45,684 bases of DNA from positions 1 through 45,684 of the forward strand of contig JANXRL010000098.1 of assembly GCA_025352985.1 (NCBI GenBank), read 5' to 3'. The stretch comes from Verrucomicrobiota bacterium (GTDB lineage: Bacteria; Verrucomicrobiota; Verrucomicrobiia; Opitutales; Opitutaceae). Of this stretch, positions 1-45,684 are shown one piece after another. Numbering within the stretch: the stretch's first letter is position 1; each line of letters begins with the position of its first letter. A model generated the notes under the pieces. The model saw only the letters and a program-made list of their open reading frames with translations. It was not told the origin of the DNA and searched no databases. Both the position numbers and the translations under genes were made by a program.

Positions 1-444
1 CGCCCGGTTAGCCGAGCCGCACAACAACATGAAGTCGTCCGGCGACATCGTCTCCGATTCTCCAGCCACCTCGAACGGCATGCGATGGTCGATTTGCAAT
101 GCCGCCTCGGGCATCTCCTCCAGATAAATGAAACAGCGGCAGCCATACTTGGCGATGAGCGCCTCTTTGATCTGCTTGGACAGGCCGGTGCGCCCGTCAA
201 ACCGACGCACCTTCAGGTTTGTCGGGTCACCAAAACGATAGGCCGCGATTTTCCTGCCGTCGCCACCGGTAACCGTCACGCGTTCGATGGGTATTCCGTG
301 CTCCTTCACGTCGCGGGCCGCCCTGGGAGGATGGTTGTAGCCGTAGAGGTTTTTAAGTTCCTCCGTGGTGATTTGCCCGTGCTCCAGAATATGCGTGATC
401 ACCGTTCGGGGACGTTTGGCCGTCACCGACAGGCACAACGCCAA
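1..444 (-). CDS. HNH-type restriction endonuclease, 3' truncated by window edge
   Basis: Reading the minus strand from about position 504 to position 1 gives an uninterrupted frame that starts at the end of the adenine methylase gene. It contains TAKRPRTVITHILEHG, then GYNHPPRAARDVKEHGIP, then a C-R-C-F-I-Y segment, IDHRMPFE and FMLLCGSANRA. The IDHR histidine and the NR asparagine fit an HNH (beta-beta-alpha-metal) nuclease. Family knowledge, from memory, says such proteins are cognate nucleases of D12 adenine methylases; that makes this the R gene of a type II R-M system. The C-terminus is outside the window. No ATG exists at the 5' end; TTG at 444 or 438 follows an AAGGAG at 455-450, but conserved-looking residues (YPKEFLALC) begin further upstream, so the start is uncertain. 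Confidence 0.7.
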   Translation of the reverse strand, partial: MALCLSVTAKRPRTVITHILEHGQITTEELKNLYGYNHPPRAARDVKEHGIPIERVTVTGGDGRKIAAYRFGDPTNLKVRRFDGRTGLSKQIKEALIAKYGCRCFIYLEEMPEAALQIDHRMPFEVAGESETMSPDDFMLLCGSANRA

Positions 445-484
445 AAACTCCTTTGGGTATTGTTTCTTTGGCTTGTCGCTGAAT

Positions 485-1387
485 TCAAAAAAGCTCGGGT
501 TGCTTCACCGGCCTGCGACTCGCCCTCGGCGGAATCACCCCGATTTCGGCGGCAAGCGCGGGCGAAATATAAAGGGACTCGACGGTGTGCTCTTCCCGTC
601 CGAGCAAGGTCGATTGCGTCGAACGCCCGGCCTCCAGCTCGACATGCGCGAGCCCCAAATACGAAGGCAGCGGCTCGCCGTAGTGTTTGTTACCCGTCCT
701 TCCGTCGTAGCTGACCGCATAACGCAGCCCTCGCGCGTTCAGGCAGTCCAGCGCCACCACAAAATCATCGAACGACAACCCGGCCAGATAACGGGAATCC
801 CTCTCGCCCGACGTCCCCTGATACGGAGGGTCCATGTATATCACATCCTCTGGCTCCGCCGCCGCCAGCACGTCGCGGAAATCATGCGAGGTGACAACCG
901 TGCGCCCCCGCAGCAGCCGAGAGACTGCCATGATGTTTTGCCGCATCGTCTCGGGTCGCGTGCCCAAGCGCCGTTTGTCGGGGCTCTGGTTGAACATACC
1001 CTCGCTGTTGTAGCGGACGGCTCCCTTGATGCACCGAGCCAGTAAATAAAGAAAGAGTTTCGGTTCCTGCGTGCGGTTAAATTTTTCGCGCAGCGTATAA
1101 AAATGTTCGAGGGCGTCCTCCGCCTCGCCCTTCCAAAGCTGGGCATAGGCGTCGGCCAACTCTTCCGGGCGGTTGATAATTAGATTCAGCAATTCCGCCA
1201 AAGGCTTGTTCAGGTCGTTGATCCAATAGCGATCCGCCCTCATCCGTGCCGCACACGCCAGCGTCATCGCCGCCGATCCCGCAAACGGGTCCACCAAGCG
1301 GCGACATTTGGCGGGCAGGTAATTCAGGATCAGGGGTGCCAAGGCTCGCTTGCTGCCTTGGTATTGAAATGGCTGAGGGACAATCAT
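485..1387 (-). CDS. D12-class DNA adenine (N6) methyltransferase
   Basis: This is a class D12 N6-adenine methyltransferase of 300 residues. The N-terminus has the S-adenosylmethionine-binding FQYQGSKRALAP and DPFAGSAAM motifs, and the catalytic DPPY appears as YMDPPYQG about two thirds along. It would protect host DNA at the site cut by the HNH nuclease encoded directly downstream, whose frame overlaps its end. An in-frame ATG at 1468 would add 27 residues that do not look like the family, so the ATG at 1387 just before IVPQPFQYQG is preferred; neither start has a strong ribosome-binding site. The recognition site cannot be read from the sequence. Compared with the glycolytic genes to the right, the pair looks like an accessory module. 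Confidence 0.85.
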   Translation of the reverse strand: MIVPQPFQYQGSKRALAPLILNYLPAKCRRLVDPFAGSAAMTLACAARMRADRYWINDLNKPLAELLNLIINRPEELADAYAQLWKGEAEDALEHFYTLREKFNRTQEPKLFLYLLARCIKGAVRYNSEGMFNQSPDKRRLGTRPETMRQNIMAVSRLLRGRTVVTSHDFRDVLAAAEPEDVIYMDPPYQGTSGERDSRYLAGLSFDDFVVALDCLNARGLRYAVSYDGRTGNKHYGEPLPSYLGLAHVELEAGRSTQSTLLGREEHTVESLYISPALAAEIGVIPPRASRRPVKQPELF

Positions 1388-1689
1388 GCGGGTATCCAGT
1401 GGACGAGTCGTGATCGCACACGGGAATAGGACTTCATAATGATTTCGATGGAAAAACCGTGAAGTCATCCAACGACAGGCGCAACGCTGGTTTCAGGAGA
1501 TTGTTGTTTAGTCAAAAACGAAGCCCGATGGGCAAAGGACACCGAGTCGGCTAAAATTAAATCTCCACGCGCCGACGCAGGCAAGACGGCAGCCCCTCAA
1601 GTCCCGGCCCGTTCCTGATTTCCCGCTTTCCACATAAACCCGGTTCGGAAACCGTATCGCGGCTCTGATCCGGTCGGCATGTCTTAAGT
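1388..1689. other. Gene-free spacer between methylase and tpiA terminator
   Basis: About 300 bases separate the methylase start from the terminator of the glycolytic operon. I see no convincing gene in either strand; the open frames here show no recognisable residues. If the upstream ATG at 1468 is the real methylase start, 81 bases at the left of this stretch are coding. It should hold the promoter of the methylase-endonuclease pair, but no clear -35/-10 pair stands out. Confidence 0.5.
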
Positions 1690-1719
1690 AAAAAAAAGGC
1701 GGCCCTTTGCGGGGCCGCC
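1690..1719 (-). terminator. Rho-independent terminator of the gap-pgk-tpiA operon
   Basis: On the minus strand a perfect 8-base-pair GC stem (ggcggccc at 1698-1705 with gggccgcc at 1712-1719) with a six-base loop is followed by eight T residues. It lies 24 bases beyond the tpiA stop codon, as expected for the end of the operon. Confidence 0.85.
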
Positions 1720-1742
1720 CTTTTGTCGAATGAGAGGGTTCC

Positions 1743-2513
1743 TTACTTGGCCGCTGCGGCCGCTTTGATGAGATCCACGAAGCTGCGGGCCTCAAGGGAG
1801 GCGCCGCCGATGAGTCCGCCGTCGATGTCTTTTTGCGCGAGGAGCTCGGGGGCGTTGGCGGGCTTCATCGAGCCGCCGTAGAGGATGCGAACCTTCTGCG
1901 CGACGGCATCACCGAAGAGCTTCACGAGGAGGCTGCGGATGAATGCGTGCACTTCCTGCGCCTGCTCGGTCGTGGCGACCTTGCCGGTGCCGATGGCCCA
2001 CACGGGCTCGTAGGCGATGACCACACTCGTCGCGAGGTCCTTGCTCACGCCTTCGAGGCCGGCCTCGAGCTGCGTCTGCACGACCTTGAGAGTCTGGTTG
2101 CCTTCGCGCTCGACGAGGGTTTCGCCGACGCAGAGGATGGGCTTGAGCTGGCCTTTGAGCGAGGCGAGCACCTTCTGGTTGATAAAGGCGTCGGTCTCCT
2201 TGAAATACGTGCGGCGCTCGCTGTGGCCGAGGATCACATAATTGGTGAAGATCGCGCGGAGCATGCCGACGGAGATCTCGCCGGTGTAGGCGCCGCCAGC
2301 CTCGGGATGCACGTTCTGCGCGCCGAGCTTGACGACGGAGCCATCGAGGGCCTTGCCAACCGCCTCGAGAGAGGTAAACGGAGGGGCGACCACGACTTCG
2401 ACGTCGGATTGTTTGCCGACTTCGGCGACGAGTTCCTGCACGAGCGCGACGGCGTCGGAGGAAGTTTTGTTCATCTTCCAGTTACCGGCGATGAGTTTTT
2501 TACGAATGGTCAT
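1743..2513 (-). CDS. tpiA: Triosephosphate isomerase
   Basis: TIM-barrel enzyme of 256 residues interconverting dihydroxyacetone phosphate and glyceraldehyde 3-phosphate in cytosolic glycolysis and gluconeogenesis. The N-terminal GNWKMNK supplies the catalytic Asn11 and Lys13, ILGHSERR supplies His97, AYEPVWAIGTGK supplies Glu169 and the hinged lid loop, and YGGSMKPAN plus GGLIGGASL form the phosphate site. Length is normal for bacteria. The ATG at 2513 (MTIRKKLIAGNWK) is chosen over an upstream ATG whose extra residues do not belong to the family. It is the last gene of a gap-pgk-tpiA operon and is followed by a strong terminator. Confidence 0.97.
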   Translation of the reverse strand: MTIRKKLIAGNWKMNKTSSDAVALVQELVAEVGKQSDVEVVVAPPFTSLEAVGKALDGSVVKLGAQNVHPEAGGAYTGEISVGMLRAIFTNYVILGHSERRTYFKETDAFINQKVLASLKGQLKPILCVGETLVEREGNQTLKVVQTQLEAGLEGVSKDLATSVVIAYEPVWAIGTGKVATTEQAQEVHAFIRSLLVKLFGDAVAQKVRILYGGSMKPANAPELLAQKDIDGGLIGGASLEARSFVDLIKAAAAAK

Positions 2514-2530
2514 GTGAGTAGAAAGGCGGG

Positions 2531-2590
2531 GCGCGTTGACCTCAACACGCCTGGTTAAGAAGCAGGGAAAGCGCGTTGAGGTCAACGCGC
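2531..2590. repeat. Intergenic inverted repeat between pgk and tpiA
   Basis: Two 20-base arms (2531-2550 and 2571-2590), built on gcgcgttgacctcaac, are inverted relative to each other with one mismatch and a 20-base spacer. They fill most of the 86-base gap between pgk and tpiA. In RNA they would form a long GC-rich hairpin, which could attenuate transcription or stabilise the upstream mRNA. The form resembles a dispersed REP/MITE-like genomic repeat. Confidence 0.7.
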
Positions 2591-2599
2591 TCCACCTTA

Positions 2600-3838
2600 T
2601 CAGGACTCCAAGAAAACAACGCCCGGGAGGGCCTTGCCTTCGAGGAACTCGAGGGAGGCGCCGCCGCCGGTGGAGGTGTGGGTGACCTTGTCGGTGATCT
2701 TGAACTTCTTCGCGGCCGTGGCGGTGTCACCCCCGCCGATCACGGTGATCGCGCCGAGCTTGGTCGCCTCGGCGATGGCCTCGGCCATGCCTTTGGTCGC
2801 GCCGGAGAACTTCTCAAACTCGAACACGCCGGGAGGCCCGTTCCAGATGATGGTCCTGGCCGAAAGAATCGTCTCCCGGTAAAGCACAATGGACTTCGGG
2901 CCGGCGTCGAGGCCCTGCCAGCCTTCGGGAATGTCCTCGCCGACGATCTGCGTGGCGGCGTCGGGCGCGAACTTGTCGGCCGCGATGAAATCAACCGGGA
3001 ACACGAGCTTCACACCCTTGGCCTTCGCCTTGGCAACCAGTTCCTCGACGATCTTCGCGCCCTCGGGATCAAACAGACTCGCACCGATTTGCTTGCCGAA
3101 GACGACCTTGTTGAAGGTGTAGGCCATGCCGCCGCCAATGATGAGGATGTTGGCCTTGTCGAGGAGGTTGTTGATGAGGGGAATCTTGTCGGCGATCTTC
3201 GCGCCGCCGAGAATGGCGAGCAGCGGACGCTCGGGATTGTCCAAAACCTTGGCGAAGGCCTTGAGCTCGGCTTCCATGAGGAAACCGGCGGCCTTCTGCG
3301 GGAGGTTGACGCCGACGATGGAGCTGTGGGCGCGATGGGCGGTGCCGAAGGCGTCGTTGACATAAACGTCGGCGAGCTTCGAAAGGCTGGCGCGGAAGGC
3401 TTCCACGGCGGCCTTGTCGGCCTTCACGGAGGTGCCGTCTTCGAGCTTTACCTTGCCCTCTTCCTCGATGTGGAAGCGGAGGTTTTCGAGGAGGAGGACG
3501 TCACCGGCCTTCAAGGCGGAGGCGGCCTGCTCGGCGACCGGGCCGACGCAGTCGAAGGCGAAGGCGACGGGCTTGGCGAGGAGCTTGGCAAGTTCGTCGG
3601 CTACGGGCTTGAGGGAGAATTTGGCGATGACCTTGCCATCCGGACGTCCGAGGTGGCTGGCGAGAACGACTGAGGCGCCTTTTTCGAGGGCGTATTTGAT
3701 CGTGGGGAGCGCGGCGACGATGCGCGCGTTGTTGGTGATGGCACCAGTGACTTTGTCCTGGGGGACGTTGAAATCGACGCGGATGAACACGCGTTTGTCG
3801 GCGAGGTCGAGATCGCGGATGGTTTTGAATTTGGACAT
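2600..3838 (-). CDS. pgk: Phosphoglycerate kinase
   Basis: Phosphoglycerate kinase (412 residues, the usual size) transfers phosphate between 1,3-bisphosphoglycerate and ADP. The N-terminal [29 protein letters not shown] and [14 protein letters not shown] segments bind the triose substrate; [29 protein letters not shown] and [12 protein letters not shown] form the nucleotide domain, and [13 protein letters not shown] is the C-terminal signature. The start at 3838 begins directly with [12 protein letters not shown]. It lies between gap (114-base gap with an inverted repeat) and tpiA on the same strand, so the three are probably one transcript. Confidence 0.97.
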
Positions 3839-3860
3839 GGTCGGAGTCGTTAAAATAAAT

Positions 3861-3931
3861 TTGCCGCGGATGACACGGACGAAGGCGGATGAATCAGAGA
3901 GTATCCGCGATCATCCGCGTATCCGCGGCAA
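3861..3931. repeat. CGCGGAT-rich inverted repeat between gap and pgk
   Basis: Eleven-base arms ttgccgcggat (3861-3871) and its exact complement (3921-3931) enclose a second nested pair, gcggatga (3885-3892) and tcatccgc (3911-3918). The unit cgcggat/atccgcg recurs five times in about 70 bases. It looks like a dispersed non-coding repeat placed in the operon spacer; in the gap-pgk transcript it would fold into a compound hairpin. Confidence 0.65.
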
Positions 3932-3952
3932 TGGTTTAAGAGAGGACGCTAA

Positions 3953-5167
<1,215 letters not shown>

Positions 5168-7621
5168 TTAACTTTCCCGCAACCAAAGGCCGAGACCTAG
5201 TGCGGGGACGTAGAGGTTGCCCTCAACCCGCCGGCCACCACCTGCATGAAATGTTGAAAAAAAGCGCTCTTGGTCAGCGATTTGTCGCCAGTCACCCGAG
5301 GCGACTTCATCACCTATCGGGATAGTCACGTCGTAGATGGTAGGGTTGATCGCAAAAAGTATCTGATGCGGACCTTGGGAATGATCAGCGTTGTAAAGCA
5401 CGGCGGGCGCGGCGGTATCGACCGCCCAGAAAAATTCAAAAAAGCCCTCGGTCGCACGCGAAAAGTGGCGCAGCAGCCTGCCCGGCTCCGACCGACGGAA
5501 GGCGATCCAGTCCGCAAAATAGGCGTGCGTGGACGGAAACCGATAGATGCGCCGATAATCCAAGGCGTTCACGTCGCCCATCTGATAGGTATTGTTGATG
5601 CCCTGCTTCGAGCGGATGAAATCCTGGCCGGCCGAAAGCATGGGAATGCCGATGGACATGTGCAGGAAGGCAACCATCAGGTGCGTGCGGCGGCGGTCGT
5701 TGAGCGTGGGGTGGTCGCCGTTGCCGCTGGCGTTCTCGGTGATGTTGTCGATCCACGTCTTATCGTCGTGGGACTCGGTATAGTTGACCGTCTGCGCCGG
5801 CCATTTGGCATAATACCACGGCGAACCCTTCAGGTAATACTCCAGGCTTTCGCGCGTGCCGCCACCGCGCACGTAATCGCGCACGAAGTTGCGGTAGCCG
5901 TCGTTCCACGAGGCCCAGCCGGTGTCGCGCAGCTCTCCCGCGGCGTGCCCGCGGAAACTCCACGGCTCGGCGATGAGGATGATGTCGGGCTTCACGCGCT
6001 TGAGCGCGACCTCGACCTGCTTGAGAACGTCCACGCCCACGAGATCGGCCAGGTCGAAGCGAAAGCCGTCCACACCGTAGGTCTCCACGAGATGGCGGCA
6101 GCTGTCGATGATCAGGCGCGTCGTCATCACTGAACGCCCGCGCAGGTCGTTCCCACAGCCGCTCCAGTTGGAAAGATTCCCCGCGCCGTCCTGCTCAAAG
6201 TAATAGAGGCGGTCCACAAACATCAGGTGCGCCGGCTCGCCGACATGGTTGTAAACCACGTCAAGGACCACCGCCATGCCGCGCCGGTGAAAAGCCGCGA
6301 CGAGCGCCTGCAACTCCTTCACCCCGGACGCGCGCGACGGATCGAGTGCGTAGCCACTGTCGGGCGAGAAAAAATTATCCGTCATGTAACCCCAGTGGTA
6401 TTCGTCGGCCGTCTTCGCGTCGTTTTGCTGCACGGGCTGGAGCTCCACGCAGTTCACGCCCAGCCGGTGAAGGTAAAAATCAGGATGCTCGACCCACTTG
6501 CGCAGGCCCGTGAAGCCCCGCCGCTCCTCCGCGCTCATCGCCACGGGAGCGAGCGCGGTGAGGTCACGCACATGCGCCTCGGCCATCACCAGATCGTGCC
6601 ACGCGGGTGTTTTGAAATTGCGGTCCCCTTCACCCACCCAAGCGGCATCCAGCACGATTCCCGGCCCCAGACGACCGACCGCCGCCAACGCATACGGATC
6701 CAGCACGCGATGCTGCGGATCAAAAAGCCCGAAAGCGTCAACCGGCCCGTCCACGTGATACCAGTAGAACCAGCCGTGCAGGTTGCCCGCCAGGGTGATC
6801 TCCCACACGCCGGCCAGTCCATGCGGGTCGGCGCGCCGCACAAGCGGATAACGATGCGGGTTGTCCTGCTGATCGGGCGCGGCGCAGACGGACAGCCAGA
6901 CGGATTTGGCACGCGGCGCGAAAAGCCGGAAGACCGTCTCCTCTTCGCGCACCAGCGCCCCGAGCGGCAGATCAGTCCCCAGCGCATAGAAAAAATCGCC
7001 CGGCATAAGCGGCACGCTCTCGTCCGTCTCCCCCGCCGACCAGCGCACCACCGCCGGCTCCGAAAGATTATGGGCATGCGCGAGGGTGAACTTGAACAAG
7101 TGCTGGCCGGTGCGACCAGGATCGATCGCCAGGTTGAAATTACCCGAGCTGTCACGCGTCGCATTCGGCGCCCCGGCATTGACCGGTAGCCAGACGTGCG
7201 CCGCCGTCACAAATTTGAACCGCATGGGCGGATCACGATAAAACGGATCCGCCGCTCCCGACCACAGCAGCACCGGATCCCCGTCAAGCGAGGCAGTCCG
7301 CAATGCCCACTCCGCCTGCCCCACAGCCTCCTGCCAGCCGTTGAAATCGCCCGCCAGATAAACGGTCTCAACCGCCGGATTGATTTCGGTATGCTGGGAA
7401 AGCCTCAGGAAGAAATAGATCTCGTGCTTGCGGTTGACGAAGTAGCCGCTCTCGCAACCAAAGGTGTAATCGGGCACGCGTTGCAACGCAGCGAACCGCC
7501 CCGCCCCGCCGAGTGCGAGCGGCGGCAGGTGCCGCGCCTTCCAGTCATGCAGGAGCTCGATAACCCCATCCGTGGGAGATTCCAGCCATGCGCGGGCGAT
7601 TTTTTTGGGACGATGGGACAT
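5168..7621 (-). CDS. Pullulanase-like glycogen/starch debranching enzyme (GH13)
   Basis: An 817-residue alpha-1,6-glucosidase of glycoside hydrolase family 13, type I pullulanase group. About the first 330 residues hold CBM48-like beta-sandwich domains (VYLAGDFNGW near 87-96, VFRLFAPRAKSVWL near 230). The barrel follows with YHWGYMTDNFF (a variant of the pullulanase YNWGYDP signature), VVLDVVYNH, DGFRFDLAD with nucleophile Asp523, ILIAEPW with acid/base Glu552, and TESHDD with Asp619. No signal peptide is visible, so it should act in the cytosol on glycogen or imported maltodextrins. It stands as a single gene; a palindrome 75 bases upstream may be its operator. Exact substrate preference cannot be read from the sequence. 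Confidence 0.88.
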   Translation of the reverse strand: MSHRPKKIARAWLESPTDGVIELLHDWKARHLPPLALGGAGRFAALQRVPDYTFGCESGYFVNRKHEIYFFLRLSQHTEINPAVETVYLAGDFNGWQEAVGQAEWALRTASLDGDPVLLWSGAADPFYRDPPMRFKFVTAAHVWLPVNAGAPNATRDSSGNFNLAIDPGRTGQHLFKFTLAHAHNLSEPAVVRWSAGETDESVPLMPGDFFYALGTDLPLGALVREEETVFRLFAPRAKSVWLSVCAAPDQQDNPHRYPLVRRADPHGLAGVWEITLAGNLHGWFYWYHVDGPVDAFGLFDPQHRVLDPYALAAVGRLGPGIVLDAAWVGEGDRNFKTPAWHDLVMAEAHVRDLTALAPVAMSAEERRGFTGLRKWVEHPDFYLHRLGVNCVELQPVQQNDAKTADEYHWGYMTDNFFSPDSGYALDPSRASGVKELQALVAAFHRRGMAVVLDVVYNHVGEPAHLMFVDRLYYFEQDGAGNLSNWSGCGNDLRGRSVMTTRLIIDSCRHLVETYGVDGFRFDLADLVGVDVLKQVEVALKRVKPDIILIAEPWSFRGHAAGELRDTGWASWNDGYRNFVRDYVRGGGTRESLEYYLKGSPWYYAKWPAQTVNYTESHDDKTWIDNITENASGNGDHPTLNDRRRTHLMVAFLHMSIGIPMLSAGQDFIRSKQGINNTYQMGDVNALDYRRIYRFPSTHAYFADWIAFRRSEPGRLLRHFSRATEGFFEFFWAVDTAAPAVLYNADHSQGPHQILFAINPTIYDVTIPIGDEVASGDWRQIADQERFFSTFHAGGGRRVEGNLYVPALGLGLWLRES

Positions 7622-7695
7622 GAAACGGTGGAAGACGAAGTATCATTCCCCATGCCAACCCCGCACAAGATTGAAAGCACCGCGCGACACGCGGT

Positions 7696-7709
7696 CTTCG
7701 TTAACGAAG
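7696..7709. promoter_or_regulatory. 14-base palindrome upstream of the pullulanase gene
   Basis: A perfect palindrome, CTTCGTTAACGAAG, lies about 75 bases upstream of the pullulanase start. Its size and symmetry fit an operator for a dimeric repressor or activator of carbohydrate genes. No second copy is seen nearby and the regulator is not in the window. Confidence 0.4.
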
Positions 7710-7859
7710 GACTCATTGCCCACCGCTTTCCTTAAAATTGATAAAACTCAAAGCGCTCACTTTGGATCGCCCTGTGAAATATCAAAATACGAACAGTCCT
7801 CATCAAAATTCCCACTTGCCGGCCAACGGAGCGGCACCCACACGCGGGCCTCATGGCTG

Positions 7860-8196
7860 TAACCTCGTTGTCGAAGGTTATTACGATGGAGAGCCGCATA
7901 CTGATGCGGCAGAAGGTTAAAACCGGGTGGTAAGGACGGAAGCCTTTTTCCCCTCCGATCAGGGTTTACTCCATCTGTTCCTTCACCCGAAGAACCCTGC
8001 CCGGTAGAGCAGCGGTCCTATTGTTGGTTCGCGCATAGCCCTGTGCACCCTCCGTCCGGAAGGCCGTCCCGAAGCAGTGTCTGAAACAAACAAAACTCGG
8101 CCTTCGGCTATATGGTTAATGCTACTACCTTCCGCCGCGAACGGTGTGGTGGGTCTGCACCCCAGACGATTGCGCAGGCTTGCGCATAGTCCCACT
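7860..8196 (+). ncRNA. Candidate structured RNA upstream of mnmA
   Basis: This gene-free stretch carries several clean stems: taacct/aggtta (7860-7880), gccgcat/atgcggc (7893-7910), cgggtg/cacccg (7924-7929 with 7984-7989), and near its end a multibranch arrangement with gtggg/cccac (8149-8153 with 8191-8195) enclosing a gtctg/cagac hairpin (8153-8167) and a tgcgca/tgcgca hairpin (8171-8186). The length and density of hairpins suggest a small RNA or a long leader of mnmA. I could not match it to RNase P, tmRNA, SRP RNA or a known riboswitch from conserved motifs. Strand is assumed from the adjacent gene. Confidence 0.35.
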
Positions 8197-8241
8197 GTAG
8201 GGGTTGACAAACCGCAGCCGCTGCCCACGTCGTGATGCGCC

Positions 8242-9330
8242 GTGCCCTCGCCAGAAAAGATCCTCGTCGCCATGTCCGGCGGAGTTGACAGCTCCGTCGC
8301 CGCCCTCCTCCTCCAGCGCCAGGGGCACGACCTCGTCGGCGCCTACATGAAGAACTGGATCAACGAGGACAACGTCATCGGCCACTGCCCATGGATGCAG
8401 GACATCGAGGACGCCCGCGCCGTGTGCGACCGGCTCGGCATCGAGTTTCGCGTCGTCAACCTCATGCAGGACTACCGCGAGCGTGTCGTCGCCTATCTGC
8501 TTGATGGCTACCGCCGCGGTCTCACGCCGAACCCCGACATCATGTGCAACCGCGAGATCAAGTTCGGCGTGTTCCGTGCCTGGGCCAAAGACCACGGTTT
8601 CGCCGCCGTCGCCACCGGCCATTACGTGCGCCGCGAACCGCTCGCCGACGGCGGCTTCGCCCTCATCGAAGGAGCCGACAAAAACAAGGACCAGTCCTAC
8701 TTCCTCGCGCTCCTCTCCCAGGAACAGCTCGCCGACGCCCGCTTCCCCATCGGACACCTGCCCAAGCCCGAGTTGCGCCGCCTCGCCGCTGACGCCGGCC
8801 TACCCACCGCTACTAAAAAAGACAGCCAGGGCATCTGTTTCATCGGCGAAGTAAAGATGCAGGACTTCCTCCGCCAATACGTGCCCGACCAACCCGGCCC
8901 CATCGTGCGCGCCGCCGACGGCAAAACCCTCGGCGAACACCGCGGCCTGCACTACTTCACACTCGGCCAGCGCAAGGGCATCGGCGTCCCCTCCAACACC
9001 GACAACCGCGCCTACGTCGTCGTTGGCAAACGCTCCGCCGACAACGCCCTCCTCGTCGCCTTCGACCTGCCCGACGCCCCGGGACTTTTTCAAGCCAAGG
9101 CGCGCATCCATTCACTCGAGTGGAACGCCGCACCCGTCACCACGCCGCGCCAGCTCGAAGGCCGCGTGCGCTACCGCGACCCGCGCGTGGCCGTGGAATT
9201 CATCCCTGATACCGAAGGCGAAGGAACCGCGCTCGTGCGCTTCGACGAACCTCAGCGCGGCCTCGCCAGCGGCCAGATCCTCGCGCTCCACGACGGCGAT
9301 CGGCTGCTCGGGGGCGGCATCTATGCTTAA
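8242..9330 (+). CDS. mnmA: tRNA-uridine 2-sulfurtransferase MnmA
   Basis: MnmA thiolates U34 of tRNAs for Lys, Glu and Gln, using ATP to adenylate the base and a persulfide relayed to its cysteines. The protein (362 residues, normal size) has the PP-loop [11 protein letters not shown] at 10-20, catalytic Cys102 in [17 protein letters not shown] near 124-128, DQSYFL at 150-155 and the second cysteine Cys199 in QGICFIG. The start codon is GTG at 8242. Family homologues usually begin with a short tail before the PP-loop, as here. The preceding 600 bases are non-coding and structured. The gene stands alone, followed 44 bases later by the FUSC-family gene. Confidence 0.95.
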
Positions 9331-9374
9331 TAAAGCGTGACCCCGTCATCAAGCGGCGTTGAAACTCGTCATTG

Positions 9375-11570
9375 ATGAACACGGCTCGGCTCTCCGCCGA
9401 AACGGAAAAATTGATCCAGCGCGAATCGCTCAACCCCGAGCTCACCCGCGCGCTGCGCGGCATGACCGCGTTCGTCGCCCCGCTCGTCATCTGCCAACTC
9501 GCCGGCATCACCGCCGACGCCTTCTTCGCCGCCATCGGCGCCCAAGTCGTAGCCCTAACCGATGTGCGCGGCGCCTACCGATTTCGACTGGTGATTCTGC
9601 TCGTGGTCGCCGTGATAGTCACCGGCGCGACCCTGCTCGGATCCCTTGCCGAGCCCTACGCCCTCGGCACCGTGCTCGCGGTCGGCGGGCTGGCACTGCT
9701 GTCCGGCCTATGGCGCCACCTGAGCTGGGATTATGGCCCCGGGCTGGGCGTCGCCTCGGCGTTGCTCTTCATCGTCGCGCTCGCGCAGCCGCACGGTCAC
9801 GAACCCGGCTGGCAACACGCCTGCTTCACCCTCGGAGGCGCGCTCTGGGGAATCAGCCTGCAGGCGATGCTCTGGCCTTTCCGCCCGCAGCACGCCCTGC
9901 GGCACGCCGTCGCAGAAAGCTGGATGGCTGTCTCCGAACTTTTTTCTGCGATTCAACCTGCTCCAGCATGGTCCAGGAAGCAACAGGATGAAATCGTCAC
10001 CCATCGCGAACGCGAACTGCGCGCCGTCCTTGACCGCACTTACGTCGCCCTCTCGGCAGCCGAAGGCGGACGCAACGCAGGCTTCGTCATCCATCTCCAA
10101 GAGCTTCAACTCGCGGCAGCGCGGCTAGGCACGAGAGCGGTGACCCTCAACGCCTCGCTGGAAGGCATTTCCGATCATCCCGCCTTCCCCAAACTAGCGG
10201 CAGCCATCGACTCGCTGCTGCTTGCCCTTACCAACCTCACCCGATCAATCGCGCTCACCACCATCACGCACCGCCCGGAAAACTTCGCCCTGTCGGACGT
10301 TCGCCTCAGGCGCTGCTCCCACTTGATTCGCATTCTCTCCGGTCATCTCGACAACATGACGGCGGCCGGCGCCGAAACTGCGATGACGCGGGAAACACTT
10401 CGTCAAATCGACAGCCAGTTACCCGCCATCGAAAAAGCATCGAGGGAAACCGTGGACCGAGGCGGTGCCGGCCCCAGCTTCCCCCTGCGCCTGCCCGACC
10501 TCAGTATATTTTCGCTGCGCGCGCTTTCATCGTGGGTAAACCCATCGCCCCACCCCGATCCGGTGCTAGTGCGGCACACCATGCGCATGATGGCGCTGAC
10601 CATGCTGGGCATGGCGATTTACAAGGGCTTCGACATTCCACGCGGCTACTGGATCGCGCTGACCGTCATCGTCGTGCTCCAGCCCGACTATGGCTCGACT
10701 CGCAAACGCGCGGCCCAGCGCATCCTCGGCACGCTGGCGGGCAGCCTTGTCGCCAGCGCGTTTCTTTGGGTGCGCATGCCATTGCCGCTACTCGACATGC
10801 TCATCGCCGCCACGGTCTTCGGCTTCGCGTATCATCAGAAGCAACGTTACGGCACGGCGGTTTTTTTCATCACGCTGATGCTTGTTCTCCTCACGGAAAC
10901 ATCGTCGGCCGTGCATCTTGATTTCGCCATGGACCGCCTGCTTTGCAGCTTGGGCGGCGGCGCCCTCGCCCTCGTCGGGGCGCTTTTCTTCTGGCCGACA
11001 TGGGAACGCCAGCGGTTTCCCGCAACCATGGCAGCAGCCATAAGCGCCAACCACGTTTACCTGAAAAACGTGAAGGAACTGCTTTTCTCGGGAGGTTCGT
11101 TCGACAGCAAAACGGTGCAAATAAAACGCGCCACCGAAGCCGCCAACAGCGCCGCCGCCGCGTCTCTGCAACGTATGCTGGGCGAGCCCGCCAGCCGGCA
11201 GAACAACATCGAATTCGCCGCCACTCTCGTCCACTCCAACACTCGTATCACCCGCGCCCTCACTGTTCTTATGACCAACATACGGCCGGGCGAACCTCTT
11301 GATGCCCCCGATTTGTCCATCATCGCCGTGAAGACCAGCGGGATCCTGGAATCCATGGCCATGGCGATTGAAACCGAGACGACGGCCTCCGCAGACTTGT
11401 CTTCAAAGCTCGCCGCGCTGGACAGGCTGGAGTCCAGCCCCAAGACCGGACGTCACCAGCTCATCCACCTGCAACTCGGGAAAATCGCCACGGAACTCAG
11501 CGCCATGACGCTCGCCATCTCGCCGTCAAGCGCGGCGGAAAAAGCACAAGCCGAAGCCCAGACAGCTTAA
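9375..11570 (+). CDS. FUSC-family inner-membrane transporter (YccS/AaeB-like)
   Basis: A 731-residue membrane protein with two clusters of hydrophobic helices (about residues 30-170 and 400-535) separated and followed by cytoplasmic regions. The second membrane block has YWIALTVIVVLQPDYGSTRKRAAQRILGT-like sequence, split here as YWIALTVIVVLQPDYG and STRKRAAQRILGT, which is the hallmark of the FUSC superfamily of aromatic-acid or efflux proteins. Family members are thought to export hydroxylated aromatics or act in envelope stress; no substrate can be inferred here. The ATG at 9375 is used; an adjacent TTG would add one residue. Its stop overlaps that of the convergent lipoprotein gene by the shared bases ttaa, so the two transcripts must end close together. 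Confidence 0.8.
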   Translation: MNTARLSAETEKLIQRESLNPELTRALRGMTAFVAPLVICQLAGITADAFFAAIGAQVVALTDVRGAYRFRLVILLVVAVIVTGATLLGSLAEPYALGTVLAVGGLALLSGLWRHLSWDYGPGLGVASALLFIVALAQPHGHEPGWQHACFTLGGALWGISLQAMLWPFRPQHALRHAVAESWMAVSELFSAIQPAPAWSRKQQDEIVTHRERELRAVLDRTYVALSAAEGGRNAGFVIHLQELQLAAARLGTRAVTLNASLEGISDHPAFPKLAAAIDSLLLALTNLTRSIALTTITHRPENFALSDVRLRRCSHLIRILSGHLDNMTAAGAETAMTRETLRQIDSQLPAIEKASRETVDRGGAGPSFPLRLPDLSIFSLRALSSWVNPSPHPDPVLVRHTMRMMALTMLGMAIYKGFDIPRGYWIALTVIVVLQPDYGSTRKRAAQRILGTLAGSLVASAFLWVRMPLPLLDMLIAATVFGFAYHQKQRYGTAVFFITLMLVLLTETSSAVHLDFAMDRLLCSLGGGALALVGALFFWPTWERQRFPATMAAAISANHVYLKNVKELLFSGGSFDSKTVQIKRATEAANSAAAASLQRMLGEPASRQNNIEFAATLVHSNTRITRALTVLMTNIRPGEPLDAPDLSIIAVKTSGILESMAMAIETETTASADLSSKLAALDRLESSPKTGRHQLIHLQLGKIATELSAMTLAISPSSAAEKAQAEAQTA

Positions 11571-12067
11571 AGCGAAAGCTCCTTGAAATCCGGGGTCTGG
11601 AAAGTATGCGGCAATCCGCGCGGATCAGCCATTTTCTGGAGGTAGGCACTGCCAGGATGCTCCTTGAGTTTCTGCTGTAAAAATTTCACCGCCTCGCCTG
11701 TATTTCCCTGCAGGGCCATCACCCAAGCCTTCTGACCAAGGTCCTTTTCATCATTTTCGTTTTTATAACGCTCGTCGATGAACCCGAGGGCCTTTTTGTA
11801 AGCTTCGCGCGCGCCGTCTTGGTTGTCCTGACGCTTGCGCGCCATGCCGAGAGCAACCCAGTATTCGGGATAATCCTCGCGCAGCACGATCGCTTTTTTA
11901 AAAAGTTCTTCGGCGCGCGAATATTCGCGTATCTGCATGGAAAACTGCGCCTCGCTGATGAGGTTCTCCGCCTTCAGCTTGTCGCCGGCGGAGACGACCT
12001 TCGGTTTGCCTTTGCAGCCGCCCAGCAAGGCGACGAAGACACAGATGAGCAGGAGTAGTCGTTTCAT
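11567..12067 (-). CDS. TPR-repeat lipoprotein
   Basis: A 166-residue lipoprotein. The N-terminus MKRLLLLICVFVALLGGC is a signal peptide ending in a lipobox, with the acylated cysteine at residue 18. The remainder contains tetratricopeptide-like helices (SRAEELFKKAIVLREDYPEYW, then GAREAYKKALGF and GEAVKFLQQKLKEHP). It follows the pilus/secretion ATPase by 14 bases on the same strand, so a role as an outer-membrane pilotin or assembly factor comparable to PilF/PilW is an inference from context. It has no visible catalytic residues. It converges on the FUSC gene with overlapping stop codons. Confidence 0.75.
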   Translation of the reverse strand: MKRLLLLICVFVALLGGCKGKPKVVSAGDKLKAENLISEAQFSMQIREYSRAEELFKKAIVLREDYPEYWVALGMARKRQDNQDGAREAYKKALGFIDERYKNENDEKDLGQKAWVMALQGNTGEAVKFLQQKLKEHPGSAYLQKMADPRGLPHTFQTPDFKELSL

Positions 12068-12081
12068 AAAATTTCAACCAA

Positions 12082-13797
12082 TCACAAATCCGCCGGCACC
12101 GTGGAGATGGCTTCCTCGATCGTGGTCAATCCCATCTTCACCTTGAGCAAGGAATCTTGATGCAGGGTCTGCATCCCTGCGCGCATGGCGATTTTTTTAA
12201 GCTCGGAGGTTTCCATGCCCTTGTTGATACCCTCGATCAACTCCTCGTTCGTGACCATCAGTTCATGGATGCCCACGCGGCCTTTGTAGCCGGAGCTGCC
12301 ACACTTCGGGCAGCCCTTGGGATTGGCCTTGGGAATCGGACCGCTCCAGCCGATGGCCTTCTCCAGGATTTCTATTTCCCGCGGAGTAGGATCGACAGTC
12401 AGCTTGCACTGCTTGCACACGCGGCGCATGAGACGCTGGGCGCACACGCACAGGAGCGACGACGAGATCATAAACGGCTCGACTCCCATGTCGGTAAGGC
12501 GGGCGACGGTGCTGGGCGCGTCGTTAGTGTGCAGCGTGGAGATGAGCAAATGGCCGGTGAGCGCGGCCTCGACGGCGATGTTGGCGGTTTCCTTGTCTCG
12601 AATTTCGCCCACGAGAATGATGTCGGGGTCCTGACGGAGAAAGGCGCGCAGCGCGCTGGCAAACGTGAGGCCGATCTGCCGGTGCATCTGCATCTGGTTG
12701 ATGCCTGCGAGGGTGTATTCGATCGGGTCCTCGGCGGTGCGGATGACGAGCTCAGGGGAATTGATTTCGTTAAGCGCAGAATAGAGCGTCATGGACTTGC
12801 CGGAGCCCGTCGGCCCGCAATGCAGGATCATGCCGTAAGGCTGCGTGATGACCTCGCGATACTTTCTAAGATTCTCCTCAGAAAAACCTAGGGCGGTCAT
12901 GGGCAGCGTGGACTTCTGCTTGTCGAGGATACGCATCACCACTCCTTCGCCGTAGTTAAGCGGCGCGGTCGAGACGCGCAGGTCTATGTCCACACCCTTC
13001 TTAGTGTATTGCTTGAAAACGATGCGGCCGTCCTGCGGCAACCGGCGCTCCGCGATGTCGAGGTTGCACATGATCTTAAAGCGCGCGACGAGCGCGGGAC
13101 CGACCTTCGCGGGGAGACGGAGTTTTTCCTGACAAACACCATCGATGCGGTAGCGGACAACCAGATCCTTCTCCTGCGGCTCGATATGGATATCGGAGGT
13201 GCCCGCGTAATAGGCGTCCTCAATGATACGAGTGGAAAGCTGCAGGATGGGTCCCGAATCTTCGGTGACGTCCTCGACTTCCCCTTCGGTTCCCTCGGCC
13301 GCGCCAAACTCGACGCCAATCTCCCTGACAACGTCATCAAAACCTGCGGAACGCTGCTGGGAGTTGTCTTTGACGAATTTGTCGCGGATATCCTTGGCCC
13401 GGCCGAGCAAACGGACGACGCGCTTGCCAGTCATTTCCTGAATCTTCGCCGGCACCGTCACCTCGAAGGGATTGGCGAAGGCGACCAGCAAGATCTCGCC
13501 CACCTGCCCGACGGGCATCACCAGGTTCTCCAGGCAAAACTCCTGCGGGATGCGCTCAAACGTCTGCGGTGTCATCCGGTAGCGCGCGACGTTGAACGGC
13601 GCGAGGCCGGCCGCACGCGCGCGGGCGACGAAAATCTGCAGCTCCGTGAGCCGGTATTCATCAAGAAGCAGCTTATCAAGGGCATCGCCGCTTAGGTCGG
13701 CGGGATGCTTGGTAAGCGCGGAACGCTGGTCCTCCGTAAGCCGCCCGCTTTCGACCAGCTTGGCTACTATCTGGGACTGGATTTTTCCGAGTGGCAT
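12082..13797 (-). CDS. GspE/PilB-type assembly ATPase
   Basis: A 571-residue hexameric secretion/pilus-extension ATPase of the GspE/PilB/MshE family acting at the inner membrane. The first 150 residues form an N-terminal T2SSE-N-like domain. [15 protein letters not shown] is Walker [11 protein letters not shown] is Walker [12 protein letters not shown] is the His box, and the four cysteines in CKQCK and CPKCG near the C-terminus form the zinc motif typical of extension ATPases rather than PilT. It powers a type IV pilus or type II secretion pseudopilus whose other parts are not in the window. It is downstream of a free-standing N-domain gene (5-base gap) and upstream of the TPR lipoprotein. 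Confidence 0.9.
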
Positions 13798-13802
13798 GAG
13801 TT

Positions 13803-14318
13803 TTAGGCGGCAGGTTTAGCAGGCGCGTTACCACTGCGCTCAGTATCGATTTTCTCAAAGGCATCGGCCAACATTTCCAACGTCGTGCCGAACCAGATAA
13901 TGGGTCCGCCCAGTTGTTTTTCCCAGTAAGTGCGCACGGCCGGACTCAAATAATAGGCAGTGGCGATAAAAAACATGTCTTCCTCGCGGTCAAAGGGCAG
14001 CGTCCATGTCGCCCAGCAAGCGCCCAAATCAAGGGTTTTCCTCAAATCCTCCGACAGATCGTAGGAACGCAAATCAACCAGTCCGACACCCCGTTCGTCC
14101 GCGACATACTGGAGAACATCTTCTTCGCGGAGGACCTTCAACTCGTAGGCCAGGATGCCGAGCACTGTGCTCTGGCGAGGATTGTCGGTGGCCACGAGTT
14201 CCAGAAGCCGTTCGTTGGCCGCCTCAAGACTCTCGATCTTGACCAGATTCGCTTCGACGAGATTAGCGCCCAACAAACGGTTGGCGCGCATGAGCAGGGA
14301 ACGGTGTTCGGGACTCAT
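13803..14318 (-). CDS. Stand-alone GspE/MshE N-terminal-domain protein
   Basis: A 171-residue soluble protein resembling the N-terminal domain of type II secretion/type IV pilus ATPases: [38 protein letters not shown]-like sequence, here spread over residues 53-91, with the usual helix-turn-helix pattern and a following alpha/beta part ([16 protein letters not shown]). In related proteins this domain contacts the inner-membrane platform or binds cyclic di-GMP; I cannot confirm the cyclic di-GMP residues. The gene directly precedes the full ATPase, which already has its own copy of the domain, so it may act as a regulator or as a mixed-oligomer partner. Function is inferred. Confidence 0.6.
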
Positions 14319-14329
14319 GGTGATTCAGT

Positions 14330-15358
14330 TCAGGCGATGGCTTTTTTGATGAGTTTCGGGTTTCCACCGTTGGCGATCACCCGCTTGCGCAGGGCCTGTT
14401 TCAGTTCCTCAAGGCCGTCGCCGGTGAGGCAGGAAATTTCTATGATGTCCACCTTATGGCGGCGCTTGAACTTGGCGAGATTGGCCTTGGCGGCGGCGAC
14501 GTCCATTTTGTTGGCCACCACAACGCGTGGTTTTTTGAGCAGCGAGGCGTCATACAGCTCGAGCTCGCTCGTCAACGTGGCGTAGTCCTCGCGCGGGTCG
14601 CGGTCGTCCACCCCCGCCATGTCGATGAGGAACATGAGCAACGTGCAGCGCTCGATGTGCCGGAGGAACCGGTGGCCGAGCCCGCGGTTTTCGCTGGCGC
14701 CCTCGATCAAGCCGGGCACGTCGGCCAGGAGCAGGCGGTCGTAGGTTTTCGGATATTCGATCACGCCGATCTGCGGGTGCAGCGTGGTGAACGGATAGGC
14801 GGCGGTCTTCGGACGCGCCTTGGTGATGCGCGTGGTGAGCGAGGATTTACCGGCGTTGGGAAAGCCCACGAGACCAATGTCGGCGATGCTCTTAAGCACG
14901 AGTCGGAATTTACCGATTTCCCCATCGTGCCCGGGGTTGGCGCGTTTCGGAGCGCGGTTGGTAGGTGTCTTGAAGTGGGTGTTGCCCCAGCCACCGTTGC
15001 CGCCCTTGCAGAGCGCGATTTCCTGGCCGTCCTCGATGACCTCGGCGACGACCTTGCCGGTCTCCTCGTCGATCACGACGGTGCCGAGCGGCATCTTCAT
15101 GATGCAATGTTCGCCTTCTTTGCCGTGACAATCTGAGCCCTGGCCGTGCTCGCCTTGCTCGGCCTTCCAGTGCGGCTTGTATTTGTAATCGATGAGATTG
15201 TTGACGTCGTCGTCGCCCACGAGAATGACGTCGCCCCCGCGGCCGCCGTCGCCGCCGTTGGGTCCGCCCCAAGGCTCATATTTTTCCCGTCGGAAGCTTA
15301 TGCACCCGCGGCCACCGTCACCGGCTTGAACTTTGATCACGCACTCGTCGACAAACAT
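14330..15358 (-). CDS. obgE: Obg/CgtA ribosome-assembly GTPase
   Basis: Obg GTPase (342 residues) acts in 50S subunit maturation and stringent-response control. The N-terminal glycine-rich Obg fold (residues 1-160) shows MFVDECVIKVQAGDGGRG, SFRREKYEP, GGPNGGDGGRGG and GGNGGWGNTHF. The G domain follows with GFPNAGKSSL (G1), the switch region AAYPFTTL, DVPGLIEGA (G3), NKMD (G4) and a SCLTGDG-type G5. There is no C-terminal OCT extension beyond the G domain. The ATG at 15358 is used because Obg proteins start with F-x-D; six extra codons upstream lack support. It lies between the MshEN gene (11-base gap) and the ftsZ-linked secreted protein gene. Confidence 0.96.
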   Translation of the reverse strand: MFVDECVIKVQAGDGGRGCISFRREKYEPWGGPNGGDGGRGGDVILVGDDDVNNLIDYKYKPHWKAEQGEHGQGSDCHGKEGEHCIMKMPLGTVVIDEETGKVVAEVIEDGQEIALCKGGNGGWGNTHFKTPTNRAPKRANPGHDGEIGKFRLVLKSIADIGLVGFPNAGKSSLTTRITKARPKTAAYPFTTLHPQIGVIEYPKTYDRLLLADVPGLIEGASENRGLGHRFLRHIERCTLLMFLIDMAGVDDRDPREDYATLTSELELYDASLLKKPRVVVANKMDVAAAKANLAKFKRRHKVDIIEISCLTGDGLEELKQALRKRVIANGGNPKLIKKAIA

Positions 15359-15432
15359 GGGATCGATGGTGCACAAAGAATCACGCTTGCCAAGGGGTGC
15401 GTTTGAAAACGCCCGGAAAATCGCAAGTCAGG

Positions 15433-16176
15433 TCAGTCCGCCTCCACTATCTGCTTCAACGACAACCGGCGCTGCGCGGACGTAAGTTGATCGGTATCCC
15501 TGTGGTTCTCCGCAAAACTATACAAAACCCACTCCGGAAATCTAACATCTCTCTCATTGGCCAGGACAAGTTTGGTGCCGGAAAAGGTGAGCAGATTATA
15601 GACCCAGTAATTATGCTGCCGACCGTCCTTGCCCACGTTTCCTTGGACGAAAGATGTATGCACCAAATAAAGCCGCCCGTTAAGCTCGATGAAATCGGAC
15701 GGCTCCGCGGCCCAGCAGGAAACAAAGATCCTGACGTAGCCGCCCGAAGCCGATAACAGAAAAGTGATCCACGCGGTCTGTGACGCGAGTCCACAGCCCC
15801 CAGAATGGGTGATGACGGCATAATCCAAAAGGCCGTCGGCGTTGAAGTCGGCCGCGTAAACGCCCGCGCCCATCGCCGCGCTGCCATAGCCCTCGAGCGG
15901 CCCGGAAAATATTCTTTTACCATCACGCAAAAGCTTCAGCTCCGCCGTCCCGTCGGCCGCCCAGTTGATCCTGAGATTAGTGATTTTCTCCGCCCGATGG
16001 ACAAACTCGTCGCTTCGCGGCACCGCGGGATATGCGCTGTAATCCAAAGCCAAGACGATCAGCGGGGACGGCTGCACGGACTCGCCCGGCTCGAAGGGAC
16101 CATGTTGCCAAGGAACCGCATGGGCATCCGCCGCCGATAGCAATAAACCAAGCCCCAGCAAAACGCGTGCGATCAC
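15433..16176 (-). CDS. Secreted protein with FG-GAP-like segment, coupled to ftsZ
   Basis: A 247-residue protein that I do not recognise as a family member. It starts with a signal peptide (residues 1-20, ending in ADAHA). A calcium-loop-like VYAADFNADGLLDYAV sits at about 108-123, as in FG-GAP/VCBS repeats, and the rest is rich in aromatic beta-strand segments. Only two cysteines follow the signal peptide and there is no catalytic motif I can name. Its GTG start overlaps the ftsZ stop (GTGA at 16173-16176), so it is the last coupled gene of the division cluster; the protein itself should be periplasmic. A link to division is suggested only by position. Confidence 0.65.
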   Translation of the reverse strand: MIARVLLGLGLLLSAADAHAVPWQHGPFEPGESVQPSPLIVLALDYSAYPAVPRSDEFVHRAEKITNLRINWAADGTAELKLLRDGKRIFSGPLEGYGSAAMGAGVYAADFNADGLLDYAVITHSGGCGLASQTAWITFLLSASGGYVRIFVSCWAAEPSDFIELNGRLYLVHTSFVQGNVGKDGRQHNYWVYNLLTFSGTKLVLANERDVRFPEWVLYSFAENHRDTDQLTSAQRRLSLKQIVEAD

Positions 16177-17474
16177 AGCGCCAACTTGATGCCCTTGCGC
16201 AAATAGGTGGGAACATCGAGGTCCTGTCCCTCAAAAAGATTCCTGTCGGTCTTGTCGAAATAACCGCGACGCTCGATTTCACCGAAGGTGAACTCATCCT
16301 GTGCGGTGCTCGTGCTGCTTTCGGCATCACCAGGCTGGGAGGGCCCGGCGGTGGTCGTCGGGAAAACCCCGGCCGACGCCAGCGGTGCGGTCGAGGTGAT
16401 CGGCAGCTCGTCAGTGCGGGCCTGCGACTGGGGTTGGGCCAGCGGGCGGGTGGGACGCGCCAGCGTGGAGGGTCGGCGCACACCGCCGCCGCGGCCGCCG
16501 ACATCGCTCGTGCCAAGCACAACCAGCTCGACCTTGCCCTGCATGTCCTCGTCGATGACCGCTCCCATGATGACGTGGGACTCGCGACCAAAACGCTCGG
16601 TCACGGCGGTCATGATTTCGTTGACCTTGGGCAGCGTGAGATCGGTGCCGCCGACGATGTTCACGAGCAGGCGGTCGGCCTTGCGCGCGAATTCTGGCGT
16701 GGCGAGAAGCGGGCAGAGCTTGATGCTATCAATAGCTTCCGCGACGGCGTTTTCACCGGCGCCTGAACCGAGGCCGAACAGAGTTTTCCCGCTGCGCGTG
16801 TGGAACGCTTGGCGCAACGTGGCGAAATCGATGTTGATGAGTCCGGTGCGGAACAGCATCGACCAGATTGATTTCACGCCGCGGCCGATCCACTCGTCCG
16901 CCCTGGCGAAGGAGTCGAGGGCAGTCTCGCCTTCGGCCGCCTCTTGGAGAAGGATGTCGTTGGGCAGCGGAATGACCGCGTCGCAGACCTTGCGCAGCGC
17001 GATGAGGCCGTCTTCGGCCTGCTTGACGCGGCGGCCTCCCTCGAAGCTGAACGGCATGGTGACAAACGCGATGACCAGCGCGCCGGACTCGGAGGCGATC
17101 TCGGCGACCGTCGGAGCCGCGCCGCTGCCGGTGCCGCCGCCCATGCCGGCGACGAGAAACACAAGGTCGCAATCCTTCACAACGGCGGAGATTTTCTCGC
17201 GGTCGGCTTCGGCGGCATCGTGACCGAGGTCGGGATCACCGCCAGCGCCGAGACCGCGTGTCACGGAAGAGCCGATGAGCACCTTGTCCTGGACCGGAGA
17301 GTTGGCGAGCGCCTGATGGTCGGTGTTGATGACCGCCATCTGGAGGCGGTCGAGGTTTTCCATCTTGAGACGGTCAACCGCGTTGGAGCCGGCGCCGCCG
17401 ACGCCCACGACCTTGATCGCGATCGTGCGGTCGGTGAGGATTTCGTGGGAGAGAGGAAGTTCGCTGGGATTCAT
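16173..17474 (-). CDS. ftsZ: Cell-division tubulin FtsZ (divergent T7 loop)
   Basis: FtsZ (433 residues) polymerises at midcell with GTP and recruits the division machinery. The nucleotide signature GGGTGSG is at 112-118 and VGVGGAGSNAVDR at 23-35. A long linker follows residue 335, and the C-terminal tail DVPTYLRKGIKL is the binding peptide for FtsA. The T7 loop, normally N-x-D-F-A-D, reads NIDFAT (214-219), so the second aspartate that helps GTP hydrolysis in the neighbouring subunit is threonine; nearby helices also differ from typical FtsZ (KSIWSMLFRTG). It is preceded by ftsA (12-base gap) and overlaps the downstream secreted-protein gene. Confidence 0.95.
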   Translation of the reverse strand: MNPSELPLSHEILTDRTIAIKVVGVGGAGSNAVDRLKMENLDRLQMAVINTDHQALANSPVQDKVLIGSSVTRGLGAGGDPDLGHDAAEADREKISAVVKDCDLVFLVAGMGGGTGSGAAPTVAEIASESGALVIAFVTMPFSFEGGRRVKQAEDGLIALRKVCDAVIPLPNDILLQEAAEGETALDSFARADEWIGRGVKSIWSMLFRTGLINIDFATLRQAFHTRSGKTLFGLGSGAGENAVAEAIDSIKLCPLLATPEFARKADRLLVNIVGGTDLTLPKVNEIMTAVTERFGRESHVIMGAVIDEDMQGKVELVVLGTSDVGGRGGGVRRPSTLARPTRPLAQPQSQARTDELPITSTAPLASAGVFPTTTAGPSQPGDAESSTSTAQDEFTFGEIERRGYFDKTDRNLFEGQDLDVPTYLRKGIKLAL

Positions 17475-17486
17475 GGCGGCCTTGGA

Positions 17487-18695
17487 TTAAGCGGTGGCGA
17501 AAAGTTTTCCGATCCAGTTGGAGGTCTTGCGGCGCGTGGTGGCGCCGGTCTCGGCGCGGGAGCTGAGCCCGTATTGGAGCAGGCCGAGCACGCTGCTGAA
17601 CGCGGGATCACGCAGATTTTCCGCGACCCACCCGGGAGCCTCGCCGAGGCGGGCCTGCACGCCGAAGACCTTGGCGGCGGCCTCGTCGATGCCGGGGAGC
17701 TTGGCCGTGCCACCGGTGAGAATGACACCGGACGCCGTCTTTTCGGCCGAGAAAGCGGGACCCAGTTTTTTCTTAACGACTTCGAAGATTTCCCAGACGC
17801 GAGCCGAGGTGACCTGTTCGATGCCGTAGCGCGAAAACTGGCGGTCGCCGATGGCGAAATCACCGTTGAGCCAGACTTTTTCCGCACGGTCCTTGGTGAC
17901 GACCGTGGCGCGGCCGAAGCGGAGCTTGAGTTTCTCGGCCTGGCCTTCGGTAAGGCGGAGGCCGAGGCTGAGATCGTTGGTGAGATGACCGCCGCCCACC
18001 GGCACCACGCCGGTCATCTGGGCGCTGCCGTCGCGGTAAAGAACGAAGTCGGTCGTGCCCGCGCCAATGTCGATCACGAGCGCGCCGTTCTGGCGGTCTT
18101 CCGGAGAGGCCAGCACCGTGCCCGAGGCCAGACTGGAAAGGATGAGCTCGGCGACGCGCACGTTAAATCCGCGGATGACGTGGATGTTGTCGGCGATTTT
18201 CCCCTCGGGTCCGTGCACCGTCCAGTAACCGGCTTCGAGACGTTGCCCGACGAGATGAAGCGGATCGGGCACGATGCGGCCATCGAGGCGGTAGGGACGG
18301 CGGAGATGGTGAACCACCATGCGTCCGTCGGGGAGGTTTTTGGATTTCGCAAGACGGCAGACCGTGTCGATGTCGAGCGCGCTGACCATGTTGTCGGCGG
18401 AGGAAACGTTGACGGCGGCCTCGTTGTAAAAGCCTTCGAGGTGCCCGCCGGACTGCGCGAGATAAACCTCGTCGATGCGCGTGCCGGCGCTCTGTTCGGC
18501 CGCGATGAGCGCGGCGTGGGTGGCTTCGCTGGCAGCCTTGAAGTCGGCCACCGCACCCTTGATGACGCCGCGAGACTGGCATTCGCCGACGCCGATGATA
18601 TGAAGGGCGCGATCTTGGGAGAGCTCGCCGATGAGCACGCTGACCTTAGACGTGCCGATCTCGACGGCACCGATGAACTTGTTTCTAGAAATCAC
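17487..18695 (-). CDS. ftsA: Cell-division actin-like ATPase FtsA
   Basis: FtsA anchors FtsZ to the membrane. The actin-like fold is visible as GAVEIGTSKVSVLIGE (phosphate 1), LVIDIGAGTTDFVLYRDG (phosphate 2), and VILTGGTAKLPGIDE (adenosine). The C-terminus TSNWIGKLFATA is the amphipathic membrane-targeting helix. The GTG at 18695 gives 402 residues and begins VISRNKFIGAVEIGTS as in homologues; an in-frame ATG at 18812 adds 39 basic, unconserved residues. With the GTG, the gene overlaps the end of ftsQ by 11 bases, consistent with coupling. No clear ribosome-binding site precedes it. Confidence 0.92.
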   Translation of the reverse strand: MISRNKFIGAVEIGTSKVSVLIGELSQDRALHIIGVGECQSRGVIKGAVADFKAASEATHAALIAAEQSAGTRIDEVYLAQSGGHLEGFYNEAAVNVSSADNMVSALDIDTVCRLAKSKNLPDGRMVVHHLRRPYRLDGRIVPDPLHLVGQRLEAGYWTVHGPEGKIADNIHVIRGFNVRVAELILSSLASGTVLASPEDRQNGALVIDIGAGTTDFVLYRDGSAQMTGVVPVGGGHLTNDLSLGLRLTEGQAEKLKLRFGRATVVTKDRAEKVWLNGDFAIGDRQFSRYGIEQVTSARVWEIFEVVKKKLGPAFSAEKTASGVILTGGTAKLPGIDEAAAKVFGVQARLGEAPGWVAENLRDPAFSSVLGLLQYGLSSRAETGATTRRKTSNWIGKLFATA

Positions 18696-19704
18696 GTTTC
18701 GAGGATGAAGAGTTGCGGGGAGGAAGGGAAAAAAGCGCGGTGCCGAAAGGCGCAGCAGGCTTGGCGGCGGCGTGCGGGACGCGGCCGTCCGCCGTGACCG
18801 TCGGGATGTCAAAGGCGACCGGCACTTGGCTGCCGCCGACGGCGAGATTCACGGCCTTAAGCGGTTGCGACGGATTTTGTCGACGAGTCTCGTCCAAAAT
18901 ATAATCGAGCCGCGCCAGTTGCTTGTAGAAACCGTCCGAAACCACGCCGAAGGTGATCGCATCCACCTCGGTTGATTTAACCGTTATCGTGGCATCCACG
19001 GCATAGCGCGCCAGCGACACGACACGGAACGTGCGATATAGGACCGGAGTGTTGGCGCGGGCCGCTCCCAGGAGGTCCGAGACCTGATCGAGTCCTTCGA
19101 CGCGCGCAAAGCCCGATCCCGACCGCACCAGCTTAACGCCATCAAGAAAAGGCAGGGTTTCCGCCAGTTGCAGGTCATAGCCCACGCCCTGATAAACCGA
19201 GCCGTCTCGCGCGACCATGAAGGCCTGCGGCGCGCCCGCACCGACCTGCGCCATAATCCGCGCGACAGGCGAACGCTCCTGAATGGTCACCGCCAGGATG
19301 TCGGGAAACTTGCGCGCCACCACCGCCGTCTGCACCTGGCCGGTGGCCAGCAGGCGCTCCTGCAACTGCGGGAGATTCAGCTCCATGAGACGCGCGCCTT
19401 TGGGCAATCCAAGCGTTCGCATGACCCAAGCCTTGTCGAGCACACCGTCGGTTCGCAGGGCGATCTCGCGAAGAGGGACGCTGCTGGCGGCGGCGGTGAT
19501 GCGCGAGGGGTTATTTTCCCAAACGGAAACCAGTTCGTAGATTCCCCAGCCGGCCGCCCCTATCACGAGCGCCAGACCGACAATATTACCCACCGCGAAA
19601 GCGAGACGCTTCTTTCCTTCGCGCGTCATTCCTTTTGTCGTCACATTCTGGGGAATGTCACGCCAAGTGCGGGTGGAGGGAGGATTGACGTTCAAGTGGC
19701 TCAT
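18685..19704 (-). CDS. ftsQ: Division protein FtsQ/DivIB
   Basis: A 339-residue bitopic membrane protein. A cytoplasmic tail of about 35 residues precedes one transmembrane helix (FAVGNIVGLALVIGAAGWGIY), then a POTRA domain (VPLREIALRTDGVLDKAWVMRTLGLPKGARLMELNL) spanning about 76-111, and an FtsQ beta domain (PDILAVTIQERSPVARI). FtsQ links FtsL/FtsB to the FtsWI synthase in the periplasm. Position between ddl and ftsA is the classic dcw order. Its start overlaps the ddl stop (ATGA at 19701-19704) and its end overlaps ftsA. The last 40 residues are poorly conserved and serine-rich. Confidence 0.85.
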   Translation of the reverse strand: MSHLNVNPPSTRTWRDIPQNVTTKGMTREGKKRLAFAVGNIVGLALVIGAAGWGIYELVSVWENNPSRITAAASSVPLREIALRTDGVLDKAWVMRTLGLPKGARLMELNLPQLQERLLATGQVQTAVVARKFPDILAVTIQERSPVARIMAQVGAGAPQAFMVARDGSVYQGVGYDLQLAETLPFLDGVKLVRSGSGFARVEGLDQVSDLLGAARANTPVLYRTFRVVSLARYAVDATITVKSTEVDAITFGVVSDGFYKQLARLDYILDETRRQNPSQPLKAVNLAVGGSQVPVAFDIPTVTADGRVPHAAAKPAAPFGTALFSLPPRNSSSSKRDF

Positions 19705-20642
19705 TGAGCGGGAGTAGAGCCTTGCTTGAAACGCTGCACGGCAGGGCCAACCAATTCTCGAACCAATTCTGTAAAATCCAACCCCACACAGCGCGCGCTC
19801 TTCGGCAAAAGACTGGTCTCTTTCATGCCGGGCAGTGTGTTGATTTCCAGCAAATAAAGCGGGTTATTCACATTTTGCTCACCGAGGATAAAATCCACCC
19901 GGGCGTAGTCGCGGCAACCACAGGCAGCAAAGGCCGTTTCGGCTGCTTTTTGCACCATCAAGGTCGCCGCTTCGTCCAGCGGCGCCGGTGCCAGATACTC
20001 GGTCGCGCCCGGCGTATATTTACTCGCGTAGTCATAGACGCCGGACTTCGGCCGAACCTCTATCACACCCATGGCCTTTCCGTGCAAAACTCCCACCGAA
20101 AGCTCCCGGCCCACGATGCGCTGCTCGATCAACCAGTGGCCGGAAGTGATCGCGTCCAACGCACGCACCAACGTCGGCCGGTCCAGCGCAACGGTCAGCC
20201 CGACACTACTGCCCTCGGCGTTCGGCTTGACCACGACTTGTCCGCCAAGCTGCGCGATCACCGCGTCTGCGGACGGTTTTTCTGCGGCCGGGAAACTGAT
20301 GCCCTGGGCCACGCCCACGCCCCGCGCGGCCGCGGCGGCCTTCGTGCCCGTCTTGTCCATCGTGAGCGCGCTGCTCGCCGTATCGCACCCGGCGTAGGTC
20401 ACGCCCGCCGCGTGCAGCAAACGCTGCATCCCGCCATCCTCGCCAAAGGTTCCATGCAGCGTCGAAAAGACGACATGACGCGCGGGGTCCAGACCGACCG
20501 GCAGCGCATCGGCGTCGATCTCGAACAGCCGTGTCGGATAGCTACGCGAGAGCGCGACCGCCGAGGCGCTACCAGAACCGAGCGAGACTTCGCGTTCGGC
20601 CGAGGTGCCTCCGCAGAGGACCGCTATGATGGGTTCATTCAT
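19701..20642 (-). CDS. ddl: D-alanine-D-alanine ligase
   Basis: ATP-grasp ligase (313 residues) joining two D-alanines for the peptidoglycan pentapeptide. VLCGGTSAEREVSLGSG at the N-terminus, HGTFGEDG near 60, VKPNAEGSSVGLT, VDFIL and LLEINTLPGMKETSLLPKSA are all present and in order. It sits between murC-murB and ftsQ with ATGA overlaps on both sides, so expression is tied to the division operon. Ddl specificity (D-Ala rather than D-Lac) is assumed from the family. Confidence 0.94.
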   Translation of the reverse strand: MNEPIIAVLCGGTSAEREVSLGSGSASAVALSRSYPTRLFEIDADALPVGLDPARHVVFSTLHGTFGEDGGMQRLLHAAGVTYAGCDTASSALTMDKTGTKAAAAARGVGVAQGISFPAAEKPSADAVIAQLGGQVVVKPNAEGSSVGLTVALDRPTLVRALDAITSGHWLIEQRIVGRELSVGVLHGKAMGVIEVRPKSGVYDYASKYTPGATEYLAPAPLDEAATLMVQKAAETAFAACGCRDYARVDFILGEQNVNNPLYLLEINTLPGMKETSLLPKSARCVGLDFTELVRELVGPAVQRFKQGSTPAQ

Positions 20643-22957
20643 AAAAAATCCTTCCAGTTTTTCCCGTAGAGCAGCACCTCGGGCTCAAGCTGCACGCCCT
20701 GCGCCTGGTTCACCCGCGCCCGCACGCGGCGCACGAGCGCGATCACATCCGCCGCCGAGGCGCCCCCTTGGTTGACGATGAAATTCGCATGGGTCGCCGA
20801 CACCTCGGCGTCCCCCACCCGCTCGCCCTTGAGCCCACTGGCATCGATAAGGCGCCCGGCAAAATCACCCGGGGGGTTTTTGAATATGCAACCCGCGCTT
20901 GGCTCGCGCGGCTGGGATTTCTGCCGCTTTTCCTTGTAGGCGTCTATCTGGCGCGCGATATCGCCAGCCTCGGCCCGCGACGCAGGCCGGATCAACGCCC
21001 CCAGCGCGATCGCGTCGTGCAACTCCGCGCAGTCCCGGTAGTCCACGTGCATCTCGTCCTTCTTGAAGGTGCGAATCTCGCCATCGAAACCCATGACCTG
21101 GACCTCCTCGACCACGTCGAACATCCACCCGTTCATCGCCCCCGCGTTCATGCGCAAAGCCCCGCCGATGTTTCCCGGGATCCCCTCCAAAAACTCAAAC
21201 CCGACGAACCCCGCCTTCGCCGCCAGGCCGCAAAGATTTTTCAACCGCAGGCCCGCGCCCACCCAGACACGTCCATCGGCGCGCGGCTCAAAACTTTCCC
21301 ACGCCGGCTGCCGCAAACTGACGACCAACGCATCCACCCCTTCGTCGGGCACGAGGAGGTTTGACCCGCGCCCGAGTATGATGACCGGCAGCTCCAACAT
21401 CTTCGCGGCCCTGACGAGCGCCTGCAAATCCTCCACGCCGGCGGGTTCCGCGTAAATGCGCGCGGCGCCGCCGATGCCGATGGTCGTCTTCTTCGCGAGC
21501 GATTCCTCGCGCTTGAGTTTCGTGCCTGCGGAGACGGCGCCCTGCAGAGTTTCCGCCGCGCGATCCCAATCCCTGGCCGACGACGCCAGCTTCAACCATT
21601 CCCGAGCCATCACGTCGATGTCACCCGCGCCGACAAACGCCACGAAGTCTCCCGCCCGACTCCCTTGCGCGAGCGCCCGCAGTAATCCGTCGTTGTCTCC
21701 GTGCCGATAAACCACCGGCAGTGCCGGAGCGATGCGCCGCAACTCTTCATGCACATCCGCCGTCGTGCCGCCGGCCAGAGGGGCTTCGCCCGCGCCGTAG
21801 ACATCAATCAGGTAAACGGCGTCGCCCAGCGCCAGCGCCGCCGCGAACCCCGCCTTGAACTGCGCCGTGCGGCTGAAACGGTGCGGCTGAAAAACCACCA
21901 CCAGCCGTCCGTCCGTGCGTTTGCGAAGGCTGCCAAGCAGCGCGCGAAGCTCCGCCGGATGGTGCGCATAATCTTCGATGACCGTCAGCTCCTTCGTGGC
22001 GTGCAGCACAGCCTGACGACGGCGCACGCCCGGATACGCGGACAGCAGATTCGCGAAAGATGCGTTCACGCCCATGAGCTGCGCGGCAGCGAGCGCAGCG
22101 GTGGCGTTGGTGGCGTTAAACTCGCCCATAGCGCGCACCCTTGCATGGCCCTCTGTAAACCGCCCTCCAAGCGCCAGCTCGATGATGCCCTCGCGATCAC
22201 CGATGGTTTCGGCGCGATAATCACCCGTGCGTCCAAAATTAACCCGTGACGCAGCATTCGCCGCGACGCGCGCCGACAGCCCGCAATCCTCATTCACGAG
22301 GACCGTTTGTATCGTGCGGGCAAACAGCGCGGCAAACGCATCCTCCAAGTCCGCCTGTTTCCTATAGTGGTCGGGATGATCCCAGTCGAGGTTCACCGCC
22401 ACCGTAATCTCCGGACTGAAATTTCCGATGGTGCCGTCACTCTCGTCGATCTCCGCGACCACCCAGTCGTTCGCACCCGCGATGGCAGGCGGCACCGCAC
22501 CGTCGTTGAAAAGACCGCCCAGCACATAGCCCGCCGGAAAACCCGCCGCACGCAACGCCGTCACCAGCATCGCCGTGGTGCTGGTTTTTCCGTGCGAACC
22601 GCAAATGGCGACAAGCCTACGGTCGCGGGTCGCCTCGGCCAGCAGTTCCCCTCGCCGCACCAGCGGCAGTCCGCGTGCTTTGGCCGCAAGCGCGGCAAGA
22701 TGAGAAGGCGCGATTGCCGACGAATAAACCACCAACTGAGCCTCCGCAGGCACCGCGCCAGCCGCCGTCACGATCACGCCGACGGCGGCCAGTTGGTCGC
22801 GCATCGCGGCCGTCATCGCATCATCCTCGCCGCTCACGGAAAATCCCCGCCCCGCAAGGTAGATTGCCAGCGGCCCCAGTCCCATCCCGCCGACTCCTAC
22901 GCAATGCAGTGCGGTCACGGTTTTCCCGAAAAGAATTGGAAGCGCCCCGGCTTTCAT
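20639..22957 (-). CDS. murCB: MurC-MurB fusion (UDP-MurNAc-L-alanine ligase / UDP-enolpyruvyl-GlcNAc reductase)
   Basis: A 772-residue bifunctional enzyme. Residues 1 to about 460 are MurC: HCVGVGGMGLGPLA (Rossmann), CGSHGKTSTTAML (ATP loop), EIDESDG, NLDWDHPDHY and EDYAHHPAE. From about 475 to the end is MurB: KKTTIGIGGAARIY, GRGSNLLVPDEG (FAD), GFEFLEGIPGNIGGALRMNAGA (split here for reading), AGCIFKNPPGDFAGRLID with a cysteine at the usual catalytic serine, and SATHANFIVN. The reading frame crosses the junction without a break. It couples two successive steps, reduction to UDP-MurNAc and addition of L-Ala. ATGA overlaps join it to murG and ddl. Confidence 0.94.
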   Translation of the reverse strand: MKAGALPILFGKTVTALHCVGVGGMGLGPLAIYLAGRGFSVSGEDDAMTAAMRDQLAAVGVIVTAAGAVPAEAQLVVYSSAIAPSHLAALAAKARGLPLVRRGELLAEATRDRRLVAICGSHGKTSTTAMLVTALRAAGFPAGYVLGGLFNDGAVPPAIAGANDWVVAEIDESDGTIGNFSPEITVAVNLDWDHPDHYRKQADLEDAFAALFARTIQTVLVNEDCGLSARVAANAASRVNFGRTGDYRAETIGDREGIIELALGGRFTEGHARVRAMGEFNATNATAALAAAQLMGVNASFANLLSAYPGVRRRQAVLHATKELTVIEDYAHHPAELRALLGSLRKRTDGRLVVVFQPHRFSRTAQFKAGFAAALALGDAVYLIDVYGAGEAPLAGGTTADVHEELRRIAPALPVVYRHGDNDGLLRALAQGSRAGDFVAFVGAGDIDVMAREWLKLASSARDWDRAAETLQGAVSAGTKLKREESLAKKTTIGIGGAARIYAEPAGVEDLQALVRAAKMLELPVIILGRGSNLLVPDEGVDALVVSLRQPAWESFEPRADGRVWVGAGLRLKNLCGLAAKAGFVGFEFLEGIPGNIGGALRMNAGAMNGWMFDVVEEVQVMGFDGEIRTFKKDEMHVDYRDCAELHDAIALGALIRPASRAEAGDIARQIDAYKEKRQKSQPREPSAGCIFKNPPGDFAGRLIDASGLKGERVGDAEVSATHANFIVNQGGASAADVIALVRRVRARVNQAQGVQLEPEVLLYGKNWKDFL

Positions 22958-24078
22958 GCGGCGGTAGGCTCCGTGGCGCGACCGGCGGTGGCCGAGGGCG
23001 CCAGTGCTTCGAGATCGGAGAGGATGAGATCAAGCGGATCGGCGCGATCCATGTTTTTCAAATTTCCTCTCAGCGCCCCGAGCCGTGCGTCGTCAAAAAT
23101 CAATCCGCGCACCTCGCGGCTGAGCGCAAGCAGATCGGATTGCTCGACCACCACGCCCCCGCCCTCCTGCGCAAAGTAGGCCGCGTTCGCCTGCTGGTGG
23201 TTGTCCGCCGCATGAGGATAGGGCACGACCACTGACGGCGTTCCGCAGCGGATCAACTCCGCGATCGATCCGGCTCCGGCACGCGCCACGACAAGGTCGG
23301 ACGCGGAAAGCAGATCGGCCACCTGATCGCAAAAAGGCACAAACACCGCCTTCACTGGAACGCCGCCCTGTGATTTCAAGACCATTAACTCGGCCGCGCC
23401 TTTGCCCAGCCCGGTTACGCAATAAAGCTGGACGCCGTCTGCCGCGAGGAGGAGCGATTCCCGCCGCGCCCATTCGTTGAGCACGGTCGCACCTTGGCTG
23501 CCTCCGAAAATCGCCAGCACTTTCTGGTTCGGCTCCAGCCCCAGCCTTAATCGGGCAACTTCCTGCGGTTGGCGGGATATTTCCTTGCGCACCGGCAATC
23601 CTACATGGCGCACCGCCGAAGAACGGACGCCGGGGAGGGTCACGCCAGGCGGCAGATAAACCCGCCGGGCCAGCCGCCCGAGCAGGCGAATGGCGCGCCC
23701 AGGAACCCGGTTCGCCTCGTGCAACGCCACGGGCACTCCGCAGAGTTTCCCCGCAACGATGAGCGCCGCCGTGGTAAACCCGCCGAACCCGACGATGCCC
23801 GCCGGCTTAAGCGCACGCACCAGTCTCATGCTGAAAAAAAAGCCGCGCGACTGGGAAACAATAAACCCGAACAATCCCGCAGGTTTGAGCGTAAACGGCG
23901 AACCGGGGATGCGCTCGAACCGCAGATGCGGATATTTTTCCACGAGGCGCGCGTCCACGCGCTTGTGACTGATTAGGAGGACGGCCGTGTGTCCGCGCGA
24001 CGCAAGCGCTTCCGCCAGCGCGATGCCCGGGGAAAGATGCCCGCCCGTCCCTCCGCACGAAATCAGGTAGATGCTCAT
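22954..24078 (-). CDS. murG: UDP-GlcNAc:undecaprenyl-PP-MurNAc-pentapeptide transferase MurG
   Basis: MurG (374 residues) makes lipid II from lipid I on the inner face of the inner membrane. The GT-B fold signatures are SCGGTGGHLSPGIAL at the N-terminus, HEANRVPGRA, IFGGSQGATVLNEW, and the donor site RAGAGSIAELIRCGTPSVVVPYP with HAADNHQQANA. The ATG at 24078 (MSIYLISCGG) overlaps the ftsW stop as ATGA; an upstream in-frame ATG would add 18 unrelated residues. The tail after residue 350 (APSATAGRATEPTAA) is low-complexity. Confidence 0.96.
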   Translation of the reverse strand: MSIYLISCGGTGGHLSPGIALAEALASRGHTAVLLISHKRVDARLVEKYPHLRFERIPGSPFTLKPAGLFGFIVSQSRGFFFSMRLVRALKPAGIVGFGGFTTAALIVAGKLCGVPVALHEANRVPGRAIRLLGRLARRVYLPPGVTLPGVRSSAVRHVGLPVRKEISRQPQEVARLRLGLEPNQKVLAIFGGSQGATVLNEWARRESLLLAADGVQLYCVTGLGKGAAELMVLKSQGGVPVKAVFVPFCDQVADLLSASDLVVARAGAGSIAELIRCGTPSVVVPYPHAADNHQQANAAYFAQEGGGVVVEQSDLLALSREVRGLIFDDARLGALRGNLKNMDRADPLDLILSDLEALAPSATAGRATEPTAA

Positions 24079-25241
24079 GACGTCAGCTCCTGCAGTGTGC
24101 GGCGGCCGGCATCCAGACCGGGGCGCGCCCACGCCCGCTGAGTGTTCACAATGATGCCAACCAGCACCCCCATCAGCAGCAGGTTCGAAAGCCCGGCGCT
24201 GATGAACGGCAGCGACATGCCCTTGGTAGGAAAAATGCCGGTCACGACGCCGAGATTGATGATGGCCTGCAGGCAGATCAGCAGGATGCTGCCGGTTACG
24301 AGAAGAAATTGAAAAAGGTTGGGCGCGCGCCGCAGATGGACGACCCCCGCGATGAATATGATCGTGAAAACCAACACGACGCCGAGCGTGAACCCCATAC
24401 CCAGTTCCTCGCCGATGACCGCAAAGATGAAATCCGTGTGGGCCTCGGGCAAAAAGTTGAGTTGCTGCCGCCCCTGCCCGAGCCCGGCCCCGTCGGTGCC
24501 GCCCACCGCAAAGGCGGACAACGATTGGTAGAGCTGATAAGTGCCGGCATCCTTGTGCCCCTCGACGTCGAGAAACGCCGTGAACCGGCGCAGACGGTTG
24601 GGATTATGGATGACCATCACTGCAAATCCGACCGCTGCGATCGCGACCGTGGGCAGAATGTAGCGCCATTTGGCCCCGGCCAAAAACAAGAGCAGGAGAC
24701 CCACAGCCAGCGTCAGCGCAGACGTCCCAAAGTCCGGCTCCAAAATGATCAATCCCGCAAATCCGCCGATCAGGATGAGCGGGAAAAGATACCCGCGCTT
24801 CCAGTCACCGATACGCGTCTGGTTGATCGCCAGATAGTGTGCGAGACAGAAAACCATCGCGATCTTGGCAAATTCTGAAACCTGAAAACGAATCGGCCCA
24901 AACCCCAGCCAACGGCGGCTGCCTTTGACGGAAATGCCGAGGTGGGGCACCAGAACAAGCATCAGCGTAAGCACCGAAACGCCTCCCACGATCCAAACAT
25001 GGCGGCGCACGTATTCCAAATTCAACCGACTGACCACGAAAGCCAGCGCCGTCGCGCCGACCAGACCGATGAGCTGCTTGTTCAGGTAGGAATAGGGTCC
25101 CTGTTTGAACGAAACCGTCGCGCTGAACAGAATCGTGATTCCGAGCGCGGCCAAACCGATCGCGCAGACGACAATGATCGCCGCTGGGTTTAACACAAAG
25201 CGGCCACGCACAGGATCTGGCGCGAGTGCGTCCTGGGGCAT
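24075..25241 (-). CDS. ftsW: SEDS peptidoglycan glycosyltransferase FtsW
   Basis: SEDS-family polymerase of 388 residues with about ten transmembrane helices; with FtsI it forms the septal peptidoglycan synthase. Family motifs are KGSRRWLGFGPIRFQVSEFAK, LEPDFGT, PEAHTDFIFAVIGEELG (with the conserved aspartate) and PTKGMSLPFIS. After PFIS the usual YGGSS is replaced by AGLSN. It lies between the LysM lipoprotein gene and murG. RodA is the alternative for a lone SEDS gene, but the dcw position between murD and murG favours FtsW. Confidence 0.92.
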   Translation of the reverse strand: MPQDALAPDPVRGRFVLNPAAIIVVCAIGLAALGITILFSATVSFKQGPYSYLNKQLIGLVGATALAFVVSRLNLEYVRRHVWIVGGVSVLTLMLVLVPHLGISVKGSRRWLGFGPIRFQVSEFAKIAMVFCLAHYLAINQTRIGDWKRGYLFPLILIGGFAGLIILEPDFGTSALTLAVGLLLLFLAGAKWRYILPTVAIAAVGFAVMVIHNPNRLRRFTAFLDVEGHKDAGTYQLYQSLSAFAVGGTDGAGLGQGRQQLNFLPEAHTDFIFAVIGEELGMGFTLGVVLVFTIIFIAGVVHLRRAPNLFQFLLVTGSILLICLQAIINLGVVTGIFPTKGMSLPFISAGLSNLLLMGVLVGIIVNTQRAWARPGLDAGRRTLQELTS

Positions 25242-25307
25242 CAGTTCAGTTTCCGGTGCGGAATCGCGTTAAGGTTAAATGATTCCCAAGTGGAATATCT
25301 ATGTTCC

Positions 25308-26321
25308 TCAGTTTATTTTTAACGCGGCAGAATCCTCGATCTTGATCACCGGCGCTGCGGAAGATGGATCAGGCGCGGGAGACACCAGTGGTGACGAGAA
25401 GAGCGGCGACTCGGACGCAGGGGCGACCGGCGAAGCATCCTGAGCGGGTGCGCTCGCAGCCGGCGAAGGCGCGGCTGATTTCGGGGCGGCGGGAGCCTGC
25501 CAACCGGGAATCTTCAACTTTTGCCCGATACGGATCTTGGTGGGGTCGGCGATGTTGTTGGCGGTAGCGAGGTCGCCAACTTTCACTTGGTATTTGCGGG
25601 CGATGCTGCCGAGCGTATCGCCGGTTTTGACGACATGCGTCATCGACGAGCCGACGGGGGCAGACGGGGCCGCCTCGAGAGAGGCGGCGGCAGACGGAGT
25701 GGATGATGCCCCGGCGGGAAGCACAAGCACCTGACCGGCGCGCACGACGTCGGACTTCAGCTTGTTGAGCGTTTTGATAGCATTCTTGGTCGTGCCGGCG
25801 TGGCGGGCGATCAAGGCAAGCGTGTCGCCCGACTTGACGGTGTAGGACAACGTTTCGCTGCCTGCACCGGCAGCGGAGGAAGAGGGGGCCTTTGCGGGAG
25901 ATTTGCCCGGAATTACCAGTTTCTGTCCAAGTCGCAACGAACTGCTGGGCGTGAGATTGTTGGCGGCGGTAAGCTCCTTGAGTGTGACTCCGTTTTTCTT
26001 GGCGACCGACCAGAGGCTGTCGCCCTTGACCACGGTGTAGGACTGAGGAGCGGCGGGAGCCGGCGTCTCGATGGCGGCGGCGGCCGCCGTGCCTGGACGA
26101 GTGGGACTGAACAACACCTGGGCAGGCGCGCTCATATCCGTGCCCGCGATAACCGGCGAACTCGCGGCGGCATCACCAGTCGAGGCGACCGGCGAAGAGA
26201 CGTCTGCGGGAGCGGAAGGCTTTTGCTTTCCCGTGGAGCGGCAGCCCGGGATGGCAAAGATGAACATGAACACAGCGGCGTGAACCGCGACAACGAGACC
26301 GAATATCTTTAGGATTTTCAT
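25308..26321 (-). CDS. Triple-LysM lipoprotein inside the division cluster
   Basis: A 337-residue lipoprotein. The signal peptide ends in FAIPGC, so Cys27 is the likely lipidated residue. Three LysM domains follow at about 94-138 (YTVVKGDSLWSVAKK), 158-202 (YTVKSGDTLALIARH) and 229-274 (HVVKTGDTLGSIARK), separated by Ala/Ser/Pro linkers, with a disordered C-terminal tail. LysM binds the glycan backbone of peptidoglycan. No catalytic domain is attached, so it is probably a wall-binding structural or recruiting protein. It is placed between murD (36-base gap) and ftsW on the same strand, which suggests a division or septum role. Confidence 0.88.
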   Translation of the reverse strand: MKILKIFGLVVAVHAAVFMFIFAIPGCRSTGKQKPSAPADVSSPVASTGDAAASSPVIAGTDMSAPAQVLFSPTRPGTAAAAAIETPAPAAPQSYTVVKGDSLWSVAKKNGVTLKELTAANNLTPSSSLRLGQKLVIPGKSPAKAPSSSAAGAGSETLSYTVKSGDTLALIARHAGTTKNAIKTLNKLKSDVVRAGQVLVLPAGASSTPSAAASLEAAPSAPVGSSMTHVVKTGDTLGSIARKYQVKVGDLATANNIADPTKIRIGQKLKIPGWQAPAAPKSAAPSPAASAPAQDASPVAPASESPLFSSPLVSPAPDPSSAAPVIKIEDSAALKIN

Positions 26322-26357
26322 AAGTAGATTTTTTGGAGAACGGAAAAATTGGCCAAC

Positions 26358-27650
26358 TTAAACCAGCACTACGCCGAGGTTATTCACGAGGGTGATAAAC
26401 TGGGCGCCGCGATCTTCATAGCCGCGAAACTGGTCGAAACTCGCAAAGCCGGGACTGAGAAGCACGTTGTCTCCGCTCCGGGCGGTCTTGACGGCAAGTC
26501 CAACCGCCTCCGCCAGATCCACGCATACGGTATTGGAAACCTGGCGCGCTCCGCAGAGCGTGGCGAGCACGTTGCGCGTATCGCCGATGAAGAACCCGTG
26601 TTTCACATGCGGGGCGATGCGTCCCACAAATGCAGCCACGTCGCCACCCTTTGATTTGCCACCCGCTATGAGGATGACCGGGGCCGGAAATCCCGCGACT
26701 GCCGCTTCGACCGCGTGGAAGTTGGTGGCCTTGGAATCGTTCCAGTAGGTGACCCCGTCGCGCTCGCCAACCCTCGCCAGGCGGTGCGAGCCTAGGCTGA
26801 AAGAGGCGGCGGCGGCATAAAGCGAATCCTCTCGCAAACCAGCGCCGCGCCACCAAGCGGCGGCCAAAAGGAAATTCTCACGCTGCGGATAATGGGCGAA
26901 AACCGTGCCGCGCAGCAAAACGTCCGCCGGTTGGTCCTCCGTCGCGATCAAAGCGTCCGACGGCAGGGTTTGCCCGAAAACCCGGGCGTGGTGTTGCACG
27001 CTCGTCCCGGCAAAAACGTGTCCGCCCACCGTGCGTTCGAACAACCTCCACTTCGCGAGAAAATAGTCCTCCATCTTGCCGTGACGCTCGAGATGGTCTT
27101 CGGCAAAATTCGTCCACAACGCCGCGTCGGCGCGGAAATACCGGAGCATCTCCGCTTGAAACGAACTCACCTCGCACACCGCGACCGAGTCGGGGGCGCC
27201 GCCCCCGCGCTCCAGCACCAACCGGGCAAAAGAATGCCCGATGTTGCCCGTCGCACAGGCGTCGCGGTCGATGGACCGCAGCGCGTGGGTAAGAAACTCT
27301 GTAAGCGTCGTCTTGCCGTTCGTGCCGGTGATCGCGATCAACGATCCACGCCAGAACAACGATGCGAAATCCAGTTCTGCGAGACACACCGCGCCGGACG
27401 CGCGCGACGCGACGATCCACGGATGCGTGGGCCTGAATCCGGGAGAAAACACGACCAGCCGGTGCTCCTGCACCGCCGCACCACGAAACTCCGCACGGAC
27501 GCCGGGTGCCACTTTTTCGTCGAAGATAACGCCCTTGGCGCCGAGGCTTTCAACCAAGGCGAGCACCGCGCACCCGCTCACCCCACCGCCGAAGATGGCG
27601 ACCGGATGTTCGAGCAGCGGACGGATAAATTCAGGGGCGACGAGGGTCAT
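26358..27650 (-). CDS. murD: UDP-MurNAc-L-alanine:D-glutamate ligase
   Basis: MurD (430 residues) adds D-glutamate to UDP-MurNAc-L-Ala. VAIFGGGVSGCAVLALVE is the N-terminal Rossmann motif, AITGTNGKTTLTEFL the ATP loop, NFAEDHLERHG the central motif and NDSKATNFHAVEAA the ligase signature in the C-terminal domain. The ATG at 27650 (MTLVAPEFIRP) shares one base with the mraY stop (TGATG); an upstream frame extension of 29 residues reads into mraY and is not family-like. Confidence 0.95.
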   Translation of the reverse strand: MTLVAPEFIRPLLEHPVAIFGGGVSGCAVLALVESLGAKGVIFDEKVAPGVRAEFRGAAVQEHRLVVFSPGFRPTHPWIVASRASGAVCLAELDFASLFWRGSLIAITGTNGKTTLTEFLTHALRSIDRDACATGNIGHSFARLVLERGGGAPDSVAVCEVSSFQAEMLRYFRADAALWTNFAEDHLERHGKMEDYFLAKWRLFERTVGGHVFAGTSVQHHARVFGQTLPSDALIATEDQPADVLLRGTVFAHYPQRENFLLAAAWWRGAGLREDSLYAAAASFSLGSHRLARVGERDGVTYWNDSKATNFHAVEAAVAGFPAPVILIAGGKSKGGDVAAFVGRIAPHVKHGFFIGDTRNVLATLCGARQVSNTVCVDLAEAVGLAVKTARSGDNVLLSPGFASFDQFRGYEDRGAQFITLVNNLGVVLV

Positions 27651-28771
27651 CAGCGGAGTTTTAACGTGCCCAGCCCGACAAGGGCGCACATGAGTGAAAT
27701 GACCCAGAATCGCAGGACGACCTTGGTTTCCGGCCAACCCATTTTCTGGAAGTGATGATGAATGGGAGCCATGCGGAAAAACCGCCGGCCCTCGCCGTAA
27801 CGCCGCCGGGTGAACTTGAAATAGCCGACCTGAATGATGACGGAAACCGCCTCCACCACAAAAACCCCACCTACGATGACGAGCGTGAACGGTTGCTGCA
27901 CCATAAAAGCGATCATGCCGATCAACCCGCCCAACGCCAGCGAACCGGTGTCGCCCATGAACAGTTCCGCCGGATAGGAATTATACCATAGAAACGCCAT
28001 GCCCGCGCCGACCAGCGCGCCGCAGATCACCGCGAGTTCGCCCGTGCCAGGCACGTAGCTGATGAGCAGATATTCTGCGATTTTCGAGTTGCCCGCCGCA
28101 TAAGCCATCAGGCCGTAAACCAGCGCGACCGTGATGGTGCAACCGATGGCCAGACCGTCGAGGCCGTCCGTAAGGTTGATGGCGTTGCTGAAGCCCACGA
28201 CCCAGAAAAACATGAGCACAAACAGAGCGAGCAGACCCGCGACGCCCGCGAACTGAAACACGGGATACTTGAGGAACGGCACCCAAAGCTCGCGAATCTT
28301 GACTGCGCTCATCGGATGCCACGCGAGCGCGACTAGGGCCGCAACCGTGATGATGGTCTGCCACATCAGTTTCTCGCGCGAAGAGATGCCGTCGCGGTTT
28401 TTCTTCACGACCTTGAGGTAATCGTCGCGGAAACCGACCGCCGTGAGCGCCGTGTAAACAAAGAGCGCGACGATGACCCAGATATTTGGGGCGGCCCACA
28501 GCACCGTGCTGATAAAGACGGAAAAAAAGATGAGCAGCCCGCCCATTGTGGGCGTGTTTTTCTTGTCGAATTTCTGCGCGAGTTCGCCGGTCCGGTCGTC
28601 ATCATAGTGCTGGCCGAACTTGAGCTTGCGCAGCTTGTGGATGAGCCACGGGCCGATGATAAACCCGATGACCGTGGCGGTGCCGGCCGCCATCAGGGTG
28701 CGCAGGGTGATGAAGTGCAGCAGACGAAGCGGCCCCCAAAAGCTCTCGTAATTGGAAAGATAACTCAGCAT
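27650..28771 (-). CDS. mraY: Phospho-MurNAc-pentapeptide transferase MraY
   Basis: Polytopic membrane enzyme (373 residues, about ten helices) transferring phospho-MurNAc-pentapeptide to undecaprenyl phosphate to give lipid I. The motifs TPTMGGLLI, GFRDDYLKV (metal/catalytic aspartates), NAINLTDGLDGLAIG, MGDTGSLALGG and HHHFQKMGW are intact. The start overlaps the murF stop by 7 bases. Confidence 0.96.
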   Translation of the reverse strand: MLSYLSNYESFWGPLRLLHFITLRTLMAAGTATVIGFIIGPWLIHKLRKLKFGQHYDDDRTGELAQKFDKKNTPTMGGLLIFFSVFISTVLWAAPNIWVIVALFVYTALTAVGFRDDYLKVVKKNRDGISSREKLMWQTIITVAALVALAWHPMSAVKIRELWVPFLKYPVFQFAGVAGLLALFVLMFFWVVGFSNAINLTDGLDGLAIGCTITVALVYGLMAYAAGNSKIAEYLLISYVPGTGELAVICGALVGAGMAFLWYNSYPAELFMGDTGSLALGGLIGMIAFMVQQPFTLVIVGGVFVVEAVSVIIQVGYFKFTRRRYGEGRRFFRMAPIHHHFQKMGWPETKVVLRFWVISLMCALVGLGTLKLR

Positions 28772-30177
28772 GGGGAACTTTCATGCGCCGCAAGCGCCGC
28801 CTCCACGGTTAAAATGGATTCCAGTTGATAGCGGCGGCTTCCCTTTATGAAGACCGCCCCGCGAAATCCCGCCAGCCTCGCCTTCACCGGCTCGAGCGAG
28901 GTTACCACCTCGACCTGCGACGGGGGAATCGCGCTTTCAAGCGTTCCCTGCCGCACCGCATCCGCATCGTCGCCAATCACCATCAGATGATCGCCTTGGC
29001 GCAGGCGGATTGCCCGGCCCAGCGCACAGTGATACATCGCGGACTCGGGGCCAAGCTCACCCATGCAACCGATGACCAGCAACCGAGGCTCGGACTCGGA
29101 CGCGACGGCATAAAAGGCGTCCAGCGCATCGCCCATCGCGGCGGGATTGGCGTTGTAACAATCGAGATAGAGCAACCGTCCGTCCTCGCGCCGCAGTTCG
29201 CCGCGCAGCCTCGCTGGCAGCCAGCCTGCGAGGCGCTCTTGAATCTTCCACGGGGCAATTCCGAGCCGCAGCGCGGCGCAGATCGCGAGAACCGCGTTTT
29301 GCGCCATGCCCGCCGAAACGCGGTGCAGGTCAAACACCATCGGCGGCGGCATCCCGTAAGCGATCGCGATGGCCGTCTCGTCGTCGCGATGCGTGACAGT
29401 AAAATAAACACGGTCCTTCGGCGGTGCGGACGGACGCAACACCTCGGCTTGTTCAATGACGAGCGTGGGCACGGTCAAATCGCGAAACGCGGGAAACTGC
29501 CGGCTCTGCTCCGGAAACACCGCGACGCCACCGGCACGCACCGCGGCGGGCAAGACCGCTTTTTCGCGGGCGACGCCTTCGAGCGAGCCCAGCGCCTCGA
29601 CATGCGCGGGCGCAACCAACGTGTTAATCGTCAGGTCGGGCTCGATCATAGCCGCGAGCGGCGCCATCTCGCCGGGTCCGCTTATTCCCGCCTCGATCAC
29701 GGCAAACGTGTGCAGGGCCGGATCAAGCCTCGTTAGCGTGAGCGGCACGCCGAGATGGTTGTTGAGATTGCCTTCGGTCGCCAGCACGCCGCCCGCTTCG
29801 TCACCCAGCAGAAGCGCGAGCAGGTTTTTCGTAGAGGTCTTGCCCGCGCTTCCCGAGACACCGATCACTGGCCCGCGAAACGTTCGCCGGTGTTCCCGTG
29901 CGATCATCTGAAAAGCAGTCAACGGATCCGCGACCACGAGCTGCGGAAGCGGCGACGAGGAATCGGCCCGTGAAACCAGCGACGCGCCCGCGCCTGCCGA
30001 CCAGGCGGTCGCCAAAAAATCATGCCCGTCGCGCTTGTCGGTCTTCAACGCGATGAAAACCTGGCCCGCACGGATTTGGCGCGTGTCCATCGTAAAGCCC
30101 GAGAGTGGCGCGGACGGCAACGTCGTCCATTTACCGGATGTCCAGACAGCGAGGGTTTCTGGAGAAAAGACAGGCAC
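28765..30177 (-). CDS. murF: UDP-MurNAc-tripeptide:D-Ala-D-Ala ligase
   Basis: MurF (470 residues) completes the UDP-MurNAc-pentapeptide. Seen are FTMDTRQIRAGQVFIALKT at the N-terminal domain, IGVSGSAGKTSTKNLL as the ATP loop, NHLGVPLTL, EAGISGPGEMAPLA, and DCYNANPAAMGDALD. In the ATP loop the more usual S-N-G-K-T reads S-A-G-K-T, a variant also met in family members. It is followed by mraY (7-base overlap) and preceded by murE (6-base gap). Confidence 0.95.
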   Translation of the reverse strand: MPVFSPETLAVWTSGKWTTLPSAPLSGFTMDTRQIRAGQVFIALKTDKRDGHDFLATAWSAGAGASLVSRADSSSPLPQLVVADPLTAFQMIAREHRRTFRGPVIGVSGSAGKTSTKNLLALLLGDEAGGVLATEGNLNNHLGVPLTLTRLDPALHTFAVIEAGISGPGEMAPLAAMIEPDLTINTLVAPAHVEALGSLEGVAREKAVLPAAVRAGGVAVFPEQSRQFPAFRDLTVPTLVIEQAEVLRPSAPPKDRVYFTVTHRDDETAIAIAYGMPPPMVFDLHRVSAGMAQNAVLAICAALRLGIAPWKIQERLAGWLPARLRGELRREDGRLLYLDCYNANPAAMGDALDAFYAVASESEPRLLVIGCMGELGPESAMYHCALGRAIRLRQGDHLMVIGDDADAVRQGTLESAIPPSQVEVVTSLEPVKARLAGFRGAVFIKGSRRYQLESILTVEAALAAHESSPC

Positions 30178-30183
30178 GTCAGG

Positions 30184-31677
30184 TCATCCCTTGGAGATTT
30201 TTTTGATGTCGATAAGCTCACGCGCGACCTGGCGGTCGTCGAACGGGCTGACGGTGTCGGCAAACTCCTGATAAGTCTCGTGACCCTTTCCCGCGATGAG
30301 CAAACAATCTCCCGGCTTAGCCATGTCGAGCGCGAGGCTGATAGCGCGGCGGCGGTCCTCGATCCAGGCGATCTTGAGCGGCGCGGTGACGCCCGCTTGC
30401 ATGTCGTTGAAAATCTGAGTGATGGTCTCATTACGCGGATTGTCCGCGGTGGCGAAGGCGAAATCGGCAAACTGCTGCACGGCCTTGACCATGAGCGGCC
30501 GCTTGGTGCGGTCGCGGTTGCCGCCGCAGCCGAAGACCACGAGCAGGCGACCGGGCGTGATGGCGCGCAGCATGCCGAGCGCGTTGGTGAGCGCGTCGTC
30601 GGTGTGTGCGTAATCAACCAGGACGTTGAACGCCTGTCCTTCCTCGATGCGCTCCATGCGACCGGGCACTCCCTTGAACGCGCGGAGCTTCGCCAGGAAA
30701 ACTTGCGGATCACGACCGAGTCCCCACGCGGTGGCGACGGCGGCGAGCAGGTTGCTCACATTGTAGCGGCCGATCATCGGCGAATCCACGAGCATCTCGC
30801 CCTGCGGCCAGAGGAGCTTGAAGGTCGTATTCTTGAAGTTGAGCGAGACGTTTTCCGCGCGCACGCTGGCCTCCACCCGTTCGCCGTAGGTGACGACTCG
30901 GACGGACGGCATCTCGTCTCCGATCTTGGCCACAAGCTGCCGTCCGTAGGGATCGTCACAGTTGATGATCGCGACCTTGGGCTCGGCGCCGGTGTGCCCG
31001 GTGAAGAGACGGGTCTTCACATCGAAGTAGGCTTCCATTGACTTGTGATAATCGAGATGGTCGCGCGTAAGGTTGGTGAAAACAGCCGCGCCAAACTGCA
31101 GGCCGAGAACGCGCTGCTGGTCGATGCCATGCGAGCTCACCTCCATGACCGCCTGGCGGCAGCCGGCATCCCGCATTTGCGCGAGCATGCCGTAGATGTC
31201 GAGCGACTCGGGCGTGGTCTTGAACGAAGGCACCGTGCGCACGCCGAGGTCGTAGTTGATAGTCCCGAGCAGACCCACGCGTTGGTCGCCGTTGAGGAAG
31301 TGTTTGATGAGATGGGTTACGGTCGTCTTGCCGTTAGTGCCAGTTACTCCGACGACCTGCATATCGCGATCGGGAAACTTGTAGAAAAGCTGGGCCACGC
31401 GCGCGAGCGTGGCGCGCGCGTCGGCGACCTGAAGAAAGGTGACCTTGGACGGCACGTGGGCCGGCATCTTCTGCGTGACGATGGCAACCGCCCCGCGGTT
31501 GATGGCCTCGTCGATGAACGACGAACCGTCGCTGCGTAGTCCGGGCAGCGCGAAGTAAAGCACGCCGGGCACCACGCGACGGCTGTCCATGACGATGCCG
31601 GAGATCGGCTGGTCGAAGGAGCCTTTCACCGCGATCACCTCGTTTTCGTTAAGATAATCGGATAGTTTTGGAGCCAT
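30184..31677 (-). CDS. murE: UDP-MurNAc-L-Ala-D-Glu:meso-diaminopimelate ligase
   Basis: MurE (497 residues from the ATG at 31677) adds the third amino acid of the stem peptide. GVTGTNGKTTVTHLIKHFL is the ATP loop, TTPESL and EVSSHGIDQQRV bind the UDP substrate, and TADNPRNE holds the DNPR motif that selects meso-diaminopimelate, which indicates a Gram-negative type A1-gamma wall. An in-frame ATG at 31785 overlaps the ftsI stop as ATGA and would add 36 residues rich in Arg and Ala; that overlap makes the longer form possible, but family alignment from memory favours MAPKLSDYL as the start. If the short form is right, 104 bases between ftsI and murE are untranslated. Confidence 0.94.
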   Translation of the reverse strand: MAPKLSDYLNENEVIAVKGSFDQPISGIVMDSRRVVPGVLYFALPGLRSDGSSFIDEAINRGAVAIVTQKMPAHVPSKVTFLQVADARATLARVAQLFYKFPDRDMQVVGVTGTNGKTTVTHLIKHFLNGDQRVGLLGTINYDLGVRTVPSFKTTPESLDIYGMLAQMRDAGCRQAVMEVSSHGIDQQRVLGLQFGAAVFTNLTRDHLDYHKSMEAYFDVKTRLFTGHTGAEPKVAIINCDDPYGRQLVAKIGDEMPSVRVVTYGERVEASVRAENVSLNFKNTTFKLLWPQGEMLVDSPMIGRYNVSNLLAAVATAWGLGRDPQVFLAKLRAFKGVPGRMERIEEGQAFNVLVDYAHTDDALTNALGMLRAITPGRLLVVFGCGGNRDRTKRPLMVKAVQQFADFAFATADNPRNETITQIFNDMQAGVTAPLKIAWIEDRRRAISLALDMAKPGDCLLIAGKGHETYQEFADTVSPFDDRQVARELIDIKKISKG

Positions 31678-31781
31678 TTTGAAAACACGCTGACCTACGG
31701 AATCCAAGCGCCGGGCGCGACCTGCTGCGGCGCGTGGCTGGAAGGCGTTTATGAGGGTATGGTTTTGGGTGAGGTAGCCGA

Positions 31782-33590
31782 TCATCGACGGCCTCCATCC
31801 ATGACCAGCAAATTGCGTCCCGGTTCGACCACGGGCTTGATGTCCATGTATTGGATCAGCTGCTCGCCGATGCGCTTGAAGCTGGGGGCTGCCACGGTGG
31901 AACCATAGGCAATACGGCCATTGGGCACCTTGGCGTCATCGACGATTACGGAAATAACCACTCGGGGCCGACTCGCGGGGAAGAAACCCACGAACGAGCC
32001 CACGTGATTGTGCTCGGAGTAGTGTCCGTTGATGAGCTTCTGGGCGGTGCCGGTTTTGCCGGCGACCTCGAAGTTCGGAATCGCCGCCATGGGCGCGGTG
32101 CCTTCGGGCGAAGCCACGCCTTCAAGCATGCGGGCCATCTGCTCGGCGGTGCGCGTCGTGACCACATGGCGGCGCACGGAACCGATAAAATTATAAACCA
32201 CTTCGCCAGAGGCGTCACGCACCTGGCGGATGATCTGCGGGCGCATCAATACTCCGCCGCTGGCGATCGCCGCCATCGCATAGTGGATCTGGATCGGCGT
32301 CGCCGAAATGCTGTAGCCGGCCGGAATACGGGTGATGTCAACGCCGCTCCATTTGTCCGGCGTGTTCAGAAAACCGCTAACCTCGCCGCCGAAGGGAAAG
32401 CCGCTTTTTTCACCGAAGCCGAAGGCGCGGGCGTAGTGGTAAACACCGTCCTCGCCGAGCAGCATGCCGAGCTGGGCCGCGCCGACGTTGCTGGAGTGGC
32501 TGATGATCTCCGCAACCGAAAGCGGGTGATCGAAATTGTGGTCGTCGCGCATAAAGCGGCGCGGCTTGCCCTTGTAGTCGATGGAGTCGATTGAACAGTT
32601 GAAATGGGCTCCCGGTGTCGTGAGTCCTTCATTGAGCGCGCCGGAAGCGGAAACGATCTTGAAGGTCGAGCCGGGGTCGAGCACATCGGTGATCGAGATG
32701 TTGCGCATGCTACCCATCTCGTCCTTAGTGAGCGTGTTGTATCCGTTGAGATTGAACGACGGGTAGTTGGCCATCGCAAGGACGAAGCCGGTGTTGGGCT
32801 CGCTCACGATCACGGAGACTTTGGCGGGGTTGAATTTTTTGACGATCTCCGCGATCTCCTGCTCAACGATATGCTGGACCGCCGAGTCGATGGAGAGCAC
32901 CACGCTGTAGCCCGCAGTGGCTGCAACCTCGCGGGTCCGGAACTGGGCCAGTTCGCGACGCAGGCCGTCCTTCTCGGATTCGCGCCAGCCATCCTGGCCG
33001 CGAAGATAAAAATCGGCGAAGCTTTCGATACCCGCAGCCGCCTGGCCTTCCTTGTTCACATAGCCGATGAGGTGTGCGGCCATCGAATCGTGAGGATAGG
33101 CGCGACGAAACGTGCGGTGGCCGTAAACGCCCTTGATATCGAGCTTGTTGATCTGGTCGTAGGTGGATTCCTCGACCTCCTCGCTCAACTTCGTCCAGCG
33201 GATCTTGCGGTCTTCCTCGCTTTTGTCGTCAGGAGCAGCCGCGCGGGTCTTTTCGCTGAACACCTTCGCGAGGCCCTCGACGGGCATCTTCAACATCGCG
33301 GCAAGACGTGGCCACTTGGCCTCGTCTTCTTTGCGGAGCGCCTGCGGATCGACGCCGAGAACGATGAGCGAACGCGAAGTCGCCAGCGTATCGCCGCGCA
33401 TGTCAAGGATGTCTCCGCGCCGCGCAGACTCGACGGTGATCTGACGTCGCGCACGGTCCACGAAGCCCACCAGTTTATCGCGATCCAACACATGGAGATC
33501 GACCAGGCGCAGCGCAACACCGGCAAAGCTGGCCAGGACAACGAAGCCCAGCAGCACAATGCGATAGTTGGATGCGAAGCCTTTGGACAT
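31782..33590 (-). CDS. ftsI: Division-specific transpeptidase FtsI (PBP3)
   Basis: Class B penicillin-binding protein of 602 residues. A short cytoplasmic tail and one transmembrane helix (residues 11-30) precede the pedestal domain with RGDILDMRGDTLA. The transpeptidase triad is S308-T-F-K311, S366-S-N368 and K512-T-G-T515. It crosslinks septal peptidoglycan with FtsW. An insertion around residues 100-145 with charged residues is of a kind that varies between phyla. It lies between the ftsL-like gene (5-base gap) and murE. Confidence 0.93.
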   Translation of the reverse strand: MSKGFASNYRIVLLGFVVLASFAGVALRLVDLHVLDRDKLVGFVDRARRQITVESARRGDILDMRGDTLATSRSLIVLGVDPQALRKEDEAKWPRLAAMLKMPVEGLAKVFSEKTRAAAPDDKSEEDRKIRWTKLSEEVEESTYDQINKLDIKGVYGHRTFRRAYPHDSMAAHLIGYVNKEGQAAAGIESFADFYLRGQDGWRESEKDGLRRELAQFRTREVAATAGYSVVLSIDSAVQHIVEQEIAEIVKKFNPAKVSVIVSEPNTGFVLAMANYPSFNLNGYNTLTKDEMGSMRNISITDVLDPGSTFKIVSASGALNEGLTTPGAHFNCSIDSIDYKGKPRRFMRDDHNFDHPLSVAEIISHSSNVGAAQLGMLLGEDGVYHYARAFGFGEKSGFPFGGEVSGFLNTPDKWSGVDITRIPAGYSISATPIQIHYAMAAIASGGVLMRPQIIRQVRDASGEVVYNFIGSVRRHVVTTRTAEQMARMLEGVASPEGTAPMAAIPNFEVAGKTGTAQKLINGHYSEHNHVGSFVGFFPASRPRVVISVIVDDAKVPNGRIAYGSTVAAPSFKRIGEQLIQYMDIKPVVEPGRNLLVMDGGRR

Positions 33591-33595
33591 CGGTA

Positions 33596-33997
33596 TCAGC
33601 GGTAAATGGTGGGAAGCCGGAAGCGCACCGGGGCGACGGTCGCGTTTTCAGCGGCGAAAACCTCGGCGTTGTTGCGCGCGGCGAGGCGGCGCTCGGCGGA
33701 TTCGTTGACCCGAACGACCTGCGGCTCGCGCGGCTGCACCAGACCCAGACTCCAATCCGCGTTGCGACGGTTCAACACCGTGATCGTCTGCTCTTCGGTC
33801 ATCTGCGTGTTGAGTTCGGACATGTGGCGCTCGGTCTCGGCGATGCGCTGTTCGAGAAACTTGGTGTTGTTGGCGGTGACCGAAATCTGGTGGCGCAGCC
33901 AAACCGTGCCCAGGCCGATGGACCCGCTGAAGCAGATCATGACCAGAGTATAGACGAGGAGCTGGTTCACAAAGGCGTTTTTGTCGGTCTTGTTCAT
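33596..33997 (-). CDS. ftsL: FtsL-like bitopic division protein
   Basis: A 133-residue protein with a short charged N-terminus, one transmembrane helix (QLLVYTLVMICFSGSIGLGTVWL, residues 12-34) and a heptad-like coiled coil (TKFLEQRIAETERHMSELN). FtsL sequences are too divergent for motif recognition, so the call rests on topology and on the position between rsmH and ftsI, where ftsL lies in most bacteria. It would form a complex with FtsQ and FtsB that activates FtsWI. Confidence 0.7.
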   Translation of the reverse strand: MNKTDKNAFVNQLLVYTLVMICFSGSIGLGTVWLRHQISVTANNTKFLEQRIAETERHMSELNTQMTEEQTITVLNRRNADWSLGLVQPREPQVVRVNESAERRLAARNNAEVFAAENATVAPVRFRLPTIYR

Positions 33998-34036
33998 GGC
34001 GGGAGGCGGGTCGAAAAAATCGGGGTGGAGTGAGGT

Positions 34037-34957
34037 TTAGAGTTTGCGGATGGCGCGCAGCTTCGATGAACGGCTGCGGGGATTGAGGGCGATCTCGGTG
34101 TCGGCCGGGGTGACCGGGCGGCGCGTGAGCGGCTCGGCAGATTTCTCTCGCAGGTCCTGCGGGCGATGATCGTCGAGCCCCTCGGGCAAGCCGCAGAGAC
34201 GGCGGAAAAACTGTTTGGCGATGCGGTCTTCGAGGGAGTGAAAGCTGATGACCACGAGCACTCCGCCGCGGTTGAGCCGGTCGAAGGCGGCGGGCAGCGC
34301 GCGCTCGATGGCGCCGAGCTCGTCGTTCACGGCGATACGGATGCCCTGGAAGGCGCGGGTGGCCGGATGGATCTTTGAGGTGAAGCGGTCGCGGGGCGGG
34401 ATCGCCTCGGAAACAAGCAACGCAAGCGACGCAGTGCGCGCCAGTTTGCCGGTGCCGCGGGCGGCGACGATGGCACGCACGACATGGCGCCAGTTCTTTT
34501 CCTCACCATAGTCGCGCACAGCGCGAACGAGCATCTCCTCGGTGGCGGTTTCAAGCCAGAGAGAGGCGGGCACACCCGCACGCGGGTCCATGCGCATGTC
34601 GGCCGAGGCGTCGTTACGGAATGAGAAACCGCGCTCGGTTTCATCGAGTTGAAACGAGGAAACCCCCACGTCGAAAAGGATGCCGTCGAAACCGTCGGCC
34701 GGCAGTTCGCCAAGGCGGCCAAAGTCGCGGTCGATCAGCGCGAAATTGCCCTCGAACTCGACGCGCAGCGCCTCGGCGCGCGGTTGTGCGGCAGGATCGC
34801 GGTCGAGAGCCACCACCTTGATGCCCGGGGCGGCCTCCAGAATGGCGCGGGTGTGGCCACCGCCGCCAAAGGTCGCGTCGAGATAGCGGCCGCCGGTGCG
34901 GGGCGCGAGCAGGTCGAGCACTTCACGCAACAGAACAGGTTGGTGGCCGGGAGTCAT
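34037..34957 (-). CDS. rsmH: 16S rRNA (cytosine1402-N4)-methyltransferase RsmH
   Basis: RsmH/MraW (306 residues) methylates N4 of C1402 in the decoding centre of 16S r[18 protein letters not shown] opens the protein, [16 protein letters not shown] is the SAM motif, [22 protein letters not shown] (read in two parts) the family block, and the C-terminus has [14 protein letters not shown] and [16 protein letters not shown]. An ATG at 34984 would add nine residues; the one at 34957 ([10 protein letters not shown]) is preferred. Second or third gene of the division operon. Confidence 0.95.
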
Positions 34958-34973
34958 GCGAGCGATGGGCGCT

Positions 34974-35204
34974 TCAAGCAGCATGGCGCACGGCGGCCGA
35001 CGACAGGGGCAAACGCGATTGGCAGAAAAGCGACCCGCAGAGCCAGACCGGACGCGCAGCCAAGGCGACGGCGAGGTTGCTCTGCTCGAAACGGACGCAG
35101 GCCGCTAGGGCCGCGGGGGACGACGCAAGGCTACGCTGGCGGCGCCCGAGCCGGCCCGGCAGCGCCAGCGAGCGGATCGGAAGAAGGAGACGTTTGGCGC
35201 GCAT
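34974..35204 (-). CDS. Small unknown reading frame between mraZ and rsmH
   Basis: A 76-codon frame starting three bases after the mraZ stop and ending inside the first codons of the longer rsmH form. It begins [19 protein letters not shown] and is rich in Arg, Leu and Ala; no domain or clear signal peptide is seen. Position and phase suggest it couples translation of mraZ to rsmH, but its composition is also what a GC-rich spacer gives by chance. Call it possible only. Confidence 0.3.
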
Positions 35205-35207
35205 AGG

Positions 35208-35660
35208 TTAGATTCCGATGCGGCGCATCAAATCGCCGAAGTTCTCACCGGCGGTGCGCTGTTCCACTCGGCTCCAACGGTCGGGGCTGTAGAGGCTAAA
35301 TTTTGTCAACGAGCCCACCAGCACGGCGTCCTTTGCGATGCCGGCATGCGTAAGCAAATCGCCGTTAAGCATGATGCGCCCCTGCTTGTCGAAACCCAGG
35401 ATCTGCGTCTGCGAGAAAAAGCGGGCGGCGAAATCCTGGGCCGAACCATCCGACAGCGCGATCGCCTCAATCTTAGCGCGAAGCTTGGCTACCTCGGAAG
35501 GCGGCAGGATGGCAATGTAGCCGTCAGGATGCGGAGTCGCGAGAAACTGCTCCCCTTCATCGTGTGCGGAACGCCACGCCGACGGAATCGTGACACGATT
35601 TTTGTCGTCGAGCGCGTGCCTGAAAAGGCCGGTGTAGGAAGCTGTGCCGATTTGAGCCAT
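35208..35660 (-). CDS. mraZ: MraZ, transcriptional regulator of the dcw operon
   Basis: MraZ (150 residues) has two AbrB-like beta-barrel halves, each with the D-x-x-x-R motif: LDDKNRVTIPSAWR near residues 16-29 and LGFDKQGRIMLNGDLL in the second half. It forms a ring that binds direct repeats upstream of its own gene and represses the cluster in bacteria where it was studied. The ATG at 35660 (MAQIGTASYTGLFRH) fits the family; an upstream ATG at 35705 would run through the predicted MraZ boxes. First gene of the dcw operon, with a transposon inserted about 80-120 bases upstream. Confidence 0.95.
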   Translation of the reverse strand: MAQIGTASYTGLFRHALDDKNRVTIPSAWRSAHDEGEQFLATPHPDGYIAILPPSEVAKLRAKIEAIALSDGSAQDFAARFFSQTQILGFDKQGRIMLNGDLLTHAGIAKDAVLVGSLTKFSLYSPDRWSRVEQRTAGENFGDLMRRIGI

Positions 35661-35684
35661 TGGAGCATGGAGAACCGCTAAGCC

Positions 35685-35720
35685 CTCCACTATGCTCCAT
35701 TTCAACCCATTTTAACCCAC
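35685..35720 (-). promoter_or_regulatory. MraZ-binding repeats in the dcw promoter region
   Basis: On the minus strand, four TGGR units (TGGG, TGGG, TGGA, TGGA) repeat at exact 10-base spacing at about 35716-35719, 35706-35709, 35696-35699 and 35686-35689. TGGGN repeats with 5-base spacers are the known MraZ operator. A TTGACT that could be a -35 box lies just upstream (minus strand, near 35724-35729). The boxes overlap where RNA polymerase would bind, consistent with autorepression. Confidence 0.75.
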
Positions 35721-35780
35721 GCTAGTCAAGACAACTTGGAGGTAAATCACTCATTTTGGGGCGAAAAAATTTATCACTTG

Positions 35781-36082
35781 TGTAAAAAGTCACTTTCCAC
35801 TGTAAGACGGTAGAAGTCATACCGACAGGCCCCAAGTCATGCCGACGGACGATGAGGTGACTACTTTTTTAACTCACTAAACATAAGTGTGATAAAAATA
35901 ATAAGGCACCAACTTATACCTGCCGTTTTACGGATTGCCATAGGTCTCAATTTACAGAAAACTACGGTAAACGCTCCAAATTGGAAATTTTCCCGCAAGT
36001 TTCTGCCCTAAAATGTCCTAAGTCATGCCGACGGCGGGCGGCGAATCGCGTTTCCGTCAGGCAGGGAAGAAGTCATGCCGAC
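35781..36082. repeat. Left end of a Tn7-like transposon with four putative TnsB sites
   Basis: Four direct copies of aagtcatRccgac occur at 35814-35826, 35834-35846, 36020-36032 and 36070-36082; the first two are exactly 20 bases apart, the last two 50. Part of a fifth (aagtcac at 35787) lies further left. Such spaced direct repeats next to a TGT terminus are the layout of Tn7-family ends bound by TnsB. Candidate termini are TGTAAGAC at 35801 or TGTAAAAA at 35781; the other end is outside the window, so the exact tip and target duplication cannot be fixed. The stretch 35860-36000 is AT-rich and has no gene. Confidence 0.65.
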
Positions 36083-36244
36083 GAGAAATTTAGCCGGTTA
36101 AAATCACCGCGAAAGTTTCTTTCTAAAAATTCGGGCACGGGCGCCAATCCGAGGAAGTGGCCGGTATCAGGGTTCTATGCACCTGAACACCACACCATCG
36201 CCGACGCCACCGACGGCACGCGCTTTCAACGCTAACCATTCACC

Positions 36245-36895
36245 ATGGACGACCAGGTATTCCGGCAAATCACTCGTGTCCGCGACTATTTCAGCGACAC
36301 GAAGAACTACCACCAGCTGCTTCAGCATGCCTCGACCGAGGCTTCGCTGTATCGCTGGTTCTCCTCTCAAAGTCGTTCCATGCCACGAGGGAATCTAGCC
36401 GAAGATCTGGTCAACGACCTGATCCAGCAGGTCTTGGAGGAAGACCCGCGCTCCCCCACCCGGAGAAAAATCCCCGACCACGTCGAAGTCGGCCTGGCAC
36501 TCCGCCAGCACCTGCGCAGCAAGTTCAGCGCCCTGTCCCGCTCGAAGGAAAATCGCACCCTACAACGAGAAACAGACCTGGCCAACGCCCAAGACGAAGA
36601 CGGTTCCCGCGAATCCCCATTAGAATATACCGTTCCCCTGTGGGGCCAGCCCGATGAAGACGACGACGAGCAAAAAACTGCAGCGATGAGCCGGATCGAC
36701 CGTTTCCTCAGCTTCATCGCCGGCGACCATCTTCTCTGTGCCATGATCAATCTAGCCCGAGACGAAAATCTTTATAAACCGGACGAACTTATAGCACGTC
36801 GGCTCGACGTGACCGTAAAGGACATCTATATTACCAAGAAGAGACTGAAATCCGCACGGCAGCGCTTCGCAAAATCCGAACAAAATCAAAAATGA
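36245..36895 (+). CDS. Sigma-70-like factor in transposon cassette
   Basis: A 216-residue protein with the layout of a small sigma factor. AEDLVNDLIQQVLEE followed by HVEVGLALRQHLRSKFSALSRSKENR resembles region 2 (core binding and -10 recognition), an acidic linker lies at 115-145, and DELIARRLDVTVKDIYITKKRLKSARQRF at the end resembles the region 4 helix-turn-helix. The match is by pattern, so a sigma-like DNA-binding regulator is the safer claim. It is the first gene of a three-gene plus-strand cassette beside the transposon end, and its stop overlaps the next start (ATGA at 36892-36895). The ribosome-binding site is weak. Confidence 0.55.
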   Translation: MDDQVFRQITRVRDYFSDTKNYHQLLQHASTEASLYRWFSSQSRSMPRGNLAEDLVNDLIQQVLEEDPRSPTRRKIPDHVEVGLALRQHLRSKFSALSRSKENRTLQRETDLANAQDEDGSRESPLEYTVPLWGQPDEDDDEQKTAAMSRIDRFLSFIAGDHLLCAMINLARDENLYKPDELIARRLDVTVKDIYITKKRLKSARQRFAKSEQNQK

Positions 36896-37335
36896 GCGCG
36901 GACCCAAAGACACCTAAAAACAAAAGTATTCAATTTCCCAATGCAGCGATAAATCTTATCGTGGGCACGGACGAGGACACGTCCTCCATGTCGGAGACCG
37001 AAATCAAACAGGAACTCCGTGAAGAGGGCGTCGATCCGGACGCCGCCTGGGCGAAAGCGAAGAAGCTTTTGGACACCGCCGGCGGTCGACTGAAGCTGGA
37101 ACAGGCGCGACGGGAACGTCTCGCGGCACAGCAGACGGTTGCCGCCGCCACGTCTTCTACGACGGAGTCGCGTGAATCCATCATCGAACAGATCAAGCGC
37201 CTGCTCGCGCTCGAACCTTCGGCGGCGGTCTATGCCCGTAAGTGGGAAGACGGCGATCTGGCCGCCTTGATTTCGCTGCGGGACAAACTCGCAAGCACCA
37301 GCGCGCGCGACCTCGCCCGGAAAAATGCCAGCTGA
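36892..37335 (+). CDS. Small unknown protein between sigma-like and ImmA/IrrE genes
   Basis: A 147-residue soluble protein I do not recognise. The first 30 residues are polar; ETEIKQELREEGVDPDAAWAK (split: ETEIKQELREEG, VDPDAAWAK) and KLLDTAGGRLKLEQARRERLAAQQ look like a helical block, then a Thr/Ser/Ala linker and a second helical part (ESIIEQIKRLLALEP). No membrane segment. It overlaps both neighbours (4 bases with the sigma-like gene, 11 with the peptidase gene), so the three are made together. By position it could be an inhibitor or anti-sigma partner cleaved by the downstream peptidase; this is an inference. Confidence 0.6.
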   Translation: MSADPKTPKNKSIQFPNAAINLIVGTDEDTSSMSETEIKQELREEGVDPDAAWAKAKKLLDTAGGRLKLEQARRERLAAQQTVAAATSSTTESRESIIEQIKRLLALEPSAAVYARKWEDGDLAALISLRDKLASTSARDLARKNAS

Positions 37336-38110
37336 TCCACGGTTGCTGATCGCGGCCTTCCGTGCGCAGAAGCTTTTGGAAAATTACGGCATCACCCGTC
37401 CCACTGAAATCGTCCTTGAGGACATGGCGTGGGCCATGGGGATTCAGGTGACGAGCGCACCCTTGGCCGGTGCGGAAGCCCATCTGGTGCGCGTCGGCGA
37501 CACCGGCACAATCACGCTCAGCGACGCCATCACTGAAACCGGGCGGCGGCGCTTCGCGCTAGCCCATGAGCTCGGCCACTGGGAACTACACCGGGATCTT
37601 TCTCAGGTGTTCTTTTGCAGCGAGGCCGACATGCGCCAGTATCAGCACAGCGGACCGGAAATCGAAGCCAACACCTTCGCGTCCGAACTGCTTCTGCCGA
37701 AAATAATGATCGATGCGGCCTCACTGAAGGCGGAACCGGATTTGGAAATCATCCGCGGCTGGAGCCAGATGTTCAATGTCAGCTTCACCTCGGCAGCGGT
37801 GCGATATGCCGGGATTACCCGGCAACCCGTGATGGTCGTTTTCTCCGATCGCAACCAGGTCCGCTGGTGGCGGCGGAACGATGAACGCTTGGCCGGCCTT
37901 TGGTTCGAGGCCGATCAGCCCCTTGGCGCAGGCAGCATTGCAGCCGATCTTAAAAACAACCCGCGTCAGTCCGGCGTTATGAGTCCAGTCGATTGGTCGG
38001 CCTGGTTCCCTCATTTAGAGGACAAAGGCGAAGAGGTGTTTGAGTGCGCGGTGCCGTTGCACCCCTACCAAACCGTCCTGTCGTTGCTCTGGTTACCGTC
38101 CCGTTATTGA
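37325..38110 (+). CDS. ImmA/IrrE-family metallopeptidase
   Basis: A 261-residue zinc peptidase of the ImmA/IrrE (M78) type. The metal site is H81-E-L-G-H85 in FALAHELGHWELH, with E114 in IEANTFASELLLP as third ligand. Known members cleave a DNA-bound repressor or regulator after DNA damage or another signal (ImmA-ImmR, IrrE-DdrO). The C-terminal hundred residues are of unknown type and may sense the signal. Here no XRE repressor is adjacent; instead the peptidase follows a sigma-like and an unknown protein, which makes one of these its likely substrate. Last gene of the cassette. Confidence 0.85.
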   Translation: MPADPRLLIAAFRAQKLLENYGITRPTEIVLEDMAWAMGIQVTSAPLAGAEAHLVRVGDTGTITLSDAITETGRRRFALAHELGHWELHRDLSQVFFCSEADMRQYQHSGPEIEANTFASELLLPKIMIDAASLKAEPDLEIIRGWSQMFNVSFTSAAVRYAGITRQPVMVVFSDRNQVRWWRRNDERLAGLWFEADQPLGAGSIAADLKNNPRQSGVMSPVDWSAWFPHLEDKGEEVFECAVPLHPYQTVLSLLWLPSRY

Positions 38111-38538
38111 TAAATGGCCAGATTTTACGCCCCCGATTCCAGTAGAGGATTCGAGGGCGCTGTTGTGCTCGCCAAAGGCGGAAATTGAACGCTGCGGGTA
38201 GTTTTTAGCTACCTAGGCTTCAATAAGCAGCCTGCGTTCGTCTCACCACGATGATAACGGTCTTATGCCCTCTCGTGGATGAGCGATTTTTTATTCTAGC
38301 ATTCACAAGAGTGCATAAAACACGAGGCACATCAAGAAGGGGCTTACAGTGGTTTGTTTTTTTCAGCCTCGCCGCCTGCGAGCCCAGAAACAATAGCGAG
38401 CGGCTTAATGCTGCTGCATAATCGATTGCGGTGCCCTTCTTTGCGGCCAGATGCTTCCGCGTGGTCGAGCTGGAGGCATGTATTGATGGCCAAACCGAGA
38501 ATGCTCAAGCAGGGGTCCGAATACACTGACCGGCGAGC
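38111..38538. other. Gene-free convergent spacer with one hairpin
   Basis: About 430 bases separate the ImmA/IrrE gene from the convergent ATPase gene. At 38128-38159 an imperfect 13-base stem (11 pairs) built on cgccccc/gggcg with a six-base loop follows the peptidase stop by 17 bases; it lacks a T-run but may act as a terminator. I searched the rest for CRISPR-like repeats and further copies of the end repeat and found none, nor a convincing small gene. Confidence 0.5.
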
Positions 38539-39576
38539 CTATGGAGCATGCAAGACCACCCAGCGACGGAAAAAAGGATCGTCGAAAATGACTCCGGTCT
38601 CCATGCGCACCAGCACCTGACGTCCCACGAGGACTGCAACCGCAGCGGATGCCGTCGACGCGGCCCGTAATCCATAGGCACGCAGAGTCACAGATGCCGC
38701 GGGCGGTTTGCCGGCCGCGACCGCACGTAGCACCAGACGTTGGTTTATGGAAAACGACCGCCAGTGCTGAACGAAGCCGTCGCTCAGGTCATGCAAAACG
38801 AGAAAATCAAAGGCCCTCTCAACGACGTCCTTTGGCGTGCCGCCCACGGTGAAATCAAGCACCGCCCCGGCCAGACGGACAATATCACCGGTGCATGGGC
38901 CGGCCGCCGCCACGATCTGCGCACCGTATGGAAAATCAGACCGACCGGCTGCTTTCGCTTTCCGCTCAATCCAGCGCGCCAGTCGATCAGGATCAATCGG
39001 ACCAACTTCCATCTGCTGGAGCTGTTTGTAAAATGGTGCCTTGGGGCCTGCCAGTCGGTCGATCACACGGTAGTCGGCAACAACCAGGATATAATTGAGG
39101 TGCCGGTGCTCCTGCATGAGGCCGCGCAGACGCCAGTCGATACGCGGGCCACCCAAGCGATAAAGCTCCTGAAATTCATCCAGACAAACCGTCCATGCTT
39201 CATCTCTGGCACCGGCATGCTCATTGAGAAAGTTAAGGACACCTTCCAAAATCACATTTCCGTCTTCCGTCCGGAGATCCTCCGTGAGGGCAATCTTTCC
39301 ATCGACGACAGCCACGTCCGGCAGATGGCGGGCGGCGATTTGAAGTGCCTGAGCCAAGCCCTCTCCACACCCCTCCGGGGCCATAGCCAACAGTCTCCGG
39401 TTCACCTCACCCATGCCGGCCACCGTCAACATGTCACAATACAGCAAGGTAGCCCTCGCCCGGCACGCCGCATTTTTAACAAGCGATGTCTTCCCCATGC
39501 GCCGCCGCCCCAGAAGGAGAAGCCGTCGCCCCCGTTCGGTCATCAGCTCTGCAAGCTTGGGAATGAGTGCCGTCAT
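38539..39576 (-). CDS. DEFQ-type P-loop ATPase paired with second TniQ
   Basis: A 345-residue P-loop ATPase. Walker A is GRRRMGKT (23-30) and Walker B is TVCLDEFQEL (D133-E134), the pattern of the archaeal-type/STAND ATPase branch, not of TnsC/TniB. A lid and a C-terminal winged-helix-like part follow, ending FDDPFFRRWVVL as in that family. It starts 27 bases after the second TniQ gene on the same strand. It may serve as an alternative loader between that TniQ and target DNA, or as a defence-type NTPase carried as cargo. It is intact with both nucleotide motifs. Confidence 0.7.
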   Translation of the reverse strand: MTALIPKLAELMTERGRRLLLLGRRRMGKTSLVKNAACRARATLLYCDMLTVAGMGEVNRRLLAMAPEGCGEGLAQALQIAARHLPDVAVVDGKIALTEDLRTEDGNVILEGVLNFLNEHAGARDEAWTVCLDEFQELYRLGGPRIDWRLRGLMQEHRHLNYILVVADYRVIDRLAGPKAPFYKQLQQMEVGPIDPDRLARWIERKAKAAGRSDFPYGAQIVAAAGPCTGDIVRLAGAVLDFTVGGTPKDVVERAFDFLVLHDLSDGFVQHWRSFSINQRLVLRAVAAGKPPAASVTLRAYGLRAASTASAAVAVLVGRQVLVRMETGVIFDDPFFRRWVVLHAP

Positions 39577-39603
39577 TTTTTGGAAGAACGCCGGCGCGGT
39601 TTG

Positions 39604-40440
39604 CTAGTCCACCTTGGTTTGCCAAATCGAAGTCAGATCGCGCGCCAGTTGAGCCGCTTGAAATTTCCCGCCCACCGCCGCTTGAAAAATAGAGACCGGC
39701 AATGGTCCGTGCAGCATGGCATGCACCAGCAAAGCAGCAGCCTGCTGTGCCGCCCACGGGACCGGCAAACGCATCCAAAGAACCGCTGCCTTGTATCGGC
39801 GCTCCCGCTGGAACCGGAGCAGGCATGTGGCCGACAACCGTAAAAATTCCGCTGGCGTCAAACTCCGCACGTAGTGGCCGTTGAACGCACGGACCCAATA
39901 TTGGCTCATTTTAACCACGAGGGGATGCGCCGGTTGACCACGGTCAAAGCGTTTCCAGCAACCGGGGCAGGTCGGCCAGTTTTCCAACCAATGCGCCACC
40001 AAGGGACCTTCCGATGAGCTGAAGTATCTGAGCGGTGTCCCACAATGGATGCAGAAACCGACCAATTCTAACCCATGCTCGGGGCAAACACAGGCAAAAT
40101 GCGTGCGCCAAAAACGACGTCCATGCGGACTTTCTTCGAGACAGCCCGGACATACCCGGACGGGCGCCTGATGTCTCTGAATCGACGCATCCCACGTTGA
40201 CGCCGTCCATGATCGCGGAATCGACAGCGCGCGAACCACGTCCTCCGGTATCTTGGCCAACAATGCCAGCTCCCTAGAATGTCTTCTCGGCAAAAGCTGA
40301 TCGAGATCGCTTCTGGCTTGGGTGCGAGTGAGTCCCAAGTGTCCCTGGCAAAACTCCTGAAGCGATAATCCTTCCCGCCTCGCCAGACGTAACGCGAACG
40401 ACGACGCGCTTTCATCTGGAAGAGGAAGGAGGATCGACAT
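39604..40440 (-). CDS. Second TniQ/TnsD-family protein
   Basis: A 278-residue TniQ-domain protein. The N-terminal LPDESASSFALRLARREGLS and SRELALLAKIPEDVVRALS match TniQ, followed by zinc-binding pairs C97-x2-C100, C117/C119 with H122, C130-x2-C133 and C158-x2-C161 (VCPGC, CVCPEH, CIHCG, CPGC). TniQ/TnsD proteins choose the target site and recruit TnsC. It is shorter than the TniQ next to tnsC and clearly different from it, so it is not a recent duplicate. It is linked to its own ATPase and lies 40 bases from the outer-membrane protein gene. Confidence 0.8.
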   Translation of the reverse strand: MSILLPLPDESASSFALRLARREGLSLQEFCQGHLGLTRTQARSDLDQLLPRRHSRELALLAKIPEDVVRALSIPRSWTASTWDASIQRHQAPVRVCPGCLEESPHGRRFWRTHFACVCPEHGLELVGFCIHCGTPLRYFSSSEGPLVAHWLENWPTCPGCWKRFDRGQPAHPLVVKMSQYWVRAFNGHYVRSLTPAEFLRLSATCLLRFQRERRYKAAVLWMRLPVPWAAQQAAALLVHAMLHGPLPVSIFQAAVGGKFQAAQLARDLTSIWQTKVD

Positions 40441-40479
40441 CAGGTTCGCCTTACCGCCTACACCGCAATCAACGTCTCG

Positions 40480-41136
40480 TTACCAAGAATATCCTGCGGA
40501 GAGGGCGAAGCTGGGGCGGAGAGAGGACTTCTCGGTAGTATGGGCGAGGCCGCCGTATTCGCTGTAGGTGCTGCCGGAGGCCTCAAGGAGCTGGGCGGCG
40601 GCGCCGACGCTCCAAGCCTTGCCGATCTTGGCGTTGAGCCCGACCGTGCCGCCGCCGGCGAACTTCCAGTCCGAGTCGCTGGTCTCGCCGGTTGGGCCGA
40701 CATAGCCGCCGCCGAGCTTCACGATGGTCTGGGTGTGCTTTTCGTGGATGAAGCCGACGGAGGGGCCGGCGAACACCGTGAAGCGTCCCTTAGCATCGAG
40801 AGGCAGGTGGTAGCGGTAGTTCAGGAGCAGGGGCACCTGTTCGGCCGTCGAGTGGCCGTCGGCGACGCCTACGACCACGTTGTGCGGACCGGTCCACTTG
40901 GTGTAGCCGGTGGACAGGCTAATTTCGTGCTTCTGGTCGAACAGCACGCCGCCGGTAAGGCCGGTGCCGAGTTCGTAGCCGTTCGGCGCGAACGTCGAAC
41001 CCTTGTATTTGAGGCCCGAGTCCGTGTAGGTCGCTTCGGCCTGCACGAACGGCGTCACCGTTTCGGCCATCGCAGCGGACGCGAGGCCCGCCAGCGAAAT
41101 AAGGAATGCAAAGGCAATGGCTTGAGTAGTCTGCAT
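40480..41136 (-). CDS. Outer-membrane beta-barrel protein
   Basis: A 218-residue protein with a signal peptide (residues 1-24, cleaved after AMA) and alternating beta-strand pattern (TPFVQAEATYTDSG, EISLSTGYTKW, VPLLLNYRYHLPL, FTVFAGPSVGFIH, SFALSAGYSW). It ends in an aromatic residue, the usual BamA recognition signal. It fits the small eight-stranded OMP_b-brl/OmpW-like barrels. Why a transposon carries it is unclear. It is transcribed divergently from an XRE regulator, with operator-like dyads between them, and could be a surface receptor or permeability change regulated by that protein. Confidence 0.75.
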   Translation of the reverse strand: MQTTQAIAFAFLISLAGLASAAMAETVTPFVQAEATYTDSGLKYKGSTFAPNGYELGTGLTGGVLFDQKHEISLSTGYTKWTGPHNVVVGVADGHSTAEQVPLLLNYRYHLPLDAKGRFTVFAGPSVGFIHEKHTQTIVKLGGGYVGPTGETSDSDWKFAGGGTVGLNAKIGKAWSVGAAAQLLEASGSTYSEYGGLAHTTEKSSLRPSFALSAGYSW

Positions 41137-41181
41137 AGTAATAAAAACGATTTAGACGATTCTGTTGCCCATTTTCATTAT

Positions 41182-41242
41182 GGGTGAAGTCCACCCGCAT
41201 TTCGTGCGGCTACCGGATAAAGTCAATGGGTGAAATTCACCC
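41182..41242. promoter_or_regulatory. Two operator-like dyads between the barrel and XRE genes
   Basis: gggtgaaattcaccc (41228-41242) is a perfect 15-base palindrome with one central base. gggtgaagtccaccc (41182-41196) is the same site with arms broken at two positions. Centres are 46 bases apart. The pair lies in the 113-base divergent spacer, and the second copy ends seven bases before the preferred XRE start, so binding would block its transcription or translation initiation. Confidence 0.65.
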
Positions 41243-41249
41243 GCTCGTT

Positions 41250-41489
41250 ATGAAAAAGACCGCCGAAATACGCGGTCGCAACCTGATCGGAGGGAAGTTG
41301 AGAAAACTTCGCCTGGCCAAAACGCCCGAGATCACGCTGGAAGACCTCGCCGGCAGACTGGCAGCTAGAGGGGTGCATTTGGACAGATCCGCCATCGGCC
41401 GCATTGAAAACGAAAAACGCTACGTCCTAGACTACGAGTTGAAGGCGCTGGCCGATGCGTTGCGGGTGAACGTCGCAGACCTTTTCTGA
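41250..41489 (+). CDS. XRE-family helix-turn-helix regulator
   Basis: A 79-residue Cro/CI-type protein from the ATG at 41250. GGKLRKLRLAKTPEITLEDLAGRLAARG covers the first helices (read in parts), LDRSAIGRIENEKRYV is the recognition helix region, and LKALADALRVNVADLF ends the fold. In-frame starts further upstream (41226, 41184) would overlap the palindromic operators and are unlikely. It is divergent from the barrel gene; it probably represses itself and that gene. There is no separate sensor domain. Confidence 0.85.
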   Translation: MKKTAEIRGRNLIGGKLRKLRLAKTPEITLEDLAGRLAARGVHLDRSAIGRIENEKRYVLDYELKALADALRVNVADLF

Positions 41490-41533
41490 ACCCAGTCGGA
41501 TTGGCGCCGCCTACCAGCGGCCGCCCCCGCCTG

Positions 41534-42538
41534 TTATGCGGCGACCGGAAACAGGCTCCAGGCATCCATGGCCGGGTTCGAACTCAGCACGCCTTGGCAC
41601 CGCACCAGACTCCAATCGACCTGCAGCCCCAACGTTTCCGCCAACTGGAATAGTTCGTAGCGGACAGCGTTGTCCAAATCCGCACCGGAAATCCGTTTTC
41701 CCATAATGAGCCAATAATGCTCCGTGAGTGCCGGATGGAGTTCATCCAGCCGATGCGCGGCCAGCGATACTTGGGCGAAGCGCAATGCCCGCGAAACCGT
41801 CCCCTCCCCCGTGGCCAACAAACCAAGGTTGGACAGATTCATCAAAGTGGCGGTCAACTCCCGCATGACCGGGTCCCCTGCGTTGAATAGCATACGGGCC
41901 GCCCGCCAACTGGCAGCCCAGTGCGCCACCCTGCCGTCTTGGGCCACCAAGGGACCACGTGCCAGAATGCCATCAAAACGAACGCTCCATCTGGCCGCTT
42001 CCTCAATGATGCCAACCGGCGCCAGTATACGCGCACCCAACGACAAATGATCACCACAGGTAGAACACAGCGGAAGAGTCCTGCCCCAGACGACCTCGGT
42101 CAGCTTTTGATCGCAACAAGGACAGTGCCTCACAAGCAATGCCTCATGCCGGGTGCACACCAGCGCATCAGGCCTCAACCAAGACTTACGCCAGTGCCCT
42201 GATTCCCGCAGGCAACAGGGGCAATGGGCGCCATAGCCAGGTTCACGCGCCCATGGCGCATGGCCTTGTGAGCGGCACTTTCCCTCCGCTTGGCCAAACA
42301 ACCACGACCGTTCGGACATCCCCCAAAGCTCTTCCTTGGATGCGTTGAAGAACCGGGACAGGCTTGCCCAATCAAAATCGCGGTGTTCTGCCGCACGCGA
42401 ATCCTGAAGGTGCACCCCGGCCGCCAGCAGATGGATATCCTCGTCGGTGTATTCCGCATCGACCTGAACTCTGGATAAAAACGACATCAGCGTCTCATCC
42501 TCGGCCGGCCGCAGGGGAGAAATGAGAAACGAACGCAT
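41534..42538 (-). CDS. tniQ: TniQ-family target-selection protein adjacent to tnsC
   Basis: A 334-residue TniQ protein. FLISPLRPAEDETLMSFLSRVQ is the N-terminal TniQ pattern; zinc ligands are C106-x2-C109, C128/H131, C139-x2-C142 and C158-x2-C161 (CPCC, CTRH, CPCC, CSTC). The remainder is a helical DNA/protein-binding half. It follows tnsC by 5 bases, the normal position in Tn7/Tn5053-type elements, so this is the resident selector. Whether it recognises a chromosomal site or another cue is not visible. Confidence 0.85.
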   Translation of the reverse strand: MRSFLISPLRPAEDETLMSFLSRVQVDAEYTDEDIHLLAAGVHLQDSRAAEHRDFDWASLSRFFNASKEELWGMSERSWLFGQAEGKCRSQGHAPWAREPGYGAHCPCCLRESGHWRKSWLRPDALVCTRHEALLVRHCPCCDQKLTEVVWGRTLPLCSTCGDHLSLGARILAPVGIIEEAARWSVRFDGILARGPLVAQDGRVAHWAASWRAARMLFNAGDPVMRELTATLMNLSNLGLLATGEGTVSRALRFAQVSLAAHRLDELHPALTEHYWLIMGKRISGADLDNAVRYELFQLAETLGLQVDWSLVRCQGVLSSNPAMDAWSLFPVAA

Positions 42539-42543
42539 AGGTG

Positions 42544-43467
42544 TTATCCAACGGTGGCAACCGAGGCACTCGGCAGCAGCAGCGCCTTTTCCATGGCCTC
42601 GGCATCAATGCATGGTCGGTTGTTGCGCACGGCCCAAGCCGCCGCCGCGTTGCACTGCGAAACCACATCCCCCGTGATGCCGAGCGTTTTCCTGTAAATG
42701 CGATTCATCATCGCCTTCTCCCCCAACCCGGACGGTTTCGGGAGGGGATAAAACGCCTCCAACGAGTGCAGGAAGTTCATGAGATCCTCCCCTTGGGTGA
42801 AGCTGTTGACGCGAATGACCCTCATGCGATTGGCCACCTGCTCATCTTCGGCCAACATGATCCGGGCCTCTTCAGTGCCGACGGCGATCACGCTCACCCC
42901 CTGATTGGAGATGCCTTTGACCATATCAAGGACCACCTGGCGCTCACACCTGGGCAACGGTTCAATATGATGGAATTCCATCAGGATCAAAATCCGGACT
43001 TTTTTGGCGACGAGCGCGCGGTAAACATGATCGCTCACCAACCGTGATTTTGAATTCGCATAACCCGCCAGACCCAGAGCCCGGGCGATCGCCAGACACA
43101 CCCGCGGCTCGGTGGCGCGCGGCGGCATTTCCACCATCACGACCGGCATTTCATCGTGGTTGCCAAAAATCTTCGTGTGATCCCCGCCCATATCGCGCAG
43201 GAAGCGATTCGCGATGGCCGTCTTTCCCTCGTTGCTGTTGCCGATGACGGCAAGACAAGGAGGTCGGATGCAGGGGGGCCGATTAAAGATGTCCTTCATC
43301 GCGCTCAACACCGGCTTGGCCTTGTCATGCAGGATAAAGCGGTCGGTGTTGATCCAGCGAAGGCGTTCTTCGATGGGTGTGGCCAGCAGCGCCGCGGTAT
43401 CCGCCAGAAGATGCGGATGCTCTTGGTCCATGTCCGTGGAAACAGATGCACAAGGTATGGTATTCAT
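42544..43467 (-). CDS. tnsC: TnsC/TniB-like AAA+ transposition regulator
   Basis: A 307-residue AAA+ protein that bridges TniQ and the transposase. Walker A is GNSNEGKT (76-83). The Walker B strand reads ILILMEFHHIE, so the usual D-E is M163-E164; the catalytic glutamate position is kept but the metal-binding aspartate is methionine. Sensor 1 is VSVIAVGTEEAR and an arginine finger-like ANRMR follows. The order TnsB (3-base gap) - TnsC - TniQ (5-base gap) fixes the identity. Length is typical of the TniB-sized group. Confidence 0.88.
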   Translation of the reverse strand: MNTIPCASVSTDMDQEHPHLLADTAALLATPIEERLRWINTDRFILHDKAKPVLSAMKDIFNRPPCIRPPCLAVIGNSNEGKTAIANRFLRDMGGDHTKIFGNHDEMPVVMVEMPPRATEPRVCLAIARALGLAGYANSKSRLVSDHVYRALVAKKVRILILMEFHHIEPLPRCERQVVLDMVKGISNQGVSVIAVGTEEARIMLAEDEQVANRMRVIRVNSFTQGEDLMNFLHSLEAFYPLPKPSGLGEKAMMNRIYRKTLGITGDVVSQCNAAAAWAVRNNRPCIDAEAMEKALLLPSASVATVG

Positions 43468-43470
43468 AGG

Positions 43471-45441
43471 TTAATAATCTTCGTGACCTCCGGTCACAGG
43501 GAGAAAAACGGGACGGTAGGCCGGCTTCGTCTTGGCCTCCGGAGGCGGCTCCGGTTTGGCTGTTGTTGCGGGCAGATTTTCTTCCCCATGGAGTTGGCGC
43601 ATTCCCCGGTTGCGGTTGTCCGTGATCCGGTCCTTGCGTTTGGGTGCCCCCGGTTTGCGGGCTGATTCCGCCTCAGCTTCCTGCTTGTTGAACAGGGCCT
43701 CGACCACCCCCGAGGTGGGTTCGGCATGTCCGGCTTGGCGTAAACGCGAATAGATCAAGTCCCATTCCCATTTGGAGGGATTGGTCGCCTGACGGAGCTC
43801 CTCTTCGGTCATCGGGTATTTTTCGAGCTCCGGCACCCACGGCACCCGAATGATTTTTTCTCCGCCCTTCCCGTCCGGCACCTTGATGAAGACCGCGTTC
43901 AGTCCATAGGGGTTGTAGCGGAACGGCACTCTCCGCAGGGACGAACGTTTATTGACGACGAACAACGCCTGTAGCTCAGGAGTGCGATAAGCGCGGTTTT
44001 CCCAGGAAATCCCCAGGTGGTTTACCACTCGGTAATCCTCACACATGAAATCCCAATCGAGTTCGTCCGACGGCGCCAGCGGTGTAGACAGACCCGATGC
44101 CGGCAACCCGTCTCGGCCTTCGGCCAGTTTTTCAAAACGTGAGTTGGGCGAGTCTCCGCCAAGCCCTTTGTGCCCGCGGTTGTGATAATCCACGACGATC
44201 CATTCCAGCAGCGCGCGGTCCAAATCAACAAGACGGATGCCTTTAGCTTTTGGGCTCCCCTTCACTTCGCGCAGGTAGCGTTTCCCGATCTCCGACTCCA
44301 AAAACGCGTCGAATAATTTGTGGGCGGTGCGGTTGAAGCGCTCTTCCTTACCGCGGTAGTGCGGCGTTCCCACCGGCGAGGACTCGTTGAAGCCCATGTC
44401 CAGGTCCTTGAGGACACGCTGGAGATGCTGGGCGATGAACTCCGAACCGTTGTCGTGACGAATCTCGCCCACCTTTCCGCTATAAGGATACACTCCGGCA
44501 ATCCCGTATTCACGGAGCAGCGGCTCCTTGGACAACAGGCCTCGCTTGATGCTGAGGCCCGCCAAGTAGCTGTTGGCCGCGCCGACAAAGGCCTGGAACG
44601 TCCAGATTCCCCGGTTGGACCCCAACAGACCGAAAATCACATTCGCCGGCCCCATGTCCTGTCCTTGGTCGTTCACCACCCGCAAGACATCCGTTTCCTC
44701 ACTGGTGAACATCGTGGTATCGAGCTGGACTAACGACATCAGCCCGAGGGATTCGGCGGGTTTTTGAATGACCCTGAACAGGTGGTCACGCTCGTAGCTG
44801 TCCGCCTTGGCTCTGATGATTCGCTCCGACTTGGAGTGCTTGCGGAGCGTTTTGTCCGTCGGGAGTTTCCCCTGCCAGCCATTGGCCGCAAGGTAGGCGC
44901 GGATGGCCTTGATGGCCTGCTCACGGCCAGGGCGCAGGCCATCGACGACACAGACCTGATCGATGGCCTTCCAAAACAGCTCCGGCTTGTTGTCTTTTAA
45001 CCGGCACCCGCATTTACCCCCTTTCGTTGCTTTTTTGAGAAAGCTGGAGACACGGACGTTTTCCGGAGCGGTCTCACAAATGTGCCGGACGCGGTCGTAG
45101 ATGAAATCCGCACCGCAGCCGAGTTTGGCGGAGAGTTCGCCGACATGTTCTTTCAGGCTGAGGCGTTCGGTGCGTTCGACCTGATTGCCCGTGGACAAAT
45201 CCCACACCGTGTAGGGGCGGCCCAACTGCGACAGCGCAAAGGGCATGAGGCCGGCCAGTCGGGCCGAGCCGATCTCAGGATCGGTTTCCGTCTGGTTGCG
45301 ATGCCCTCGTGGTATGGCCGACCGACCGGGTTCGATGATTACCCACCCGTTGGAAGCGGCGGCGGCGGTCGTCCCTTCGTTCTCACTGGGGGTTGAGGCC
45401 GGTTCGGCAGATGCCAGCGGGTCGGTTTCGTGAATGCTCAT
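43471..45441 (-). CDS. tnsB: TnsB-like DDE transposase
   Basis: A 656-residue retroviral-integrase-fold transposase that binds the ends and joins them to target DNA. An unstructured N-terminus (1-60) precedes helix-turn-helix DNA-binding domains (60-230). The catalytic core has LVQLDTTMF (D241), IRHDNGSEFI (D330) and GKEERFNRT (E367), followed by a Mu-type C-terminal barrel (RNRAYRTPELQALFVV-like part) and a basic tail (KPGAPKRKDRITDNR) that likely contacts TnsC. It follows tnsA by 16 bases. Confidence 0.92.
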   Translation of the reverse strand: MSIHETDPLASAEPASTPSENEGTTAAAASNGWVIIEPGRSAIPRGHRNQTETDPEIGSARLAGLMPFALSQLGRPYTVWDLSTGNQVERTERLSLKEHVGELSAKLGCGADFIYDRVRHICETAPENVRVSSFLKKATKGGKCGCRLKDNKPELFWKAIDQVCVVDGLRPGREQAIKAIRAYLAANGWQGKLPTDKTLRKHSKSERIIRAKADSYERDHLFRVIQKPAESLGLMSLVQLDTTMFTSEETDVLRVVNDQGQDMGPANVIFGLLGSNRGIWTFQAFVGAANSYLAGLSIKRGLLSKEPLLREYGIAGVYPYSGKVGEIRHDNGSEFIAQHLQRVLKDLDMGFNESSPVGTPHYRGKEERFNRTAHKLFDAFLESEIGKRYLREVKGSPKAKGIRLVDLDRALLEWIVVDYHNRGHKGLGGDSPNSRFEKLAEGRDGLPASGLSTPLAPSDELDWDFMCEDYRVVNHLGISWENRAYRTPELQALFVVNKRSSLRRVPFRYNPYGLNAVFIKVPDGKGGEKIIRVPWVPELEKYPMTEEELRQATNPSKWEWDLIYSRLRQAGHAEPTSGVVEALFNKQEAEAESARKPGAPKRKDRITDNRNRGMRQLHGEENLPATTAKPEPPPEAKTKPAYRPVFLPVTGGHEDY

Positions 45442-45457
45442 GGAAGTGTCTGACTCC

Positions 45458-45682
45458 TCATACCGAGCCGGGATACAGTTTCGCCGACTGATCCAAAATT
45501 TTCGTGAAATCCACCTTGAGGTGATGCGTCGCGACCAGCCGCCAGACCTCGGGGATCATCTGCAAACGAGCAATGGTATCCAGTCGCAGGACCGATGTCA
45601 GAGCGCCCAAGGCAATTCCGGGATTGGCTTTGACGTGGGAGATGATTTCAGGGCCGGCAGGATGCGCGGCATGATTCCGATG
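45458..45682 (-). CDS. tnsA: TnsA-like endonuclease, C-terminal 74 residues only
   Basis: An open frame enters at the window edge and ends 16 bases before tnsB. Seventy-four residues are visible, including NPGIALGALTSVLRLDTIARLQMIPEVWRL (read in parts) and HHLKVDFTKILDQSAKLYP, a winged-helix pattern as in the C-terminal domain of TnsA, which cuts the 5' ends and binds TnsC. The position directly upstream of tnsB supports this; the catalytic domain is not in the window, so the call is provisional. The 5' part of the gene is outside. Confidence 0.6.
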   Translation of the reverse strand, partial: HRNHAAHPAGPEIISHVKANPGIALGALTSVLRLDTIARLQMIPEVWRLVATHHLKVDFTKILDQSAKLYPGSV

Positions 45683-45684
45683 AT

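Follow-up and report, generated by a model that had tools for sequence, protein, structure and literature searches.

A Tn7-like transposon with two short TniQ proteins that probably homes upstream of mraZ and carries an archaeal-type ATPase as a likely passenger

The window analyzed here is one whole contig of 45,684 b (G000:C57) from a draft genome of 2.88 Mb in 199 contigs. It carries a Tn7-like gene set in which the gene of a second TniQ protein is followed by that of a P-loop ATPase (TniQ2 and ATPase2 below). The question raised by this locus is whether TniQ2 and ATPase2 work together as a target selector of the transposon, or whether one or both of them are there for other reasons. The reading that we consider likely is that the Tn7-like transposon homes upstream of mraZ, with TniQ2 belonging to the element and ATPase2 being a passenger.

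In Tn7-like systems, according to the accessible portions of two reports, TnsB binds arrays of sites at the ends, TnsA and TnsB excise the element, and TniQ/TnsD recruits TnsC, which connects the transposase with the target protein (PMC11406308, PMC8649781); five verrucomicrobial host species are on record there (PMC8649781). In the window, the corresponding genes lie on the minus strand and encode the C-terminal 74 aa of TnsA (45458-45682, cut by the contig end), the DDE transposase TnsB (43471-45441), a TniB-type TnsC (42544-43467) and TniQ1 (41534-42538, 334 aa). The order TnsA-TnsB-TnsC-TniQ given by the first-pass annotation was thus confirmed, with TnsB, TnsC and TniQ1 intact and TnsA present as a C-terminal piece, and the TnsB, TnsC and TniQ/TnsD genes adjoin as in a Tn7-like transposon. 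TnsC matches TniB (PF05621) at 2.9e-38. The Mu-transpos_C match of TnsB (6.4e-4, 20.1 bits) is slightly under the Pfam cut-off of 21.7, and its DDE residues align with those of three other TnsBs. The TnsA piece has a Pfam match of 0.0085, below the cut-off, and is 42% identical over 57 aa to the TnsA part of a TnsA-TnsB protein in G363, a genome of another genus. As a separate observation, the Walker B aspartate is missing from TnsC of the window (LILMEFHH) and of G363 (VVFVEMDH; L135 5144-6040), with the glutamate kept; three other TnsCs read I(I/F)DE(I/F)H at this position.

The first-pass annotation had placed the element at 38539-45684. The genes are there, but the left boundary is not, and the element extends left to about 35779. 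Its left end (35779-36084) lies between mraZ (35208-35660, minus strand) and a plus-strand three-gene operon, and holds four perfect AAGTCATRCCGAC repeats at 35814, 35834, 36020 and 36070 (spacing 20/186/50). Preceding this array on the mraZ side are TGTAAGAC at 35801 and TGTGTAA at 35779. The latter is the proposed terminus and lies upstream of mraZ, ~120 bp from its probable ATG at 35660 (start chosen by eye; the longest frame begins at 35705). Seven matches to the repeat with up to two mismatches occur in the window, a number reached by 0 of 100 shuffles. The four left-end repeats look like TnsB sites. A second AAGTCATRCCGAC cluster, as expected for a right end, was found nowhere in the assembly. 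Since the assembly contains neither the right end nor the flank that would show a 5-bp target duplication, the outer boundary at 35779 was proposed by eye.

To examine the insertion site, mraZ upstream regions were compared among 13 genomes of the window's genus (14 loci) and 13 genomes of genus g51. The mraZ gene is 97-98% to 87% identical in 13/13 genomes of the window's genus. Upstream neighbours of mraZ vary between genomes, so the shared sequence belongs to the mraZ side. Three TGGG(N6) boxes (35694-35720 on the minus strand), which we take to be MraZ-box-like, are common to the mraZ upstream loci and kept in the upstream alignment. A TTATTCACA-like motif, presumably related to the DnaA box, occurs ~95-110 bp from the mraZ ATG in 9/14 loci of the window's genus and 13/13 of genus g51, under a pattern that allowed a few variants. 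The pattern found no match in three loci with an element or remnant (window, G002 and G012), nor in G003 and G007, the last of which has TTATTCACC in its place. This motif precedes the TGGG boxes in most loci of the two genera and may be part of mraZ control.

Repeat arrays at mraZ were detected in three of the 27 upstreams (window, G002 and G365), with those of G006 and G367 being too short to judge. G002 has a four-repeat array with the window's spacing of 20/186/50 and 0, 1, 2 and 1 mismatches, followed downstream by homologues of cargo genes 1 and 2 and then, by eye, an IstA/IstB insertion; no tns gene match was found in the 10-kb stretch. G365, of the second genus, has five matches with 1 or 2 mismatches, four of them spaced 20/179/49, and no tns gene match within its 19.5-kb stretch. 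A single repeat is left at mraZ in G012, and one 2-mismatch match each in G364 and G213 is at a level that chance may give. A single longer TniQ, perhaps from a different element, is encoded on a separate contig in each of G002 and G365. Taken together, 5 of 26 genomes from two genera (G000, G002, G012, G363 and G365) have an element, end array or remnant upstream of mraZ, where G012 is counted by one repeat and G363 by its tns genes. The cargo (left) end of the window element faces mraZ, and the G363 element has the same orientation to the gene, giving the fixed attachment site and fixed orientation by which a Tn7-like transposon is recognized. Which end faces the recognized site varies among Tn7-like elements, as stated in the accessible part of PMC11406308.

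Of the 252 family genomes searched with TnsB, five matched, including the window's own, and the only strong match was on G363:C23 (2.8e-108). This stretch (L135) encodes TnsA-TnsB in one frame (818 aa) and homologues of TnsC, TniQ1 and TniQ2 in a run, followed by a 205-aa gene on the opposite strand and then mraZ. Identities between the window and G363 are 41% for TnsC, 36% for TnsB, 30% for TniQ1 and 32% over 158 aa for TniQ2. The G363 TniQ2 frame overlaps TniQ1 by ~50 bases, and its whole protein scores 26.3 bits against PF06527, slightly under the cut-off of 27. L135 lacks an ATPase2 relative. No copy of the window's repeat was found at mraZ of G363, and the ends of that element were not found by repeat search. 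In addition, G363 TniQ1 (L135 6037-6969) lacks several zinc ligands of window TniQ1, with SPAAL for CPCCL and DPTSE for CTRHE.

TniQ2 (39604-40440, minus strand, 278 aa) and TniQ1 are encoded 1.1 kb apart; the G000 genome has no further PF06527 match. Both are above the 27-bit cut-off (5.2e-17 and 63.2 bits for TniQ2; 5.7e-11 and 43.7 bits for TniQ1). Sister placement of the two was rejected by the AU test (p 0.005); on this sequence evidence, they are not recent duplicates. Among the TniQs compared, the best match of TniQ2 is G363 TniQ2 (1.7e-18), followed by a plasmid TniQ (1e-11). In direct comparison, window TniQ2 matches G363 TniQ2 at 7e-20 and G363 TniQ1 at 2e-8. In the tree, TniQ1 of the window and of G363 are joined with 99/96 support and the two TniQ2s are not joined; grouping of the TniQ2 pair was not rejected by the AU test (p 0.30). 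Because the tree leaves the TniQ2s unjoined, the link between them is drawn from best match and gene order. The predicted structure of TniQ2 is poor (mean pLDDT 61), and its top-ranked PDB chains in the fold search are TniQ/TnsD, none reaching E 0.001. Single-sequence searches with TniQ2 returned its own match only among 56 relatives, and its own plus one in G213 (8e-5) among 288 phylum genomes; searches of viral contigs with TniQ2 and of plasmids with TniQ1 gave nothing informative. The first-pass annotation held that a decayed homologue would speak against an extra selector. TniQ2 does not appear decayed: its frame is open, its zinc-ligand cysteines/histidine are kept, and it has the G363 counterpart. 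It looks like a genuine part of the Tn7-like element.

ATPase2 (38539-39576, minus strand) is encoded 27 bp from tniQ2, and the description of a second, shorter TniQ beside a P-loop ATPase with a DEFQ Walker B proved correct. This Walker B is invariant across the alignment of 28 ATPase2 relatives, and Walker A is intact. ATPase2 matches the profile of PDB 2fna at 3.5e-25 and has a winged-helix-like C-terminal part; its model (mean pLDDT 90.8) is nearest in fold to the archaeal AAA+ proteins 2fna and 2qen, and then to Cdc6/Orc1. With its P-loop, DEFQ-type Walker B and 2fna fold, it is an SSO1545-type archaeal ATPase. TnsC is an ORC-like AAA+ protein. The two ATPases, annotated as unrelated, are so by sequence, though perhaps not by fold. 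ATPase2 resembles the SSO1545-type ATPases in fold and sequence profile, but differs from them in following a tniQ gene and in lacking the N-terminal NPF..F..R segment. The segment is missing from the window protein alone among the 28 aligned relatives; the other 27 have it, a few of them with single changes. Codons upstream of the ATPase2 ATG (..APAFFQK) are faintly like the lost segment and continue in the same frame up to the TniQ2 stop codon. We read the tniQ2/ATPase2 boundary as a probable junction that removed the 5' end of the ATPase2 gene. The two genes are co-directional and share one reading frame, which has a chance of 1 in 3. We therefore also considered that a stop codon might have divided a former TniQ2-ATPase2 fusion; no fused protein was met among the relatives seen.

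Relatives of ATPase2 at 44-50% identity were found in Opitutae and Verrucomicrobia records, and 18 of 25 weaker loci are from Bacteroidetes, as taken from the record title or the genus. The first-pass annotation proposed a search for TniQ2-ATPase2 pairs across genomes. None was found: a local TniQ profile detected no TniQ at any of 37 ATPase2-relative loci (34 distinct), many of which end at contig ends, and no ATPase2 relative occurred in the 31 other TniQ-bearing family stretches, G363 included. This profile was made from 20 TniQs and, at E 1e-3, recovered 13 of a further 18 Pfam-positive stretches; L180, L188, L190, L193 and L196 escaped it. In a Pfam genome search of seven ATPase2-bearing genomes besides G000, G007 alone had TniQ, and there the TniQ and ATPase2 genes lay on different contigs. 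Four stretches outside the family and not among the 31 (L044, L046, L053 and L054) had no match to the single ATPase2 sequence. Searches with ATPase2 of plasmids, genome contigs (single sequence) and viral contigs gave nothing informative. A conserved TniQ2-ATPase2 module was rejected, the pair being seen in these searches nowhere but in the window.

G007 has relatives of ATPase2, of an OMP beta-barrel-like protein (51%) and of a small HTH protein (51%), both also encoded in the window, within 2.4 kb and beside a metallophosphatase, with no tns genes in 15 kb. The ATPase2 relative there (L013 4805-6631) starts 18 bp after the metallophosphatase gene, whose product matches the PADLOC candidate PDC-S10 at 4.6e-7. 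Since ATPase2 is absent from G363 and 30 other TniQ stretches, its relatives have no TniQ beside them and its N-terminal segment has been lost, it is most likely cargo. The earlier proposal of TniQ2 as an additional selector survives in part: TniQ2 looks like a second TniQ of the transposon and has a counterpart in G363, but a TniQ2-ATPase2 unit did not hold.

As the first-pass annotation had noted for the visible part, no selector of the CRISPR, TnsE or recombinase type was detected. Positions 35700-45684 contain no direct repeat of >=20 nt within 400 nt and no Rfam match, and Pfam and NCBIfam scans of the main genes there gave no TnsE or recombinase family; cas genes are also missing from the visible part of the element. 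CRISPR guidance was rejected for this part, with no array, Rfam match or cas genes.

Dual TniQs in one Tn7-like element are well known and ordinary. A survey lists, in its accessible part, 2,905 loci with one TniQ/TnsD protein, 998 with two and 50 with a higher number; one protein of a dual locus is usually >400 aa, and a short TniQ is interpreted as pointing to a further selector (PMC10293859). In our family set, TniQ was present in 23/252 genomes, and pairs within ~2 kb were also found in G357, G448, G432 and G489. As far as the available text of PMC10293859 and PMC11406308 describes them, dual TniQ/TnsD Tn7-like transposons, including CAST I-B1, I-B2 and I-D, share with the window element TnsB, TnsC and two TniQs, a TnsA (known in the window from its probable C-terminal piece), repeat arrays at the end (seen in the window at the left), and insertion next to a conserved gene at a constant site and in a constant orientation. 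In contrast, the window TniQs, of 334 and 278 aa, are both short, no CRISPR part is seen, and the site is the mraZ upstream region rather than glmS, a tRNA gene, parE or comM. Tn6022, with a short TniQ plus TnsF (PMC10293859, same part), is similar in that its short TniQ apparently needs a partner and is adjoined by a same-strand gene, whereas the neighbouring gene in the window encodes an archaeal-type ATPase instead of a tyrosine-recombinase derivative and does not accompany TniQ elsewhere.

In the preferred reading, and following established Tn7 biology, TnsB would bind the end repeats, TnsA and TnsB would excise and join the element, and TnsC would act as the AAA+ adaptor brought to the target by TniQ. 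One TniQ would direct insertion to the mraZ promoter region and the other would serve a second targeting route, each perhaps with a partner, because both are short. ATPase2, OMP and HTH would be passengers around tniQ2 that split an ancestral tniQ1-tniQ2 run, the ATPase2 N-terminus having been lost at the junction with tniQ2. With both TniQs short and no known selector in the visible part, several readers of the mraZ site are conceivable: one of the TniQs acting directly, a host protein that occupies the site, the product of a gene past the end of the contig or, with lower probability, ATPase2. A narrower version, which we hold to be doubtful, is that the site is read through a bound host protein (MraZ on the TGGG boxes, DnaA on TTATTCACA) or a recruited Orc-like ATPase2 with TniQ2, in a lineage whose TniQs are both short and which would have no known type of DNA-binding selector.

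ATPase2 might instead be the working partner of TniQ2, an Orc-like AAA+ protein newly recruited as a selector or licensing factor that acts via TniQ2 on TnsC. The shared strand and frame and the 27-bp gap, as partners often have, are consistent with it, and so are the intact Walker A and B motifs, a confident model with DNA-binding-type ATPases nearest after the archaeal ones, and the shortness of both TniQs, which the accessible part of PMC10293859 takes as a sign of an extra selector. Such a pair has been found only once, however, and ATPase2 is missing from G363 and has lost its N-terminal segment, so we regard this as unlikely. TniQ2 could also be left over from a different, earlier Tn7-like element at this site and be unused by the present one. 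Remnant ends at mraZ in G012, G002 and G365 indicate that several elements used the site, TniQ2 lies 1.1 kb from TniQ1, and the TniQ2s form no supported clade; against these stand the open frame and kept zinc ligands of TniQ2 and the TniQ2-like gene immediately after TniQ1 in G363, which make a remnant quite improbable.

A defence module with a borrowed TniQ domain would fit the CapP-like gene in the same cargo and the PADLOC matches of ATPase2, all very weak (best 0.0044). The pair does not occur elsewhere, and the TniQ2 counterpart of G363 lies within a tns run; we give this reading hardly any weight. The first-pass suggestions of a selector that bypasses TnsC and of a TniQ-derived defence module gained no positive evidence.

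We regard as new the use of the mraZ promoter region by a Tn7-like lineage that has two short TniQs, rather than any TniQ-ATPase system. We found no report of mraZ homing by Tn7-like elements in the portions of the open-licence PMC literature consulted. Short TniQs without a recognizable selector partner are named as an unsolved class in the accessible part of PMC10293859. A short-TniQ element with a defined site in two genera and clear DNA landmarks makes target reading directly testable, and the control region of a division and cell-wall operon is an unusual 'safe' insertion site.

The three plus-strand genes beside the left end encode a 216-aa protein (cargo gene 1, 36245-36895), a 147-aa protein (cargo gene 2, 36892-37335) and a CapP-type ImmA/IrrE-like protease (cargo gene 3, 37325-38110; Pfam Peptidase_M78 4.7e-18, PADLOC capP 2.8e-59). 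Cargo gene 1 has no Pfam, PADLOC, NCBIfam or PHROG family; its homologues occur in 4/252 family genomes, including one at the same end in G002, and a plasmid search with it gave nothing informative. Cargo gene 2, also with no assigned family, adjoins a gene 1 homologue in G002 and G339. The whole trio (window 36245-38110) recurs in G339 (L137 8134-9999), with no tns match in 15.6 kb and, by eye, near an apparent defence cluster. Between the two TniQ genes, the OMP beta-barrel-like protein (40480-41136, minus strand; below the Pfam cut-off) is probably cargo, and the small Cro/C1-type HTH protein (41184-41489, plus strand) is probably cargo or a regulator. Relatives of the HTH protein occur in five of the 31 other TniQ-bearing stretches (L045, L047, L180, L186 and L189); two further stretches, L013 and L138, have such a relative but no TniQ match.
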